A program made the position numbers and the translations under genes. DNA of 64,000 bases. It comes from Gammaproteobacteria bacterium. GTDB lineage: Bacteria; Pseudomonadota; Gammaproteobacteria; Pseudomonadales; Azotimanducaceae. The stretch lies in NCBI GenBank assembly GCA_026707945.1, contig JAPOVV010000105.1:124001-188000 (forward strand). The letters are read 5' to 3'. Positions 1 to 64,000 of the stretch are shown in pieces; the stretch's first letter is position 1, and each line of letters begins with the position of its first letter. The notes under the pieces are model-generated. The model was not told the origin of the DNA. It saw nothing but the letters and a program-made list of their open reading frames with translations, and ran no database searches.

Positions 1-1
1 C

Positions 2-268
2 GTAATGAAACCGCCCGAGGAACGGATTGCGGCCGTCGTGCCAGACGCAACGCAGCGTGCTACGTTGTGTTTAGATGGAATTGAGCGATGCGTCGAGAGT
101 CGACAGTATCTACTCGGCGATACGTTTACAGCAGCCGACATCATGATGGGATATTCGATGATGCTCGCTGAACGAACAGGCGTTCTTACGTCTGCCCACC
201 CCAACTCTCAGCGATATTTCCATTTACTCGAGGGCCGGGAAGGCTTTAAAGCTGCTCGTGAGGCCTGA
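2..268 (+). CDS. Glutathione S-transferase family protein, C-terminal fragment (5' partial)
   Basis: The frame is open from the left edge, so only the last 88 or so codons are present. The segment YLLGDTFTAADIMMGYSM is the typical N-capping box/hydrophobic staple region of the all-helical GST C-terminal domain. The N-terminal thioredoxin-like glutathione-binding domain lies outside the window, so class and substrate cannot be told. Its 3' end overlaps the tail of the convergent transporter gene by 23 bases. Confidence 0.8.
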   Translation, partial: VMKPPEERIAAVVPDATQRATLCLDGIERCVESRQYLLGDTFTAADIMMGYSMMLAERTGVLTSAHPNSQRYFHLLEGREGFKAAREA

Positions 269-1589
269 TTCTAAGGCGATCCTTGAGTTCACGCACGATC
301 TGACCGTGCGTGTCGGCATCGAGTTTATAAACGAACGGAATTACAAGAAGCGCTAGATTCGCGATAAACGGAATCACCGCAATACACAATAGGATGCCGC
401 CGAGTACTTCACTCGATTGCGCCTGATTGGCGACGAATCCTGTAAGGGCAAGAATCGCTGGGATCGCCGTACCTGCAACTGTCTTCCCTACTTTCTGGAA
501 GAAACTTGCAGTCGAGTAAATGACGCCGTCTGCTCGCACGTCGTGTGCGTGTTGAGCGTACTCAATCGTGTCCGCCAACATCGCCCAACCTAAGACAGCG
601 ATCGGTGCACCACCGATCGCCATGATGCAACCCCAGACGAATACCATCTCGACGTTACTAGGATCATTGAAATAGAACCCCGTCGCGCCGATCATTGCGA
701 TGGTTGCACCAATCTGAACCGTCGCTGCCTTACCGAATCTCTTCGTCAAGAACGGTACAAAAATCAATCCGATAAACATGACCGCGAGCGTTACTGAAAA
801 AAACTCATCGATAAGCTCAGGACGCCCCATCGTGTATTTGAAGTAGTACGGTGCAACCGTTTGTCGGAAAGTGAACGCCAACATACCGAGTATGAATAAG
901 GAGATCACAATCCACAATGGCGAATTCCTGAATAGCGCTTTCATTGCATTTGGTAACGAGATCCGCTGTTCAGGCAAAGCAAGGTCTGTACGTTCTTTGG
1001 TTCCGCTAAAACACCACCACAGGAGCAATGTCCCCACGACACCGTACAGGATCATGGTGTACTGGAATCCATCTTCAACACCGAAGAAATAGACGAGAGG
1101 CATCATGCCCAGCGTCACGATCAACGCACCAGAAAATGCGCCACCCATTCGCAAAGATGTGAGTGTTGCACGTTCGTCATGATCATCCGTTAATACACTC
1201 GTCATGGCAGCATACGGAATCGTGACGATCGTATAGATCACGCCAAACAGGACATACGTGACATACGCCCAAATGATCTTGCCAGTTTCGTTGAAATCTG
1301 GAATCGTGAACGTCGCAATCGAAATCACTGCTAGTGGAATCGCTCCGAATGCCAAATACGGTCGAAATCGACCCCATTTCGATCGAGTGTGGTCCGCCAA
1401 GTAACCCATAAATGGGTCCGTTACCGCATCAACGATCCTTGCAACAAAGAAAATACCTGCCGCAACCGCCGCAGAGATACCGTAAAAGTCCGTGTAGAAA
1501 TACAATAAAAACGACAGCGTCGACATGAAATACAGGTTGATACCTGCGTCGCCGACAGCGTAAGCCAAGCGCGAACGAAACTTCATCAT
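246..1589 (-). CDS. GPH-family (MFS_2) sugar:cation symporter
   Basis: A 447-residue polytopic inner-membrane protein with about 12 hydrophobic segments. The cytoplasmic loop motif DAVTDPFMGYLADHTRSKWG with following FRP, near residues 55-80, is the hallmark of glycoside-pentoside-hexuronide:cation symporters such as MelB, XylP and YicJ. Members usually import glycosides or uronides with Na+ or H+. The substrate cannot be read from sequence. The neighbouring carboxylesterase, enolase-superfamily enzyme and nucleoside hydrolase suggest uptake of a sugar-like compound. The gene ends inside the convergent GST gene. Confidence 0.88.
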   Translation of the reverse strand: MMKFRSRLAYAVGDAGINLYFMSTLSFLLYFYTDFYGISAAVAAGIFFVARIVDAVTDPFMGYLADHTRSKWGRFRPYLAFGAIPLAVISIATFTIPDFNETGKIIWAYVTYVLFGVIYTIVTIPYAAMTSVLTDDHDERATLTSLRMGGAFSGALIVTLGMMPLVYFFGVEDGFQYTMILYGVVGTLLLWWCFSGTKERTDLALPEQRISLPNAMKALFRNSPLWIVISLFILGMLAFTFRQTVAPYYFKYTMGRPELIDEFFSVTLAVMFIGLIFVPFLTKRFGKAATVQIGATIAMIGATGFYFNDPSNVEMVFVWGCIMAIGGAPIAVLGWAMLADTIEYAQHAHDVRADGVIYSTASFFQKVGKTVAGTAIPAILALTGFVANQAQSSEVLGGILLCIAVIPFIANLALLVIPFVYKLDADTHGQIVRELKDRLRIRPHEQL

Positions 1590-1723
1590 GGGTTGAATAC
1601 GCTGTCCTTTTATGTCGTCTTAGGTTCGATCAGGTGCGCAATGCTAGGCATTTCTCTAAATGCGTATTTGGTTAAGCGGAAGATTGTGACGCCATCACTG
1701 CTAATTTGGATCGTTCAACCATC

Positions 1724-3532
1724 ATGTTGAGAAAAATCGCCATCGGACTTATCGTCGTGCTGCTTCTCGCGTTAGTCTTGATTTACTTCCTATCGCCAGA
1801 TGAGGAACCCGTCGAAGAACCTATCTTGCCGGAACCGACAACTACCCGGTTAACGACCGAAGGCGAGTACATAGGTTTTTTAGACGCAAACGGATCGCGG
1901 GCATGGCTTGGACTTCCATTTGCGGCGCCACCCGTCGAGGAACTCAGATGGGTCAAGCCAAACCAGCCCGAACCTCATTCTGGAATAAAACAGGCGATTG
2001 CGTTCGGGGATCCCTGTGTGCAATTTTCGAATCCAACCCTTCGCGCACATGATGAGACGGTCGTAGGCGTTGTTGGAAATGAGGATTGTCTTTACCTAAA
2101 CGTCTGGTCACCTCCCAACACCATCGATGCACCGGTAATGTTCTGGATTCACGGCGGTGGTAATTCAGTTGGCGAGGCTGGTACGTACAACGGATCCGTG
2201 ATCGCCGCTACGCACAAACTCGTGGTCGTTACCACGAACTATCGTCTCGGCCTCCTTGGTTGGTTCAATCACCCTGACTTACTCGCAGTGAGCGAGCAAT
2301 CCAGCGGTAATTTCGGTACGTTGGATCTAATCCGTGCTCTCGAATGGGTACGTGACAACATTCGCAGCTTCGGCGGCGATCCTAGCAACGTCACAGTGTT
2401 TGGAGAATCGGCTGGTGGTTTCAACACATTGGCCCTCATGGCTTCACCGCAAGCGAAGGGACTATTCCATCGGGCAATCTCTCAAAGCGGTGGATTCGAC
2501 GTTGACGACCCTGCGTTTGGGTACATGCTCAAGAACGAGGGTGGTCACGCGAACAGCGCGCGAGAAATCGTCAACCGGTTACTTATCATCGACGATCTAG
2601 CATCTGATGAATCGGAAGCGACCGCACTTCAGGGTGATTGGAGCCCACAGGAACTAACGGAATACCTTAAATCCAAGCCGGCTTCGGAGATCTACGCCAC
2701 CCTCGGTACAAATGGCGGTTTCGGAATGATCGATTTTCCGAGCGGGTTCGGCGACGACATGGTGCTGCCGAAGGAGACTGACGAGCCACTCTTCGCCAAT
2801 ACGAGCAACTACAACGCAGTCCCTGTCATCCTAGGCACCAACCGTGACGAACCAACCCTATTCATGCTTCAACAACCTGAATATACAGATACCGTGCTTG
2901 GAATATTTCCGACCTTAAAAGACGAGAACGATTATCGGCGCGTGGTCTATCACGGAGCTCAAGCGTGGAAGGCTCGCGGTGTCGATCAGATCGCGAAAGT
3001 TATGCAATCAGGCGGACACAATGACGTATATACATATCGGTTCGATTGGGATGAAGAAGCTAGTTCCATCTTTTTTGACTTGCAGGTAGCACTAGGTGCG
3101 GGACATGCGATGGAAATCCCATTTGTCTTTGGAAGTTTCTCAGGCGACAACATGCTGGCTGGCTTCTACCCAAACAATGAGGCTCAATTTGCATTGAGCA
3201 AGAGCATGATGTCCTATTGGGCCGAGTTTGCTCATACCGGAAATCCTGCACGAGGACGAGACGGCAATGAAGTCGAATGGACGCCTTTCGGTGAAAATGA
3301 ACAGACAAGCATCATTTTTGACACCGCTAAAGACGGCGGAATCCGCATGATGGACGAACTCGTAACGTACGAGACAGTTAGGGAAGAGTTGGTCAACGAC
3401 CAATCATTTAACGACAACGACCTTCGTTGTCGCACATACATTAGAAACCTGCGCGAAGCACCGGTATATAGCGAGGACGACCTAAGTGCAATGGGTTGCG
3501 ATCACATTGATCCAGCTCAGGTCAACTGGTAG
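1724..3532 (+). CDS. Type-B carboxylesterase/lipase, membrane-anchored or exported
   Basis: An alpha/beta-hydrolase of about 602 residues, typical of the COesterase family. The nucleophile sits in GESAG (Ser229), the acid is probably Glu376 in GTNRDE, and the histidine is His461 in GAGHAMEIPFVFG. The oxyanion-hole motif is WIHGGGN. An N-terminal hydrophobic stretch after LRK (IAIGLIVVLLLALVLIYFL) is a signal anchor or uncleaved signal, so the enzyme probably acts in the periplasm. The frame also has a TTG at 1706. The ATG at 1724 is preferred because it leaves the basic-then-hydrophobic signal at the very N-terminus. The stop lies 12 bases from the convergent carboxylase gene. Confidence 0.88.
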   Translation: MLRKIAIGLIVVLLLALVLIYFLSPDEEPVEEPILPEPTTTRLTTEGEYIGFLDANGSRAWLGLPFAAPPVEELRWVKPNQPEPHSGIKQAIAFGDPCVQFSNPTLRAHDETVVGVVGNEDCLYLNVWSPPNTIDAPVMFWIHGGGNSVGEAGTYNGSVIAATHKLVVVTTNYRLGLLGWFNHPDLLAVSEQSSGNFGTLDLIRALEWVRDNIRSFGGDPSNVTVFGESAGGFNTLALMASPQAKGLFHRAISQSGGFDVDDPAFGYMLKNEGGHANSAREIVNRLLIIDDLASDESEATALQGDWSPQELTEYLKSKPASEIYATLGTNGGFGMIDFPSGFGDDMVLPKETDEPLFANTSNYNAVPVILGTNRDEPTLFMLQQPEYTDTVLGIFPTLKDENDYRRVVYHGAQAWKARGVDQIAKVMQSGGHNDVYTYRFDWDEEASSIFFDLQVALGAGHAMEIPFVFGSFSGDNMLAGFYPNNEAQFALSKSMMSYWAEFAHTGNPARGRDGNEVEWTPFGENEQTSIIFDTAKDGGIRMMDELVTYETVREELVNDQSFNDNDLRCRTYIRNLREAPVYSEDDLSAMGCDHIDPAQVNW

Positions 3533-3544
3533 CGTTCGATCGCG

Positions 3545-6500
3545 TTACCACGTATCGATGTATGGGCGTTTCTTTGTTTCCCTAGGTATCGGTTCGGGCA
3601 AGCTCTTCATCCCACGTACGATCCAGCTCCTCGTCGCTGCTGGATCGATCACGTCATCAATGCCAAAAAAAGTCGCGGAATTAACGGCTTTCGCACGCTC
3701 GTATGAACTGGCAACCATCTCATCGAATCGCTTGATGCGTTCTTCTGCGGTTTCAAGTTCCATAAGTTCATTGCGATAGCCCAGTTTCACGGATCCTTCG
3801 ATGTTCATGCCCGCAAATTCGGCCGTTGGCCATGCAACACAGAAGAACGGTACGAGAGACGAACCGCCGCACATTGCTTGAACACCCAAGCCATAGGCTT
3901 TACGAATGATCACTCCAAACATTGGAATGGAAAGGTTTGCGCCGGTGTTGAACAAACGACAAGAGTGACGAACGAGCGCTGTCTTTTCAACTTCAGGACC
4001 TACCATGATGCCGGGGCAATCCATAACGCTAATCACGGGTAGGTCGAACGCGTCGCAAAGTTGCAAAAATCGCGCAGCCTTGTCCGCGCCATCAGTGTCG
4101 ATCGCACCAGCTAAATGATGAGCGTTATTCGCGATGAGACCGAATGGTTTGCCTTCGATCCGCAAGAAACACGTGACAATTCCGATACCAAAATTCTCTC
4201 GGATTTCCAGTACTGAGTCAACGTCCGCCAGCGTATGGATGACATCTCGAACGTTGTACATCCGTAAACGATTCTCTGGAACGACGTGTCGCATTTTCCT
4301 TTGATCCGGCGTTTCCCATTCGTCGATCGAGCCTTGAAAGTACGAGATGTACTTCTTCGCGGTATCGATTAATTCCTGCTCATCGTCAACGATGATGTCG
4401 ACAACGCCATTCGGTACCTGGAACGACATCGGGCCTACTTCCTCGGGGGTATAGATACCTAAACCCCCGCCTTCGATCATGGCAGGACCGCCCATCGCGA
4501 TCGTGGATTTCTTGGTAGCGATGATCACGTCGCAACAACCCAGCAAAGCGGTGTTACCAGCGAAACACCGACCTGAGTTTACGCCGACAAGCGGAACTCG
4601 TGCTGACAACTTCGACCATTGTGTAAACGTGTAGGTATCCATTCCTACACCCCCACTTCCGTCCGTGTCTCCCGGCCGTCCCCCGCCGCCTTCACTAAAC
4701 AGAATGACGGGCAGCTTAAACCGATTAGCAAGTTCGAAAATCCGATCCTGTTTGTAGTGGTTCTTATGACCTTGCGTACCAGCGAATACCGTATAGTCAT
4801 ACGCGACCGCTACACACCTCGCGTCCTGATCTGGAAAGAGGTCCGAGTTAACCGTACCGACGCCACAGATCAATCCGTCCGCGGCCGTGTTCTCACGCAA
4901 CCATTGTTCGGTACGACGACGTCGCTGAGCCGCTAGTACTAGCGGTCCATATTCGATGAAACTACCTTCGTCGCAGAGATCGTTAATGTTTTTACGAGCC
5001 GTTTGCTGACCTGTTCGTTCACGACGCTCCATCGCTTTGGGGCGGTTCTCATCGTAGATCCACTTCTTTCGTTCGATGGTTTCCTGGAGATCGCCTCGTA
5101 TGTGATCTAGATCTAATTCCTCACTTGCTTCGCTTCCTTCAACATCAACGTCCGCCGCCTCAACAAATACGAGTGGGTGTCCCTCCTGAATGACGTTGCC
5201 TTCTTCCACGTCCACCCTTCGGACGATGCCGCTAACGCTTGCGCTGATCACGTGTTCCATCTTCATGGCTTCCATGATGACCAATTCCTGATGGGCAGCA
5301 ACCGATTCGCCTTCTTGAACCTTGACACTAACGACCGTGCCTTGAATTGGCGCTGGTTGACCGATTGATCCATCCGGACCGACAAAATCGATCTCGCTCT
5401 CTAATTCCTCTTCGACAGCGGCCGCTTCCGCCTTCGCCTTTTTGATGGCGTCAGCGTATTCAAACAACGCCAAGGGGTCGCGCGAATCAACCTGACCTCC
5501 GGCTAACCCCGATGACGGAACATCCGATCCTCCCATAGCTTCCTGCGATTTAAGCGCGAGTTCCGCGGCATTCTGATCTACCCAACGTGTCGTCACTTCC
5601 CCATTTCGGAATGCTTCGGAATACAGAATCTGTTGTAAGAAATCAACATTCGTTCTGATACCTTCAATGTGACAATGACTAAGTGCACGTTCCGCGCGGT
5701 TGACCACTACGTCGAAGTCGGTGGACCGACTCGATACGACGACCTTGCAAAGCAGCGAGTCAAAATTCGCTGACGTTGTATATCCGCTGTATCCAAATCC
5801 ATCCACACGAATCCCCGGACCCGTAGGCATCTCATAGCGAGTAATCGTGCCTCCTGACGGACGAACCTCGCCCGTAGGGGTAATTTCTTCCATGTTGACC
5901 CGACACTGAATGGCGTATCCAGTCGTGCCGTGTTGCGACCATCCATCTAATTGCAGATCATCAAAACTCTCTCCACCTGCGAGACGGAGTTGGGTCTGCA
6001 CCAGATCTAGTCCGGTCACCATTTCCGTTACCGTGTGTTCAACCTGGAGTCGTGCGTTCGCTTCGATGAATGCGAAAGACGATTGATCATCAGCGTCTAC
6101 TAGAAACTCGAAGGTTCCTAGGCTCCGATAGTCCAACGATTCGGCGATTTTGACGGCACTCGATTCAATAGCATCTAGCGTCGCTTCCGGTAGACCGAAT
6201 GCTGGTGCGACTTCGACTAGCTTTTGATGACGACGCTGCGCACTGCACTCGCGTGTGTGAAAGTCGACGGCGTGCCCTTTTCCATCCCCAACGATCTGCA
6301 CTTCGATGTGCCGCGCTCGCTCGATGAGTTGCTCGACGTAAAGATCACCATTGCCGAACGCCGCCTTTGCTTCCGACTGACACCGTTCATATGCGGATTC
6401 GATCTCGTCGAGTTCGGACGCCACGCGTGTCCCTCGGCCACCTCCGCCCGCAATCGCTTTGATCATGATTGCCTTCTCGGGTCCGAGTGACTTGTAGAAG

Positions 6501-6934
6501 TTCACTACCTCTTCGAGAGGTGTTGGGCGATCCGTACCCAGTATGACAGGAACACCAGCGTTGACTGCTGATCTGCGCGCTTGGGACTTGTCGCCGCACA
6601 ATGCAAGAGTGGCTGGCGATGGTCCAACGAAAACTAACCCCGCATCCTCCACTGCTGTCGCAAACTTGGCACTTTCGGCCAAAAATCCGTAGCCCGGATG
6701 AACCGCATCGCAGTTCATCTCCTTCGCAGCCTTGACGATTTGATCGATGTCGAGGTACGCCTCAACGCCAGATCCTTCAAGCGCGAGTACGGCATCGACC
6801 GATTTCACGTGGAGACTAGACGCGTCATCGTGGGAGTGGATTCCTACCGAAGCAATCGCTAGATCACTGGCAGCTTGTGCGATTCGAATCGCGATTTCTC
6901 CGCGATTTGCGATCAATAAACGTTGAATGGGCAT
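3545..6934 (-). CDS. Single-chain biotin-dependent acyl-CoA carboxylase (BC-BCCP-CT fusion)
   Basis: A 1129-residue protein carrying all three activities of an acyl-CoA carboxylase. Residues 1 to about 450 are biotin carboxylase, with RLLIANRGEIAIRI at the N-terminus, a glycine-rich ATP loop KAIAGGGGRGTR near residue 160 and EANARLQVEHTVTE. A biotinyl-carrier domain at about 520-600 has the biotin site EAMKMEH (Lys558). The carboxyltransferase domain runs from about 620 to the end, with GGGRPGDTDGSGG and the paired CT crotonase folds. The order resembles the single-chain long-chain acyl-CoA carboxylase group rather than split AccA/PccA systems. The substrate chain length is not evident. Confidence 0.9.
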   Translation of the reverse strand: MPIQRLLIANRGEIAIRIAQAASDLAIASVGIHSHDDASSLHVKSVDAVLALEGSGVEAYLDIDQIVKAAKEMNCDAVHPGYGFLAESAKFATAVEDAGLVFVGPSPATLALCGDKSQARRSAVNAGVPVILGTDRPTPLEEVVNFYKSLGPEKAIMIKAIAGGGGRGTRVASELDEIESAYERCQSEAKAAFGNGDLYVEQLIERARHIEVQIVGDGKGHAVDFHTRECSAQRRHQKLVEVAPAFGLPEATLDAIESSAVKIAESLDYRSLGTFEFLVDADDQSSFAFIEANARLQVEHTVTEMVTGLDLVQTQLRLAGGESFDDLQLDGWSQHGTTGYAIQCRVNMEEITPTGEVRPSGGTITRYEMPTGPGIRVDGFGYSGYTTSANFDSLLCKVVVSSRSTDFDVVVNRAERALSHCHIEGIRTNVDFLQQILYSEAFRNGEVTTRWVDQNAAELALKSQEAMGGSDVPSSGLAGGQVDSRDPLALFEYADAIKKAKAEAAAVEEELESEIDFVGPDGSIGQPAPIQGTVVSVKVQEGESVAAHQELVIMEAMKMEHVISASVSGIVRRVDVEEGNVIQEGHPLVFVEAADVDVEGSEASEELDLDHIRGDLQETIERKKWIYDENRPKAMERRERTGQQTARKNINDLCDEGSFIEYGPLVLAAQRRRRTEQWLRENTAADGLICGVGTVNSDLFPDQDARCVAVAYDYTVFAGTQGHKNHYKQDRIFELANRFKLPVILFSEGGGGRPGDTDGSGGVGMDTYTFTQWSKLSARVPLVGVNSGRCFAGNTALLGCCDVIIATKKSTIAMGGPAMIEGGGLGIYTPEEVGPMSFQVPNGVVDIIVDDEQELIDTAKKYISYFQGSIDEWETPDQRKMRHVVPENRLRMYNVRDVIHTLADVDSVLEIRENFGIGIVTCFLRIEGKPFGLIANNAHHLAGAIDTDGADKAARFLQLCDAFDLPVISVMDCPGIMVGPEVEKTALVRHSCRLFNTGANLSIPMFGVIIRKAYGLGVQAMCGGSSLVPFFCVAWPTAEFAGMNIEGSVKLGYRNELMELETAEERIKRFDEMVASSYERAKAVNSATFFGIDDVIDPAATRSWIVRGMKSLPEPIPRETKKRPYIDTW

Positions 6935-7008
6935 GGACCCGAACGGCGAAGAAAAAGAGCGTTCGATTTTATTTTCGGCCTGGCAAAATCGGCCGATTAG
7001 GACTCTAG

Positions 7009-7932
7009 CTAATCTCCATAAAGCACTTGATATATCAGCGTCTTTACTGCGTCGGCGTCAACCTCGTAACCTACCTTGATCTGCGACTGTTTTCGCGTCA
7101 CACGCCATCTTTCGTCAACCACTGTCATGCCGCGAGTAAGTGTTCCATCTAGTTCAACAGATACTTCTCGAGGCACAAACTCGAACAGCTCCGGGTGAGT
7201 CACGGCAAAGACGGCGCAAGGATCGTGCATGGCAACTTCGGAAGTGCCAGTCAAATCGCGTAATGTCTCGATGATTCGAGCGAAATTCTGGTCTATGAAG
7301 TCGGTGCGAGGATCGTCGGGCGATGCCCGATTGATCGACTCAAGCTCTGCCTCCGAGATCTGCACTTGATGTGTGAGATTCAAGCCGCTCATTAACGTAT
7401 TGCCATTCGCACGAAACACGACGTCAGCAGCTTCAGGATCGAAATAGATATTGAATTCCGCAGATGCAGTCACGTTACCGCCGTAAGGTCCGCCACCCAT
7501 GAGCGAGAGTCCCGCGATCCGGTCAAACCAAGTTTTGTCCCGCGTCAGGACCTGTGCAATATTGGTCAGCGGTCCGATTGCGACCACCCAGACGTCCGTA
7601 TCAACACTATCGAGTAGAAACTCAATGGCCCGGTCGCTCGTTTCGGAGCGTGACGGGTCTGGTAACTGAATGCCGCCAAGACCGTCAACACCATGAACTT
7701 CACTCGCAAACGATGGTTCTGAAGCGATTGGCGCCGATGCACCTCGATGCACAGGCGTCGAAGTATCAAGAAGATCGCATATACGGATTGCGTTCTTCGT
7801 ACCGTTTTCAACGCTCGTATTACCTGAAACGGTGGTGATTCCCACCACGTCCGCGAAATGATGTGCGAGGATCAAGGCGATAGCGTCGTCGTGGCCAGGA
7901 TCGGTATCGATGATGAGTCGTGGTTTATTCAA
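7009..7932 (-). CDS. Inosine-uridine preferring nucleoside hydrolase family protein
   Basis: A 307-residue protein hydrolysing the N-glycosidic bond of ribonucleosides, or of a related N-riboside. The N-terminal calcium-binding motif IDTDPGHDDAIAL (residues 8-20) holds the catalytic Asp cluster. Further conserved segments are MGGGPYGGNVTASAEFNIYFDPEAA and the C-terminal MHDPCAV, which supplies another calcium-ligating Asp. No signal peptide is seen, so it is cytoplasmic. The start is TTG, because the DTDPG motif lies only eight residues in and no ATG or GTG is available. It is divergent from the enolase-superfamily gene. Confidence 0.9.
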   Translation of the reverse strand: MNKPRLIIDTDPGHDDAIALILAHHFADVVGITTVSGNTSVENGTKNAIRICDLLDTSTPVHRGASAPIASEPSFASEVHGVDGLGGIQLPDPSRSETSDRAIEFLLDSVDTDVWVVAIGPLTNIAQVLTRDKTWFDRIAGLSLMGGGPYGGNVTASAEFNIYFDPEAADVVFRANGNTLMSGLNLTHQVQISEAELESINRASPDDPRTDFIDQNFARIIETLRDLTGTSEVAMHDPCAVFAVTHPELFEFVPREVSVELDGTLTRGMTVVDERWRVTRKQSQIKVGYEVDADAVKTLIYQVLYGD

Positions 7933-8041
7933 ATCTTTACGTCTCGGTTAGATGTACCAGTTCGAGTTATCCATGCTGAACACGAATTTTCACAGTTTTC
8001 TTCCTGATAGCACACGTTTAATTCGGTGAATTACCGCTCGA

Positions 8042-8071
8042 TTGACATAGCGTCCTACGCGGTACTACATT
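8042..8071 (+). promoter_or_regulatory. Candidate sigma-70 promoter for the enolase-superfamily gene
   Basis: A perfect -35 TTGACA (8042-8047) is followed after 18 bases by TACATT (8066-8071, 4 of 6 matches to the -10 consensus). Transcription would begin around 8078. That excludes the upstream TTG (8079) as a practical start and favours the ATG at 8094. Confidence 0.5.
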
Positions 8072-8093
8072 AGCGATATTGGTGCAGCTACAC

Positions 8094-9257
8094 ATGAAAA
8101 TTAAGGAAATCAAGACATTTCATTGCCCTGCCGAGTGGCGACGCTACCACTTCGTACGCGTTACCCTCGAAAACGGTATCGTCGGCTGGAGCGAATACGA
8201 TGAAGGTTTCGATGCGGTGGGTGTAACCACCGCGATCGATCGCATGAGTCGTGCTGTGGTCGGTCAAGATGCGATAAATCATGAGGGTATCTATGCGCGA
8301 CTCGCAGCGACCGCTCGACAGTCACTTTTCGGTGTATTGCCACGAGCAATAGGTGCCATCGAAAACGCGATCCTAGACGCCAAGGCGAAACATTTTGATG
8401 TGCCGTGTTATGAAATCCTAGGTGGGAAGGTACGGGATGCCGTACGCGTTTACTGGTCGCACTGTGGTACCTGGCGAATTTCCCGCCCCGACAAGTATCG
8501 TACCGCCGTTCGTAATCTCGACGACATACGAGCACTAGGTCGCGAAGTTGTGGACGAAGGTTTCACTGCATTGAAGACCAACATCTTTCGGCAGACCGAT
8601 AAAGGTCTCGTTAACTGGGGTCCGGGTTTTAATCGCAATGATGATCCAGCGCGCACACCGCCCCGCTATGTGCTGAACGGATTTGTCGAGTATCTGGAAG
8701 CATTTCGCGAAGGATGCGGTCCAGACGTCGACATTTTGATAGATCTGAACTTTAACGCGCGCACCGAGGGCTACTTAAGCATTCTGCGCGCCTTGCAGGA
8801 TCTCGATATTTATTGGATTGAGATCGATACACCTTATCCGAATGCATTAGCAACGATCAGACAGCGAAGCCCCTTCACAATCAGCGGATGCGAATCGCTC
8901 ACTGGATTGGTCGAGTACCTTCCCTACTTTCAAGCGGAAGCGCTAGACGTCGCGATCATCGACATTCCTTGGATCGGCGCTTGGCAGGCGTTAAAAGTCG
9001 CCTCAGCAGCGGATGCGTTCCAAGTGAATGTTGCCCCTCACAACTACTACGGTCATTTATCGAGCATGATGAGCGCACACTTCTGTAGCGTCGTACCAAA
9101 TTTGAAAATCATGGAAACTGATATTGATCGTGTCGAAGCGGACGCGACGATATTTACGCATGCGCCAGACATTCGAGACGGCATGTTGCATATGCCGGAT
9201 CGTCCTGGTTGGGGTACAGAACCTAATATGGACGTTCTAAGCGAGACAATGAACTAG
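8094..9257 (+). CDS. Mandelate racemase/muconate lactonizing enzyme family protein (sugar-acid dehydratase-like)
   Basis: A 387-residue enolase-superfamily enzyme: an N-terminal capping domain beginning MKIKEIKTFHC and a C-terminal (beta/alpha)7-beta barrel. Candidate metal ligands are the Asp in DILIDLNFN, the Glu in YWIEIDTP and the Glu in ISGCESL. The histidine in NVAPHNYYGHL near residue 310 is a plausible general acid/base. Members abstract a proton alpha to a carboxylate, often from sugar acids. The exact reaction is unknown. The start follows the predicted promoter and the conserved N-terminal strand. It is probably part of a catabolic set with the symporter and esterase. Confidence 0.85.
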   Translation: MKIKEIKTFHCPAEWRRYHFVRVTLENGIVGWSEYDEGFDAVGVTTAIDRMSRAVVGQDAINHEGIYARLAATARQSLFGVLPRAIGAIENAILDAKAKHFDVPCYEILGGKVRDAVRVYWSHCGTWRISRPDKYRTAVRNLDDIRALGREVVDEGFTALKTNIFRQTDKGLVNWGPGFNRNDDPARTPPRYVLNGFVEYLEAFREGCGPDVDILIDLNFNARTEGYLSILRALQDLDIYWIEIDTPYPNALATIRQRSPFTISGCESLTGLVEYLPYFQAEALDVAIIDIPWIGAWQALKVASAADAFQVNVAPHNYYGHLSSMMSAHFCSVVPNLKIMETDIDRVEADATIFTHAPDIRDGMLHMPDRPGWGTEPNMDVLSETMN

Positions 9258-9283
9258 CGTCGCCGCCGCGAGGGTCCTATCGA

Positions 9284-9802
9284 TTACTGAGACTCTGATT
9301 CAGAGATAGTAAATCGGTTATTCGACCAAAACGTTTGGTGACAGGCGACACACACTTGATAAAGTTGAGCACCCGATTGAAACAGCTCGGCGCCGTCGCG
9401 ATCGATCACTGATTGGCGTCCGCGATCTGCGGCGATTACCAACATCTGCGAGAGTTCATTCCAAGCCGGCCGATTCAACGAGTAGCGTTCATCTTGAAGG
9501 ACAGCGCTTAGCCGCGTGATTTCGTCCGCCGCGTCGATGACCCTTTGCCACCCCTCTTCGGTCGTTGGCGTGAGATCGGTCGTGCCTTCGTACGTATCGA
9601 TGAATCCAGCTGAATCCCAGAAGACTTCGGATGCGTCGTTTAGTAATGGATCCATCACATGAGCCAAAGTAGGAGGTCCTTCGGTTTCAGAAGTTGCCTG
9701 CGGTGAACAACCGCATAAAAACAACGTGATACAAACTAATGCAGAAGACCTAACGAAAAGTGCCACGCGTTCTCTAATTTGAATGAACAATGTGTCAGTC
9801 AC
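9284..9802 (-). CDS. Monohaem cytochrome c-type lipoprotein
   Basis: A 172-residue protein with a hydrophobic signal followed by the lipobox LCGC at about residues 28-31, so it is likely anchored in a membrane facing the periplasm. A single haem-binding motif CVACH lies near the C-terminus (about residue 153) followed by QTFW. Earlier residues are predicted mostly helical. A C-terminal CxxCH after helices resembles class II cytochromes (cytochrome c prime). The start appears to be GTG. It converges with the enolase-superfamily gene and lies downstream of a carboxyltransferase gene. The electron-transfer partner is unknown. Confidence 0.72.
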   Translation of the reverse strand: MTDTLFIQIRERVALFVRSSALVCITLFLCGCSPQATSETEGPPTLAHVMDPLLNDASEVFWDSAGFIDTYEGTTDLTPTTEEGWQRVIDAADEITRLSAVLQDERYSLNRPAWNELSQMLVIAADRGRQSVIDRDGAELFQSGAQLYQVCVACHQTFWSNNRFTISESESQ

Positions 9803-9854
9803 CCGCTGTAGTAAGCCTCATTATCCCAGTTTGAAGTACGTTTCAGATTACGTA

Positions 9855-11414
9855 CTAAGGGGTATACGCTGGACCTGATTTGGTCCCAAGTTGCGTGCGC
9901 ACAACCCGCCACGCATCGTGTACGGAATCGACGAGTAGCGGACGTGTATCACGCGGATCGATGATTTCCTCGATTCCAAAAGCATGCGCATTTCTGAACG
10001 GAGAGGAAATCGACTGTAAACGCGCCTCGATTTCCTGACGTTTAGCTTCCGGATCAGTTGCTGACTCAATATCACGTTTGTATGCGATCGCCGTACCACC
10101 TTCGATGTGCATGGAGCCGCCGTGCGTCGATGGCCAACAATAGCGTCGATAGAACGTGTCCCCTCCACGTTGATGTAGTCCACCCGCAACACCATAAAGT
10201 TGCCGAACTACAAAGCAGATGTACGGCATTCGACTTCTAGCTAGCGTTGTCACAATTCGTGCGCCTGCTCGAACGATCCCTAATTTCTCTTGCGCGACTC
10301 CTACGGAAAATCCGGGTTCATCGGCGAAATAAACTAGCGGAAGGTGAAACATATCACACATCTCAATGAGACGGATGGTCTTCTCCCCCGCAGCAACATC
10401 CATCGACCCACCGTTGTATTTCGGATGGTTCGCCATGACACCGACCGGATGCCCATCAACGCGCGCCAAGCCCGTGATCCTTGCTCGACCGTAATACTCA
10501 CCGATTTCAAAGAAGCTATCGCGGTCCAGCACTGCGTCCAAAATGTCACGAGGTTCATAAATCTGACGCCGGTTCCGTGGCACCAGTGAAAGCAACGACT
10601 CGTCGCGTCGGTCCGTAGGATCAGTTGTCGTTTGTAGTGGTGGTTCTTCCCATACATTAGAGGGCATGTACGAAAGGAATCGGCGAACTTGCTGAATCGC
10701 ATCCTGTTCATCGTCGGCCAAGTTCATTATGACGCCGTTCTTGACCTGAATTCGCTCGTCGCCGAGATCCTCTTTGCTGATCGTCTCGCCAGTAGCTTGT
10801 TCTACAACCTTTGGACCCGCGACAAAAACCTGGCTCGTGTTCTTTACCATCACGTTGAAATGACAGAGACACGCCTGCACAGCGGGTAGTCCTGCCACGG
10901 AGCCAAGTACGGCAGACACAACCGGTACGAATTGGAGTAATTCGGCGGATACATTGGTTCCCGAGTTACCTGGGAGATACGTACGACCCATTTGTTCAAA
11001 TGAACGCACACTTCCACCCGTCGCATCTAGTAGCCGCACGAACGGAATTCGAGTTCGTAACGCGAAAGTTTCCGCGTAACCGCTCTTATTTCCTATCGCT
11101 GCATCGGCAGCACCGCCACGAATGGTGAAGTCGCCGCCAGCGACCGCGACCTTTCGCCCATCAATCTTGACGGTCCCGATCACTGAATTAGCTGGTTTTA
11201 ACGCTTGGACGCTATCGCCGTCCCACTTCGCGGTACCCGTTATCGCTCCTATTTCATGGAAGGAGTCAGGGTCCTCCAACAAACTGATGCGCTCCCGAAC
11301 CGTGAGTTTTCCTCGACTGTGATGAAAGTCGATACTGTCCTTCCCACCAAGCTCTTTTGAGAACGCAACTTGCCGCTTGAGTTCTTCGACTTCCTGTTGC
11401 CAGCTCATCCCCAT
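9855..11414 (-). CDS. Acyl-CoA carboxylase, carboxyltransferase (beta) subunit
   Basis: A 519-residue protein with two crotonase-like halves typical of PccB/MccB-type carboxyltransferases. These include the N-half GGDFTIRGGAADAAIGNKSG and the C-half DEPGFSVGVAQEKLG with GVMANHPKYNGGSMD. Such subunits transfer carboxyl groups from carboxybiotin to an acyl-CoA. No biotin carboxylase or biotin-carrier gene lies beside it. It may use a biotinylated partner encoded elsewhere. It also resembles the CT domain of the single-chain enzyme at 3545-6934, but it is a separate gene. Substrate could be propionyl-, methylcrotonyl- or another acyl-CoA. Confidence 0.88.
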   Translation of the reverse strand: MGMSWQQEVEELKRQVAFSKELGGKDSIDFHHSRGKLTVRERISLLEDPDSFHEIGAITGTAKWDGDSVQALKPANSVIGTVKIDGRKVAVAGGDFTIRGGAADAAIGNKSGYAETFALRTRIPFVRLLDATGGSVRSFEQMGRTYLPGNSGTNVSAELLQFVPVVSAVLGSVAGLPAVQACLCHFNVMVKNTSQVFVAGPKVVEQATGETISKEDLGDERIQVKNGVIMNLADDEQDAIQQVRRFLSYMPSNVWEEPPLQTTTDPTDRRDESLLSLVPRNRRQIYEPRDILDAVLDRDSFFEIGEYYGRARITGLARVDGHPVGVMANHPKYNGGSMDVAAGEKTIRLIEMCDMFHLPLVYFADEPGFSVGVAQEKLGIVRAGARIVTTLARSRMPYICFVVRQLYGVAGGLHQRGGDTFYRRYCWPSTHGGSMHIEGGTAIAYKRDIESATDPEAKRQEIEARLQSISSPFRNAHAFGIEEIIDPRDTRPLLVDSVHDAWRVVRTQLGTKSGPAYTP

Positions 11415-11548
11415 GTCCTCTTCGAATTAGATGGGAACATCGATCCCATATCTCGCGACAGACCGTCGATTATTGCACTCGTGATTCGTAAGTTTGTTGG
11501 TCCTAATACCATTTCCACACGCGAGTTCCAATTCACGCTCTTCGAGTC

Positions 11549-12286
11549 ATGTCATTTGATGTCCAGGTCGCAAACACCGTTACCCAAATGCGCGAGCAAG
11601 GATTCGCAATCATTGAGGGCTTGATCTCAGAAGAACGTCTCCGTCAAGCTAAACAAGATGCCGACAAATTTCTTGAGGAATCTCCCATCCAGAAGCAAGG
11701 ACCGAGGGGTCCCGTTAATCCTCGAATGTGTAAAGATCTCTTTAGGAGAACCAGGGCATTCGACGATCTTTACTCAATTCCCGTCGTCCTCTCGGTTGTT
11801 GAAGAGGTACTAGGCGGAGAATCAAACGAGCACTTGAGAGAAGTATGGGGCGGTTCGATCCAATTCGCATACTGCATGCTAAAGGACGTTGTACCTGGGG
11901 AAGGTCCACGCGAATTCCATCAGGACGATGTGCTCTACCCGGTACCAAGACCACATAAATCGATCGCTGTCAATACCCTCCTTGCGCTCGATGACTTCAC
12001 GGAGGAAACAGGGGCAACCTTGGTCGTACCGAAAAGTCACACATGGTCCGAACCTGTATCGCAGACCCCGGAATATGAAGTCGCTGAGATGCCGGCCGGT
12101 TCACTGTTGCTACTCGATGGCGCAATTTGGCACAATAGCGGGACAAACACGACTCAAGCCCAGTATCGTAGAGCGCTGAACACTTATTACAGCTCTCGTT
12201 GGCTCCGGCCGTTAGGAGGACCGTATCTCGGGTTAACGACGACCGAACTAGAGGACTTGTCGCCTGAGTTGCGTGCGATTATTTGA
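11549..12286 (+). CDS. Phytanoyl-CoA dioxygenase (PhyH) family protein
   Basis: A 245-residue Fe(II)/2-oxoglutarate-dependent oxygenase. The iron facial triad is visible as His124-x-Asp126 in FHQDDVLYP and His195 in AIWHNSGTN. An arginine about a dozen residues on (Arg207 or Arg208) is placed to bind 2-oxoglutarate. The N-terminus MREQGFAIIEGLISEERL is typical of the family. Members hydroxylate acyl-CoAs, amino acids or small metabolites, so the substrate cannot be assigned. It is divergent from the carboxyltransferase gene. Confidence 0.87.
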   Translation: MSFDVQVANTVTQMREQGFAIIEGLISEERLRQAKQDADKFLEESPIQKQGPRGPVNPRMCKDLFRRTRAFDDLYSIPVVLSVVEEVLGGESNEHLREVWGGSIQFAYCMLKDVVPGEGPREFHQDDVLYPVPRPHKSIAVNTLLALDDFTEETGATLVVPKSHTWSEPVSQTPEYEVAEMPAGSLLLLDGAIWHNSGTNTTQAQYRRALNTYYSSRWLRPLGGPYLGLTTTELEDLSPELRAII

Positions 12287-12420
12287 TGCAGAATTTGCCG
12301 GATATCTGCTTGATGAGCAAAAAGTCTAAACGACGTCCCCGAGAAGGACACAAACTCTAGCTCCCTTCTACACCATAGCTCAGCTATAAACGACAATCTT
12401 CCGGAAGCGCATCTGAGTGA

Positions 12421-12762
12421 CTAAGCTACGTTCGTAGCATGGTTCGAGAAGTACCGATTACGGCAACCCACGCACACATGTGTTCGGATGGGATAGCGTC
12501 TCCCACTTCCGGCGAACCCGCAGTAGTATCTTTCACCGATTTCGATGATGTCGCCGCATCCGACGCACTCGTACCTCTTGCGGGCTCTCGTGGTCCCTAT
12601 ATCCTTTACGAGCCATCCAGCGTAACAACGTTTGCAACGATGGTGAAACGGCTCGACATCGAGCTGCATGTCGAAACTCATGGTGTGGTAATTCGTGCGT
12701 TCTTGGCACCTTCCATTACACCAGGCTTCGATGCAAATCGGATTTCGATTCTTTCTTCCCAT
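12421..12762 (-). CDS. Small Cys-rich (zinc-ribbon-like) protein of unknown function
   Basis: A 113-residue basic protein with repeated cysteine pairs: CIEAWCNGRC near the N-terminus, then HHRCKRC, CVGC, YYCG and HVCVGC. The spacing of the last pairs resembles a treble-clef or zinc-ribbon pair and suggests metal binding, perhaps to nucleic acid. The ATG is preceded closely by a purine-rich AGAGGGA. The family was not recognised. It is transcribed divergently from lexA across a 287-base region with several palindromes. The overlapping plus-strand frame (12439-12891) lacks any such pattern and was judged a shadow. Confidence 0.62.
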   Translation of the reverse strand: MGRKNRNPICIEAWCNGRCQERTNYHTMSFDMQLDVEPFHHRCKRCYAGWLVKDIGTTRARKRYECVGCGDIIEIGERYYCGFAGSGRRYPIRTHVCVGCRNRYFSNHATNVA

Positions 12763-12948
12763 TTCCCTCTACCAAACTTCAACGTACGGCGTCGATGTTC
12801 TCCTACGACGGCAGATGCTTGTAACCGCGTACAGCACGAGGAGTCGTCGCGGTCAATCGCACACGATGAATACTGTCATCTAACTATGTAGGACAATATT
12901 TTCACAGGTGTATAGAAGTATAAGTTAAATTTCTTGTAGTGCTTATGT

Positions 12949-12964
12949 CTATTTGTATTTACAG
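12949..12964. promoter_or_regulatory. Candidate SOS box (CTAT-N8-ACAG)
   Basis: A 16-base element differing by one base from the gammaproteobacterial LexA consensus CTGT-N8-ACAG. It lies about 85 bases upstream of the lexA start and between lexA and the divergent Cys-rich gene. It is upstream of the best core promoter of lexA, so it could serve either gene. Confidence 0.45.
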
Positions 12965-12980
12965 ATTACTCATATCCCAT

Positions 12981-13009
12981 TTGCATATACCAATTTAAAT
13001 GGGTATATT
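12981..13009 (+). promoter_or_regulatory. lexA core promoter with overlapping 24-base palindrome
   Basis: The -35 TTGCAT (12981-12986), a 17-base spacer and the -10 TATATT (13004-13009, 5 of 6 matches) form a good sigma-70 promoter. An imperfect palindrome at 12985-13008 (22 of 24 positions symmetric, centre AATTTAAAT) covers the spacer and -10, exactly where a repressor operator would sit. A short perfect palindrome TGAACGTTCA follows at 13017-13026, near the expected transcription start. Confidence 0.6.
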
Positions 13010-13049
13010 TACATGCTGAACGTTCAACCAAGGAAATGAGGAATTCAAT

Positions 13050-13658
13050 TTGAAGTCCATCACCAAACGTCAGGCCGAAGTATTAGATTTCATTCGGACA
13101 TATCGTCACGACAATGGATATCCACCGACTCGACGCAACATTACCGACAAATTTGGTTTTCGATCGCCGAACGCGGCGGAAGAACACCTTCGCGCACTCG
13201 ACCGGAAAGGCTTCATCCAGCTGCAACGCAACACGTCTCGAGGCATCATAGTCAAGGATTTTCAGAAGGAATACCTGCCAATCATTGGTCGTGTCGCCGC
13301 TGGATCTCCGATACTAGCAGAAGAGCATGTAGAGAGGGAGAGTCTCGTGTCTGGCGGCATGTTTGAGCCTCACGCCGACTATCTCTTGCGCGTACAAGGC
13401 GAGAGCATGATCGAGGCAGGAATTTTCGATGGCGACTTAGTTGCAGTACATAAAACTCACGAGGTTCGGGACAATCAAATCGTTGTGGCGCGCCTTGAGG
13501 AGGAAGTCACCGTAAAACGATTCAAACGCGATCACGAAAACCGCGAAATCCATCTGATTCCCGCGAATAAGGAATACCAGACGATCAAAGTCAACGAAAC
13601 GTCTCCGGATTTACAGATCGAGGGGATCAGTGTTGGCCTGATTCGAATGCGACTATAG
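13050..13658 (+). CDS. lexA: LexA repressor (SOS regulator, self-cleaving)
   Basis: A 202-residue repressor, the same length as E. coli LexA. The winged-helix DNA-binding domain keeps the recognition-helix sequence RSPNAAEEHL (residues 38-47). The autocleavage site is Ala84-Gly85 in GRVAAGSP. The catalytic dyad is Ser119 (QGESM) and Lys156 (VTVKRF), matching the E. coli positions. RecA-stimulated self-cleavage would derepress SOS genes. The start is TTG at 13050 with a GAGGA ribosome-binding sequence just upstream. The conserved start MKxxTxRQ fixes it. Palindromes over the promoter suggest autoregulation. Confidence 0.97.
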   Translation: MKSITKRQAEVLDFIRTYRHDNGYPPTRRNITDKFGFRSPNAAEEHLRALDRKGFIQLQRNTSRGIIVKDFQKEYLPIIGRVAAGSPILAEEHVERESLVSGGMFEPHADYLLRVQGESMIEAGIFDGDLVAVHKTHEVRDNQIVVARLEEEVTVKRFKRDHENREIHLIPANKEYQTIKVNETSPDLQIEGISVGLIRMRL

Positions 13659-13697
13659 ATCGATAGAACGTTCTTAAGCTAACAAATTTGACTTTAG

Positions 13698-13723
13698 CAA
13701 GGCGTCGCGTTCGCGACGCCTTG
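13698..13723. terminator. Hairpin between convergent lexA and topA
   Basis: A perfect inverted repeat of 12 bases per arm (CAAGGCGTCGCG and its complement) separated by TT lies between the lexA and topA stops. No long T tract follows on either strand. It probably acts as a bidirectional transcription barrier. Confidence 0.65.
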
Positions 13724-13742
13724 TGATACTAGGACTTAAGGA

Positions 13743-16385
13743 TCAGCTTTTCTTATCCGTTCGCTTTTTAGCAGACGACTTACGTTTTTTAGATTGCGGC
13801 TTAATCGCCTCCCATGCTCCGTTTTTAAAGTAGGCACGCCACCCGGTGTCTTTGTCAGCCTTCATCGAAGTGAGGTAATGCTCCCGCGTTTTGCGTGCGA
13901 AGTGAATAAACGTGTCGTTACCCCGTTCATCCTCTCTTGGCGCACTCAGCATGTAGCTGAACTTCGGATCAAGCTCGTTTGCGTGTGAAATGAGTTCTTT
14001 CACACGCGGTTTTCGAATCACGCGAACTTTCGGGTATCTGCTTGCCCCAAGGAATATGCCTGCGCTGCCTTCTCGGAGTACAAAGTAGTCCTCTTCATCC
14101 GGAACCTGCAGTTCCTCCATATGGATCGGTGGCGCAGCGACATCGCCTGTCTTCAGCAGTTTGCGAGTGTTACCGCATGTCTCGTTCGTGCAGCCAAAGA
14201 ACTTTCCGAAACGACCTGCTTTTAGCTGCATGTCGTGACCACACTTGTTGCATTCAACGATCGGCCCGTCGTATCCGGCGATCATAAATTCACCAGGTTC
14301 GAGCTCGAAACCCCCACACGTCGGGGCATTGCCACATATATGAAGCTTGAATTGCTCGTTCATCATGTAGCCGTCCATTGCGCTTCCGCATTTTCCGCAA
14401 TGTCGTTTCGCTAATAGACGACGGCTCTCGTTTTCATCCGCTTCGGCTTCATCGTCATCACCAGCTCGAACGGTGTTTTCGTCTGAGACCAGATCGATCG
14501 TATTGCGACATCGATCTTTGGCTGGTGCACTGTATCCAGAGCATCCAAGAAACGTGCCCGTACTAGCAACACGAATCGTCATAGGGCGACCGCATTTCTC
14601 ACACTCAATGTCGGTTTGAATCGGTGTGTTCGGCCGCATACCCGCATCTTTATCACCTGCGGCATCGAGCTTTATGACAAAGTCGTCGTGATATTCGTTG
14701 AGCAGATCTATCCATCTCTTCTCACCGAGCGCGACCTCATCTAAACGCTCTTCCATTTCAGCCGTAAATTCATAGCTGAGTAGTTCATTGAAGCATTCAA
14801 CTAATCGGTCGGTGACGACTTCCGCGATGCGTTCAGCATAGAACCGCCGACCACGCACGCTAACGTAGCCTCGATCTTTAATCGTGGAAATAATCGATGA
14901 GTACGTGCTCGGTCGTCCAATGCCACGTCTTTCAAGTTCTCGTACCAAACCTGCTTCACTGTATCTAGCAGGTGGTTTCGTGAAGTGCTGTTTCTTTTCA
15001 AGTCCAACAAGGTGGAGAACTTCACCCTCTTGATACTGCGGAAGATCGGGTTCCGATTCCTCAGATTTCGTCGCCGCCGAAACTCGCGTGTGACCATCAA
15101 AGAGCGTTCTGCGACCACTAAGACGAAGTTCATATCGCTCGGCTTTGACACCGACAGTCGTATTTTCGTATCTCGCCGGCGTCATCTGTGAGGCGATAAA
15201 TTGGCGCCAAATCAGTTCATAGAGTCTCGACGCGGCCGCTCGATCCTGACTCGACATCCGTTGAGACGTTAAAGCCGACGCAGCGGCATCTGGTTCGACA
15301 GTCACGTCGCTTGGACGAATCGCTTCATGGGCCTCCTGTGCATTCGATTTGCTCTTGTATTGATTCGGTTTCGCTGGGAGATAGGAATCACCATATTTAC
15401 GTCGTACCAGACTCGCGGCACTCTCCCGTGCATCATCGGAAATACTCGTTGAGTCAGTTCGCATGTACGTGATCAGACCAGCTTCGTACAAACTTTGTGC
15501 CAACCGCATCGTACGGGCGACTGGGAAACTGAATCGACTTGAAGCGGATTGTTGAAGCGTCGACGTTATAAAAGGGGCACTCGGTCGAGACTCACTATTC
15601 CTTTTGGTGATCGACGCGACCGTTGGATTAGATTCCTTGATAGCCGCCAATACCGCATTGGCATCCGCTTCCGAATTTACCTCGAAGTTCGCATCGTTTT
15701 CCCTGGCGACCTGAAATCGCCGCGACGCTCCATCGTTTTCGCGCCGCAGATCAGCGAAAACGTCCCAATACTCCTTCGGCTTAAATACACGAATCTCTCT
15801 TTCTCGCTCGACCACAAGACGGACCGCGACGCTCTGGACACGACCCGCAGAAAGACCACGCGCAATCTTCTGATACAACAACGGCGTAAGTTTGTAGCCG
15901 ACGACGCGATCTAGAAACCTTCTCGCTTGTTGCGCGTTTACCCGATTCTCATCGATGTGACCTCGTTCGGAGAACGCTTTGTGAATGGCTGATTCGGTAA
16001 TTTCGTTGAACACGACCCTTACGAATCGGTCGTCTTCGCCACCAATTACCTCTCTTAAATGCCATGCGATGGCCTCGCCCTCTCGGTCAAGGTCCGTTGC
16101 AAGAAACACCAAAGCCGCATTCTTGGCTTCCTGGCGAAGCTTATCGACGACTTTCTGTTTATCCGGTAGGAGCTGGTAGTTGGCTTTCCAGTTTGCTTCG
16201 GGTTCGAGGTTCAGTCCTTTCGACGGTAAATCTCGCACATGCCCATAACTGGACACTACTTTGAATGTATCAGGGTCAATACTTGTAGATTGATCGTCGT
16301 TATCAATTTGACTGAAATTCTTCAAGTACCTTTCGATGGACTTGATTTTGCCAGGCGACTCAACTATTACTAAATGTTTTGGCAT
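13743..16385 (-). CDS. topA: DNA topoisomerase I (type IA)
   Basis: An 880-residue enzyme relaxing negative supercoils. The N-terminal Toprim domain begins HLVIVESPGKIKSIERYL, and the active-site tyrosine is Tyr307 in GLITYMRTDST. Three four-cysteine zinc ribbons follow in the last third: CEKCGRP...CSGY, CGKCGSA...CGG, and CNKCGHD...CTNETC. The C-terminus is a lysine-rich tail, as in E. coli TopA. It is convergent with lexA. The 101 bases upstream carry no gene. Confidence 0.97.
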   Translation of the reverse strand: MPKHLVIVESPGKIKSIERYLKNFSQIDNDDQSTSIDPDTFKVVSSYGHVRDLPSKGLNLEPEANWKANYQLLPDKQKVVDKLRQEAKNAALVFLATDLDREGEAIAWHLREVIGGEDDRFVRVVFNEITESAIHKAFSERGHIDENRVNAQQARRFLDRVVGYKLTPLLYQKIARGLSAGRVQSVAVRLVVEREREIRVFKPKEYWDVFADLRRENDGASRRFQVARENDANFEVNSEADANAVLAAIKESNPTVASITKRNSESRPSAPFITSTLQQSASSRFSFPVARTMRLAQSLYEAGLITYMRTDSTSISDDARESAASLVRRKYGDSYLPAKPNQYKSKSNAQEAHEAIRPSDVTVEPDAAASALTSQRMSSQDRAAASRLYELIWRQFIASQMTPARYENTTVGVKAERYELRLSGRRTLFDGHTRVSAATKSEESEPDLPQYQEGEVLHLVGLEKKQHFTKPPARYSEAGLVRELERRGIGRPSTYSSIISTIKDRGYVSVRGRRFYAERIAEVVTDRLVECFNELLSYEFTAEMEERLDEVALGEKRWIDLLNEYHDDFVIKLDAAGDKDAGMRPNTPIQTDIECEKCGRPMTIRVASTGTFLGCSGYSAPAKDRCRNTIDLVSDENTVRAGDDDEAEADENESRRLLAKRHCGKCGSAMDGYMMNEQFKLHICGNAPTCGGFELEPGEFMIAGYDGPIVECNKCGHDMQLKAGRFGKFFGCTNETCGNTRKLLKTGDVAAPPIHMEELQVPDEEDYFVLREGSAGIFLGASRYPKVRVIRKPRVKELISHANELDPKFSYMLSAPREDERGNDTFIHFARKTREHYLTSMKADKDTGWRAYFKNGAWEAIKPQSKKRKSSAKKRTDKKS

Positions 16386-16486
16386 TCGTGCTAGAAACTA
16401 CGCTCGAAATACTGTTTCAATGGAAAAATAACTCTGATACTCTGAAAGAACACGCGCGATTTTAGAACTAATGACGCGATTTGACA

Positions 16487-17134
16487 CTATTTAGTGCCTT
16501 CACCTTGTCGATTCGATTCACTTATCGATAGATTCAGATCGCGCAACGATCCAAGCGACGTGGTCAATTCACCTAGGAATTTGCCCTCGACCACGGCTTC
16601 CTTTGTCTCGATTCCAATCCAACTAACCCCAGATTCGTGACTGAGGACACTTCGACAGACTTTTGGCATGTCGGCGATTTTTGATGCGACTGTCGTCCAA
16701 TAGTTCGTGTCCGATAGTTCCACCCCGCTCAAGTGGTTGTCGCGTAACAGCCAACCAGGTATCGGTAAATTCGATTTCTTGTAACGCACAAGCTGCCATT
16801 GCGGTGGATTCGGAACTGAACTTGGATAGCCTAAATCGTAGACAACGCAAAGATCCTCTCGTTGACGGACCTTACCACCCGATGTCACACGATCTTCCGC
16901 TTCGGCATCAAGATCAGGAATGGTGCGTGACGAAGTGAAGATGCCTTGCTGACGAGCCTCTAATCGCAATTGACTGACGCGGCGCTGAAACTTTGAAGGG
17001 AGAACGTAGGCGACTCCTCCAAACGCTACCAGAAGCAACAACGCGATGATCAGCCAATCCAACCTAGTGTTCCTATGTCGTAAATCTCTTCGCCATTCAA
17101 CGGCGATTCTAGAAGCAAGTTCCGTAATCCGCAA
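16487..17134 (-). CDS. Conserved-looking membrane-anchored protein of unknown function
   Basis: A 215-residue protein not recognised as a family. It has a basic N-terminus (VEWRRDLRHRNTRLD), one transmembrane helix at about residues 27-45 (WLIIALLLLVAFGGVAYVL), a charged possibly coiled segment, then a soluble domain that is presumably periplasmic. The architecture is that of a bitopic inner-membrane protein similar in layout to GspM/PilO-type proteins, but no sequence signature supports that. The start is a TTG. It is divergent from the stress-protein gene and upstream of topA on the same strand. Confidence 0.6.
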   Translation of the reverse strand: MRITELASRIAVEWRRDLRHRNTRLDWLIIALLLLVAFGGVAYVLPSKFQRRVSQLRLEARQQGIFTSSRTIPDLDAEAEDRVTSGGKVRQREDLCVVYDLGYPSSVPNPPQWQLVRYKKSNLPIPGWLLRDNHLSGVELSDTNYWTTVASKIADMPKVCRSVLSHESGVSWIGIETKEAVVEGKFLGELTTSLGSLRDLNLSISESNRQGEGTK

Positions 17135-17262
17135 TTTATGCCGCTCGTCTTACAACTCGAACGAGTGGTGCATCGGTTCAAAGTATCGAAGTACAGATGG
17201 AACCTTTGCAATCGCTAACAATCCAAATCTACAATAGAAGAATCGATTCACAGTTCGACGTC

Positions 17263-17721
17263 ATGAGCCTTTATTCTCGAGTACTTGTCGCCGTTGACCT
17301 CACCGACGACTGCAAACTCGTTGCGGATCGAGCGAATGAAATCGCTCAGATGAGTAAAGCGGATTTGCACCTGATTCACGTAATCGAACCTATTACGCTC
17401 TCGTACGGTGGCGATATTCCGATGGATGTGTCGGCGGTTCAGGAATCTATTACGGACCAAACCGAGGCGTACATCGCGACATTCGCTGCCGCATACGGCA
17501 TTCCATTCGACCATCAGCATTTGGTATATGGTCGACCGGAACGTGAGATTCATCGATTTGCGATGGAGAACGATGTTGACTGTATCGTCGTGGGATCCCA
17601 CGGGCGACATGGTCTTGCATTACTCTTCGGTTCAACGGCGAATGGCGTACTGCACGGTGCACCATGCGACATCATCGCCGTTCGAGTCGGTGTTCAATCC
17701 GATGCGAAACACGCAGCGTGA
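17263..17721 (+). CDS. Universal stress protein (UspA family)
   Basis: A 152-residue single-domain Usp. The N-terminus YSRVLVAVDLTDD is the first strand and loop, and the C-terminal nucleotide-binding pattern G-x2-G-x9-G-S/T is seen in GSHGRHGLALLFGSTANGVL. It therefore belongs to the ATP-binding subgroup. The frame is open 22 codons further upstream, but ATG 17263 matches the conserved start of the family. Such proteins are cytoplasmic and induced by growth arrest or oxidative stress. No specific regulatory site was identified. Confidence 0.9.
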   Translation: MSLYSRVLVAVDLTDDCKLVADRANEIAQMSKADLHLIHVIEPITLSYGGDIPMDVSAVQESITDQTEAYIATFAAAYGIPFDHQHLVYGRPEREIHRFAMENDVDCIVVGSHGRHGLALLFGSTANGVLHGAPCDIIAVRVGVQSDAKHAA

Positions 17722-17828
17722 CCGCCATTAGCAGTTCTTCCTGACATACATGCTGTGCGGCGAAACAACCGTTAGCGACAGAAAAATCGATCGTATTTCT
17801 GCTTTGAACGCGGAATAAACTCACAAAG

Positions 17829-17859
17829 TTGACATGTTCGGTCGAGGAATAGTTATTAA
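17829..17859 (+). promoter_or_regulatory. Possible promoter upstream of slt
   Basis: A perfect -35 TTGACA (17829-17834) is followed after 19 bases by TATTAA (17854-17859). The -10 is poor and the spacing long. The rest of the 276-base gap between the stress-protein gene and slt (17722-17997) holds no convincing gene. Confidence 0.3.
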
Positions 17860-17997
17860 ACCTCGCATCACATACCACTTCGCCTGTATTGGTCAAGGAA
17901 GGGTCACAATCGGATTTAGCGACGCAAGCGATTAAAATCGACCTTCATGCGTCATTGGATTCGACGCAACCGCACCTGAGCAAGACAGAGTACATGG

Positions 17998-20025
17998 ATG
18001 TCTCGCAATCTTCGCTTTTACATTAAGTTTTTCCAACGAAAGCAGTCGTCTCAACCTGATCCGTTGGGAACGTATTCATTGTTGTGTCGAGACTACTTGA
18101 TTGGGACATCAAGGATAGTGTTAGTTCGTCGAAAAACCGCGATAGCACTGCTCGCATTAATTGTGTTAAGTAGCGTCGGAATCTCCGCTAGTTGGTATGA
18201 AGATCGCGCACTTTACAAGCGTGCCGTGACAGCTCTTAGAGCGAACGAAATAACCCAATTTGAGCGGCATGTTGCGGCACTAGGAGACTATCCTCTAGTT
18301 CCGTACCTCGAATACCTTCGTGCGTTAAAACGAATCGGCGGAACCAGCGCTGATGAAGCGGTCGCATATCGCGACGCGATGCAGCAATATACCTTCGGCG
18401 ATCGTTTCATGACCCAATGGGTGAACGTCCAAGCGACGCGTGGACGCTGGCAAGACTACGTCAACTATTACCAACGATCGAGCGATATCGTTGCGCAATG
18501 TCGTTATGCAATCGGGTTAATAAGGACGGGCGATAAGCGGTCTGCATACGCCTTGCTACCTGAACTCTGGAATGTAGAGGAAAGTCAACACAAATCCTGT
18601 GACCCCGCGTTCGAGATTTGGATTCGGGATGGAGGAGTCTCTACTGAGCTCGCGTGGGAACGCATGAAGAAAGCACTGGATGCTCGGCAGTATCAACTAA
18701 GTCGATACATCATGAGATTTATGGCCGAGGACGCCAAGCCGAGCGCCGAAGCGATGTACGCGGCGCGTCGGAATCCAGGAATCGTCGCAAATCTAAATCG
18801 CTTTCGAAACGATCGTTGGGGAAACGACGCACTCCTTTACGGGCTGAGTAGCCTTGCACGAACTGACTCCGCACGTGCGTTCTCACTTTGGCAGCAACAC
18901 CGAAAATCTAGAACCTTCGATGAGATTCAGACCACTTCGTCCATTAGCGATTTGTATTTATGGCTAGGACTAGAGGGTCATATCGGCCTACCCCGACGTG
19001 AAGGCATATCGACAAGAGCGCTAGAGCGCATCATCCACAGCGCAATATCAAAACACGCATGGCAGGAGGCAGATTTCTGGATCCATCAGCTGCCCGAAGC
19101 CGAACTTTTGAAATACGAGTGGCGATATTGGCGAGCCAAAACCGACATGGCGTTAGGACGGGAATCCGCTGGAGAGGCAATCAAGTCACTCGCTAAAGAA
19201 CGAACTTATTACGGGTTTCTTGCGGCACAGGATTTAGGTCTTCCAGTGAGCCTAAACGAACAAAGCTATACGGGAGACCCAATAAACGAAGAGAAACTAG
19301 CTGCCAATCCTCACGCGCGAATGGTGATCGAGTTTTTCGCCGTTGGTGAGCCGGAGAATGGTCGACGAGAATGGCGAAAACTGGAACAATCGCTGACCAA
19401 TGAAGAAAAAATGGTCATGATCAATTGGTTCAACGAGTTCGGTCTTTCGAACGAAGCAATATTCGCCGCGAATCGCGGTGAAATGCTGAACTTTCTCGAA
19501 GTCCGCTTTCCTACACCTTTTCTAAGCTACTTCAAGAAAGGCGCATTCGTCGCGGACGTACCTTTGTCTTTTCTATTAGCACTTTCGCGACAGGAAAGCG
19601 CATTCGATCATCGAGCAATCTCGCGAGCTGGGGCACGAGGATTGATGCAGATGCTGTTGTCTACTGCACGCGCGACCGCGCGAGCTCACGGAGTTGCGCG
19701 ACCTACCAACGATTCATTGCTTGATCCACGTAGAAACATCGAGCTCGGTTCGTTACACGTTGCCGAACTGTCATCCGAATTTTCTAGCAACCGAATTCTG
19801 GTCGCAGCGTCCTACAACGCGGGTAAACACAGAACCTACGCGTGGTTGCGAGACTACAAAGTTCAGGATACTGCGTCCTTCATTGAAATCATTCCGTTTC
19901 GAGAGACGCGTGAATATGTCAAAGGTGTTCTCGCGTTCGCAGTGGTCTATGCAACGAGAAACGGCGAAAACGTCCAGCTTCTTCAGCCGCATGAACTTCA
20001 ACTACCAACCCATTTGTTCAATTGA
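17998..20025 (+). CDS. slt: Soluble-lytic-transglycosylase (Slt70-type) murein hydrolase
   Basis: A protein of up to 675 residues. A helical superhelix (U and L domains) precedes a C-terminal lysozyme-like domain with the catalytic Glu in SRQESAFDHRAISRAGARG and the following LMQMLLSTA. Such enzymes cleave the MurNAc-GlcNAc bond to form 1,6-anhydro muropeptides. A signal-like segment (RRKTAIALLALIVLSSVGIS) lies about 45 residues in, so the true start may be a GTG near 18118 rather than ATG 17998. The 3' end overlaps the TTG start of tatD. Confidence 0.9.
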   Translation: MSRNLRFYIKFFQRKQSSQPDPLGTYSLLCRDYLIGTSRIVLVRRKTAIALLALIVLSSVGISASWYEDRALYKRAVTALRANEITQFERHVAALGDYPLVPYLEYLRALKRIGGTSADEAVAYRDAMQQYTFGDRFMTQWVNVQATRGRWQDYVNYYQRSSDIVAQCRYAIGLIRTGDKRSAYALLPELWNVEESQHKSCDPAFEIWIRDGGVSTELAWERMKKALDARQYQLSRYIMRFMAEDAKPSAEAMYAARRNPGIVANLNRFRNDRWGNDALLYGLSSLARTDSARAFSLWQQHRKSRTFDEIQTTSSISDLYLWLGLEGHIGLPRREGISTRALERIIHSAISKHAWQEADFWIHQLPEAELLKYEWRYWRAKTDMALGRESAGEAIKSLAKERTYYGFLAAQDLGLPVSLNEQSYTGDPINEEKLAANPHARMVIEFFAVGEPENGRREWRKLEQSLTNEEKMVMINWFNEFGLSNEAIFAANRGEMLNFLEVRFPTPFLSYFKKGAFVADVPLSFLLALSRQESAFDHRAISRAGARGLMQMLLSTARATARAHGVARPTNDSLLDPRRNIELGSLHVAELSSEFSSNRILVAASYNAGKHRTYAWLRDYKVQDTASFIEIIPFRETREYVKGVLAFAVVYATRNGENVQLLQPHELQLPTHLFN

Positions 20026-20819
20026 TTGACATCGGCGCTAATCTCACCGACAAATCGTTCCGCGATGACATAGGCGATGTTGTCGGACGTGCCGTTAAGG
20101 AAGGTATCGAGTACATCGTTGTTACTGGAACCAATGAATCCGCGAGCCACCTCGCCGCGACGATCGCAAGTCAATTCCCGAACCGTCTTGCATTTACAGC
20201 TGGTGTACATCCCCACCATGCGGACGACGTAGCTGACGATTGGCTCGATACGATCGTCGAACTGACTCGTCGCGGCGCCGTAGCGATCGGCGAGACTGGC
20301 CTCGACTACTTTCGCAACTTTTCGACACGCACTAACCAACGCAGCGTATTTCAGGCACAGCTCGAACTGGCCGCGACCCTTGAACTGCCAGTATTCGTTC
20401 ACGATCGTGACTCTAACGGTGAAGTTCTTGACATGCTGCAGCAATACGCGGCTACGGACGTCGTCGTGCATTGTTTTACGGGAGATGGCGATCTGCTCGA
20501 CGCATATCTCGACATCGGCTGCTCTATCGGAATAACCGGTTGGATCTGCGACCCCCGCCGTGGTATGGAATTGGCGAAGATCGTAAATCGCATCCCTGAC
20601 GATCGTCTCATGCTCGAAACAGACTCGCCTTATCTAATGCCGAAGAACATAAGCCCAAAACCAAAAACACGTCGAAATGAACCCATGAACTTAGCGTACG
20701 TGAGACAGAAAGTTGCTGACGCACGCAATCAGTCTGAATCCCACATCGACGTCGTCACGACCAACAATGCAAAAAGGTTCTTTCAGCTTGAAGAAATCAC
20801 TCAAATAACGAATGAATAA
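20022..20819 (+). CDS. tatD: TatD-family metal-dependent deoxyribonuclease
   Basis: A 265-residue TIM-barrel hydrolase of the E. coli TatD subtype, shown by the N-terminus IDIGANLTD. Metal-ligand segments visible in order are AGVHPHHAD, IGETGLDYFRN, VHDRDSNGE, VHCFTGD and LETDSPYL. Characterised relatives act as Mg-dependent 3'-5' exonucleases in DNA repair. The start is TTG overlapping the slt stop (TTGA), which implies translational coupling. Confidence 0.93.
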   Translation: MIDIGANLTDKSFRDDIGDVVGRAVKEGIEYIVVTGTNESASHLAATIASQFPNRLAFTAGVHPHHADDVADDWLDTIVELTRRGAVAIGETGLDYFRNFSTRTNQRSVFQAQLELAATLELPVFVHDRDSNGEVLDMLQQYAATDVVVHCFTGDGDLLDAYLDIGCSIGITGWICDPRRGMELAKIVNRIPDDRLMLETDSPYLMPKNISPKPKTRRNEPMNLAYVRQKVADARNQSESHIDVVTTNNAKRFFQLEEITQITNE

Positions 20820-20857
20820 ACTATTTGCACAAGTCGTCATAACGGTAACAGGTCCAT

Positions 20858-21634
20858 ATGTCTCAGTTTGAAACTATCACATACGAAGTCGAAGATACGC
20901 TCGCGACGGTCACTTTAAATCGCCCTGACAGCATGAACGGTATTACGAATCAATTGATGCGGGAGCTGTGGGAGTGCCTGAGTGCTGCCGCGAACGATGC
21001 GAATACCCGAGTTTTGCTTTTTACCGGAGCAGGCCGAGCGTTCTGTCCAGGCGTCGATCTGAAGGCGTCTACAAGCGGCGCAAAGCAGGAGCCAAATAGA
21101 AAGGACTATTTCCATATCACTTCGCTTCTGCACGAAATGCCTAAAGTCACCATCGCCGCAGTCAACGGAGCTTGCGCCGGTGCCGGTTTCGGTTGGGCGT
21201 GTGCCTGTGACTTGCGTTACGCGAGCGAACGCGCCGTATTCAACTCAGCATTTCTCGGAGTCGCCATTTCCGGCGACATGGCTGGACCTTGGTTATTGCC
21301 TCGCATCGTTGGGGCTACGAAAGCCCGCGAGCTGTTCTTCTCCAGTCAGAAATTCCCAGCAGATGAAGCTGAACGGATAGGTCTTGTTCTAAAGACGTTC
21401 CCCGAAGACACATTCCGTGACGAGGTAAAAGAGCTCGCGGTCAATTTCTCGAAGATGGCGCCACTCGCGATAGGCGAGATGAAACGGAATTTCGTTGATG
21501 CGGAAAAGATGCCACTGCGGGAATACATCGAGCTGGAAACGGAGCGACATACTCGCACAGGCGCGAGTAACGATTCACGTGAAGCAATGCGCGCTTTTGT
21601 TGAGAAACGCGAACCCGTGTTTCACGGAAACTGA
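20858..21634 (+). CDS. Enoyl-CoA hydratase/isomerase (crotonase) family protein
   Basis: A 258-residue crotonase-fold protein. The CoA oxyanion-hole segments are GAGRAFCPGVDLKA (near residue 60) and NGACAGAGFGWACACDLRYAS (near residue 105). In the second catalytic region AFLGVAISGDMAGPWLLPRIVG, the usual first catalytic Glu of hydratases appears replaced and an Asp follows. Hydratase, isomerase or another crotonase reaction therefore remain open. It lies 38 bases after tatD and converges with the glutaredoxin-like gene. Confidence 0.88.
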   Translation: MSQFETITYEVEDTLATVTLNRPDSMNGITNQLMRELWECLSAAANDANTRVLLFTGAGRAFCPGVDLKASTSGAKQEPNRKDYFHITSLLHEMPKVTIAAVNGACAGAGFGWACACDLRYASERAVFNSAFLGVAISGDMAGPWLLPRIVGATKARELFFSSQKFPADEAERIGLVLKTFPEDTFRDEVKELAVNFSKMAPLAIGEMKRNFVDAEKMPLREYIELETERHTRTGASNDSREAMRAFVEKREPVFHGN

Positions 21635-21669
21635 CGAGCCTCGACTCTCTCGCTGTACGACGCGGTCAT

Positions 21670-21912
21670 CTAGCCACTATTGAGAAGTTCGATGGCTTCC
21701 TCGACGCTAAATGGCCACGTTAGTGACTTGCCGAGGTACGCTAGGACGGGAATGCTTTCACCAAATGATTCGAATAAATCATCGTTCGTTGCCACATCAA
21801 CACTCGTGAGTACAACGCCACGTAGCGCATTGGATTCCAGCAACATAGTTAGTGCTTCATCGCATAACGCACAGTCATCGGTCATATACAGAAAGCACTC
21901 GCGTCGGGGCAT
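21670..21912 (-). CDS. Glutaredoxin-like (DUF836) thiol protein
   Basis: An 80-residue thioredoxin-fold protein with CALC in the usual CxxC position (MTDDCALCDEAL, about residues 10-21) and a cis-Pro strand ESIPVLAYLG near residue 53. DUF836 proteins are small glutaredoxin-like proteins common in gammaproteobacteria. The role is unproven. It is divergent from the acetyltransferase operon. Confidence 0.82.
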   Translation of the reverse strand: MPRRECFLYMTDDCALCDEALTMLLESNALRGVVLTSVDVATNDDLFESFGESIPVLAYLGKSLTWPFSVEEAIELLNSG

Positions 21913-21971
21913 GTCGAACGTTCTTTATTGTTTGTTCAGAGGTGACGACCTCCACCGAGGACGCTCTATAG

Positions 21972-22523
21972 GTGGGTGAATTAGAGTCACGCGTACACAT
22001 TCGACGCGTCGAATCCCGCGATAAGCGTGAACTTCTCGCGCTGAATCAATCAAGCGTAAGCCTACATTCCCCCTGGATTACTACCCCCTTAACCAGTCAC
22101 TCGTTTCGTAGTTACTATAGGAGAACACTTCGTGACGATCATGAAGGCATCCTCTGTTGTCTAAATGACGGTAACAAAATCGTGGGGGTTTTCAATCTCA
22201 ATGGTATCGTGCGCGGATCGTTTCAAAGCACCACGATCGGTTACTACTCTTCAGTCGAACATACCGGTAAGGGTTACATGACGGAAGGCCTTAACCAAGT
22301 CTTGAAATTCGCGTTCGAAAATCTCGGTTTGCATCGTGTCGAAGCCAACATTCAACCAAACAATGATCCTTCTCGCAAATTGGTTCAACGTTGTGGTTTC
22401 GTACTGGAGGGATTTTCCGCGAAATTCCTTTTTATTGACGGGCAGTGGCGAGATCACGAGCGCTGGGTCGCCTTTGACGAACGTGAAGCGCTTCATCGTA
22501 TCCCCTCTCTAATCGACCGATGA
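21972..22523 (+). CDS. GNAT N-acetyltransferase, RimJ/RimL type
   Basis: A 183-residue acetyltransferase with the acetyl-CoA region YYSSVEHTGKGYMTEGL and the family segment LGLHRVEANIQPNNDPSRKL followed by LVQRCGFVLEG. RimJ/RimL-like proteins acetylate N-terminal amines of ribosomal proteins or small amine substrates. The start is GTG. The stop overlaps the next gene's start (ATGA), so it heads an operon with the S9 peptidase and D-Ala ligase genes. Confidence 0.88.
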   Translation: MGELESRVHIRRVESRDKRELLALNQSSVSLHSPWITTPLTSHSFRSYYRRTLRDDHEGILCCLNDGNKIVGVFNLNGIVRGSFQSTTIGYYSSVEHTGKGYMTEGLNQVLKFAFENLGLHRVEANIQPNNDPSRKLVQRCGFVLEGFSAKFLFIDGQWRDHERWVAFDEREALHRIPSLIDR

Positions 22524-24445
22524 CAGAAGCTATAACGACGCCATTTGGCGCATGGGAATCGCCGTTAACCGTCGAAAAACTCACGTCTCATTCTCCCGTA
22601 GGGTTCAGCCAACTAAGAAGTTGTGGTGACGATCTACTGTGGGTCGAGTCACGTGCACACGAAGCGGGTCGACGCGTTATCGTCCGCTTCAACGAGGACG
22701 CGATCAGTGATGTAACACCGGTTGGTTATTCCGTCCTCAGTCGTGTACATGAATACGGGGGGGTGGCTTATTGCACGTCCGCCGACACGGTTTACTTCGT
22801 TAACGGCGACGATCAGAACATCTACGCACAACCTATCGACGATCCGTCTACGGTTACTCAGGTTACTTCGACCGATGTCAATGAGCGATTTGCTGACCCT
22901 GTATACGATCAAGTCGGAAAAAGATTAGTCTGTGTACGAGAAAGCCACGAGGTAGTTAGCGAACCCGAAAATGACGTAGTTGCGATTGATCTTCAAAGCG
23001 GACACGTAACCCCACTCCATCAGGGACATGATTTTTATGCGCATGCCCGTCTAACACCGAGCGGTAACAAAATCGCGTTTCTAGCGTGGGATCATCCAAA
23101 CATGCCATGGAACGGTACTCAGCTATACGTCATGACTCTTCAACCTACCGTCGGCGACGCTTCAATCATCGCTGGAGGACAGACCGAATCTGTGTTCCAG
23201 CCTGAATGGCTGACCGATGACAAGCTAGTGTTCAGTTCCGACCGTTCCGGTTTTTACGATCTCTACGTATTTAGTTCAGAAGGAACGTATTCGATCGCTG
23301 CAGACGAGAGGGAATATGGTCACGCGATGTGGCAGATCGGTTCGACGCAATTTGCCGCCGTTAATGACACCCTCGTACTCGCAAGCCCAGATCAAAATGA
23401 GTTGTCCCTCGTCGATTCGTTTAGAGGTATGTCAACGCCAGTCGAGAGCGGCGCATCCAGTTATCGCGATATCGTGAAATTTCGCGAAGGCTTTGCGTTC
23501 TGTCAATCCGACGTCGATAAAACGAATGTCGTTCGCATCCGTGACTCGTTTTCCGGTGAGTCTCGCACTATCAAGGACGCCGGTGAGTCGCCTATCGACA
23601 GCGAGTATATCTCGCGTCCGGAGTCCATTACCTTTCCTGGAAGCCACGGAGACGAAGTCCAAGCGTACTACTATGCACCAAATAACCCGAAGTGTACGGC
23701 GCCAGAGAATGAACGCCCACCGTTGTTAGTACAGGCGCACGGCGGACCAACCAGCAGCACGTCGCCATCGCTCAATCCGAAGATACAGTTCTATACATCA
23801 CGAGGTTGGGCGGTACTGGACGTTAACTACAGTGGGAGCACAGGATTCGGGCGTGCATATCGCGATCGATTGTTGAACGAATGGGGAAACAGGGACGTAG
23901 AGGACCTCGCAGCAGGCGTCAGGTACTTAATTTCTCTCGATCTAGTTGATCCACAGCGAGTAGCTATCTCAGGAGGCAGCGCGGGAGGGTTCACGGTACT
24001 ACGCGCGTTAACTACGACTAGCGTTTTTAAAGTTGGCGCGAGTCACTACGGTGTTGCTGATTTACGAGCGCTAGCCGAAGACACTCACAAATTCGAATCG
24101 CGATATATCGACCAACTCGTACCTGAGGATGAACTAGATGCTCGGTCTCCCATAAATCACGTCAATGACCTCAATTGTCCCGTTATTTTCTCGCAAGGCC
24201 TCGAGGACAAAATCGTTCCACCCGATCAATCTCGCGTCATGTTCGAAGCGCTGAAGTCGAAAGGTATCCCCACCGCCTTGTTCATGTTCGAAGGCGAACC
24301 ACACGGTTTTCGTCAGCTCGAAACTCAGATTACGTGTTTGAAGGGGGACTATTACTTTTTTTCACGTGTGTTCGGCTTTACGCCGGTGGGTATCGCTGAA
24401 TCCGCACTCGCGGATGCAGAATCCGCGAACATGGCGAAGTTATGA
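22520..24445 (+). CDS. S9-family serine peptidase (acylaminoacyl/dipeptidyl peptidase-like)
   Basis: A 641-residue prolyl-oligopeptidase-family protein. Residues 1 to about 370 form a beta-propeller-like domain with WD40/PD40-type repeats (FQPEWLTDDKLVFSSDRSG). The C-terminal alpha/beta hydrolase domain has Ser487 in SGGSAGG, Asp563 in GLEDKIVPP and His595 in GEPHGF. No signal peptide is present, so it is cytoplasmic and probably trims short or acylated peptides. Both ends overlap neighbours by ATGA, so translation of the three genes is coupled. Confidence 0.92.
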   Translation: MTEAITTPFGAWESPLTVEKLTSHSPVGFSQLRSCGDDLLWVESRAHEAGRRVIVRFNEDAISDVTPVGYSVLSRVHEYGGVAYCTSADTVYFVNGDDQNIYAQPIDDPSTVTQVTSTDVNERFADPVYDQVGKRLVCVRESHEVVSEPENDVVAIDLQSGHVTPLHQGHDFYAHARLTPSGNKIAFLAWDHPNMPWNGTQLYVMTLQPTVGDASIIAGGQTESVFQPEWLTDDKLVFSSDRSGFYDLYVFSSEGTYSIAADEREYGHAMWQIGSTQFAAVNDTLVLASPDQNELSLVDSFRGMSTPVESGASSYRDIVKFREGFAFCQSDVDKTNVVRIRDSFSGESRTIKDAGESPIDSEYISRPESITFPGSHGDEVQAYYYAPNNPKCTAPENERPPLLVQAHGGPTSSTSPSLNPKIQFYTSRGWAVLDVNYSGSTGFGRAYRDRLLNEWGNRDVEDLAAGVRYLISLDLVDPQRVAISGGSAGGFTVLRALTTTSVFKVGASHYGVADLRALAEDTHKFESRYIDQLVPEDELDARSPINHVNDLNCPVIFSQGLEDKIVPPDQSRVMFEALKSKGIPTALFMFEGEPHGFRQLETQITCLKGDYYFFSRVFGFTPVGIAESALADAESANMAKL

Positions 24446-25371
24446 AGATTGCGGTCATCGGTGGCGGCACTTCGCCTGAAGCGGAGGTATCACGCGTATC
24501 AGCGACTCAGGTGGTCGACGGGTTGACGCCACGTCACGAGGCAACATATATCGAATTTGATTCGAGACTTCACACTGAGCTCAATCGACTAGCGCCCGAG
24601 GTGGTGTTTCCAGTCCTCCACGGCGTACCCGGTGAAGATGGATCAATCCAAGGTTTCCTGGAGGTACTAGGACTTCCCTTCGTAGGTAGCGGCATGTCGG
24701 CATCCGCCTTAGCGATCGACAAGTATCAAGCGAAGTGCGTATGGCGAGAGCACAACATTCCGGTGCTGCCAATGAAATTACTCGACAGAGCATCGTGGAC
24801 AACCATGGATTGCGAGGAGGTCGAACGCACATTAGGAAATGCGGTCGCGATCAAACCGCGAGCACAAGGGTCTGCGTTGGGGGTACAACTGCTACCGGAA
24901 GGCGGCGATTTACAGAAGGCGTTGGTTGAGGCGTTTGTATCCCACGACCAACTGATCATTGAACCATTCAAGAAAGGGCGAGAAATCACGGTAGCCGTAT
25001 TGGAGAGCGACGGCGTAGCATCTGCGCTTCCGATTATTGAAATTCAGGTCCTTGCCGACGGCGAGTGGTACGACTTCACTAATCGTTACAAAGCTGGCGC
25101 AAGTCAGCATATCCTAGATCCAGACATGCCGTCGGCGACAGCCACAGCGTTGAAGCGGTATGCCGTCGCGGCTCACTGCCTACTCGGTTGCCGAGATCTC
25201 TCACGTTCTGATTTCATTCTCGACGAGCGCGATCAACCATGGTTGCTCGAAATCAACACTATCCCAGGTATGACTCCTACGAGTCTATTCCCAGACGCAG
25301 CACGCGGACACGGCTTGGAATTTACTGATTTGCTGGAATTGCTTGTCAATAACGCGCTCGGTCGTCGTTAG
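24442..25371 (+). CDS. ddl: D-alanine--D-alanine ligase (or close ATP-grasp relative)
   Basis: A 309-residue ATP-grasp ligase. The N-terminus IAVIGGGTSPEAEVSRVSA matches the Ddl substrate loop, and FPVLHGVPGEDGSIQGFLEVLGLPFVGSG is the classical second signature. The C-terminus EINTIPGMTPTSLFPDAA carries the metal-binding Asn and closing loop. It would form the D-Ala-D-Ala dipeptide of peptidoglycan. Placement outside a cell-wall cluster and behind a peptidase gene leaves room for a specialised dipeptide ligase. Confidence 0.88.
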   Translation: MKIAVIGGGTSPEAEVSRVSATQVVDGLTPRHEATYIEFDSRLHTELNRLAPEVVFPVLHGVPGEDGSIQGFLEVLGLPFVGSGMSASALAIDKYQAKCVWREHNIPVLPMKLLDRASWTTMDCEEVERTLGNAVAIKPRAQGSALGVQLLPEGGDLQKALVEAFVSHDQLIIEPFKKGREITVAVLESDGVASALPIIEIQVLADGEWYDFTNRYKAGASQHILDPDMPSATATALKRYAVAAHCLLGCRDLSRSDFILDERDQPWLLEINTIPGMTPTSLFPDAARGHGLEFTDLLELLVNNALGRR

Positions 25372-25538
25372 CCGCTCCTACAGGCTCAAAAGAACGCTAC
25401 AACCTTCGCTTGTTCGTCGAGATCGATTCGTATCAAGTCCACCTACTCAAGCGCACATATTGCGACCGTAACTCGATTCCAAAAAGCCGAACGTGCTTCC
25501 TAGAATTCAAAAATTCATTTCTCTAAAGCGATCCTCAA

Positions 25539-26402
25539 ATGGTCACAAAAATTGCCGCGGGCGTTGGTGCCTTACTCGTCATCTTTGTCTTAATGGGCGC
25601 ATTCACCATCGTTAACAGCGGTCACGTGGGTGTGGTAAGAACATTAGGCGCAGTACAGCCGACAGCCTTACCCGAAGGTTTCAACATAAAGAAGCCCTTC
25701 CTTGACAGTGTCGAGGAAATCTCAGTTCGATTACAGAAAGCGGATGCAGCCGCGACGGCAGCATCCAAAGACCTACAAGTAGTATCAACTCGAGTCGCCG
25801 TTCAGTACTCATTAATCGGAGCCGTTGCTCCTCGTACTTTCCAGACTATCGGACGATCAGACACTGTCGCCGCGAACGTAATCGCACCGGCAATTCAAGA
25901 GTCGGTTAAAGCGGTTACCGCGCAATACACGGCCGAACAGCTAGTAACTAAACGCGCAGAAGTCAAACAGAAAATCCAAACTGCAATCGCGGTATTCATC
26001 GACGACACGCTTGGCCAGAAAGGTGCAGAAGGCGCGTTAAACCTCGATAACGTCGCGATCACTGATTTCGAGTTTTCACAGGAATTCAATAGAGCTATCG
26101 AAGAGAAGGTACAAGCGGAACAAGAAGCATTGAAAGCCGAAAACGAGAAGTTACGCCGGGTTACACAAGCTGAGGCTGCCGCCGAAGAACGAAAACTTGC
26201 GGCCGATGCAGAGGCTTATCAGATCACGCAAGCCTCCGTGGCTAAAGCCGAGGCGATCGAACGAGAAGCAGCCGCTCTGCGTGATAACCCTGAACTCATC
26301 GAACTACGGCTGGCAGAAAAGTGGGATGGCAAACTACCCGTCGTGAACGGTGGTAGTTCGTTACCTCTTCTCAATCTCGATGGTATCGTCAAGCAAAACT
26401 AA
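25539..26402 (+). CDS. SPFH/band-7 (prohibitin-like) membrane protein
   Basis: A 287-residue protein with an N-terminal hydrophobic anchor (VGALLVIFVLMGAFTIVNSG), then a band-7 domain beginning VVRTLGAV, and a long alanine/glutamate-rich helix at about 185-255 (EEKVQAEQEALKAENEKLRR region) typical of prohibitins. These form ring assemblies on the membrane and modulate proteases or lipid domains. No partner protease (FtsH, HflKC, NfeD) is adjacent. The 167 bases upstream contain no gene. Confidence 0.9.
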   Translation: MVTKIAAGVGALLVIFVLMGAFTIVNSGHVGVVRTLGAVQPTALPEGFNIKKPFLDSVEEISVRLQKADAAATAASKDLQVVSTRVAVQYSLIGAVAPRTFQTIGRSDTVAANVIAPAIQESVKAVTAQYTAEQLVTKRAEVKQKIQTAIAVFIDDTLGQKGAEGALNLDNVAITDFEFSQEFNRAIEEKVQAEQEALKAENEKLRRVTQAEAAAEERKLAADAEAYQITQASVAKAEAIEREAAALRDNPELIELRLAEKWDGKLPVVNGGSSLPLLNLDGIVKQN

Positions 26403-26440
26403 ATAGGACGAAATCCGAATCCAACTTCGGATAAAAAAAG

Positions 26441-26472
26441 AAGGCGCGCTACCGATATCGGTAGCGCGCCTT
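26441..26472. terminator. Bidirectional terminator between the SPFH gene and amtB
   Basis: A perfect 32-base palindrome centred on GATATC, with GC-rich arms (AAGGCGCGCTACCGAT and its complement). It is flanked by an A run on the left and a T run on the right, so it can work as a rho-independent terminator for both convergent genes. Confidence 0.92.
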
Positions 26473-26496
26473 TTTCGTTGCGAGGTTTCGTGAAAG

Positions 26497-27795
26497 CTAA
26501 GGGGTATATCCCCGTTCGTTGAAGGAGGTCAAATCCAAACCTTCGTCCTCTTCGTCCTCCGTAACGCGTACGCCGATGATCATATCTACGACCTTCAAGA
26601 TGACCAGTGTCAGAACGCCGGTCCAGACGAGCGCTGTCACACCACCAGCTAGTTGCACTAGAAGCTGTGAGCCAATCTCGATATCTTGCTGACCACTGAA
26701 CAAACCAAGCGCCGAACTGGCGAATATGCCCGTAAGCAGAACGCCGAGGAATCCTCCGACACCGTGAACCGAGAAGACATCAAGTGAGTCATCGATAAAC
26801 AACCGTCGTTTGATCAAGCCAGTCGCTTCGAAACAGATCCAACCCGCCAAGAAGCCAATGATTAGTGCTCCGCCAGGTCCTACAAATCCAGACGCCGGCG
26901 TGATACAACCGAGGCCCGCAACCATACCAGTGACTGTTCCGAGTACGGTCGGCTTGCCGAAGCGGATCCACTCGGCACACATCCACGTGAAAGCCGCGGT
27001 CGCAGCGGAAATATGCGTTACTGTGAGTGCCATGGCAGCATCACCGTTCGCAGCTAACGCGCTTCCACCGTTGAAACCAAACCAACCAACCCAGAGCATC
27101 CCGGCTCCCATAACAGTTAAAGGAACGTTGTGTGGGAGATTTGGTGACTCTGGATAACCCTTGCGACTGCCGATGTACATCGCTGCCACAATCGCCGCGG
27201 TTCCGGCGGTAATGTGGACGACCGCGCCGCCGGCGAAGTCCAAGAATCCGAGATCTCCTAGCCAACCTCCTCCCCATACCCAGTGGGTTATTGGGATGTA
27301 GACGATCAACAACCACGCCGCGGAAAAGATGAGCATCGCAGAAAATCGCATCCGTTCTGCAAAGCCACCTACGATGAGCGCTGGTGTGATGATTGCGAAC
27401 GTGAGCTGGAACGTGGCAAACACGGACTCAGGAATCGTGCCTGATACAGTGGCTTCTTTGATTTCACCTAGCAAAAAGTTATTAAGTGTCCCTAGGAACG
27501 ACGTCTCACCGACGACGATGCCCGAACCTGTAAATGCCAGGCTGTAGCCAACCAATACCCAAAGGATTGTCATCAGGCAGGTAATGGCGAAGCAATGCAT
27601 CAAAATGCTCAGAACATTGTTTCGACCTACCAAGCCCGAATAGAAGAGCGATAGCCCGGGAATGGTCATAAACAAGACAAGCGCGGTCGATGTTAGGATC
27701 CATGCCGTATCGCCACTATCTACGCTTTCTGCCATGAGCGGCGTCGCGAGCAATGCAACGATCGCACACCAGATTTTCTTATTACTAAACAACAT
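26497..27795 (-). CDS. amtB: Ammonium transporter (Amt family)
   Basis: A 432-residue protein with a cleavable signal (CAIVALLATPLMAES) and 11 predicted transmembrane helices. Conserved features include LFYSGLVGRNNVLSI, GFAERMRF, DFAGGAVVHITAG with the twin-His pore region, and DDSLDVFSVHGVGG with the second pore histidine. It conducts ammonium/ammonia for nitrogen assimilation. No glnK gene is adjacent, which is atypical for gammaproteobacteria. No sigma-54 element was found upstream. Confidence 0.95.
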   Translation of the reverse strand: MLFSNKKIWCAIVALLATPLMAESVDSGDTAWILTSTALVLFMTIPGLSLFYSGLVGRNNVLSILMHCFAITCLMTILWVLVGYSLAFTGSGIVVGETSFLGTLNNFLLGEIKEATVSGTIPESVFATFQLTFAIITPALIVGGFAERMRFSAMLIFSAAWLLIVYIPITHWVWGGGWLGDLGFLDFAGGAVVHITAGTAAIVAAMYIGSRKGYPESPNLPHNVPLTVMGAGMLWVGWFGFNGGSALAANGDAAMALTVTHISAATAAFTWMCAEWIRFGKPTVLGTVTGMVAGLGCITPASGFVGPGGALIIGFLAGWICFEATGLIKRRLFIDDSLDVFSVHGVGGFLGVLLTGIFASSALGLFSGQQDIEIGSQLLVQLAGGVTALVWTGVLTLVILKVVDMIIGVRVTEDEEDEGLDLTSFNERGYTP

Positions 27796-27820
27796 CGAGT
27801 CTCGCCACTGAATTAGCGCG

Positions 27821-27851
27821 ATTATAAATTCTTGAACGATACGCCTAACAA
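27821..27851 (-). promoter_or_regulatory. Candidate promoter of amtB
   Basis: On the minus strand a perfect -10 TATAAT (27821-27826) is preceded after 19 bases by TTGTTA (27846-27851). The AT-rich 167-base gap to pyrD has no gene. A sigma-54 -24/-12 pair was looked for and not seen. Confidence 0.4.
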
Positions 27852-27962
27852 ATCGTCACTTTGACTTCTGAGTGTGCTTATATCATGTTTAGTAACAATA
27901 TTTAACTCTCTAGAAAATTCAAATATATCATTGTTTTATAAAGATTAATTTTGGAAAAGCGA

Positions 27963-28973
27963 TCAATCCGTCGCAGACACCAGTTCCCTTACTAACCTTG
28001 GACCGCGGTAAACCAACGCAGTATACACTTGAATTAAATCAGCACCCGCTTCACGCATCGCGATCGCGTCCGTACCGCTTGAGATACCTCCGACGCCAAC
28101 AATAGGGAAATCTGCGCCAACCGCTTCTCGTATGCACATAACCGTACTTAAAGATCTTTCGAGTAACGGTCGACCACTAAGTCCACCTTCCTGATTAGCA
28201 AGCCGATGCCGTATTGAGCTACGGTCCGTTGTCGTGTTGGTCGCAATCAAACCATCGCACCCCGCCTCCCGAATGCGCTGGGCTAGTTCTTGCGTCGTGA
28301 TCGTGTCTAGGTCCGGAGACACCTTAACGAATACTGGTAACCGACAGCCGGAGGTTTGGACAAGCTTGTCACGCTCCGTTAGCACCGATTTCAGCGTCAA
28401 TTTGAGCTGCTGCCCGTAATGTAGTTCTCTCAATCGAGGCGTATTGGGCGACGAAATATTGATCGTAAAGTAGTCTGCAAATTCGCACAGTGACCTCATA
28501 CAGGTCAGATAGTCTCTCGCGGCTTCCTCGATCGGAGTGTCTCGATTGATACCTAAATTTACACCAAGTAACGTAGGCTTAATGGCGGGCGTCTGTTTTA
28601 GGCGATCATGAATGCGCTCGACGCCGTCATTATTGAATCCCAATCGATTGATGACCGCACCGTAACTCGCCAAACGATAGACGCGAGGCTTGGGGTTTCC
28701 TGGTTGAGCCAGAGGCGTTACACCACCGATCTCGATGAAACCAAACCCTAACCGGGTCAGCCCAACGATGGCTTCGCCGTTCTTATCGAAACCTGCGGCT
28801 AAACCGACGCGATTCGAAAACGTCAAACCGGCAAGTTCAACGGCAGTGCCTTGCGGCTTTCCTCCACCACTAAACCGTCCTGACAGGCGGAGTCCGCGTA
28901 AGGTCAACGAATGAGCTGTTTCCGGATTGCACGCGGCGAGGAGTGGTCGTGCGCACTCGTAGATCAGATTCAA
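27963..28973 (-). CDS. pyrD: Dihydroorotate dehydrogenase (quinone), class 2
   Basis: A 336-residue FMN enzyme of pyrimidine synthesis, membrane-associated and quinone-reducing. It has the class 2 N-terminal helical extension (residues 1-40), then GLAAGFDKNGEAI, NISSPNTPRLRELH, VKVSPDLD, ATNTTTDRS and a C-terminal phosphate-binding GVGGISSG. Length and motifs match E. coli PyrD. The start is TTG. It is divergent from the Bat operon. Confidence 0.95.
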   Translation of the reverse strand: MNLIYECARPLLAACNPETAHSLTLRGLRLSGRFSGGGKPQGTAVELAGLTFSNRVGLAAGFDKNGEAIVGLTRLGFGFIEIGGVTPLAQPGNPKPRVYRLASYGAVINRLGFNNDGVERIHDRLKQTPAIKPTLLGVNLGINRDTPIEEAARDYLTCMRSLCEFADYFTINISSPNTPRLRELHYGQQLKLTLKSVLTERDKLVQTSGCRLPVFVKVSPDLDTITTQELAQRIREAGCDGLIATNTTTDRSSIRHRLANQEGGLSGRPLLERSLSTVMCIREAVGADFPIVGVGGISSGTDAIAMREAGADLIQVYTALVYRGPRLVRELVSATD

Positions 28974-29083
28974 ACTAATTTACGTCGTGGCTGTCATAAA
29001 GAATAATTCGTCTTGGCATATTTTCACGCGCATTAAGCTCAATTGCATCGTTTCGCGCCATCATTACATTAAAAAGGTCTAAC

Positions 29084-30067
29084 TTGGTTACGCAAAACGA
29101 ACCCCTCAGTGTCGGGTCGGGAACGGTCTCATCGACCTACGAAAAAGTCCATTTAGCCCTCGATTGGTTGAACCAACGCATAGTCGGTCAAGAAGCACTG
29201 ACAAAGAAACTGACGATCGCGCTGATTTGTGGTGGGCATTTACTGGTTGAAGGAGCGCCAGGTCTCGCGAAGACCCGTGCGATAAAGGAACTATCACGTT
29301 GTATTGAAGGCGATTTTCATCGTATTCAGTTTACGCCAGACTTACTTCCCAGCGATGTTACTGGTACAGAGATCTATCGCCCAGAGACAGGTAGTTTCCA
29401 CTTTCAACAAGGTCCCATCTTTCACAATCTCGTACTCGCGGATGAGGTCAATCGTGCTCCTGCAAAAGTGCAATCGGCTTTGCTGGAAGCTATGGCGGAA
29501 CGACAAGTTACCGTGGGGCGAGAGACGTTTCATTTGCCTCGTCTATTCCTAGTAATGGCAACGCAAAATCCGATCGAGCAAGAAGGCACTTACCCTCTCC
29601 CTGAGGCTCAGTTGGACCGCTTTCTTATGCATGTGCTGATCGACTACCCACCCGCAAATCAAGAGAGAGCCATCCTGCAGTTGGCTCGAGAGGAATTCGG
29701 TAACGTCGACCAACCGTCGCCAGTTGAACTCAGCGAAAGCGAAATCCTAGGCATTCGTGATGAGTTGGGTGAACTACATATGGCTGAGCCCGTTGAGAAA
29801 TACATCATTGACCTAGTTGCACACTCACGGTCCGGTCTGGAAGGCGTCGAGTACGCCGCCAGCCCGAGAGCGACCATTGCGTTAGACCAATGTTCACGAA
29901 CCATTGCCTGGCTAGCGGGTCGAGACTATGTTGTGCCAGAAGATGTCCTCGAAATCATCCACGACGTACTACGGCATCGCTTAATACTGTCCTTTGAAGC
30001 AGAAGCACAAGGGACGACGACGGACGACATCATCGACACGATGATCGACCAGGTGCCCTTAACCTAG
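29084..30067 (+). CDS. MoxR-family AAA+ ATPase
   Basis: A 327-residue AAA+ ATPase with Walker A GAPGLAKTRAIK (about residue 55), Walker B NLVLADEVNRAP and sensor I ATQNPIEQEGTYPLPEAQLDRF. MoxR proteins act as chaperones that load or remodel partners of VWA-domain proteins. It heads the Bat-type operon (DUF58, DUF4381, VWA, VWA-TPR, BatD). The start is TTG with AAAAAGG upstream. A promoter close to it could not be fixed. Confidence 0.93.
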   Translation: MVTQNEPLSVGSGTVSSTYEKVHLALDWLNQRIVGQEALTKKLTIALICGGHLLVEGAPGLAKTRAIKELSRCIEGDFHRIQFTPDLLPSDVTGTEIYRPETGSFHFQQGPIFHNLVLADEVNRAPAKVQSALLEAMAERQVTVGRETFHLPRLFLVMATQNPIEQEGTYPLPEAQLDRFLMHVLIDYPPANQERAILQLAREEFGNVDQPSPVELSESEILGIRDELGELHMAEPVEKYIIDLVAHSRSGLEGVEYAASPRATIALDQCSRTIAWLAGRDYVVPEDVLEIIHDVLRHRLILSFEAEAQGTTTDDIIDTMIDQVPLT

Positions 30068-30076
30068 AACTTTCCG

Positions 30077-30982
30077 ATGCCGTCACTCACCGGCGTATAT
30101 GTCACCGTTGCTGATTTGATTGGGTTTGCCGCCACACCAATCGTGAAACGTCGTAGGCGCCTTGCAACCGGCGGGTATTCCGGTACGCTAGTTTCACGGA
30201 TGCGAGGTCGTGGTGTCGACCTTGACGAAGTGCGCTTGTATCAAGCGGGAGACGATGTAAGAAATATTGACTGGAAGGTTACTGCACGCAAAGAGAAACC
30301 CCACACGAAGATCTTTCGCGAAGAGCGCGAACGACCGACCATGCTCGTGGTCGATCAGCGGCGATCGATGTTCTTCGGTAGTCAAGTTCGTTTGAAGAGC
30401 GTCGCGGCTGCGGAAGTGGCGGCTCGAATCGCGTGGCAGACCCTAAATTCGCGAGACCGCGTCGGTGGTATTGTGATCGCAGCGAATTCCATCGGCATCT
30501 TAAAGCCGATCAGAAGTAAGTTGAACGTCGTTCGATTACTAAAAACCGTCGCTGATGCGAACAACCAGTTAAGCGCTTCAAGCCGATCATCCGATATAGC
30601 AGATACTTCGTGGCATGCGGTCCTGATGAATCTTCGCCGGGCAACCCCTGTTGGTCATCGAGTCGTTTTCATTTCCGATTTTGAGGGGATCGCCGAGAAC
30701 GATCTTCAGCAACTCCTCGTACTTCAGAATCACAACGAGATATCGCTAGTCCACGTGTACGACCCTATTGAGCAGAACTTGCCGCCAAGTGGTGCATATG
30801 CGGTAACCGACGGTTCTCGACGAGTGACCTTCTCAGGCGGTAATCCTCGAAACCAACTTCGATATGAAGGACGGTTCGATGCGCATCGTACGAGGCTTGA
30901 AGATGCGTGTCGTACTCGCGGTATTCGTTTCGTTTCGATCTCTACCGCCGACGACGTTTCGCAGGTGATTTTCGATGAATGA
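30077..30982 (+). CDS. DUF58 domain protein (VWA-like)
   Basis: A 301-residue protein of the DUF58 family usually encoded next to MoxR. The family signature is GRGVDLDEVRLYQAGDDVRNIDWKVTAR near residue 45, followed by a degenerate VWA fold with PTMLVVDQRRSM. No transmembrane segment is obvious. It lies 9 bases after the MoxR gene and overlaps the next start by 8 bases. Confidence 0.92.
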   Translation: MPSLTGVYVTVADLIGFAATPIVKRRRRLATGGYSGTLVSRMRGRGVDLDEVRLYQAGDDVRNIDWKVTARKEKPHTKIFREERERPTMLVVDQRRSMFFGSQVRLKSVAAAEVAARIAWQTLNSRDRVGGIVIAANSIGILKPIRSKLNVVRLLKTVADANNQLSASSRSSDIADTSWHAVLMNLRRATPVGHRVVFISDFEGIAENDLQQLLVLQNHNEISLVHVYDPIEQNLPPSGAYAVTDGSRRVTFSGGNPRNQLRYEGRFDAHRTRLEDACRTRGIRFVSISTADDVSQVIFDE

Positions 30983-31481
30983 GCAAATCGCGCAAGCGCT
31001 GGCGCAATTGCGTGACATTCACGAGCCTGCGACGCCTCCTTTCTGGCCAATACCGATTGGATGGTGGATACTCGCGGTATCGATAATCGCCGTCATCGCA
31101 TGCTTGATCTGGTGGTGGCGAAGTCGAACAGCAAATGATCGAGCTTATCGTTCTATTCGAGGCACCGCCGCAGAGCTACGCGACCTATATCAAGAAGGGC
31201 GGTTAACCGAGCACGAATACGCCGACGCTGCGAATCGGCTTTACAAACATCTGCTTGTCAATATTGAATCGGTCCCGGGGTCGGTACAGGCAGATGGACT
31301 ACCATGGTTGAACATGCTAGCCGACCGATTTGACGACGACGCATTCGTGTACGGCGCCGGCAAGTGCCTCGGTACCATTCGATACCGACCGGTGTCTTTC
31401 TTCGACAGACAGCTCGACGAACTGATTGCTAGGACGCTTTGCGTCGTGCGAAATCCATCTAGACGGGTGATCGGGACATGA
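30975..31481 (+). CDS. DUF4381 membrane protein of the Bat operon
   Basis: A 168-residue protein with one transmembrane helix (WWILAVSIIAVIACLIWWW, about residues 29-49) after a Pro-rich N-terminus. The helical cytoplasmic domain contains LYQEGRLTEHEYADAANRLYKHLL. DUF4381 proteins sit between DUF58 and the first VWA gene in such operons. The function is undefined. It overlaps both neighbours. Confidence 0.88.
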   Translation: MNEQIAQALAQLRDIHEPATPPFWPIPIGWWILAVSIIAVIACLIWWWRSRTANDRAYRSIRGTAAELRDLYQEGRLTEHEYADAANRLYKHLLVNIESVPGSVQADGLPWLNMLADRFDDDAFVYGAGKCLGTIRYRPVSFFDRQLDELIARTLCVVRNPSRRVIGT

Positions 31482-32461
31482 TCGAGCTCATCTGGCCATG
31501 GGCATTCGCCATTTTGCTACTTCCTTTGGTAGTAAGGTTTCTTATCCCAGCGCGCACAGCGCGCGAAGCAGCGCTGAACGTACCGCATGTTGATGCGTTT
31601 GTCTTCTCGCAACAAGAAATCGGAAGTGGTTCGAACCACCGATCTATCTTTCTATTCATCATCGCCTGCCTTGCCTGGTTGTCGTTAGCAACCGCACTCT
31701 CGCGCCCTCAATGGACCGGTGAGCCAACCTTATTACCAACGCTTAGCCGAGATCTCGTTCTTGCGATCGACATTTCCGGCAGCATGGGGCAAGGCGACAT
31801 GAGTGTCAGTGGAAGGCAATACACACGTCTTGCCGTGGTGAAACACGCGGTTCAAGACTTCGTCGAAAAACGAGATGGGGATCGCATTGGTATTGTGCTG
31901 TTCGGTAGTGTGCCGTACGTCTATGTCCCACTGACTCCCGACGTAAGCACAGCAAGTCAGATGCTAACCGATGCGCCAATCGGTATCGCTGGTAGATCAA
32001 CAGCGATCGGGGACTCCTTAGGTCTAGCAATCAAACAGATCTTGAATCATCCAGCGGACCACCGAGTTGTCGTACTCATGACTGACGGTGTCAACAACTT
32101 TGGGGAACTCGAACCGATGGATGCTGCGGAACTCGCCGCAGCCTCCGATGTAACGGTTTACACCATCGGCATCGTACCGCCAGAAAGTAGCCTCGGGTTC
32201 TTTGCCCCATTTCAGCGCCGAACTGATGCTGTAGATGAAGAACTGCTGAAGGAGATCGCAGCTAAGACGGGCGGAAAGTACTACAAAGCCGACGATCTCA
32301 ACGGATTACTTGCTATTTACGAGGACATCGACGCGCTAGAGCCAATCGAAAACGAAGGTCAGACGGTACGCCCGAGGCGTGCGCTCTACCACTACCCACT
32401 TGGCCTCGCACTGGCGTTGTTCGCGTTGGCTTGGTTGCTCTATTCTCGGCGAAATGTTTGA
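31478..32461 (+). CDS. batA: VWA-domain membrane protein, BatA-like
   Basis: A 327-residue protein with transmembrane helices near the N-terminus (WPWAFAILLLPLVVRFLI and FLFIIACLAWLSLATAL) and at the C-terminus. A VWA domain lies between them with a complete MIDAS motif DISGSMGQGD (about residue 98) and the later VVLMTDGVNNFG. The domain should face the periplasm. Bat proteins are linked to aerotolerance and envelope stress in other bacteria. The start overlaps the previous stop (ATGA). Confidence 0.93.
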   Translation: MIELIWPWAFAILLLPLVVRFLIPARTAREAALNVPHVDAFVFSQQEIGSGSNHRSIFLFIIACLAWLSLATALSRPQWTGEPTLLPTLSRDLVLAIDISGSMGQGDMSVSGRQYTRLAVVKHAVQDFVEKRDGDRIGIVLFGSVPYVYVPLTPDVSTASQMLTDAPIGIAGRSTAIGDSLGLAIKQILNHPADHRVVVLMTDGVNNFGELEPMDAAELAAASDVTVYTIGIVPPESSLGFFAPFQRRTDAVDEELLKEIAAKTGGKYYKADDLNGLLAIYEDIDALEPIENEGQTVRPRRALYHYPLGLALALFALAWLLYSRRNV

Positions 32462-34241
32462 AGCACTTTCGGAGTTTCATTTCCTCCGACCCTGGTGGTT
32501 ACTCCTGTTGCTCGTTGCGCCACTTCTGATTTGGGCGCAAATCCGCTACGTAGCGCGAGCAAACAACTGGCATAAAGTGATTTCGGATTCACTCTTCGAC
32601 GCGCTGATCGAATCAAAACCTCTACACCGCGTTCACATTGCTATGGCGCTACCGCCTCTCGCATTAATTTGTGCCGCGTTCTCTTTAGCCGGACCTACCT
32701 ACGAACGATTACCGCAACCCGTCGAAACCAAAAACGATCCGATCGTCGTCGTCCTTGACCTAACGCTGAGCATGGCGTCAACGGACGTTCAGCCAAGTCG
32801 AATCGAACGAGCTAAGTTCAAAATCAGTGACATTTTGGAGCATCGCGACGAAGGATTAACGGGACTTGTCGCCTATGCCGGCGACGCCTATGTCGTCACG
32901 CCGCTTACGAGCGACGAGAGCAATATCTTGAATTTACTGCCATCGTTACATCCTGACATGATGCCAGTACGAGGTAGCAACGTGGTGGCTGCAGTGGAAC
33001 TCGCCAACGATCTCTTTAGATCGCTCGGGCAAGAGCGCGGTCGAATCATTCTGCTAACGGATGGAATTACGAATTTCGGTGTACTCCGGGACACCATCGA
33101 CTCGCGCTATCCAATTTCGATTCTCGGCATCGGTTCGTCTGAAGCAGTCGATTCCAATGGACTTGCAGCAGATTTGAACGACGGATTACTTCGGGATTTT
33201 GCGATGGTATCCGGCGGAAGATATCGAACGATCACATTGAGCGATGACGATATCGAATTTCTGTTAGAGGAGCCGGCGCTTACAAGGACCGAATTACTCG
33301 AAAACCAGACATTTGACGTTTGGCACGACCGTGGTTACCTTCTCGTGTTACCACTCGCGCTATTACTAGCGTTCTCGATGCGTCGAGGTGGTCTGGCGGT
33401 TGCGCTCCTAATTGTTGGATTCAACGTTCAAGCGGGTTGGCTCGAAGATCTATGGGTACCTAAGGATCGACAAGCTTTAGCTGCACACGAAAAAGGTAAT
33501 TTTGAGGTCGCTGCGGATTTGTTCCGTGACCCGCAGTGGCGCGGCGTCGCAAAATATCGAAGTGGTTCATACGCTGAAGCGGGTGAGATCTTCGCCAAGG
33601 ACGAATCACTCGACTCGATCTACAACCAAGGAAACGCTCTAGCGTGGGAAGGTCGGTTTAGCGATGCGATCAAGGCATACGATGCCGTGCTGGCGAAAGA
33701 ACCTGAGCATGAGGACGCACAGCACAACAAGGAGGTCATCGAAGCGTTGCTAAATGCCATGCAGCAACAACAAAGCAATGAATCTGACCAGAACCAAGAA
33801 GGTCAACCGCAAGAATCCACACAACAAAGTAACCAGAACACGCAGAGCCAATCTCAATCACAGGAAAATCAAGAAAGCTCTGCTCAAGAATCCGAATCAC
33901 AATCGGCGAACTCGACAGAAAACGAATCCTCAGAAGCAAATCAAGAAACGCAACGACAGAATCAAGCGGAAATAGATTCGAATGATGAAAGTGCAGAAGC
34001 GGAACAAGCAGAAGCGCGGCAACAAGAACAGGACGAATCCGCAGAAGAGTCGGAAAGACAGCCATCTACGGCACTCAGCGAATCAAGCGAGGAGCGTGAA
34101 TTACGGGAAATTCATGAAAGGTGGCTGCGCCGTATTCCGGATGATCCGAGTGGCTTATTACGTCGTAAATTTCAAGCAGAATCGAATGCTCGAATTGAAC
34201 GTGGTGAGTTGAATCAAGAAAACGTTGGACCAGCGTGGTAG
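32454..34241 (+). CDS. batB: VWA-TPR membrane protein (BatB/BatC fusion-like)
   Basis: About 595 residues: two N-terminal helices (WWLLLLLVAPLLIWAQI and a second near 60-80), a VWA domain whose MIDAS reads DLTLSM, a transmembrane helix pair near residue 305-330, then TPR-like repeats (SIYNQGNALAWEGRFSDAIK). A Q/N/E/S-rich stretch of about 110 residues follows, and the C-terminus ends with a conserved ERWLRRIPDDPSGLLRRKF. It combines BatB and BatC roles. ATG 32454 overlaps the batA stop by 8 bases and places the membrane segment correctly. Confidence 0.9.
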   Translation: MFEALSEFHFLRPWWLLLLLVAPLLIWAQIRYVARANNWHKVISDSLFDALIESKPLHRVHIAMALPPLALICAAFSLAGPTYERLPQPVETKNDPIVVVLDLTLSMASTDVQPSRIERAKFKISDILEHRDEGLTGLVAYAGDAYVVTPLTSDESNILNLLPSLHPDMMPVRGSNVVAAVELANDLFRSLGQERGRIILLTDGITNFGVLRDTIDSRYPISILGIGSSEAVDSNGLAADLNDGLLRDFAMVSGGRYRTITLSDDDIEFLLEEPALTRTELLENQTFDVWHDRGYLLVLPLALLLAFSMRRGGLAVALLIVGFNVQAGWLEDLWVPKDRQALAAHEKGNFEVAADLFRDPQWRGVAKYRSGSYAEAGEIFAKDESLDSIYNQGNALAWEGRFSDAIKAYDAVLAKEPEHEDAQHNKEVIEALLNAMQQQQSNESDQNQEGQPQESTQQSNQNTQSQSQSQENQESSAQESESQSANSTENESSEANQETQRQNQAEIDSNDESAEAEQAEARQQEQDESAEESERQPSTALSESSEERELREIHERWLRRIPDDPSGLLRRKFQAESNARIERGELNQENVGPAW

Positions 34242-35911
34242 TGAGAGCCTTGATTGATTTAAGCCGCCCGTTCTTCGCTGCCTTAGCACTGCTCGTTCTT
34301 CTTGGCGCCGCCAATTCTCAAGGACAAGCGACGGCAACGCTCAGCGCAGACGTAGTGTCTGAGTTTGAGTCGGTCACCCTTACCGTGACTGATCGAACCC
34401 GAGACGCGAGCGATCCAGATTTCAGCTCGCTGGAGACAGATTTCGAAATTTCGCAAGTATCGACGAGTTCCGCCGTGCAAATCGTGAATGGTCGACTTGA
34501 TAGCCAGAAAAAATGGTTGCTTGAGCTCATGCCGAAACGCACCGGAACGATCGACATTGCACCGATAACCGTCGGAAATTCGCGGACCAACGGTCTTCGA
34601 CTGCGTGTCAATCCAATATCTGACCGTGAGCGCGACCACATCGCTAGGACGGCTTTTTTTGAAACGATTGTTTCCCCAGAGCAGCCGTACCCACAAGCCG
34701 CGATCTATGTAACGCGTCGAATGCTCTACACGTCGCAAGCGCGAATCCCTTCGATGCCTCAAGACAAGCAGCTAGAAATCGTCGATGCGACTGTACTTCC
34801 TATCGGCAGTCGAGAAACATTCCGCGAAGTACGAAACGGCACCGCGTACTACGTGATGCAGTGGCGTTATGTAGTTTTTGCCGAAAAGAGTGGAACCTTG
34901 AAGATACCGGGCGAAAACGCACGTGTTGCGATCTACGGCAATCAGTTCCGTCCACAAGTCCGACCGATCTTTGCCCCGGAAAAAACGATCACGATTCTGC
35001 CTATTCCCAACGAGTATCCACGTGACACGCCATGGTTCCCAGCTTCGAGAGTAGAACTAACCCAGTCGTTCGAGCCAGCCAATACAAACACACTTAATTT
35101 AGGCGACGCCTTAACGCGTTCAATCAGTGTACGTGCGCGTGATAGTTATCAATCAGCACTCCTTCCCTTAGAGCTTGGCTCGATCGAGGACCTCAGGGTT
35201 TATCCGGAACAAGCCACCGTAGACTCCGTACTTGAAGACGACAGGGTTTGGGGAACTCAATCTCGCTCGTTCAACTTAATACCCGTTGAACCTGGCCGAG
35301 TCGTTATTCCTGAGTTTCGGTTGACGTGGTGGGATACGGAAGCGCGGGAGGTCAAGGTCTCGACCTTGCCGTCCGCGACATTCAGTGTACCGGACCCTCG
35401 AGGCAACCAAGTCACTGCTGACGAACTGCAAGGCTTCGACGCAACGTCGAATGTACCACCAAGCGATCTTCAAGCTGGTTCACGCAACCTGAGCCCATGG
35501 ATTTACACGCTAGCCAGCGCCGCAGTGGCAGGATGGATTCTCGCCTTAATTCTCATATACCTCAACAGGGATAGGCTCGTGCCGCGTTTTGGGAGGAAAC
35601 AGCAGTCGTCTCGAATTGATTTCAGTCCAATCCGACACGCACTAGCTCATAGCGACAAAAGCACATTGCGACACGCGATATTGCATACGATCTCACAGCA
35701 TCTGGACGTGAATCTCGTGACCGCGAGGCAGCTCTTAGTTGAATCAAGCGACGGCCATGCGATGTTGTCCGAACTAGACGAACTCGCCTATAACAACTCA
35801 ACACGCGAATTCTCATACGACCTTAAGACTATTCAACAAGTCATTGATTCTATTGTGAATAATTTCACCGCGGGTCCACAAGAGATCGGTTTACAGTCGG
35901 TCCTGAACTGA
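34235..35911 (+). CDS. batD: BatD-like membrane protein
   Basis: A 558-residue protein with a signal sequence (FFAALALLVLLGAANSQGQ), a large beta-rich periplasmic region (DUF/BatD: LSADVVSEFESVTLTV and repeated Ig-like segments), a transmembrane helix at about residues 424-444 (IYTLASAAVAGWILALILIYL) and a short cytoplasmic helical tail. It closes the operon. The start is GTG, overlapping the previous stop. Confidence 0.88.
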   Translation: MVVRALIDLSRPFFAALALLVLLGAANSQGQATATLSADVVSEFESVTLTVTDRTRDASDPDFSSLETDFEISQVSTSSAVQIVNGRLDSQKKWLLELMPKRTGTIDIAPITVGNSRTNGLRLRVNPISDRERDHIARTAFFETIVSPEQPYPQAAIYVTRRMLYTSQARIPSMPQDKQLEIVDATVLPIGSRETFREVRNGTAYYVMQWRYVVFAEKSGTLKIPGENARVAIYGNQFRPQVRPIFAPEKTITILPIPNEYPRDTPWFPASRVELTQSFEPANTNTLNLGDALTRSISVRARDSYQSALLPLELGSIEDLRVYPEQATVDSVLEDDRVWGTQSRSFNLIPVEPGRVVIPEFRLTWWDTEAREVKVSTLPSATFSVPDPRGNQVTADELQGFDATSNVPPSDLQAGSRNLSPWIYTLASAAVAGWILALILIYLNRDRLVPRFGRKQQSSRIDFSPIRHALAHSDKSTLRHAILHTISQHLDVNLVTARQLLVESSDGHAMLSELDELAYNNSTREFSYDLKTIQQVIDSIVNNFTAGPQEIGLQSVLN

Positions 35912-35919
35912 CTCAGGAA

Positions 35920-35938
35920 AGATGGGCCGAAGCCATCT
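35920..35938 (+). terminator. Weak hairpin after batD
   Basis: An inverted repeat AGATGG/CCATCT with a seven-base loop lies just after the batD stop, without a clear T tract. It may mark the end of the Bat operon. Confidence 0.35.
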
Positions 35939-35976
35939 GTTCCTATAATCAAATGTTCGATTAATCCTCGTTCTCG

Positions 35977-36987
35977 ATGAAAGCCGCCAACCACCAAGTC
36001 ATTGGTCAAACCTACGATTGGCTTCGTTCAGGGCAGAAATGCTGGCTGTCAACGGTCGTTGCAACGTACGGGTCGTCGCCGCGGCCCGAAGGCTCGATGA
36101 TGGTTTGCAATGAAGATGGTCACATCGTTGGCTCGTTGTCTGGCGGATGCGTGGAAGAAGATCTGGTCGAGAAACTCAAGAACGGCGTGCTTGCGGAATC
36201 GCAGCCCCAGTTTTTCCGCTACGGTGAATCCGACGAGGAAGCGGAACAGCTCGGGCTACCATGTGGTGGTCATCTAGATATAGTGATCGAACCACTGCAA
36301 AACGATGACGAGACGCTCGATGATTTCAATCTGCTCAATACCAGATTGCAGCAAAGAAAACTCACCGAGCGAGTTCTAGATGTCGAGACGGCTCAACGCA
36401 AGATTCACGAGACCGAAGTTTTTGCACCCTTTTCTTACGACTACGATTCTCGAGTCCTCCACCACGTGCACGGACCTAGTCACCAACTGTTCATCATCGG
36501 CGCAAGCATGGTGACGCAGTATGTTGCGGAACTCGCGACCATGCTCGAGTATCAAGTAACGATCTGCGATCCGCGGCAGGAGATGCTTGATGAACTCGAC
36601 GTGACAGATGTAGAAAAGATCTGTGCGTTCCCCGACGACGTGATCAGGGAACGCGCAAATGACGCACAGACAGCTATCGTTGCGCTCACCCACGACCCAC
36701 GCATCGACGACATGGGTCTGCTAGAGGCATTCGATACCGATGCCTACTACATAGGGGCGATGGGTTCATCAAGAACATCTGCAAAACGTCGCGAACGATT
36801 GCTTGCCTTAGACGTTAGCGAAGACTCGCTTGCGCGATTGCACGCGCCTATCGGCGTTTCGATCGGCAGCAAGACCCCTCCCGAAATCGCGATCTCGATA
36901 CTAGCGGAAGTAATCGCTGAACGTGCCAGACTCGCTAATAACGTCGATATCTCACAGGCTGAGCAGGCTCTCGCGGCTTCTATCTAA
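35977..36987 (+). CDS. xdhC: XdhC/CoxI-family molybdenum cofactor maturation protein
   Basis: A 336-residue protein with the N-terminal XdhC/CoxI domain (TYGSSPRPEGSMM, GSLSGGCVEEDLVE) and the C-terminal Rossmann-like XdhC_C domain (FIIGASMVTQYVAELA, GAMGSSRTSAKRR, APIGVSIGSKTP). Such proteins bind molybdopterin cofactor, promote its sulfuration and insert it into xanthine-dehydrogenase-type enzymes. A MocA-like cytidylyltransferase follows 12 bases later. No molybdoenzyme gene is in the window. Confidence 0.93.
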   Translation: MKAANHQVIGQTYDWLRSGQKCWLSTVVATYGSSPRPEGSMMVCNEDGHIVGSLSGGCVEEDLVEKLKNGVLAESQPQFFRYGESDEEAEQLGLPCGGHLDIVIEPLQNDDETLDDFNLLNTRLQQRKLTERVLDVETAQRKIHETEVFAPFSYDYDSRVLHHVHGPSHQLFIIGASMVTQYVAELATMLEYQVTICDPRQEMLDELDVTDVEKICAFPDDVIRERANDAQTAIVALTHDPRIDDMGLLEAFDTDAYYIGAMGSSRTSAKRRERLLALDVSEDSLARLHAPIGVSIGSKTPPEIAISILAEVIAERARLANNVDISQAEQALAASI

Positions 36988-36999
36988 CATCAGTTCAAC

Positions 37000-37569
37000 A
37001 TGAGATCGAAAGGCGGTGCAGCGGTAATACTTGCCGCCGGAAGCTCGCAACGATTCGGTGCGGATAAACGATTAGCGATGATTAACGATCGACCGATGGT
37101 CGTTAGGGCATTACAGCCGTATCTCGCTCACCTTCAATCCGTGTACGTAGTTCTCAGACCAAATGATTCGGTACGAACTGTGTTGCCTCAGGAAATCTGC
37201 GTCATCGAGGCACCAGACGCACATCTCGGAATGGGTCATAGCTTAGCTGCAGCAGCGAAACAATTGACGGCATTCGAGTGGGTTCTCGTCGGATTGGCCG
37301 ATATGCCTTGGATTAGTCCTGATACGATCGCTCGAGTAAAGGAGCACATCAGTAAGTTGGAAAACGCGATCGTGAGACCGTCTTACGGGGGCCGATCCGG
37401 TCATCCGGTTGCATTTACTGCGAACTTTCTTGACCAATTGAAAACCCTCACCGGTGATGTCGGAGCACGCGCTGTAGTCGATCGGAACCGGGCTAAGTTA
37501 ATTGACCTTGATGTGGACGATAACGCAATCTTGCGGGACATCGACACACCAGAACAAATCCGCGAATAG
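37000..37569 (+). CDS. MocA-like molybdenum cofactor cytidylyl/guanylyltransferase
   Basis: A 189-residue nucleotidyltransferase with the NTP-binding signature VILAAGSSQRFGADKRL (residues 9-25) and the metal-binding GLADMPWISPDTI. Size and pairing with xdhC suggest it attaches CMP to the molybdopterin cofactor for a xanthine-dehydrogenase-family enzyme. A MobA-type GMP transfer is less likely but not excluded. It ends one base from the convergent nadK. Confidence 0.88.
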   Translation: MRSKGGAAVILAAGSSQRFGADKRLAMINDRPMVVRALQPYLAHLQSVYVVLRPNDSVRTVLPQEICVIEAPDAHLGMGHSLAAAAKQLTAFEWVLVGLADMPWISPDTIARVKEHISKLENAIVRPSYGGRSGHPVAFTANFLDQLKTLTGDVGARAVVDRNRAKLIDLDVDDNAILRDIDTPEQIRE

Positions 37570-37570
37570 C

Positions 37571-38461
37571 CTAATCGGGACGCAACCCCAGCCTCGAACC
37601 CCAATCTAACTTACTTCGGCAGGCTTCATAAAAACTGTGTGTCGTCAGATGGATTAGCTTCAGCACGTGCTGGTGTTTACTAATTTCGATAACGTCATTC
37701 GGCGCAAGGTCGAAATCAACTTGAGAATCTGAACTGGTGCGCGCACCGTGCGTACTGTGTCCGACTTCCACGCGTAACTTGAAGTTCCCAGGAACCACGA
37801 TAGGTCGTGAAGTCAGTGTATGGGGGTACATCGGGATGATCGCGATCGCATCCAATCGTGGGTGCATGATGGGTCCACCGGCGGACAACGAGTATGCCGT
37901 TGACCCGGTTGGGCTCGAAACCAATAATCCGTCCGAGCGTTGCTCGTAGACGAACTCGTCATCAATCGACAGACGAAACTCCATCATTCGAGATTGCGAA
38001 CCAGAACTCACCACCACATCGTTGAGCGCGGACGATTCATGAGCAATCTCCGTTCCACGATGGACGGTCTGCTGTATTAAGAAGTGTTCCTCGAAGCGAT
38101 AGTCCCCATCGAGGACGCGATGTAGTTGCTTTTCGATCTCGTTAGGCGAGATATCTGCAAGAAATCCAAAGGTCCCGCGATTTACACCAACGACTGGAAT
38201 CTGAGATTGAGCGAAGTCGCGCGCCACACCCAAGATACTTCCATCGCCACCAACGACTACGATCAGATCACATGCATGAATCTCGTCACGCGCGACGGCC
38301 CTGACGTCTCTACCCCGCAGCATCTCAGCAGACTCATTCTCGACTAAGACTTCACAATTCCGACTCCGAAGTGTCGTGTGAACCGCTTCTAACGAGTCAT
38401 TTATGTGGGGGTTACCTTGTCGACCAATAATGCCGACACACGAAAACGTTGAAGTAGCCAA
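37571..38461 (-). CDS. nadK: NAD kinase
   Basis: A 296-residue enzyme that phosphorylates NAD to NADP. It has the GGDGSILGVAR catalytic loop (about residue 70), NRGTFGFLADI, SSALNDVVVSSGS and PTGSTAYSLSAGGPIMHP. Length matches bacterial NadK. The longest frame starts with TTG. It is divergent from cysE. Confidence 0.95.
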   Translation of the reverse strand: MATSTFSCVGIIGRQGNPHINDSLEAVHTTLRSRNCEVLVENESAEMLRGRDVRAVARDEIHACDLIVVVGGDGSILGVARDFAQSQIPVVGVNRGTFGFLADISPNEIEKQLHRVLDGDYRFEEHFLIQQTVHRGTEIAHESSALNDVVVSSGSQSRMMEFRLSIDDEFVYEQRSDGLLVSSPTGSTAYSLSAGGPIMHPRLDAIAIIPMYPHTLTSRPIVVPGNFKLRVEVGHSTHGARTSSDSQVDFDLAPNDVIEISKHQHVLKLIHLTTHSFYEACRSKLDWGSRLGLRPD

Positions 38462-38535
38462 GTTAATCCACTTGAACGCGTGATAAGACCGCCGTTCGGC
38501 GAGTGTCAGAATGCAAAATTTGCAGGTTCTCTGTC

Positions 38536-39357
38536 ATGACACTTCACTTGAACAACCAAGACACTAAAGAAGACATTTGGCGGCGCATGCGGCTCGAGGC
38601 AGAAGCCAAAGTCATGGAAGAACCCATTTTAGGTAGCTACTTTCATGCGACTGTCCTCAATCACGACACGATCGGTAAGGCTTTGAGCTTCAGGTTAGCA
38701 AGCAAATTGGACAATCCGATGCTACCCACAATGCTGATTCGGGATGTCATCGAAGAAGCGTTGACCGAAGATCAGTCGATTCTTGACGCGGCGTGCGCTG
38801 ACATGCTAGCGACCTTCGATCGTGACCCGGCTTGTTCAGACCTGACAACGCCGTTCTTGTTTTACAAAGGATTTCACGCACTTCAGGCGTACCGCATTAG
38901 TCATTGGTTATGGCAGCACAATCGCACAACGTTAGCGCAGTTCTTCCAAGGGCAAATAAGCATCGGTCTAGGGGTGGACATCCACCCTGCCGCGAACATC
39001 GGGCGCGGCATCATGCTTGATCATGCGACGGGGATTGTGGTCGGTGAAACAGCCGTTATCGATAGCGACGTCTCGATGCTCCACTCTGTGACGCTCGGTG
39101 GCACTGGGAAAGAAACCGGCGATCGCCATCCCAAAATCCGCCGTGGCGTCTTACTAGGCGCTGGGTGCAAGATCATCGGCAACATAACCATTGGCGAAGG
39201 TTCAAAGGTTGGCGCTGGGAGTGTCGTACTTGAGGACGTGCCACCTCATGTCACAGTCGCGGGCGTACCTGCGAAAATCGTGGGCAAACCCAGTGCAGAC
39301 GATCCGGCTTTGATCATGGACCAACACCTTGACCTAGTCAATCCTGACGATGCCTGA
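38536..39357 (+). CDS. cysE: Serine O-acetyltransferase
   Basis: A 273-residue enzyme making O-acetylserine for cysteine synthesis. The N-terminal helical domain (EDIWRRMRLEAEAKVMEEP) is followed by a left-handed hexapeptide beta-helix with GLGVDIHPAANIGRGIMLDHATG, GETAVIDSDVSMLHSVTLGG and GAGCKIIGNITIGEGSKVGAGS. Length matches E. coli CysE, which forms a hexamer. The frame extends upstream to a GTG at 38503, but ATG 38536 gives the normal family N-terminus. It overlaps the next small gene by 8 bases. Confidence 0.95.
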   Translation: MTLHLNNQDTKEDIWRRMRLEAEAKVMEEPILGSYFHATVLNHDTIGKALSFRLASKLDNPMLPTMLIRDVIEEALTEDQSILDAACADMLATFDRDPACSDLTTPFLFYKGFHALQAYRISHWLWQHNRTTLAQFFQGQISIGLGVDIHPAANIGRGIMLDHATGIVVGETAVIDSDVSMLHSVTLGGTGKETGDRHPKIRRGVLLGAGCKIIGNITIGEGSKVGAGSVVLEDVPPHVTVAGVPAKIVGKPSADDPALIMDQHLDLVNPDDA

Positions 39358-39562
39358 TACTGAACCGAAGTGCCCGAATTGTGGTGTCGAAGGTATCGAA
39401 CATTTCGCAAGCAAGCGAAGCGTTCAATCGAGTCAGACGAGAGAACCTTGGTTCTTTGTCGTGTACTGTGATGCTTGTGGCTACGTTCATTCGATCATGC
39501 CGAAGCACGTATTTGCGGAAACACGTACTCACGTCGTGGTTCGAGAGGAGTCGGACGACTAG
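39350..39562 (+). CDS. Small zinc-ribbon protein coupled to cysE
   Basis: A 70-residue protein with CPNCG at residues 8-12 and CDACG at about 40-44, a typical two-knuckle zinc ribbon, and an acidic C-terminus (REESDD). Family unknown. The ATG lies inside the 3' end of cysE, so translation is probably coupled. It could bind nucleic acid or a protein, but the function cannot be inferred from sequence alone. Confidence 0.75.
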   Translation: MPDTEPKCPNCGVEGIEHFASKRSVQSSQTREPWFFVVYCDACGYVHSIMPKHVFAETRTHVVVREESDD

Positions 39563-39573
39563 ACGTCAGACGG

Positions 39574-40440
39574 CTAGACGATATGGCTCATCACGCGGCT
39601 GAGTTGGTCATTGAGGTGACTCCAGTCATCTGCCACGAATAGCTGAGGTTGCATCCTCGAGATTTCGTAGTCATATTCCAAGCACTCCAACGATAGACGC
39701 AGCTTTGGCGTATCGTCGCTTGCTAACGCTTCGGTTGACGAAGAGAGCAACCCGGCCCCGAAGAGTTTCGCATCTCTACCTACCATGCCATACTCAACCG
39801 TCCACCAGTGGAAACGCGATAGCAGGCACGCTGGCGTGAGCGCATCTTTCTGCTGAACTCGGAGTAATTCGAGCTCATCTTTCAGTCTGCCCATCGTTCT
39901 AACATCGGTGTTTGGCAGACCCGCGTATTCAGCGTACCGCTTTTGCGCAACGTAAACGCGTTCGTCCAATCCGGAGTACCTAAGTCGCTGCCCCTCTTCT
40001 CCGAAACGCTGTAGAAATCGGCGGTACTCTGGCTCGACAAGCATCGGCAAGTGGCCGGCTGCTTCATGAATGATGTCTGGAATCGGCGTATAGCCCAACT
40101 GGGACTGAGCACGCACGTGACGGGTAATCGGCAGTACGCGTTGTGCTTGCAATGCCATAAACGTTGGTGGCGGTATAAAGCTATCGACCATCATCGTCTC
40201 CCAGCCGAAACGATCTAATGCATGATTGATCTCGGACATTCTCGGCAGACGATCCGAATTTAGACCACACTGACGCATTGCCTCTGCATGAGGAACAGCG
40301 CACCTCGATCGAAGCACCTTTACGAGTGCTCGCATCGCGTAATGCCAAGACTCATGATCGGAATCTGAATAGCGATCGTATCTTTGACTTACGCTGAACT
40401 GCGCAACAGGTGCGAGTTGCGTTTCACATGCAATATTCAT
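39574..40440 (-). CDS. Aromatic amino acid hydroxylase, divergent (phenylalanine 4-monooxygenase-like)
   Basis: A 288-residue non-haem iron hydroxylase. Iron ligands are the two His of HEAAGHLP and the Glu of FHWWTVEYG. The helix before them, TPIPDIIHEAAGH, matches the family. Canonical phenylalanine hydroxylase has about 40 residues between the second His and the Glu, but here there are 86, including a charged segment. That marks a separate clade of the family. The substrate could be Phe, Tyr or Trp. No pterin-recycling gene (phhB) is adjacent. Confidence 0.8.
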   Translation of the reverse strand: MNIACETQLAPVAQFSVSQRYDRYSDSDHESWHYAMRALVKVLRSRCAVPHAEAMRQCGLNSDRLPRMSEINHALDRFGWETMMVDSFIPPPTFMALQAQRVLPITRHVRAQSQLGYTPIPDIIHEAAGHLPMLVEPEYRRFLQRFGEEGQRLRYSGLDERVYVAQKRYAEYAGLPNTDVRTMGRLKDELELLRVQQKDALTPACLLSRFHWWTVEYGMVGRDAKLFGAGLLSSSTEALASDDTPKLRLSLECLEYDYEISRMQPQLFVADDWSHLNDQLSRVMSHIV

Positions 40441-40657
40441 GCACGAATTTTATCCAGCAAACCCCATTAAATCATTCTAAATTTCGGGGGATATTCTTAA
40501 ATAGTGTAAATTAGTCCTAATATATTTATTTTTATAAGAAACTTGTCTTGTGTAACCTGAATTCTGGAAATTACCAGTCAACGAGAACAGGCTGCAAAAC
40601 AAAGCTATTCTGATCGTTTTCGTTTATGCTTTCCAAAGGTTCAGTCGGATCAAGAAC
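40441..40657. other. AT-rich divergent intergenic region
   Basis: 217 bases between the hydroxylase and a small exported-protein gene, with AT-rich runs at 40480-40545. It must contain promoters for both directions. No convincing -35/-10 pair, RNA gene or coding frame could be fixed. Confidence 0.5.
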
Positions 40658-40912
40658 ATGAAGCGACTATCACAACGTGTACTTGCACTTTCCATCGTTT
40701 TATTCGCAGCATCTGGGCTCTTTGCGAACGACCCTGCCACCGTGGTTACCCATACCTTGACAGTGCAAGAGAAGCTCCAATTGCTTGAGACCATCGAGAT
40801 CACGAGTAAGAAAGAACTTCAACCAATTCCAGATGACGAAAAAGATCCCGCTATTGATGAGATTCTTGATGAAATCTCTCAGTTAGAGTCTGATTCGGAT
40901 TCCAACGAGTAA
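40658..40912 (+). CDS. Small exported acidic protein of unknown function
   Basis: An 84-residue protein with a clear signal peptide (RVLALSIVLFAASGLFAND, cleavage likely after FA) and a mature part of about 60 residues rich in Asp, Glu and Ser, ending ISQLESDSDSNE. Not recognised. Its last codons overlap by 34 bases the end of the convergent gene at 40879-41421. Confidence 0.6.
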   Translation: MKRLSQRVLALSIVLFAASGLFANDPATVVTHTLTVQEKLQLLETIEITSKKELQPIPDDEKDPAIDEILDEISQLESDSDSNE

Positions 40913-41421
40913 CACTGCCCCATCTCGACAAAAAGCGAACTGCCGGTACGAAGGCTCGTTTCGCTTTGAAACGTCCAGCTTCCGATCGCTGCTCGGCTGA
41001 ATCGCAACGATTTAGGGTTCAGCATGAGAATATCTGATGGCGGCGTATTCACGCAGCTATAACCAGGTTCACGATTCGCACCAAGGACGTTCTTGCATGA
41101 GAACTCAAACAGCTCATTGGTTTCTTCCATTTGCATGGTGACAAAGAGGTTCACATCGTCCGCGTCATCAAGTAATCCCGTAAGCGTCTTGTTCTCGCGT
41201 AATATGAATGGCGTAGATTTGAATTTTGCCGGGCCGAAAGCTTCGACAGGATCCCCTTCCACTTCAGCTTCGTCATGGAAGCCAATCGTTTCAAGCGGAA
41301 TACATCGGGTCGGTAACCACGAATCGCCTTCAGATATCGTTGAATCCTGAGCTAACGCGAATGTCGCAAAGAACGCGCAACACCACCACACGTACGGTGT
41401 TATTCGTATGTTGTGTCGCAT
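40879..41421 (-). CDS. Exported protein of unknown function
   Basis: About 180 residues with a signal peptide (ITPYVWWCCAFFATFALAQ, cleavage likely after ALAQ) and four cysteines in the mature part (positions suggest two disulphides). It ends SLESESDSN. The frame extends to an upstream start at 41442, but ATG 41421 gives a compact signal peptide. The 5' end overlaps head-to-head with the metallopeptidase-like gene, and the 3' end overlaps the convergent small gene. No family recognised. Confidence 0.6.
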   Translation of the reverse strand: MRHNIRITPYVWWCCAFFATFALAQDSTISEGDSWLPTRCIPLETIGFHDEAEVEGDPVEAFGPAKFKSTPFILRENKTLTGLLDDADDVNLFVTMQMEETNELFEFSCKNVLGANREPGYSCVNTPPSDILMLNPKSLRFSRAAIGSWTFQSETSLRTGSSLFVEMGQCYSLESESDSN

Positions 41422-42824
41422 TACTCGCCCCCTTAGGCGCAAAACCCATCATGCCAGAATGGTGTGAATTAAGCACGGCCGAATTTGAAATGTACTCGGC
41501 GATGCCAAAGCGTCAGATGGTAACACTTGCTAGGTCGCTCCAAGCACTACATTCGATCGCAGTCGATCTCGTACCTGGCAATTTTCCAAAAAGGTCGCTA
41601 CTGAAGATTGTCGCATTTGAGGATATCGATTCATTCGTCGCCGAATTCCAGTCTGATGAGTTCATCGGATTTATGCAGCCATCCATGCGCCAGCACGTGC
41701 TTGCTTTTGGTCTAGCCATCCATACGACACATCCCAATCAAGTCGCATACCACGAGTACACACACTACATTTCGCGGAGTCGCTACGACCATTTCATTCC
41801 CATGTGGTATGAGGAAGGTTTCGCCCAGTACCTTGGAATGGTGGAGATCACTAGCGATCACGCAACCATTGGGGATGTTCCTTTTCGCCGGATGATCAGA
41901 GCGATCCGACGCAATGAACCGAAATGGCGTACCATCGTCGACGGTGTGCCGAGATTGGATTGGCACGAACACGACTATGCCGCGCATTACGAGTTCGCGC
42001 ACGCCCTCACTCACTTCCTGCACCATGGATATGACGCGAACGGGAATCCAATGGGTGAGAAGGTCGACGCGCTCTTGCTCGATATCAGTAACGGCGCGAC
42101 ACCCAGTGAGCTCTTGCCACAAGTTGCTAGTGTTGAACCCGATAAATTCATTCGGACGCTCATCGACCATTTTCGCAAAACACGACCCTTGAGCTATCGA
42201 ATAAATGTTGACGTCGATTCTCTTTCGTCCGTCAGTGAACCGACATGCATGTCGGAACTCGATGCCCGAATCCTGCTTGCGAGTCTGCTCGTCCGAAACA
42301 ACCCGGAACGTGCAATGTACCACATTGATAGGGGCATGAAGATTGATGCTGAGCATCCGTTGTTCCAAGTCTTGTTGTCCTACGTACCCGACCTCGATTC
42401 CAAATCGCCATACGAACGCACGCTGATCGCTCTCGAACGCGATCCAAACAACGTGGATGCCCACATTCGAATGGGAGATTTGCTCAGTTACAACTGTTTG
42501 GACGTATTTACCGACGAGTGCGCTAATCTTCGACATATCGCAACCCAACACTACCGACACGCATTGAATGGCGACCCTATGCGAGTGGATGCGGCTTTTG
42601 GGTTAGGTGTATCACTATTGCGCTCAGCTCGCGCTGGCGACGGACTAAACTATTTAAAAGTTGCATATCAACGCCTACCTTGGAACGCTCGAATCAATCT
42701 GTTTCTAGGAGACGCTTATCGGCAAATCGGAAATAACAATAAAGCATCGTTCCACTTGAATCGAGCGATCAAGTGGGAAATCGAAGAAGCCGTTCGGCAA
42801 CAAGCGATCGAAATGATGAATTAG
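41361..42824 (+). CDS. Exported gluzincin-like metallopeptidase with TPR repeats
   Basis: About 487 residues. A signal peptide (RTVLFVCCVALLAPLGAKP) precedes a domain with HEYTH (His131, Glu132, His135) and a downstream MWYEEGFAQYLG (Glu151/152), the zinc-ligand layout of DUF1570/gluzincin peptidases. The C-terminal third has TPR-like repeats (NVDAHIRMGDLLSYNC; RINLFLGDAYRQIGNNNKAS). A zinc endopeptidase acting outside the cytoplasm is inferred. The open frame extends back to 41226, but ATG 41361 fits the signal peptide. Its start overlaps the divergent exported-protein gene. Confidence 0.75.
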   Translation: MSQRTRNTTTRTVLFVCCVALLAPLGAKPIMPEWCELSTAEFEMYSAMPKRQMVTLARSLQALHSIAVDLVPGNFPKRSLLKIVAFEDIDSFVAEFQSDEFIGFMQPSMRQHVLAFGLAIHTTHPNQVAYHEYTHYISRSRYDHFIPMWYEEGFAQYLGMVEITSDHATIGDVPFRRMIRAIRRNEPKWRTIVDGVPRLDWHEHDYAAHYEFAHALTHFLHHGYDANGNPMGEKVDALLLDISNGATPSELLPQVASVEPDKFIRTLIDHFRKTRPLSYRINVDVDSLSSVSEPTCMSELDARILLASLLVRNNPERAMYHIDRGMKIDAEHPLFQVLLSYVPDLDSKSPYERTLIALERDPNNVDAHIRMGDLLSYNCLDVFTDECANLRHIATQHYRHALNGDPMRVDAAFGLGVSLLRSARAGDGLNYLKVAYQRLPWNARINLFLGDAYRQIGNNNKASFHLNRAIKWEIEEAVRQQAIEMMN

Positions 42825-42933
42825 CGACACTATTAGTCGTCGCGATGCTCGATAAAGCGTAAATAGACTGCTAGTGATTTCGTCGACCGTTCCTATCTGG
42901 ACGATCGTCTCCAACGACATAACAAACTTCCTG

Positions 42934-43305
42934 TCATTTCGGAGGAAGCGTCAGTACGTACTCTAAAGCTCTTATCAACCATGTTCCGAGATCGTCATCG
43001 GACGCGATGCCGTCTGGTGCTACCAAGACCCACCCCTGCATCGGACGGCCATTCATGTCAGCGGGCTTCGTATGCGGTTCTGTCAATAGCGATTCGTAAG
43101 CGTCTTTCGAGACTCTCACGATGAGCGACTTTTTCCACGTCGCAACGCACATGTTGCCGTTAATCATGAAGCAAGTGCCGCCGAACATCTGACGCTCGCC
43201 AACGACTCGATCTTGCGATAGTAGCTGTCGAATCCGGGAACTCAGATCGCCGCTTCCCGATGATGATTCGGATTCAGAACGCATTGATTGCTTGCCATAG
43301 TGCAA
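42934..43305 (-). CDS. TfoX N-terminal-domain family protein
   Basis: A 123-residue protein with the TfoX_N fold: MFGGTCFMINGNMCVATW near residue 37, then LIVRVSKDAYESLL. TfoX/Sxy regulates competence in some gammaproteobacteria, but many short stand-alone members have unknown roles. The N-terminus is serine/glutamate rich. It overlaps the MAPEG gene by about 32 bases on the same strand. Confidence 0.82.
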   Translation of the reverse strand: MHYGKQSMRSESESSSGSGDLSSRIRQLLSQDRVVGERQMFGGTCFMINGNMCVATWKKSLIVRVSKDAYESLLTEPHTKPADMNGRPMQGWVLVAPDGIASDDDLGTWLIRALEYVLTLPPK

Positions 43306-43672
43306 TGGAACCGAACGTGGTCATCGGCAACAATGTTCCTACCGAGCCTAGCACACGTAGAGGATGCATGATGCGGTCGTAGTGTAAACCAAACGGCTGT
43401 ACGATGCGGGCGGCAACGAGGATCGCACCCATTGAATGCAGAATGAGGTCATTACCGCCGTTTGCTTCCACCAACGCCATCAAAACGAGTGCGAGTGGCA
43501 CATGTTCGAAGAAATTACCGTGACGGCGAATCTCTTGTGCCAACACCATATCGTCCCCGTGCAATATCGACACACGAGTGCTCGCACGCACAACAATCAC
43601 TCGAAGGATAAGGACAACGCCAATAAAGGCTAAAAGTGCGCCATAAAGTGCGGTGACGTGAAACACTCCCAT
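43274..43672 (-). CDS. MAPEG-family membrane protein
   Basis: About 132 residues with four transmembrane helices. The motif QEIRRHGNFFEHVPLALVLMAL near residue 50 is characteristic of bacterial MAPEG proteins related to microsomal glutathione transferase (YecN-like). ATG 43672 (MGVFHVTALYGALLAF) is chosen over a start four codons earlier. Function in bacteria is unproven. Confidence 0.85.
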   Translation of the reverse strand: MGVFHVTALYGALLAFIGVVLILRVIVVRASTRVSILHGDDMVLAQEIRRHGNFFEHVPLALVLMALVEANGGNDLILHSMGAILVAARIVQPFGLHYDRIMHPLRVLGSVGTLLPMTTFGSIALWQAINAF

Positions 43673-43873
43673 AGAGCCTCCCAATAAGGTTCGTTTGTCG
43701 ACTTATCTCTCGGTCCCGAGGAACTCTGAAATAGTCGAATAGGACTTCAATATCAACTGATTCGAGCGACAGCGCCGCAAACAGTATTCTCGACCAATCG
43801 GAAATTCGAAAAAACCGTCCGACAATCAATGATCAGATGATGACCTAATGGTAGAGATACTGTCGCTAGAGAG

Positions 43874-44368
43874 TCATCGAAGCGTCAATCGACTGTCAAC
43901 GATTCCTTCATCAGTTTTTTCGAGTCGAACGTCGACTAACCGTAATCCGTGGTCCGTTTCCAGCGAGATCAGCCATCGAATGACAGATAGGTATTTCTGA
44001 CCAGATAGCTCTACATTGAATCTATCGTCGCCAGGTTGCATGCGTTTGATCATGACATTGTGCAAATCCGCGGTACTCGAAATCACGGTCAACTTACTCT
44101 CATTACGAATGGGAGCTTCAGCGCCGCCACGTTGCCGCGCTTCTGCCTGATTCGCTACCATCCAATTCAAGCCATTCGAAGCTGCAACCTGTGCACGGAG
44201 TTTCTCGTTTCGAAAACCCATCGACGGATCGAGAACGACGTAATAGAGAAATAACGCGAGGATGAGGTACGCACCGATTCCGATCAGTATGCGTTCGCGC
44301 AGACTTGCCGATGCGAAACGCCGAATGAACGGCGCGACCGATGGAAACCACGTCAAAATTCGGTTCAT
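43874..44368 (-). CDS. gspM: Type II secretion system protein GspM
   Basis: A 164-residue bitopic inner-membrane protein: a short cytoplasmic N-terminus, a transmembrane helix at about residues 28-46 (ERILIGIGAYLILALFLYYVV), then a periplasmic ferredoxin-like domain. GspM binds GspL in the T2SS inner-membrane platform. The last gene of the cluster; its start overlaps the gspL stop (ATGA). Confidence 0.88.
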   Translation of the reverse strand: MNRILTWFPSVAPFIRRFASASLRERILIGIGAYLILALFLYYVVLDPSMGFRNEKLRAQVAASNGLNWMVANQAEARQRGGAEAPIRNESKLTVISSTADLHNVMIKRMQPGDDRFNVELSGQKYLSVIRWLISLETDHGLRLVDVRLEKTDEGIVDSRLTLR

Positions 44369-45576
44369 CTTGCGGCCAACGTGATTCTGGACCAGACTCT
44401 GTTTTTCTGCTGTTCGGCGACGTTCACTTCGACCGTCATGCCCAAATCTTCGATGCGGGATCGAATGGCTTCAAACTCTTGGAAACTATCAGCAAAAAAC
44501 GTAATCGACATTTTGTTCTGCGCTTCGTTGAAATCTAGATTTTGAATCTCCACGCCCGAGGTCGCGCCAACGACGCTTTCAAGCAAAATTAGCCATTTAC
44601 TTCGATCGTCCATTCGGGCACCCATTCGTTCCTGCATTCGAAACACGGGATTACCTGATATATCGCGAGTGTCGTACACCGCTTCATAGACATCTAACGA
44701 TTCACTACGCAGTTCATTCGTCTTGTAGTCTGCCCAGAACCCTTGGACTAGGAAGATCACGGATACAACGATGACACACGCCGCGGCAACAAGCGCAGTT
44801 TTATTAAGGATCTGATAGATCGATCCTCCGCGATCCTTGACTGCGTATGGACCCTGCTGCAGGTTCAGCAGCTCCATCGGGGATTTGACGTTCGTCAGCA
44901 GGGTTTCGACCGAGACTACTTCGATCTGTATTTGGTCGACATTGAGTTGATCGAGCGCTTGTCGTACTTCGACCTCCATAGATTCCGTACCAACACACTT
45001 GACAGCCGTGTCTTGCAAGTCATCTACCAAGATGGAAGAAAAGGCCGGCGCGAGCGCGTCTCGTGACACGACCGCAAGTTGATCCTCTGTACGTACTGTG
45101 AAGCTTGGACCAGCCTCGATCAGATAAATGTCACTTGAAGCGTCAGGCAACATACCTGGTGTCGTGACGACACTGGGGCGGATGCTCGCCCCTTCGATAA
45201 CAGATAAATATGCCTCCATACGTGCCTGATTGATGACCATGCACGGTACAGCACCATTCTTCTCTACAGCGCCAAGCGCGATGTGTACGTCATCGATCTC
45301 TTCGGTGAGGTGAGGTTCAACTGCAAATGGCGCAGCTTGCCGAATCCTAGCTTGGCTTCGACCGGGGATCTCAACTTGGATGTACAAGACCTCACGATCC
45401 GGTAGTAGAACAACGGTCTCGAATTTATCTAGCGTATTGACTTGGTCACGAGCAGCGCTTTCAATGTCGCCGAGCGAGTCAGTTCCCATCGCTGAAACTT
45501 CGGCGTCCTCGCACAACCACCATCGTGCAGGCGCTTGTGCATCCGCGTTAACGAGTTCGATATAGAGTATGTCCAT
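44365..45576 (-). CDS. gspL: Type II secretion system protein GspL
   Basis: About 403 residues. An actin-like cytoplasmic domain beginning MDILYIELV contains VLLPDREVLYIQVEIPGRSQARIRQAAPFAVEPHL, the GspL signature that docks GspE. A transmembrane helix (ALVAACVIVVSVIFLVQGFW, about residues 243-262) and a periplasmic ferredoxin-like domain follow. The open frame extends 21 codons upstream, but ATG 45576 fits the family start and leaves 11 bases to gspK. Confidence 0.9.
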   Translation of the reverse strand: MDILYIELVNADAQAPARWWLCEDAEVSAMGTDSLGDIESAARDQVNTLDKFETVVLLPDREVLYIQVEIPGRSQARIRQAAPFAVEPHLTEEIDDVHIALGAVEKNGAVPCMVINQARMEAYLSVIEGASIRPSVVTTPGMLPDASSDIYLIEAGPSFTVRTEDQLAVVSRDALAPAFSSILVDDLQDTAVKCVGTESMEVEVRQALDQLNVDQIQIEVVSVETLLTNVKSPMELLNLQQGPYAVKDRGGSIYQILNKTALVAAACVIVVSVIFLVQGFWADYKTNELRSESLDVYEAVYDTRDISGNPVFRMQERMGARMDDRSKWLILLESVVGATSGVEIQNLDFNEAQNKMSITFFADSFQEFEAIRSRIEDLGMTVEVNVAEQQKNRVWSRITLAAR

Positions 45577-45587
45577 CAAAAATCGCG

Positions 45588-46526
45588 CTAACTTGACCAC
45601 ACATGTCGAGTCCCAAAATCTCGAGCGTAGACCCGACATTCTCCAGACAATGGGTCTCGATATATCTGACTCGTCATGTCCATACGAAGGTCCGCACCTT
45701 GTAGCGTTGCCCGCACCTCGAAGAAATCGCTACGTACACTCAAATGATCGCTCACCTCAGTAAAACCATTGTTGAGATCGATAAATGCTTCAACTGATCC
45801 AAAGTTCCTAATGCCCCCACGCGGCGACATTCTTGAGCTTCCTGGTGGTAAGAGCGAATTCAAGACTTCCGGATGCGCAGTGTTCACATTAATGCTTAGT
45901 TCTGATGTAGGCAATACAGTGACCAGCTGCGTCAAATCTGAATACACATCATCCTCAATTGGCACTAACACCTGTACTTCACTCAGATGACCTGCCAAGC
46001 GATTAGGGGTACGAAACGGTGTCTCGTTAGCAAGCCAATCCAGCTCCTCGCGTCCTTGGTAGCCATCAAGTTGGAATCTTTGATCGTCTTGATCGATCCA
46101 ATCTCGCCACATCGGTGCAAGTTCCAAGCTGATCCCCAATTGATTGAGAATGTAACCAAAAGCTTTCGTAGATTCCTTGCTACTCTTACCCGAGAGTGCG
46201 TTTAAGTTCAATTTTCCGCTCAGATCGACGATTTCCATATGTACGTCACCTGATACGGTCTGTAACGGCGTAACCGATTGTGCCCATGGTTCCGCCATAT
46301 CGTCACGTAACCGACCCGCTTCGTCTAGCCAATCGACATATAACAATTCTTGCGCAAGCGCTTCGCCTGCCATCAGCGAGTACCTCGCTTGGTTGGCCGA
46401 CAACCCAATGCGAGTTTGCGCCGTAACCATCGTCTGATGAGAGTACAACTGAAACGCCAGTGCGCTGAATAGAACGACCACCAGTAAGATGCTAATCAGT
46501 GCGATACCTCGATGCGCACGCGTCAC
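45588..46526 (-). CDS. gspK: Type II secretion system minor pseudopilin GspK
   Basis: A 312-residue large pseudopilin. The N-terminal RGIALISILLVVVLFSALA lacks the Glu5 found in other pseudopilins, as is usual for GspK, which caps the pseudopilus tip with GspI and GspJ. A helical-domain segment LSGKLNLNAL and PSTELSINVNTAHPEVL-like region (LPTSELSINVNTAHPEVL) are recognisable. The start overlaps the gspJ stop by 4 bases. Confidence 0.9.
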   Translation of the reverse strand: MTRAHRGIALISILLVVVLFSALAFQLYSHQTMVTAQTRIGLSANQARYSLMAGEALAQELLYVDWLDEAGRLRDDMAEPWAQSVTPLQTVSGDVHMEIVDLSGKLNLNALSGKSSKESTKAFGYILNQLGISLELAPMWRDWIDQDDQRFQLDGYQGREELDWLANETPFRTPNRLAGHLSEVQVLVPIEDDVYSDLTQLVTVLPTSELSINVNTAHPEVLNSLLPPGSSRMSPRGGIRNFGSVEAFIDLNNGFTEVSDHLSVRSDFFEVRATLQGADLRMDMTSQIYRDPLSGECRVYARDFGTRHVWSS

Positions 46527-47158
46527 GACTCAATCTCCACACGTTCACGCAATGGACCGGTCGTAATCGGCACGAGCCAAAGGTGCGAAACGGTGCCTAA
46601 CTGCGGCAACTCGAGCGTGAGACGAACAGCAACGAGCGGACTGTAGATTTCGCCCTCGTCTATATACGTACTAGGTGGCCAAAAATAATGTTCTTCTCCA
46701 TTGCGGTCCAGCAACTCAAACTGGATCGAATTCACTGTCTGGAGGAGTAACTGGTCGATCGGCTCCGTGTCTTGAGCTCGATCCAACACCTCCCAGTAGC
46801 GCCGAATGAGCTGGTCCTCATATAAAAAGTACGCTACGCGTTGTTGGTCAGATCGCTGGTCACCAAGGAAATTTCCCCACCCTCCGCGAGTGAATTCGAT
46901 CTGATCCGAGTCGGCAACCACACCGGGTCGATAATCGCCAAATTCATCGCGAATTTGACGGCCATTGATCTGCAGCATGTCTTGTTCGATGATGTTCATT
47001 GCGCGATGCCATTCGCCCAAGACCGTGCTTCTGTGAATCACTTTTTCAGTCGTGCGAACGGATTGTGATAACAACTGCACCGCTAACACGCCAACGATGC
47101 CAAAGATCAGAACCGTAACAACCATCTCCAACAGTGTGAATCCTCGACGTCGCATCAT
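46523..47158 (-). CDS. gspJ: Type II secretion system minor pseudopilin GspJ
   Basis: About 211 residues with prepilin leader MMRRRG/FTLLEMVVTVLIFG, cleaved by the prepilin peptidase before Phe. ERGGWGN-like segment FTRGGWGNFLG is typical of GspJ. The frame reaches a TTG at 47173, but ATG 47158 overlaps the gspI stop as ATGA, like other junctions here. Confidence 0.92.
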   Translation of the reverse strand: MMRRRGFTLLEMVVTVLIFGIVGVLAVQLLSQSVRTTEKVIHRSTVLGEWHRAMNIIEQDMLQINGRQIRDEFGDYRPGVVADSDQIEFTRGGWGNFLGDQRSDQQRVAYFLYEDQLIRRYWEVLDRAQDTEPIDQLLLQTVNSIQFELLDRNGEEHYFWPPSTYIDEGEIYSPLVAVRLTLELPQLGTVSHLWLVPITTGPLRERVEIES

Positions 47159-47559
47159 CGACTTCGCACCCAAGCTGTGAGCGAACGAATTGGACCGATC
47201 GTTTCCTGATCAACGATACGGTAGACCTCCCAACGTATGTGACGCACACCCGCTGCATCAGATGGAAGAACCGTTGCAGATACCTCGAGGTCATATCCTG
47301 CAATGTATATGCGTTGAGGACCTAGTGAAGCATTGGCGAATGTATCAAGTCCCGCGAATTCCACTTCTTGCGCAAGTCGATAGTACGAGACCTGATTAGC
47401 AAGAGCCCATTGTGCAACCGTCTGTTCCTCAAGTCGTTGCTGGGCTTGGAGCGCTTCGGAGTTACTGAAGAACACCGCCGCTGACGCAACTGCGAGAATC
47501 GCAATCGCCACCATCATTTCGAGCAAAGTGAAGCCGCTCGAACGACTTTTAACGTTCAC
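47155..47559 (-). CDS. gspI: Type II secretion system minor pseudopilin GspI
   Basis: About 134 residues with leader KSRSSG/FTLLEMMVAIAILAVASAAVF, then a short globular domain. GspI nucleates the tip complex with GspJ and GspK. GTG 47559 gives a short prepilin leader and an 11-base overlap with gspH. A TTG at 47604 would give an unusually long leader, so the start is a choice rather than certain. Confidence 0.88.
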   Translation of the reverse strand: MNVKSRSSGFTLLEMMVAIAILAVASAAVFFSNSEALQAQQRLEEQTVAQWALANQVSYYRLAQEVEFAGLDTFANASLGPQRIYIAGYDLEVSATVLPSDAAGVRHIRWEVYRIVDQETIGPIRSLTAWVRSR

Positions 47560-48109
47560 TTTCAATCTCTGTAGGGAGCGGTCGATAAGGGGAGTCAGTG
47601 ACAACAGCTCGCTGGATGCCGTCGCTGATCACGAACCGTTCAATTCGCGTCACTTCGTGCGTCATCGTGATTTCAAATGGGCTCGTTTGACCACTCGGAA
47701 AGATCATAAAGTCGGCTTGAATACCGTCTGCAGACGACGGGTTTCGATTCTGCGACTTGCCTATCGAACGACCTCGCATCCAGTAGTCGGGTCCGATGTT
47801 CCTGTATTGGAAAGGTGATTCTTCGACAACATACCAACTTCCGTCGTCTGATAACCTGAGAAACTCGTACGACGAATTGTGGATTTTTACGCCCCAAATC
47901 TCGTTGGTGAGCGTGGACTGCTGTCGGGCTAGTTCTACGCTGAGCATGAATCTCTCTGCATGCGATTGCAGCATACGTGTTTCCGTGCCGCTGGTGTAAG
48001 TAAGTAAGACGGTAGCCGCCAGTACACCGATGATGATTAATACGGTGAGTAGCTCAAGTAATGAGAAACCCGCTTGCTTCCGGATTTGAAATCGCCATCG
48101 TTGACGCAT
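47549..48109 (-). CDS. gspH: Type II secretion system minor pseudopilin GspH
   Basis: A 186-residue pseudopilin with leader KQAG/FSLLELLTVLIIIGVLAATVLL and a beta-rich C-terminal domain. LARQQSTLTNEIWGVKIH is the GspH-type segment. It links the main GspG shaft to the tip. It sits 26 bases after gspG. Confidence 0.9.
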   Translation of the reverse strand: MRQRWRFQIRKQAGFSLLELLTVLIIIGVLAATVLLTYTSGTETRMLQSHAERFMLSVELARQQSTLTNEIWGVKIHNSSYEFLRLSDDGSWYVVEESPFQYRNIGPDYWMRGRSIGKSQNRNPSSADGIQADFMIFPSGQTSPFEITMTHEVTRIERFVISDGIQRAVVTDSPYRPLPTEIESER

Positions 48110-48135
48110 AGCGGTATCGACTGTGTTTTCAGCTC

Positions 48136-48570
48136 TTACAGGTCTGAGAACTTAATGTCCGTTGCAATTCCATCGCCACCTTCTTCGCCATCAGCACCTA
48201 ACGACACAATCTCGAATACAAAACCCTCATTTGTGTATACGTATGTATTTCCCCATGGGTCGACCGGAAGCTTGCGCATGTAAGGTTCTGGACCCCAATT
48301 ACGCGCCTCAGGCGTACCACTCGGTGCGTTCACCAGTGCTTCCAGCCCTTGATTAGTAGAAGGGTAGAAACTGTTATCCAAGCGATAGGTATCAAGGGCC
48401 GCAGCTAGCGTACGAATGTCAGCCTTCGCCGCCGTGATTCGTGCCTTATCCGCTTGTGGTAATACGTTCTGTACGACGATTACGGCTAACACGCCGATGA
48501 TGATCACCACCACCATGATCTCAAGCAGAGTGAAACCACGTTGACGCGCCCGGCCGAGTTTTTGAATCAT
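48136..48570 (-). CDS. gspG: Type II secretion system major pseudopilin GspG
   Basis: A 144-residue major pseudopilin with leader ARQRG/FTLLEIMVVVIIIGVLAVIV. The C-terminus has YPSTNQGLEALV and WGNTYVYTNEG with an SLGADGEEGGDG calcium-binding loop, all diagnostic of GspG. It polymerises into the pseudopilus that pushes substrates through the outer-membrane secretin. Confidence 0.97.
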   Translation of the reverse strand: MIQKLGRARQRGFTLLEIMVVVIIIGVLAVIVVQNVLPQADKARITAAKADIRTLAAALDTYRLDNSFYPSTNQGLEALVNAPSGTPEARNWGPEPYMRKLPVDPWGNTYVYTNEGFVFEIVSLGADGEEGGDGIATDIKFSDL

Positions 48571-48574
48571 TTCG

Positions 48575-49786
48575 TTAAAGTACCAATGCGTTCATGTTGA
48601 GGATCGGCAGTAGCATCGCCAGCATGATGAGTAACACCACACCTGCCATGATGAGCAGCATTAATGGACGAAAAAGCTGCACGAGCGTTTCCACTCGACG
48701 TTCGAGTTCCCGCTGCTGAAAGTCCGCTGCTTTTGCCATCAGCTCATCTAACGTCCCACTGGATTCGCCACTTGCGATCATGTGTAAGAAAATCGGTGGA
48801 AAGTTGCCTGTCGCTTCAAGCGCATTGCGAAGCGATGACCCTTCACTAACTTTAGCGACGGCTTCAATCAATCTTGAGTTTATCCAGACGTTCGCGACGA
48901 CCTCGGATGCGATACGCATCGCCTCAACTAAAGGTACGCCGCTCGTTCCCAAGATCGCGAGCGTACTCGCATAGCGAGATGCACTGGATGAACGAACTAA
49001 CCATCGAAGAACCGGTACAACTAACTTAAAGCGATCCCAGCCCAACCTAAACCCATTTTGTCGCAGACCCAGATTGAAGAGCACGAATAGCGTAATTACG
49101 CCAATCAACATCATCCAACCGTATCCGCGCAACACGTCGCTCGTGGCAATGAGTGCACTCGTAATCGCGGGGAGCGTCGCACCAGACGTGTCGAATACTT
49201 CAACGATGTCAGGGATCACGTATGTCATCACCAACACCACGATGGCGATGGCGCAAACAAGCAATATCACTGGATAGTAGAGCGCCATCTCCACGTTCCG
49301 ACGTGTTTCGTAGGAACGTTCGAGGTAGTCGGCGAGATTTTCAAGCACTGTGTCCAGGTAACCTGACTGCTCCCCAGCAGCGACGGTCGCACGAAACATG
49401 GGGGTAAATGTTTGCGGAAACTCACCCAGCGCAGCACTGAGTGATTGACCTTGCATGACATTGCCACGGACAGTCATAAGAACTGAGGTCGCTTTCCGAC
49501 TGCTCGATTGCTGAGCCACTGCTTGAATGGCCTCCTCAATCGCTAATCCAGCGCCTACCATAGTCGCGATCTGGCGTGTAATCAGCGCCAGTTCCATCGG
49601 TGGGATACGTCGCCACCACTGAAACCAAGTACCAGCTTGGACGTTTGCACGGGTGACCGTGACCTCAACCGGAGTTAAGCCGCGTTCGCGAAGTAATTGA
49701 CGCACGTGGCGACTACTGTCGCCTTCAAGGATCCCTTTTCTTGAGCTGCCGTTTTCGTGGAGCGCGACATACTCGAATGCAGTCAC
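48575..49786 (-). CDS. gspF: Type II secretion system inner-membrane protein GspF
   Basis: A 403-residue platform protein with two cytoplasmic helical-bundle repeats (PMELALITRQIATMVGAGL; ASRYASTLAILGTSGVPLVEA) and three transmembrane helices at about 170, 220 and 375. It couples the GspE ATPase to pseudopilus growth. It lies 2 bases after gspE and 4 before gspG. Confidence 0.95.
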   Translation of the reverse strand: MTAFEYVALHENGSSRKGILEGDSSRHVRQLLRERGLTPVEVTVTRANVQAGTWFQWWRRIPPMELALITRQIATMVGAGLAIEEAIQAVAQQSSSRKATSVLMTVRGNVMQGQSLSAALGEFPQTFTPMFRATVAAGEQSGYLDTVLENLADYLERSYETRRNVEMALYYPVILLVCAIAIVVLVMTYVIPDIVEVFDTSGATLPAITSALIATSDVLRGYGWMMLIGVITLFVLFNLGLRQNGFRLGWDRFKLVVPVLRWLVRSSSASRYASTLAILGTSGVPLVEAMRIASEVVANVWINSRLIEAVAKVSEGSSLRNALEATGNFPPIFLHMIASGESSGTLDELMAKAADFQQRELERRVETLVQLFRPLMLLIMAGVVLLIMLAMLLPILNMNALVL

Positions 49787-49788
49787 GA

Positions 49789-51339
49789 TCAGTCTTCCAG
49801 CGTGACGCGGAGTACTTCCTGAACTGTAGTGATGCCAGCCAACACTTTGCGACGACCGTCATCGCGAATCGTGCCGGCTTTGCTAAGCACGGCTTGTCGG
49901 AGAAGCTGCTCGGAGGCGCTCTCGTGGATGGTCTCACGGAGTTCATTGTCTACCGTAACGAGTTCATAAATCCCGGTACGACCTTGGAATCCCGAACCGT
50001 GGCACTCGTCGCAGCCAACAGCATGGTAAATCTGGTGATCTGAGTCGACACCGAGGAAACCCGCCTCAAATGCATCCGGCTCGGAAAGTACCCGGCATTC
50101 AGTACACAGAACACGCACTAATCGTTGGGCTAGTACGCCGATTAGACTCGATGAAAGTAGATAGGACTTCAGACCCATGTCCGCGAGACGTGTCACGGCG
50201 CCGATTGCAGTGTTGGTATGCAATGTCGACAACACCAGGTGACCGGTCAAACTAGATCGAATCGCAATCTCAGCTGTCTCGAAATCGCGGATCTCACCTA
50301 CCATCACGATATCTGGATCTTGACGAAGCATCGCCCGTAAGCCTGCCGCAAACGTCATACCTGTTTTGGTGTTGACTTGTGTCTGGCCGATCCCGTGAAG
50401 GTTGTATTCGATAGGATCTTCGACAGTAAGAACGTTGAGCACGTCAGTGTCCAACTCGGCGAGCGACGCATAAAGTGTGGTGGTTTTACCACTACCCGTC
50501 GGCCCGGTAACGAGAAAAATCCCATGCGGCGCTCGCATGAGTTCCCTTACGCCCGCTAGTGTCTCGGCGTCCATGCCGAGCGCTGGAAGGGTTAGTCGAT
50601 CAGATTGCTTGTCAAGCAAACGGAGTACAACTCGTTCGCCGCTACCCGTCGGCATGACCGAGACTCGAACGTCAAGTTCCTTACCACCAATCCTTACGGT
50701 GGTTCTGCCATCCTGAGGTACCCGTCGCTCAGCGATATCGAGTTTCGACATCACTTTGATTCGCGACACGATGAGTGGTGCGAGTGCCCGCTTTGGCGTG
50801 CCGACCTCACGGAGTACGCCGTCAATGCGGAAACGTACGCGAACGCTTGTCTCAAACGTTTCGATATGGATATCCGAAGCGTTCTCCCGGAGCGCTTCCG
50901 CGATGAGCGCATTGATCAAGCGAATAACCGGCGCATCGCCCTCCTGTTCCAGCAAATCGCTTTCATCTGGCAACGATTCCGAGAGCGTCGCCAGGTCGAT
51001 CTCTTCGCCTAGGTCCTCTACGATTTGACGCGTATCAGAATTTAGGTCTGCGTATGTATCCGATAGGAGTACGTCGAATTCGTCATCGCTGACCGCTTGA
51101 AACCTTACCGTGGCGCGCAAAAATCGCTGAACTTCAGCTACGACCGACAATTCAAGAGGCGGCTTGTGTACGACGACAGGGCTGCCGTTCTGGTAGTCAA
51201 TCAATACGCCGAATCGACGTGCGAAGCCGAACGGTAGAGGGCGCATAGCGGTAACCGACGCGCCGTTGCTGGTCTGGCTGTCAGGATTTGCCGTACTTTC
51301 CGGGTACTCGTCGATATCGCTCAAACGCAGACGATCCAA
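49789..51339 (-). CDS. gspE: Type II secretion ATPase GspE
   Basis: A 516-residue hexameric ATPase. Walker A is GPTGSGKTTTL (about residue 273), followed by an Asp box, Walker B DPDIVMVGEIRD and a His box. A C-terminal zinc-binding element of two CxxC pairs (CTECR, CDECH) is present. The N-terminal domain binding GspL is short. The frame's first start is TTG. It lies 149 bases after the protease stop on the same strand; that gap has no gene and no clear terminator. Confidence 0.95.
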   Translation of the reverse strand: MDRLRLSDIDEYPESTANPDSQTSNGASVTAMRPLPFGFARRFGVLIDYQNGSPVVVHKPPLELSVVAEVQRFLRATVRFQAVSDDEFDVLLSDTYADLNSDTRQIVEDLGEEIDLATLSESLPDESDLLEQEGDAPVIRLINALIAEALRENASDIHIETFETSVRVRFRIDGVLREVGTPKRALAPLIVSRIKVMSKLDIAERRVPQDGRTTVRIGGKELDVRVSVMPTGSGERVVLRLLDKQSDRLTLPALGMDAETLAGVRELMRAPHGIFLVTGPTGSGKTTTLYASLAELDTDVLNVLTVEDPIEYNLHGIGQTQVNTKTGMTFAAGLRAMLRQDPDIVMVGEIRDFETAEIAIRSSLTGHLVLSTLHTNTAIGAVTRLADMGLKSYLLSSSLIGVLAQRLVRVLCTECRVLSEPDAFEAGFLGVDSDHQIYHAVGCDECHGSGFQGRTGIYELVTVDNELRETIHESASEQLLRQAVLSKAGTIRDDGRRKVLAGITTVQEVLRVTLED

Positions 51340-51488
51340 TGTCTGGAGAACCGATCAATTTTAAGTTGGCGTAGGGCAAAAGCGCTACATCGCCAGCATC
51401 CATACTGAGACGCTCTACAGATCAACTAAGGCTCGATGATACTTGAAAATATCTTCTTCCAACAACTTTGACCGAAGGACTGTATCGC

Positions 51489-54065
51489 TTAGGGGTGTGA
51501 TCCGTAATAGAACCGTAGTTTTGCAGCGTCCAAGCTACCAGTTTGTTCAAGCATGGCGTCGACGACCTTGATCCGCCACGCGCCGACGGGCGACTCCCCA
51601 TAGAACGCGCTCGAAGCCAGTGTAAGCGTATGAGAATCGGCGTTGTCCCTTGGTAAGCCGTCGTTGAAGATGGGATTCACGACGCTCTCCATTCCAGATG
51701 GAGAAATTAACGTCACGCCTAAGTGCCGTAAATTGTCGTGCTCAATCTCGAGCTGTAGATGCACCATCTCAATATTGGATTGGGCAAACGCTTCCATATC
51801 CATTGCCAAGGGCATCTCTGAATTGCGCGGCGAATCCACAGTTAATTCAACTACCGCGCCAGCACCTGTGCCGTCCGGGATTTCAATAGGTTCAAAATCG
51901 CTTGATTCAAGCCACTCTGTTTTCTTAAATTCACCTAACGAATCCGGTTCGTAGTCCTTCAAAAACGCCATCGCTCGGTCGACATCGACTGCTCCAAACC
52001 CATACCTGTTGTGATATGCATAACCCGCACCGTTGAGTTGCCATTCATGTTGAAGTGTGTAGATCTGGTCACCGATGACGACACGAAGTCGTGGCGTACT
52101 GACGTAGGCTTGACGCGCAGTATTGGCGAACACGTGTTTAACGTCGCGCCAGGTTAGGTTCGGAAACTCTTCAAGTATCAGCGCAACAACGCCGGAGACG
52201 ATGCCAGCCGCACCGGACGTGCCATTGAACGTGCTGATATAGTCACCGTTCGAGTCCTGATGGTCTGGTCGCAATCCGTGCGATCCATATAGGTGGTAGC
52301 CGCGGTCCGCGCCGATCTGATCGGTCGTCAGAAGTGCAGGTTGATTACGACCCCACCAGCCCGCTGGTGCTGAAATCCATATGTTCGAACCACTGCTTGC
52401 GTACGGAGCAGGTTTTCCGTCCGCATCTAGTGCACCTACGACCAACAGATAAGGCAACCTGTTCTTGTAGTCGATACCTGAACTGACGCATCCGATTTCC
52501 CGATGAATCGGATGCAAAATTGCATCGCATCCACGCCAACCGTTCCCAGCCGACTTCACGTAGATCGCACCTTTTCCGTCTCGCAACTCGGAGGTACTGA
52601 ACTCAAAAAGCTGATAAATATCCTCGTCGGGTTCTTGCCAACGCGTCCTACCGTAGCTCATATTGAATATGTCAACATCCGTCGAGTCTGGTTCGCTTGA
52701 ACTGGCGCCTAGGCTATCAAACTCTGACGAGTCCGTCCCTCTCAGTAGAAAGTTAAAGCCTCGCAACTTCACACCAGGCGCGACGCCTCGAATCCCGATC
52801 GCGTTGTTGGCCGTAGCACCGACTAAACCCGCCACGCTCGTGCCGTGATCCCCATAAATGTCCGGGTTGAATGGGTCCAAAGTATTAGCACCGAATACGA
52901 AATCAGTCGTTGCTTCGTCAGTAAGAAAGTTATACGACGCTCCCGGTTCGATGTTTTCCACCAGATCCGGATGGCATATCTCTAGTCCCGTATCAACCAC
53001 GGCAACTTGGATATCCCGACCAACGACACCGTTTTCGACGGTGTCGTGCATATGGAGGTCTTCGCCTGATCTTGCGCGATTATTGGAAAACGCCTTTTGT
53101 CCCGTGCTTTCTATGTACCACTGTTCGGAGAGCAACGGATCTTTACCGGTTGAAAGTCCCGTTGTCTCATGATCGCATTGCGAGCGAACTTGCTTATCGG
53201 AATTTAAGGCGAAGCCGAAACTACCGTCGTTGTTGTATGTGAACGCTTCGCCTTCGTAAGGTTCAACATAGATCTCACCGTAGTACGTGGTCGACGGTCT
53301 TAGACCATTGATAGGAATATGAACAAACTCGCCCCAAAAATAATCTCCAGATGGCGAGCTCAGATGATCAAGCTCAGGCACAATTCGTCTTGCACTGTGT
53401 ACGACGTTTTCTCCAGACGGATCATCAGCGAGTTTGAGCGTCACCGACGTTTGTTCGGATCGAACGAATCCATGGTTTACAACGATCACCGCAACCGAAA
53501 TAGTTTGATCGGTGATGCGCATATAGCTATAGGTGTAAATGTCCGTCAACTGGCGCAACTCACGGTAGTTTGGTTCGCCTTCGCTTGGTTGGATCTCATC
53601 GTCCGCAATAGTGACTTCTGCTTCCGCGGGTGACCCGATTCGCCCGTTTCCTAAGAACGACGCGATTTCGAGCTGAATCGTCTCATCACCCTCCCAGATC
53701 CAATCGCGCAATGGCACTAAGTGCGTTACTGCTTCTTCTTCCCCTCTATTCAGAACGACGCTAGTCGAGGCGATTTCGTAATCTAGATCTTTTGTTGCCG
53801 TGCCACCGAGCATAAGTTGCACGACGAGTCGATCAGAAACGGGTCTGTCCGCTGTGAGCTTGATCTCAATCGAGTCTACCTCGAATTCAGCGATCGTCGA
53901 CTTACTCACTGACAAAGCAATTGGAGTGCGCTTGTCGTCGAGGTGATCCGGTGCTTCCTGCGCATGGAGCAGTACCGACGTTCCACCATGTACGAAGGAG
54001 AAAACTAGGATGAGTTTTAGGAAAAATCGCAATTTGAGTGAGCGACCAACAGTGGACCAGATCAC
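51489..54065 (-). CDS. Secreted kexin-like S8 serine protease with Calx-beta and P domains
   Basis: An 858-residue precursor. The signal peptide (residues 10-36) is followed by a Calx-beta-like domain (about 45-158), a CARDB/Ig-like segment (about 165-290), the subtilase domain (about 310-680) and a C-terminal P/proprotein-convertase domain (about 725-858). The catalytic residues are Asp358 in VAVVDTG, His407 in GDHGTSVAG, oxyanion Asn508 in SAGNG and Ser617 in FNGTSGAAG. NLTWRDVKHVF is typical of the kexin branch. No inhibitor I9 prodomain is present in this chain. The upstream gene, 12 bases away, encodes a prodomain-like protein. The start is GTG. Confidence 0.92.
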   Translation of the reverse strand: MIWSTVGRSLKLRFFLKLILVFSFVHGGTSVLLHAQEAPDHLDDKRTPIALSVSKSTIAEFEVDSIEIKLTADRPVSDRLVVQLMLGGTATKDLDYEIASTSVVLNRGEEEAVTHLVPLRDWIWEGDETIQLEIASFLGNGRIGSPAEAEVTIADDEIQPSEGEPNYRELRQLTDIYTYSYMRITDQTISVAVIVVNHGFVRSEQTSVTLKLADDPSGENVVHSARRIVPELDHLSSPSGDYFWGEFVHIPINGLRPSTTYYGEIYVEPYEGEAFTYNNDGSFGFALNSDKQVRSQCDHETTGLSTGKDPLLSEQWYIESTGQKAFSNNRARSGEDLHMHDTVENGVVGRDIQVAVVDTGLEICHPDLVENIEPGASYNFLTDEATTDFVFGANTLDPFNPDIYGDHGTSVAGLVGATANNAIGIRGVAPGVKLRGFNFLLRGTDSSEFDSLGASSSEPDSTDVDIFNMSYGRTRWQEPDEDIYQLFEFSTSELRDGKGAIYVKSAGNGWRGCDAILHPIHREIGCVSSGIDYKNRLPYLLVVGALDADGKPAPYASSGSNIWISAPAGWWGRNQPALLTTDQIGADRGYHLYGSHGLRPDHQDSNGDYISTFNGTSGAAGIVSGVVALILEEFPNLTWRDVKHVFANTARQAYVSTPRLRVVIGDQIYTLQHEWQLNGAGYAYHNRYGFGAVDVDRAMAFLKDYEPDSLGEFKKTEWLESSDFEPIEIPDGTGAGAVVELTVDSPRNSEMPLAMDMEAFAQSNIEMVHLQLEIEHDNLRHLGVTLISPSGMESVVNPIFNDGLPRDNADSHTLTLASSAFYGESPVGAWRIKVVDAMLEQTGSLDAAKLRFYYGSHP

Positions 54066-54077
54066 GTCACGTTGCTG

Positions 54078-54665
54078 CTACATCGGTTCATATTCGAATA
54101 ACCCGGTAAGAATCCGCGCATCGTCACTTTCAAATTCGTCTCTAAGTGTGCGCAGTACCTCGACTGGATTGACGTCGATCGCGATCTTCACGATCGAGAA
54201 ACCAAGGTTGTCATAGCGTTTTACTGCCGTGACTCCCGTCAGCTCTTTAATCTGACGGAGTTTTCTCTCATCCGTGTGTTCAATCCGAATTTCCTGGCGC
54301 ATGGGTTCAAAGCGATGTCTCTTCATATCGAAGACAAACCGCTTGTGTACGGCATCTGGAGTTATGGATTGGGTAACGAGCTTGTCGCCTGACTCAGCGC
54401 TCAATACCTGACGTCCTCGTTCGTGCGACATCGAGAAGGACCAACCGCTTTTTCGAGACGTCAACGGCGGATCGGTTTGACGTACCAGTTCCACACCCGA
54501 AAACGCGACGCTATCAGCGCTTACTTCAGTGAAATGATCTGCTTCTCGGTCTCCTCCATTCGCTACTAGCGCGTTACACAGTGCAAACAGCATGACTGAG
54601 GCGACCATTCGCCTCATGAGACGACTACCGCAGGTCTTCAATTTGTCTTCTGGCATCTTTACCAT
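54078..54665 (-). CDS. Secreted subtilase-prodomain-like protein (possible trans chaperone/inhibitor)
   Basis: About 195 residues with a signal peptide (RRMVASVMLFALCNALVANGG). The C-terminal 70 residues resemble an S8 propeptide: KLRQIKELTGVTAVKRYDNL, a strand FSIVKIAI, a helix VEVLRTLRDEF, and an ending LTGLFEYEPM like the EPNY end of inhibitor I9 prodomains. It sits just upstream of a protease that lacks its own prodomain, so a role in folding or inhibiting it is inferred. The frame extends to 54788, but ATG 54665 or 54656 fits the signal peptide. Confidence 0.68.
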   Translation of the reverse strand: MVKMPEDKLKTCGSRLMRRMVASVMLFALCNALVANGGDREADHFTEVSADSVAFSGVELVRQTDPPLTSRKSGWSFSMSHERGRQVLSAESGDKLVTQSITPDAVHKRFVFDMKRHRFEPMRQEIRIEHTDERKLRQIKELTGVTAVKRYDNLGFSIVKIAIDVNPVEVLRTLRDEFESDDARILTGLFEYEPM

Positions 54666-54942
54666 GTCGTGATCAAAGAAGTGATGTGTTCTGCTCAATG
54701 TTATATCGCGTCGAAAAGGTGACGAGCGACCCGGCTGACGTCTTAAAAACGAGCTCGCTATCCAAGCTCCTATTCCACACGATTTCATCGGTGAACACGG
54801 TCAACTTCCAGATTCTTATTCGACATAAAGGGCTCTCGTCCAATCGTTTTTCGTCTATACGAAGCTCAGTCTACTTTTCAATAAGCTCTTGACGATGTAG
54901 ACTTCGATATGACCGCTCAACAATCATCTTAGTTCGAATGTC

Positions 54943-56055
54943 GTGAATGTCCTGATTGGCGATGAGCAACAGACAATTCGGGAAATTCTTATCGGATCCC
55001 TGGCTTGGCGCGAACACGAAATTCATATCCCTAAATTGTTCAACCGAAGTAAGTTCAAACGTAGGAGAACGAATTTACCTCCCCAGCTTTATCTATCGGC
55101 AGTACTTTGCTCAGTCGCTATTCCGCTCTACTCCGCCTGCCCAACCGATGCAGAGCTTCCATCGGAAGGTCAGCACGATATCGTCCAGGTAATCCGCGAT
55201 AACGGCATATCCGATATCGAGATCGCTGCGCTGAGGGAATCGAACTATCGCCGACCCGCACAACAAGAGAAAGCGTTATTAGAAATTTTGAGTGACGCTC
55301 AAGATATGACGACGAGAAAACTGGTTGCATTCGCGAAGCTCGCACCAGCGCTGGTAGCGCCACTGATAGCTGAAATCGAGGATTCTGAGAAGCAATGTAA
55401 GCTCGTTGATGATCTCATCGGATACTGGGTAGAGGCAGATTTGGCTACCTCCATCGACGTCATAAAAGATCTACACGCCACGACTCTCGACGATCTGCTT
55501 CTGCGTAGGTCGGTGAAGCTTCTCGCACGGGTACACCCCGTAGAAGCGTTTAGATTTTCACATGAATATTTCGGACGTTTCGGCTATGTGCTGGAAAGTA
55601 TCGCTTTTGAAACGATGGCAGAACAAGATCCACAACTCGCGATAGAGTTCATACCGTCGATCAGAAGGAAGTTCTACGGATATACCACATACAGTGGCGA
55701 ACTATCGATTTCTAACCCGCTCTTCAAACTAGACCCGGCGCTCGCGGTCGAATTTGGTCGGTCACTCAATACGTCTGCAAAAGAAGGGCTGTTGTCAGAA
55801 GCAGAATCGTATTTCTGGTCATTGAGTGATCACTTTCGCGATGCCGACCCAAGCGTGTTTATTGAGCTGAAGGAGCACATTCCCGCGCCTCACCCGTTAC
55901 CTCATATTTCGTACTACGTGCTGAAGCACGCCCCTGACAAGCGGCGTCTGACACTGGTTGAGTTTGAATCGCTCTACGAAGCCCTTCTACCCCATGATCG
56001 TGAGAAAGTTGACGAATTTCCGCGATCAAGGTTCATTGGATATCACGACAATTGA
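54943..56055 (+). CDS. Exported helical protein of unknown function
   Basis: Up to 370 residues, not recognised. A basic segment (KFKRRRTN) then a hydrophobic stretch (LYLSAVLCSVAIPLYSA) before Cys suggests a signal or lipoprotein-like N-terminus, so the true start may be the TTG at 55036 rather than GTG 54943. The rest is mostly helical with HEAT/ARM-like spacing (LAPALVAPLIAEIED, LLRRSVKLLARVHPVEAFRF). It is divergent from the prodomain gene, with 154 bases or more between them, and overlaps the next gene. Confidence 0.6.
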   Translation: MNVLIGDEQQTIREILIGSLAWREHEIHIPKLFNRSKFKRRRTNLPPQLYLSAVLCSVAIPLYSACPTDAELPSEGQHDIVQVIRDNGISDIEIAALRESNYRRPAQQEKALLEILSDAQDMTTRKLVAFAKLAPALVAPLIAEIEDSEKQCKLVDDLIGYWVEADLATSIDVIKDLHATTLDDLLLRRSVKLLARVHPVEAFRFSHEYFGRFGYVLESIAFETMAEQDPQLAIEFIPSIRRKFYGYTTYSGELSISNPLFKLDPALAVEFGRSLNTSAKEGLLSEAESYFWSLSDHFRDADPSVFIELKEHIPAPHPLPHISYYVLKHAPDKRRLTLVEFESLYEALLPHDREKVDEFPRSRFIGYHDN

Positions 56056-56711
56056 ACGAAGACTCACTGAACTGCTCAATCTCGGTAGTGCAAAGACCTT
56101 GCTTCTTTAGCGGAACGCAACGTAAGTGTTGTTTTTGGATACTCACGCTGCTTTTGAGCGAGATTCTCACCGTATCTTGCCTTGCTCATGTATGTGCGGG
56201 CGTATCGATCGAACGCGCTTTTGACCAAGCGGATGTCGTCATAGAAGCAAAGCTCAATCCCAAAACTCCTCGTGAGGAACTCAAAAACCCAACTGCGGGT
56301 GAAGGGGAAATGCTTTATCTCCCCACCGGACTGACGTTCGACGTCTTGAATGTATGGAAAGGCGATGAAACCGCAACGGCATTGATCTATATCTATGCAG
56401 TGTACACTGGTTTCGACGACGATCAGACCTACCTCATCTTTGCTACAAGAAACTTCGATATTCAAACGCGAGAGAGAAAGCATCAAATAGATGAAGTTCC
56501 ACCTACTAATCTTCGGTTGTTCACGAGCGGTTGCATCGGCAACAAGATTCTTCGCGAAGACCGCGCTTCCCAACTGGCTAGAGAGAAACTCGACAGAATT
56601 AGTGAAGAACACATTGGTTCCGAAGCACAGAGTGAACACGCCGTGGCATTGCAAATGCGCATTCGGGAAATCGTCAAATCGAGCAAGGACGAGATGCCCA
56701 CGCCTGAGTAG
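56052..56711 (+). CDS. Exported protein with NTR/TIMP-like domain
   Basis: A 219-residue protein with a hydrophobic signal (CCFWILTLLLSEILTVSCLA) ending at HVCAGVSIERAFDQADVVIEA. FDVLNVWKGD, YLIFA and TSGCIGN follow in the order of bacterial NTR/TIMP-like domains, in which an N-terminal Cys pairs with a later one. Eukaryotic TIMPs with this fold inhibit metalloproteases. Bacterial members are mostly uncharacterised. The start is TTG overlapping the upstream stop. Confidence 0.65.
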   Translation: MNEDSLNCSISVVQRPCFFSGTQRKCCFWILTLLLSEILTVSCLAHVCAGVSIERAFDQADVVIEAKLNPKTPREELKNPTAGEGEMLYLPTGLTFDVLNVWKGDETATALIYIYAVYTGFDDDQTYLIFATRNFDIQTRERKHQIDEVPPTNLRLFTSGCIGNKILREDRASQLAREKLDRISEEHIGSEAQSEHAVALQMRIREIVKSSKDEMPTPE

Positions 56712-56851
56712 CAATAAAAACGTGCAGTCGAGACTCCACACGGCTGCCTAATGAGTGTTTGCTGTGCTAGTTCTGGAATGCAGAGAACGAGTTAACGCAA
56801 CCGTTCAGAACGATTCGAAACCGCTTCTTAAAATGCGCGTTATGGCGAAGC

Positions 56852-57910
56852 GTGGCTTCGGTCAATGCGTCCACTTCGGGTACGAATCTGAACTTTCACG
56901 GCGATCACATCCTATCGGTGCAACAGTTCGAACGCGCCGACGTCGAGGAAATCTTCAAAGTCGCCGATCGTATGCGACCGTTCGCAGGTCGTGAGCGCAT
57001 CACCCGAGTGCTCGAAGGCGCGATTCTTTCCAACATGTTTTTCGAACCCAGCACTCGCACGCGTGTATCGTTCGGAAGTGCGTTCAATCTGCTTGGTGGG
57101 AACGTCCGCGAAACCACGGGTATCGAATCGTCGTCGATCGTAAAAGGCGAGTCGATGCGTGATTTCGCTCGCGTACTCTCTGGGTATAGCGACATCATTG
57201 TGATTCGCCATCCAGAAACTGGGTCCGCCGATGAGTTTGCGTCAGCTTCTCAAGTTCCGGTCATTAACGGTGGCGACGGCGCTAACGAACATCCATCACA
57301 GGCGTTGCTGGATCTCTACACGATCAGAAAAGAACTTGAATCCCAAAACAAAAGCGTCGACGACTTCCGCATCGCTCTCATTGGCGATCTGGCTAACGGA
57401 CGAGCAGTACATTCGCTGCTCAAGCTGCTAAAGCTCTTCAAAAAGGTAACGGTGCAACTGGCTTCGCCTGAAGGCTTGGACGCACCACCCGATTTGATCG
57501 ATCAACTGCGTAGCGGCGGCGCGTCCGTATCTGAATTCCACGATCTTCGCGAAGGAATCCAACACGTTGACATCCTCTATGTCACGCGTGTCCAAGAAGA
57601 GCGATTCCCGACCCAGGACGAGGCCAACTACTATCGCGGTCTATTCCGCTTAAACCAGGAAATCTATTCGCAGTATTGTGAATCGAACACGGTCATCATG
57701 CATCCCTTGCCGCGCGACTCCCGTGCGCAAAGTCAGGAGCTTGACGAAGACCTTGATTCAAACCCGAACCTAGCCATCTTCCGTCAAACGCAGAACGGCG
57801 TACTTATCCGCATGGCCCTGTTTGCTTTGATTTTCGACGTCGTTGATGACGTCGAGCGATACGCCAAGCCGTTAAGCTGGCGCACTCCTCGAAATCGAAC
57901 TGGTTCCTAA
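56852..57910 (+). CDS. pyrB: Aspartate carbamoyltransferase, catalytic chain
   Basis: A 352-residue enzyme of pyrimidine synthesis. Carbamoyl-phosphate binding is by FFEPSTRTRVSF (about residue 65) and HPLPRDSR (about residue 285). NGGDGANEHPSQALLDLYTI is the second signature. It is longer than E. coli PyrB by about 40 residues, with a C-terminal extension after LIRMALFALIF. No pyrI is adjacent. The start is GTG. It ends one base before the convergent etfA. Confidence 0.93.
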   Translation: MASVNASTSGTNLNFHGDHILSVQQFERADVEEIFKVADRMRPFAGRERITRVLEGAILSNMFFEPSTRTRVSFGSAFNLLGGNVRETTGIESSSIVKGESMRDFARVLSGYSDIIVIRHPETGSADEFASASQVPVINGGDGANEHPSQALLDLYTIRKELESQNKSVDDFRIALIGDLANGRAVHSLLKLLKLFKKVTVQLASPEGLDAPPDLIDQLRSGGASVSEFHDLREGIQHVDILYVTRVQEERFPTQDEANYYRGLFRLNQEIYSQYCESNTVIMHPLPRDSRAQSQELDEDLDSNPNLAIFRQTQNGVLIRMALFALIFDVVDDVERYAKPLSWRTPRNRTGS

Positions 57911-57911
57911 A

Positions 57912-58844
57912 CTAGCCGAGCGCAGTCTCAAACTCGGGCAAAGCATCGAACAAATCAGCGACTAAACCATAGTCCGCAACCTGAAAGATCGGTGCATCTG
58001 GATCCTTGTTGATCGCGACAATCACTTTCGAATCCTTCATCCCCGCCAAGTGCTGAATTGCACCTGAAATACCGACCGCGATATAGAGTTCTGGCGCGAC
58101 GATCTTGCCTGTCTGTCCGACTTGCATGTCGTTGGGCACAAAACCTGCATCAACGGCGGCACGTGATGCTCCAATAGCCGCACCAAGTTTGTCAGCAATT
58201 CCTTCCAAGAGCGAGAAGTTCTCGCCGTTTTGCATGCCGCGACCTCCCGAGATCACGACACCAGCAGCAGTCAGTTCCGGCCGTTCAGATTTAGCGAGTT
58301 CATCTGCGACAAATTCAGAGCTACCATCTGCCGCAGCTCCTTCAATAGTATCTACCGAGGCACTGCCACCGTCCGGTGCGACACCGTCAAATCCAGTGCC
58401 TCGAACGGTCAGTACTTTCTTCTCGTCCCTGGTCTTCACGGTCGCAATCGCGTTACCCGCGTAGATCAAGCGCTTGAACGTATCTTCCGAATCGACACCC
58501 ATGATGTCGGAGATCATCTGCACGTCTAACGCCGCCGCCACGCGTGGCATGAAATTTTTGCCGGTCGTCGTATGTGCGGTGAGTAAATGGCTGTAGTTTT
58601 CGCTCAAAGTCACGACCAGTGGAGCAACATTCTCAGGTAACGCGTGCGCATAGGCTTCCGCATCGGCGACGAGGACCTTGTTAACGCCACCGATTTGTGC
58701 CGCCTCATTCGCAACGCCTTCACAGTTCTGTCCTGCAACTAGGACATCGACATCACCGCCAATTTCCGCTGCGGCAGCTAGTGAAACTAACGTGACGGGT
58801 TTTAGTGCTTCATTGTCGTGGTCAGCGACGACTAATACGCTCAT
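57912..58844 (-). CDS. etfA: Electron transfer flavoprotein, alpha subunit
   Basis: A 310-residue FAD-binding subunit. The C-terminal FAD domain has VVISGGRGMQNGENF, IGASRAAVDAGFVPNDMQVGQTGK, ELYIAVGISGAIQHLAGMK and INKDPDAPIFQVADYGLVADLF. With EtfB it carries electrons from acyl-CoA dehydrogenases to ETF-ubiquinone oxidoreductase. It overlaps etfB by 4 bases. Confidence 0.97.
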   Translation of the reverse strand: MSVLVVADHDNEALKPVTLVSLAAAAEIGGDVDVLVAGQNCEGVANEAAQIGGVNKVLVADAEAYAHALPENVAPLVVTLSENYSHLLTAHTTTGKNFMPRVAAALDVQMISDIMGVDSEDTFKRLIYAGNAIATVKTRDEKKVLTVRGTGFDGVAPDGGSASVDTIEGAAADGSSEFVADELAKSERPELTAAGVVISGGRGMQNGENFSLLEGIADKLGAAIGASRAAVDAGFVPNDMQVGQTGKIVAPELYIAVGISGAIQHLAGMKDSKVIVAINKDPDAPIFQVADYGLVADLFDALPEFETALG

Positions 58845-59593
58845 GCGATCACCTTCGCGTCGTTACGCAACTTGTCAACTAGCTCGTCGACTGATTCAAC
58901 TTTGATTCCCGCGGCGCGACCTGGCGGTGGCGACACGTCCAATACCTCTGTGTGGCGTAGGACTTCGACTCCAAGATCCGCTGGTGAAACCGTTTCGATC
59001 GGTTTCTTACGAGCTTGCATGATGTTTGGCAATGACGCGTAGCGAGGCTCATTCAATCGTAAGTCGGTCGTCAAAACCATCGGAATTGACGTTTTAATCG
59101 TCTGCAGCCCGCCATCCACTTCACGTGTAACCGTTGCGACGTCCCCCTCGACTGTCAATTCCGAAGCGAACGTCGCTTGCGGCAATCCCGTAAGTTGCGC
59201 AAACATCTGCCCTGTTTGACCGTTATCGCCATCAATGCTCTGCTTTCCGAACATGACGATCTTTGGTTCCTCGCGCTCGTAAACCGCTTTAATCAGTTTT
59301 GCGATCGCTAAGGGTTCGACATCGTCGTCGGCCTCAATGTGAATTGCGCGATCTGCACCTTGCGCCAGACACACGCGAAGTGTCTCCGGGCACTTTGCTC
59401 CCCCCACGGTCACGGCAATGACTTCTTCCGCAGTGCCCGCTTCCCGTAGGCGAACCGCTTCTTCGATGCCGATTCCACAGAACGGATTCACGGCCATTTT
59501 CGTGTTTGTAAGGTCGATACCGGTGCCGTCAGGTTTCACGACCACGTTGACGTTGGGGTCAACGACACGTTTGATAGCAACAAGAACTTTCAT
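58841..59593 (-). CDS. etfB: Electron transfer flavoprotein, beta subunit
   Basis: A 250-residue AMP-binding subunit with the N-terminal MKVLVAIKRVVDPN, the adenine-nucleotide segment FGKQSIDGDNGQTGQ and the C-terminal recognition loop NEPRYASLPNIMQARKKPIE that contacts dehydrogenases. It is first of the etfBA pair. A 146-base region separates it from the divergent ETF-QO gene. Confidence 0.97.
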   Translation of the reverse strand: MKVLVAIKRVVDPNVNVVVKPDGTGIDLTNTKMAVNPFCGIGIEEAVRLREAGTAEEVIAVTVGGAKCPETLRVCLAQGADRAIHIEADDDVEPLAIAKLIKAVYEREEPKIVMFGKQSIDGDNGQTGQMFAQLTGLPQATFASELTVEGDVATVTREVDGGLQTIKTSIPMVLTTDLRLNEPRYASLPNIMQARKKPIETVSPADLGVEVLRHTEVLDVSPPPGRAAGIKVESVDELVDKLRNDAKVIA

Positions 59594-59708
59594 ATGTACA
59601 AATGTGTGATTTAGAGCAAACTGAGTCTTGCAATACGCTATTCCAGCGCACGCGAAAACACGCCAAGGCAGGCGTTAACGGCGGGAGATTTTATTCGGCA
59701 ATCGTTTT

Positions 59709-59714
59709 TATAAT
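59709..59714 (+). promoter_or_regulatory. Candidate -10 box of the ETF-QO gene
   Basis: A perfect TATAAT (59709-59714) sits 25 bases before GTG 59740, with the strong ribosome-binding sequence AGGGGGGA between. No good -35 matches. It supports the shorter start of the oxidoreductase gene. Confidence 0.45.
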
Positions 59715-59739
59715 CGCGGCGAATCGCAGGGGGGAACTC

Positions 59740-61395
59740 GTGACTGTAGAACGCGAAGCAATGGACTTTGACGTCGTTGTCGTCGGCGGCGGTCCATCAG
59801 GTCTTGCAGCTTCCATTCGGCTGATGCAGCTTGCCTCTGAGTCTGGGCAAGAAATCACCGTGTGCTTGGTCGAAAAAGGCAGCGAAATCGGAGCACATAT
59901 CCTCTCGGGCGCAGTTTTCTACCCCCGAGCTCTTAATGAGTTGATTCCGGACTGGCAGGAACAAGGTGCACCTGTCAACAACCCGGTCACGAAAGACGAA
60001 TACCACTGTTTTCTCAGCGAAACATCCAGCGTTCCGATCCCACGGATGTTTATCCCTAAACCAATTCACAACGCAGGTAACCATGCCATTTCATTAGGCA
60101 ATCTGTGTCGATGGCTCGGTGAACAAGCTGAAGCACTAGGCGTCATGACCTTTCCCGGCTTCGCAGCGACCGAGATTCTGTTCGATGAGCAAGACCGCGT
60201 CTGCGGTATTGCTACCGGCGATATGGGCATCGGTAAAGACGGTGAACAAAAACCGACGTACCAACCCGGTTATGAGTTACGCGCGAAGTACACGTTACTC
60301 GCAGAAGGATGTCGCGGGCACTTAGGTAAGCAGCTCATACAGAAGTACCGGCTTGACGCTGACGCCGCGACGCAACACTATGCCATAGGGTTGAAGGAAC
60401 TGTGGGAGGTGCCGGAGGAACGCGAAGATCAAGGAAAAGTCATTCACGCACTCGGTTGGCCGCTAGGTCTATCAAGCGCTGCCACGGGCGGCAGTTTCCT
60501 CTACCATCTTGAGAATCGCCAAGTCTCACTCGGATTGATCGTAGATCTTGCATATAAGAATCCATATTTGAGCCCGTTCGAGGAGTTCCAACGCTGGAAA
60601 CACCATCCTGTAATCGTCAATGAGATCGCAGCTGGAACACGCGTGTCATACGGCGCTCGCGCCATAGTTAAAGGTGGATTGCCGGCACTACCCAAGCTAA
60701 CGGTACCCGGTGCTGCGCTGATTGGCGACGATGCGGGTTTCCTCAACGTATTGAAGGTCAAAGGCAGTCATACCGCGATGAAATCCGGCATGCTCGCAGC
60801 GGAGGGGGTTTTTGAGAGCCTTAAGCAAGGTGACGCAGGAACCGAGATCGATCTATTTGACAGAGTTGCGGACTCTTGGTTGTTTGAGGAGCTGAATTCG
60901 TCGAGGAACGCAGGTCCCGCATGGCATAAGTGGGGATTGTTTGTTGGTTCTGCGTATTCGTTCATCGAGCAGAATCTGCTTGGAGGCAAGTCGCCGCTCA
61001 AGCTCTCAGACCCGAAACCTGACTATGAAACTCTAGACCATGTAACGAGTGCCAAGCCGATTGAGTATCCGAAACCAGACGGAATCCTGTCCTTCGATCG
61101 TCTGTCAAGTGTCTTCCTTTCTAACACAAACCACGAAGAAGACCAGCCGTGTCACTTGACACTCGCTGACGAAACGATCCCCGTTGCACAGAATCTACCG
61201 AATTTCGCTGAACCCGCGCAACGATATTGTCCCGCTGGCGTATATGAGATAGTTGAAGAGGAGTCTGGCTCTAGATTTCAGATTAACGCTCAAAACTGCG
61301 TCCACTGTAAGACGTGCGACATCAAGGATCCGGCTCAGAACATTACTTGGATTGCGCCAGAAGGAGGTGGCGGGCCGAACTATCCAAATATGTAA
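59740..61395 (+). CDS. Electron transfer flavoprotein-ubiquinone oxidoreductase
   Basis: About 551 residues. The FAD-binding N-terminus VVVVGGGPSGLAASIRL is followed by a ubiquinone-binding region and a C-terminal 4Fe-4S domain with CPAGVYEI and NCVHCKTCDIKDP. It passes electrons from ETF to ubiquinone, closing fatty-acid and amino-acid oxidation. The open frame reaches back to 59602, but GTG 59740 has AGGGGGGA at proper spacing and gives the standard N-terminus. Confidence 0.95.
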   Translation: MTVEREAMDFDVVVVGGGPSGLAASIRLMQLASESGQEITVCLVEKGSEIGAHILSGAVFYPRALNELIPDWQEQGAPVNNPVTKDEYHCFLSETSSVPIPRMFIPKPIHNAGNHAISLGNLCRWLGEQAEALGVMTFPGFAATEILFDEQDRVCGIATGDMGIGKDGEQKPTYQPGYELRAKYTLLAEGCRGHLGKQLIQKYRLDADAATQHYAIGLKELWEVPEEREDQGKVIHALGWPLGLSSAATGGSFLYHLENRQVSLGLIVDLAYKNPYLSPFEEFQRWKHHPVIVNEIAAGTRVSYGARAIVKGGLPALPKLTVPGAALIGDDAGFLNVLKVKGSHTAMKSGMLAAEGVFESLKQGDAGTEIDLFDRVADSWLFEELNSSRNAGPAWHKWGLFVGSAYSFIEQNLLGGKSPLKLSDPKPDYETLDHVTSAKPIEYPKPDGILSFDRLSSVFLSNTNHEEDQPCHLTLADETIPVAQNLPNFAEPAQRYCPAGVYEIVEEESGSRFQINAQNCVHCKTCDIKDPAQNITWIAPEGGGGPNYPNM

Positions 61396-61659
61396 TAGAC
61401 GAATTCGGCATTTCACTCCTCAAAAAATTACCCGATGATTGAACTACTGACTATCGCGTATTCGACGCGCTCCGTCTTGAATTCGTCGTCCTCTCGCTCT
61501 CACGTTTCCTGACGGAGTTTCTTGGTTCTACGGCGACCTCGGTTGTAACGGTTGTCGAGCGCTATTTACACACGAAGGGAGTTTTAGAAACCCTCAGATT
61601 GGTAACGGCGCGATTTAGCTGCTTAAGTTAGAGACGTGACTGATATATCTCTTTTTTTG
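61396..61659. other. Intergenic region without recognised gene
   Basis: 264 bases between the ETF-QO gene and the small minus-strand gene. It has only weak inverted repeats, for example around 61575-61595 (AGGG ... CCCT), and no tRNA-like fold, coding frame or clear terminator. Confidence 0.5.
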
Positions 61660-61860
61660 TTAGCTCAATTCCTTCAGCACATCGTCGAAATCCTCGCAAT
61701 CTACATTACGGAAGGTAGGCCGATGGACGCGAATATCAACGTAATCGGCACCTCCTTGCATTCGATAATTCGACGAAAGATCCACTGATGTGCCCTTGAT
61801 TTCAAGCAACCTTATGGCTACGTTGCGTAATTTGTCATTTGTGTTAAACGCATTACTCAT
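61660..61860 (-). CDS. Small protein of unknown function
   Basis: A 66-residue protein not recognised. It is supported by a GGAGA ribosome-binding sequence 7 bases before the ATG and by its composition: a helix DKLRNVAIRLLEIKGTSVDL, then a strand-rich YVDIRVHRPTF and an acidic C-terminal helix. No cysteine cluster, signal or membrane segment. It lies downstream of the DUF1285 gene on the same strand. Confidence 0.5.
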   Translation of the reverse strand: MSNAFNTNDKLRNVAIRLLEIKGTSVDLSSNYRMQGGADYVDIRVHRPTFRNVDCEDFDDVLKELS

Positions 61861-61993
61861 GGCCGATTCTCCAATCTAATCAACGAAATATATGGGGATT
61901 TATCGTTCGTGAACACCGCACCCCATCATGATACGGTATATAAACCGCTTTCAGATTAGACCGAAGGCAACGGTAAAGTTCTACTGACGTTTT

Positions 61994-62521
61994 TCATGAC
62001 ACTCGAAATCGGCTCCCAGCACTCCAGAGATACAACGGGTGGGATTCCGGATCTTCAACTAGGTCTGCCAAACGATAGAAAACATCGCTCAACACACGAG
62101 CACATAGTCTGTTACGAACTTCGACGTATGGTCGCGGTCCCGCATCAGTGTTCTCAATCGTTAATGCATGCGCCTCGTCGAGTGGTACTACTTCATCCAT
62201 GTTGGTCTTAAAAAGCACACGCTGCTCTCTTCCGGCACCGGATGCTTCCATGTCGATTACGAGAAATGGCACATCCTCGACCTGGATTTTGAGTTTCTCA
62301 ACAGGCGTAACAAGATAGTAGGACTCATCCTCTCGCCTTAGGATCGTTGAGAAAATCCTCGCAATCGATTTTCTGCGAATAACGGTGCCATCATGCAGCC
62401 ACGTCCCATCGGATCGTATCCGAATATCGATCTGACCTTCGCGTTCAGGGTGCCACGATTCGACAGGTGGGAGACTCGTGCTGCCAACTTGCTTCAACAA
62501 TTCGTTGAAGGCGGTACTCAA
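61994..62521 (-). CDS. DUF1285 domain protein
   Basis: A 175-residue protein matching DUF1285: RSDGTWLHDGTVIRRKSIARIFSTIL near the N-terminus, YYLVTPVEKLKIQVEDVPFLV and a C-terminal PYVEVRNRLCARVLSDVFYRL. These are small proteobacterial proteins of unknown function. It starts with TTG 6 bases after moaA, so the two are probably co-transcribed. Confidence 0.88.
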   Translation of the reverse strand: MSTAFNELLKQVGSTSLPPVESWHPEREGQIDIRIRSDGTWLHDGTVIRRKSIARIFSTILRREDESYYLVTPVEKLKIQVEDVPFLVIDMEASGAGREQRVLFKTNMDEVVPLDEAHALTIENTDAGPRPYVEVRNRLCARVLSDVFYRLADLVEDPESHPLYLWSAGSRFRVS

Positions 62522-62527
62522 CTTAGT

Positions 62528-63493
62528 TCAACCACCAATGAATTTCATGACGGTCGTCTCACCCGTAAACGCGATGCTTTGTTTGTCGCTCATGGCGGAA
62601 TTGAGCACGCTTTGCAGTTCGTTCAACGCAAGTGCATATGGCATCGATAACAGCGGTCTAAGGTCATAGTGCCTCGTATTCGAGAGACAGCCATACAAGT
62701 GACCATTCGAAGAAAGACGCAATCTTGAGCACGACCTACAGAAAGGTTCACTTTCGTTCGCGATTACACCAAACGTTCCTCTTCCCACGACTTCATAACG
62801 AATGGAGGTTGAATCGTGCTCAGACGTAATTGGAACGACTTCATACTTCTCTCGAATTGAGTCAAGCAGCATCTCGAGACTGACAAAATCCTTCTCATAT
62901 TGGTCGTTCAGCTTCAGATGACCCATATTCATGAGTTCAATGAAACGCAACTCGATACCGCGATCTAGACAGTAGTCAAGGAGCGGCAGCACCTGGTCAA
63001 AGTTAGCCGTCTTCAACGGTACCATGTTGACCTTGACTTTCATCCCCGCGTCGCAAGCCATTTCGATACCGCGCTGAACGGTCGCAAGGTCACCACTTCT
63101 CGCAATCGCACGAAAATGGCTCGCATCCAGGGTGTCAAGACTTACATTGAGACGCTTGAAATTGACTTCCTTCAATAGCGGCATGTATTTGGGAAGAAAT
63201 TGGCCGTTTGTCGTAATTGCTATGTCGCGAAGGTCTAATTCACAAACGCCTCGAAGAAAAGGCTCAAACTTCGGTGACAACATGGGTTCACCACCCGTGA
63301 TTCGAAGTTTCTCAATCCCCGCTCCATCGATGAGAAGGCGGACCGCATCGAGTAAGTGTTCGCCATCAAGTTCGGCCGTGGCGGGCTGTAGCTTCTTACC
63401 GTCCGGTACGCAATATGTGCACGCGTAATTACACGCCGCCGTCAAGCTGACGCGCAAATTCCGGAATTGCCTGCCGAAGCGGTCGATGATCAT
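62528..63493 (-). CDS. moaA: GTP 3',8-cyclase MoaA (molybdenum cofactor synthesis)
   Basis: A 321-residue radical-SAM enzyme. The N-terminal cluster is Cys21-x3-Cys25-x2-Cys28 in TAACNYACTYC. The C-terminal 4Fe-4S cluster is in CRSCSRLRLSSNGHLYGC. The terminal GG is the conserved MoaA tail. It forms 3',8-cyclo-GTP, the first molybdopterin intermediate. Together with xdhC and the MocA-like gene it implies a molybdenum hydroxylase elsewhere. Confidence 0.96.
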   Translation of the reverse strand: MIIDRFGRQFRNLRVSLTAACNYACTYCVPDGKKLQPATAELDGEHLLDAVRLLIDGAGIEKLRITGGEPMLSPKFEPFLRGVCELDLRDIAITTNGQFLPKYMPLLKEVNFKRLNVSLDTLDASHFRAIARSGDLATVQRGIEMACDAGMKVKVNMVPLKTANFDQVLPLLDYCLDRGIELRFIELMNMGHLKLNDQYEKDFVSLEMLLDSIREKYEVVPITSEHDSTSIRYEVVGRGTFGVIANESEPFCRSCSRLRLSSNGHLYGCLSNTRHYDLRPLLSMPYALALNELQSVLNSAMSDKQSIAFTGETTVMKFIGG

Positions 63494-63504
63494 GGTGTAG
63501 TCAA

Positions 63505-63530
63505 GATGAAAACGGCGAAGCCGTCGCCGT
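63505..63530 (-). terminator. Rho-independent terminator downstream of murF
   Basis: On the minus strand a 7-base stem (ACGGCGA/TCGCCGT) with a five-base loop is followed by TTTTC. It lies between the murF stop and the moaA start, so it ends the upstream cell-wall transcript. Confidence 0.75.
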
Positions 63531-63560
63531 CTCTATAAGCCAATGTTAAGACGTAGCGAT

Positions 63561-64000
63561 TTATGCTCCCAATCGCTTGACGAGGTCTGGCACGAAATTT
63601 CGCGTCCAAAATACAGTGTTAGAACCCTTTACGAGCAAGACGTCATCAGGCTTCAACGTTTCTGCACAGAACGAAGTCAGACCCGTTATGTCATTAAATG
63701 AACCCCATTTAACGTGAGATTTCAGATGCTCATACGCGTGTGAGTTCATCGCACTCCCCACGCTGATCACGCCGTCAAGCATATTGAGTTCATCGACAAG
63801 AGATGCATGCAGCTCTGCCTTTTGATCTCCCAGTTCAGCCATTTCGCCAACAAGCGCGATACGCCGGTTGCCGCGTTGTCGAGCTAGATGCTCGAGACAC
63901 TTGCGCATACTCTCAGGATTCGCGTTATAGCTCTCATCGATGATTCGGATGCCGTTGACGTTGAACGTCCGACCTCTACCTGGCGGTAGTTCTTCCGAGA
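63561..64000 (-). CDS. murF: UDP-MurNAc-tripeptide--D-Ala-D-Ala ligase MurF, C-terminal part (5' partial)
   Basis: The frame is open to the right edge. IIDESYNANPESM and IALVGEMAELGD are the Mur-ligase C-terminal signatures, and LVKGSNTVFW near the end fits MurF. MurF adds D-Ala-D-Ala to the peptidoglycan precursor, the step after Ddl. The N-terminal ATPase domains lie outside the window. Confidence 0.92.
   Translation of the reverse strand, partial: SEELPPGRGRTFNVNGIRIIDESYNANPESMRKCLEHLARQRGNRRIALVGEMAELGDQKAELHASLVDELNMLDGVISVGSAMNSHAYEHLKSHVKWGSFNDITGLTSFCAETLKPDDVLLVKGSNTVFWTRNFVPDLVKRLGA

Follow-up and report, generated by a model that had tools for sequence, protein, structure and literature searches.

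An ASP-type subtilase and a candidate propeptide encoded as neighbouring genes, with fused and unlinked relatives

Is the small exported protein encoded just ahead of a kexin-like serine protease the propeptide of that protease, made as a separate polypeptide? The question is raised by a locus in the window, by which we mean the whole 64,000-nucleotide stretch of DNA that was analyzed. A 2022 survey, in the portions available, presents the protease ASP as the exception among subtilases, whose folding is as a rule chaperoned by an N-terminal propeptide, and in another place counts it among two subtilases without such a propeptide (PMC9549277). According to the available parts of the ASP literature, the protease requires an external chaperone, ORF2, encoded just downstream (PMC5638518), and its maturation depends on that chaperone (PMC5638518, PMC2613230). 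The carboxyl end of ORF2, Gln-Pro-Lys, is described there as sitting at the ASP active site with the Lys near catalytic residue 336, and asp-orf2 operons are reported from four more genera (PMC5638518). A protease with an external chaperone of the ASP/ORF2 type is therefore already known, and the window resembles the Aeromonas sobria system (ASP, 3HJR/3WQB; ORF2, PF18492) in having a protease without a covalent propeptide and a small partner next door.

The locus and its protease

Both genes were found where a sequence-only reading of the DNA had placed them, on the minus strand and ahead of gspE-M (Table 1), with 12 bases between the small gene and the protease gene by ORF coordinates. The small gene has 195 codons and a TAG stop; an alternative earlier start at 54788 would give 236 aa. 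In all four comparisons made (4/4), its third codon positions differ about twice as often as its first and second positions, which indicates that the gene is real, and its product diverges faster than the protease (49-60% versus 69-72% identity). The window and all four relatives of its orthologue that were compared (5/5) show the order small gene-protease-gspE, with one extra gene inside it in L103. Together with the codon-position pattern, this conserved order argues that the adjacency is not due to chance. Promoter- and terminator-like sites at the locus were no more numerous than in shuffled sequences.

Table 1 Features of the locus and of the adjoining type II secretion genes (coordinates of the window)
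Feature	Coordinates	Strand	Basis
Small gene, exported 195-aa protein, putative trans-acting propeptide/external chaperone	54078..54665	(-)	ORF, model, relatives
Export-signal region at the small protein N-terminus, residues ~1-37	54555..54665	(-)	Sequence; model helix 13-35
Beta-rich N-terminal part of small protein, residues 45-113	54327..54533	(-)	Model
C-terminal ferredoxin-like prodomain, residues 118-187, beta-alpha-beta-beta-alpha-beta	54105..54314	(-)	Model; Fervidolysin_NPro-like matches in relatives
Flexible C-terminal tail ...E-Y-E-P-M, candidate active-site ligand with Met as putative P1	54081..54104	(-)	pLDDT ~60; column equals fused -RPM/-VPQ junction
ASP-type (kexin-like) S8 serine protease, 858 aa, GTG start, TAA stop, no covalent propeptide found	51489..54065	(-)	ORF, Pfam, PDB sequence search
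Calx-beta-like domain, protease residues 71-156, under Pfam cut-off	53598..53855	(-)	Pfam
Peptidase S8 catalytic domain, residues 349-661 (Asp358, His407, Asn508, Ser617)	52083..53021	(-)	Pfam E 1.6e-41; alignment
Lys534 codon, column tied to tail class of partner	52464..52466	(-)	Column-class comparison
P-domain, protease residues 766-852	51510..51770	(-)	Pfam E 1.6e-13
gspE, first gene of type II secretion operon, ~150 bases downstream of protease	49789..51339	(-)	Pfam
gspF-gspM	43874..49786	(-)	Pfam; GspI below cut-off, GspH at cut-off

The window protease has both an S8 domain with an intact triad and a P-domain, and its catalytic Asp, His, Asn and Ser do not vary across 26 aligned sequences, of which the window protease is one. 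The nearest solved relative is ASP (3HJR), found at E 1.2e-66 with the window protein alone, with kexin second at 4.2e-20; a profile of the 26 sequences again placed ASP first (E 8.7e-143 versus 4e-53 for furin). Unlike ASP, the window protease carries about 300 residues ahead of the ASP-aligned part. These had been read from sequence as Calx-beta and Ig-like domains, and the first of the two assignments survives in weakened form: the Calx-beta match (E 4e-4) scores 20.8 bits against a Pfam cut-off of 27, and no Ig-like Pfam family was matched in the protease. When the pair was modeled as one 1058-aa chain, with the TAG read as Gln and 9 rows covering the protease, two beta-rich stretches preceding the catalytic domain were predicted with good confidence, within a model that otherwise failed, its catalytic domain staying at a pLDDT of ~25, and from which we conclude nothing about docking.

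The claim that the protease lacks an I9-type propeptide was upheld. We found no I9 or NPro match within its 858 residues (Pfam, E<=10), and an I9 propeptide was likewise absent from its own genome, which is 96% complete; the same search gave a signal in 2 of 14 control genomes. Three proteases of this type are encoded in that genome, namely that of the window pair, that of another split pair (C47) and one in fused form (C114). One further S8 protein is present besides these three.

Fold, family and tail of the small protein

Known subtilase prodomains, including I9, adopt a ferredoxin-like fold with a C-terminal tail. Modeled alone by AlphaFold2 with 54 rows, the small protein reached a pLDDT of 87 and was predicted to consist of a hydrophobic helix (13-35), a beta-rich part, a beta-alpha-beta-beta-alpha-beta unit (118-187) and a loose tail, with blocks of pLDDT 92-97 up to residue 190 and ~60 in the tail. 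The predicted topology is that of a ferredoxin-like prodomain, so that the earlier description of the last 70 residues as propeptide-like is supported by the model; the protein ends in EYEPM. In topology and tail, the domain resembles the subtilisin propeptide (Inhibitor_I9, PF05922). Unlike that family, however, neither the window protein nor its own genome gave an I9 match. A profile search against Inhibitor_I9 left the small protein unmatched; it has no Pfam match at all (E<=10), PF18492 and PF05922 included, and Inhibitor_I9 is absent from the listed family matches of 23 and of 54 members of the small family. A contig scan with the small protein alone likewise returned 43 pattern matches, of which none was confirmed.

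Its relatives were more informative. The Fervidolysin N-terminal prodomain (PF22148) was matched at E<=0.01 by 24 of 54 small-family members, and five of the 10 members examined score above its curated cut-off (L050, L046, L144, L135 and the fused L152), as do the downstream-encoded L180, L181 and L182; the matches cover the C-terminal domain. When fused, the window domain family also takes the same N-terminal place as the Fervidolysin-type prodomain. It differs in that the window domain is a separate polypeptide and the window protein itself falls under PF22148 detection; in addition, the fused L154 has some 190 residues between its prodomain and its S8 domain. The cut-off of the ORF2 family, PF18492, was passed by L101, L102 and L182, all downstream-encoded, and L182 passes both cut-offs. 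A small-family profile made without L101 detected L101 at E 1.4e-5; L102 went undetected by the small-family profile. Since relatives reach the cut-offs of both PF22148 and PF18492 and L101 is detected by the profile, one family bridges ORF2 and ordinary subtilase prodomains. The window partner itself differs from ORF2 in ending in Met rather than Lys and in having no direct PF18492 match. The sequence-only reading had set the propeptide features of the small protein against ORF2, and this contrast has to be given up: L182 belongs to both families by score, and the ORF2 end is placed at the ASP active site in the available text of PMC5638518.

Structure comparison was less specific. Foldseek with the small-protein model returned nothing at E<=0.001; the best 50 of 863 matches consisted of HMA domains of the ferredoxin-like type and of large proteins that superposed poorly, with no propeptide or ORF2 among them. 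For a predicted model, this result agrees with a general ferredoxin-like class and does not identify the small protein. A search of PDB sequences with the small-family profile gave a single match (E 0.42), which we rejected.

The C-terminus was then the most telling feature. In the alignment, the 63 separate small proteins all terminate in the same column. This end column lies 28 residues past the near-invariant Pro167 column, ungapped, in 63/63 separate proteins, and the spacing is equal in 14/14 fused chains; because the spacing is constant, the shared end column is not an artefact of aligned ends. The penultimate residue of the separate proteins is Pro in 42/63 and Trp in 18/63. The window tail agrees with this Pro-X pattern and, through its penultimate Pro, resembles the Gln-Pro-Lys end described for ORF2 in the part of PMC5638518 available. 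At the same column, the fused chains read -PM or -PQ (9/14), -PA (1/14) or neither (4/14) and then continue into a linker. The shared end column and junction imply that the C-terminus of the separate protein falls where a covalent propeptide would be cut. As far as sequence comparison can indicate, this coincidence is the strongest pointer to mechanism.

Fused, adjacent and unlinked arrangements

Our survey comprised 86 proteases: 81 frames in 80 named loci, the window, two more loci of its own genome and two relatives at the order level. The 80 named loci were the best among 363 confirmed relatives, so the counts apply to the nearer members of the family. The small domain lies upstream of the protease in 45/86, among which L128 (as L094) was scored from an incomplete small gene at the end of a contig and a protease whose frame is broken. 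It is fused to the protease N-terminus in 14/86, downstream in 5/86, convergent (on the opposite strand, just past the protease 3′ end) in 3/86 and non-adjacent in 15/86. The remaining 4/86 stand outside these classes, three of them at contig edges and one a 2816-aa chain that was also left off the tree. The gene order in the window, with the partner upstream, thus differs from that of ASP/ORF2, where it is downstream, as the sequence-only reading had pointed out.

The fusions bear on the possibility that the small protein acts chiefly as a dedicated inhibitor, affording self-protection until export and unneeded for folding. A stand-alone propeptide-like inhibitor has been reported for a subtilase, Plasmodium SUB1, in the available part of PMC6993865. 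It resembles the window protein in being a propeptide-like domain made as its own protein, and differs in being reported as an inhibitor, and of another subtilase (PMC6993865). The window tail, too, would be indicative of active-site binding. Fusion to the protease N-terminus, however, is how a folding propeptide is arranged; neither the protease nor its own genome yielded an I9 propeptide, and the nearest characterized pair depends on its chaperone to mature (PMC5638518, PMC2613230, in the parts available). We consider a mainly inhibitory role improbable.

Non-adjacent proteases are not necessarily without a partner: in 11 of the 15 cases, the genome carries a small gene on another contig. 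Small-gene matches were obtained in 18/18 genus genomes, the window's own included, and in two more genomes of the family (58 genomes searched), and all 11 genus genomes that have a protease without a small neighbor have one small-gene match on another contig. By our reading of the neighboring genes, 9 of these 11 unlinked small genes adjoin an nfuA- or pyruvate-carboxylase-like gene, and several unlinked proteases adjoin FtsE/FtsX-like genes, the site of a split pair in other members of the genus. No partner was assigned for the non-adjacent L119, L137, L178 and L138 (4/15). One small-gene match, G006:C30, was discarded as spurious, since it has two stops and the profile search gave nothing matching it at E<=1; the true small gene of that genome adjoins its protease.

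The window's own genome holds split and fused forms together. The fused protein, C114, gave a direct BLAST match to the window small protein (E 9e-9, ORF set). At least four changes of the fused label are required on the protease tree, two of them forced by starred branches, although the trees come from quick searches and have long branches, so that starred supports deserve less trust. These changes make it probable that cis and trans states were exchanged more than once. Fused and unlinked relatives are a point at which the window family departs from ASP/ORF2. What is new here is a natural series that runs from fused to unlinked inside a single family, a single genome even containing both split and fused forms; among the titles and abstract openings listed, a scope that mostly leaves out the subscription literature, we found ASP/ORF2 and the Plasmodium SUB1 inhibitor but no earlier account of such a series.

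Partner matching, proposed mechanism and secretion

If protease and small protein work as a pair, their trees should match. A mirror-tree comparison of 77 pairs, in which L102 has no row, gave r = 0.812, and the highest of 1000 random permutations was 0.26. As shared ancestry alone raises r, we swapped partners within the 15 genomes that have at least two pairs (37 rows; genome membership assigned by hand from accession prefixes). The swaps averaged 0.63 with a maximum of 0.76, and 0/2000 reached the observed r. With fused rows excluded (12 genomes, 25 rows), r was 0.865 and again 0/2000 swaps reached it, the best swap being close at 0.853. The lack of a family match for the window small protein, taken alone, might suggest neighboring genes with unrelated functions. 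We find this hardly credible, since it is contradicted by the fusions, the repeated adjacency and the partner-specific tree matching.

Partner specificity may be partly written in single residues. In the surveyed set, the protease column of Lys534 is acidic in 23/23 proteases whose partner ends in Arg or Lys and in 0/41 others, and it is the sole perfect column among 6324 column-class tests; on the tree the pattern comes down to three changes, and significance is out of reach for independent pairs. Judged from its place after the oxyanion Asn508, residue 534 may lie near the S1 pocket. Aeromonas ASP has Ser at this column although ORF2 ends in Lys. An acidic column as a general rule fails on ASP, and we keep it as a pattern of the surveyed set only.

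Taken together, the natural fusions (14/86), the prodomain-family matches in relatives, the predicted fold, the tail/junction coincidence and the partner-specific tree matching support the original proposal of protease and propeptide as two genes. We hold it very likely that the small protein serves the protease next to it as a propeptide synthesized on a chain of its own, and that it folds and inhibits the protease in the manner of an ASP/ORF2 pair. In the mechanism we propose, the small protein and the protease would each be exported by their own signal sequence. In the periplasm, the ferredoxin-like domain would dock on the folding catalytic domain, and the tail EYEPM would enter the active site with Met as P1. 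The small protein would thereby aid folding and block autolysis until it is degraded or released, and the mature protease would then be secreted, the window copy probably via the adjacent type II system.

Our results also suggest that the external chaperones known for such proteases are themselves propeptides in detached form. We think it likely, on balance, that a detachable propeptide family moved repeatedly between fused, adjacent and unlinked states while keeping a private partnership, partly written in the C-terminal residue of the propeptide and in one protease residue that may lie near S1; the Aeromonas chaperone would then be a member of this series and no exception. Dozens of natural trans pairs, along with covalent versions of the same domain, are now in hand. 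With these native sequences one can test if external chaperones are propeptides in detached form and which properties a propeptide has to retain once untethered, and the tail residue and the Lys534 column offer a simple specificity rule open to testing.

The locus had also been read as a dedicated trans-folding and secretion cassette, a claim that held in part. The order small gene-protease-gspE is kept in 5/5 window-type loci, but the eight other split pairs inspected (7 + 1) have no gsp genes beside them by eye. Gene order is what would link the window pair to type II secretion in particular. The same neighborhood, with the window-type pair ahead of gspE in 5/5 genomes, could be taken to mean that the small protein is a type II secretion escort rather than a propeptide. 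We regard an escort as very improbable, given that those eight pairs lack gsp neighbors even though gspE is present in 17/18 genus genomes, and that an escort leaves the fusions and the junction unexplained. Many of the source genomes are presumably of sponge origin, going by record and isolate names.

Reading frame between the small gene and the protease

In the window, the open reading frames of the small gene and the protease lie in the same frame, and only a TAG stop codon and four further codons separate them (54066-54080). Two relatives of this pair, L103 and L104, have the same arrangement. At L105, the two also share one frame, with TAG followed by eight codons up to the listed protease start. 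The small gene of a fourth relative, L106, likewise ends in TAG, but its protease is out of frame with it.

Flanking genes, protease N-termini and a long chain

Searches of the two predicted genes divergent from the window pair against Pfam and NCBIfam gave nothing above cut-off. By eye, neither gene was seen at the corresponding place at L103, L105 and L106; L104 lacks upstream sequence.

Among the proteases of L103-L182, the window, L031 and L032, many relatives have a lipobox-like N-terminus; by a simple pattern, we found it in 23 of the 45 proteases with an upstream partner and in none of the five window-clade proteases. At L131, the C-terminal part of a long open frame matches the ASP-type protease family of the window, and another small-protein and protease pair directly follows.

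Coordinates of predicted genes and open frame
Feature	Location	Strand	Length
Divergent from window pair	54943-56055	plus	
Divergent from window pair	56052-56711	plus	
Open frame	L131:3830-12280		2816 residues

Proteases and small proteins encoded apart

Second protease copies at L119, L137 and L178 lie near an aquaporin-like gene (named by reading) and have no adjacent small gene; each of these genomes has one small-gene match, on another contig.

Unlinked small proteins (L042, L045-L049 and L024-L028) occupy a few recurring genomic places, 9 of the 11 adjoining an nfuA- or pyruvate-carboxylase-like gene (names by reading). A His tail occurs in none of the 52 adjacent small proteins listed, and 8 of the 11 unlinked ones carry C-terminal His.
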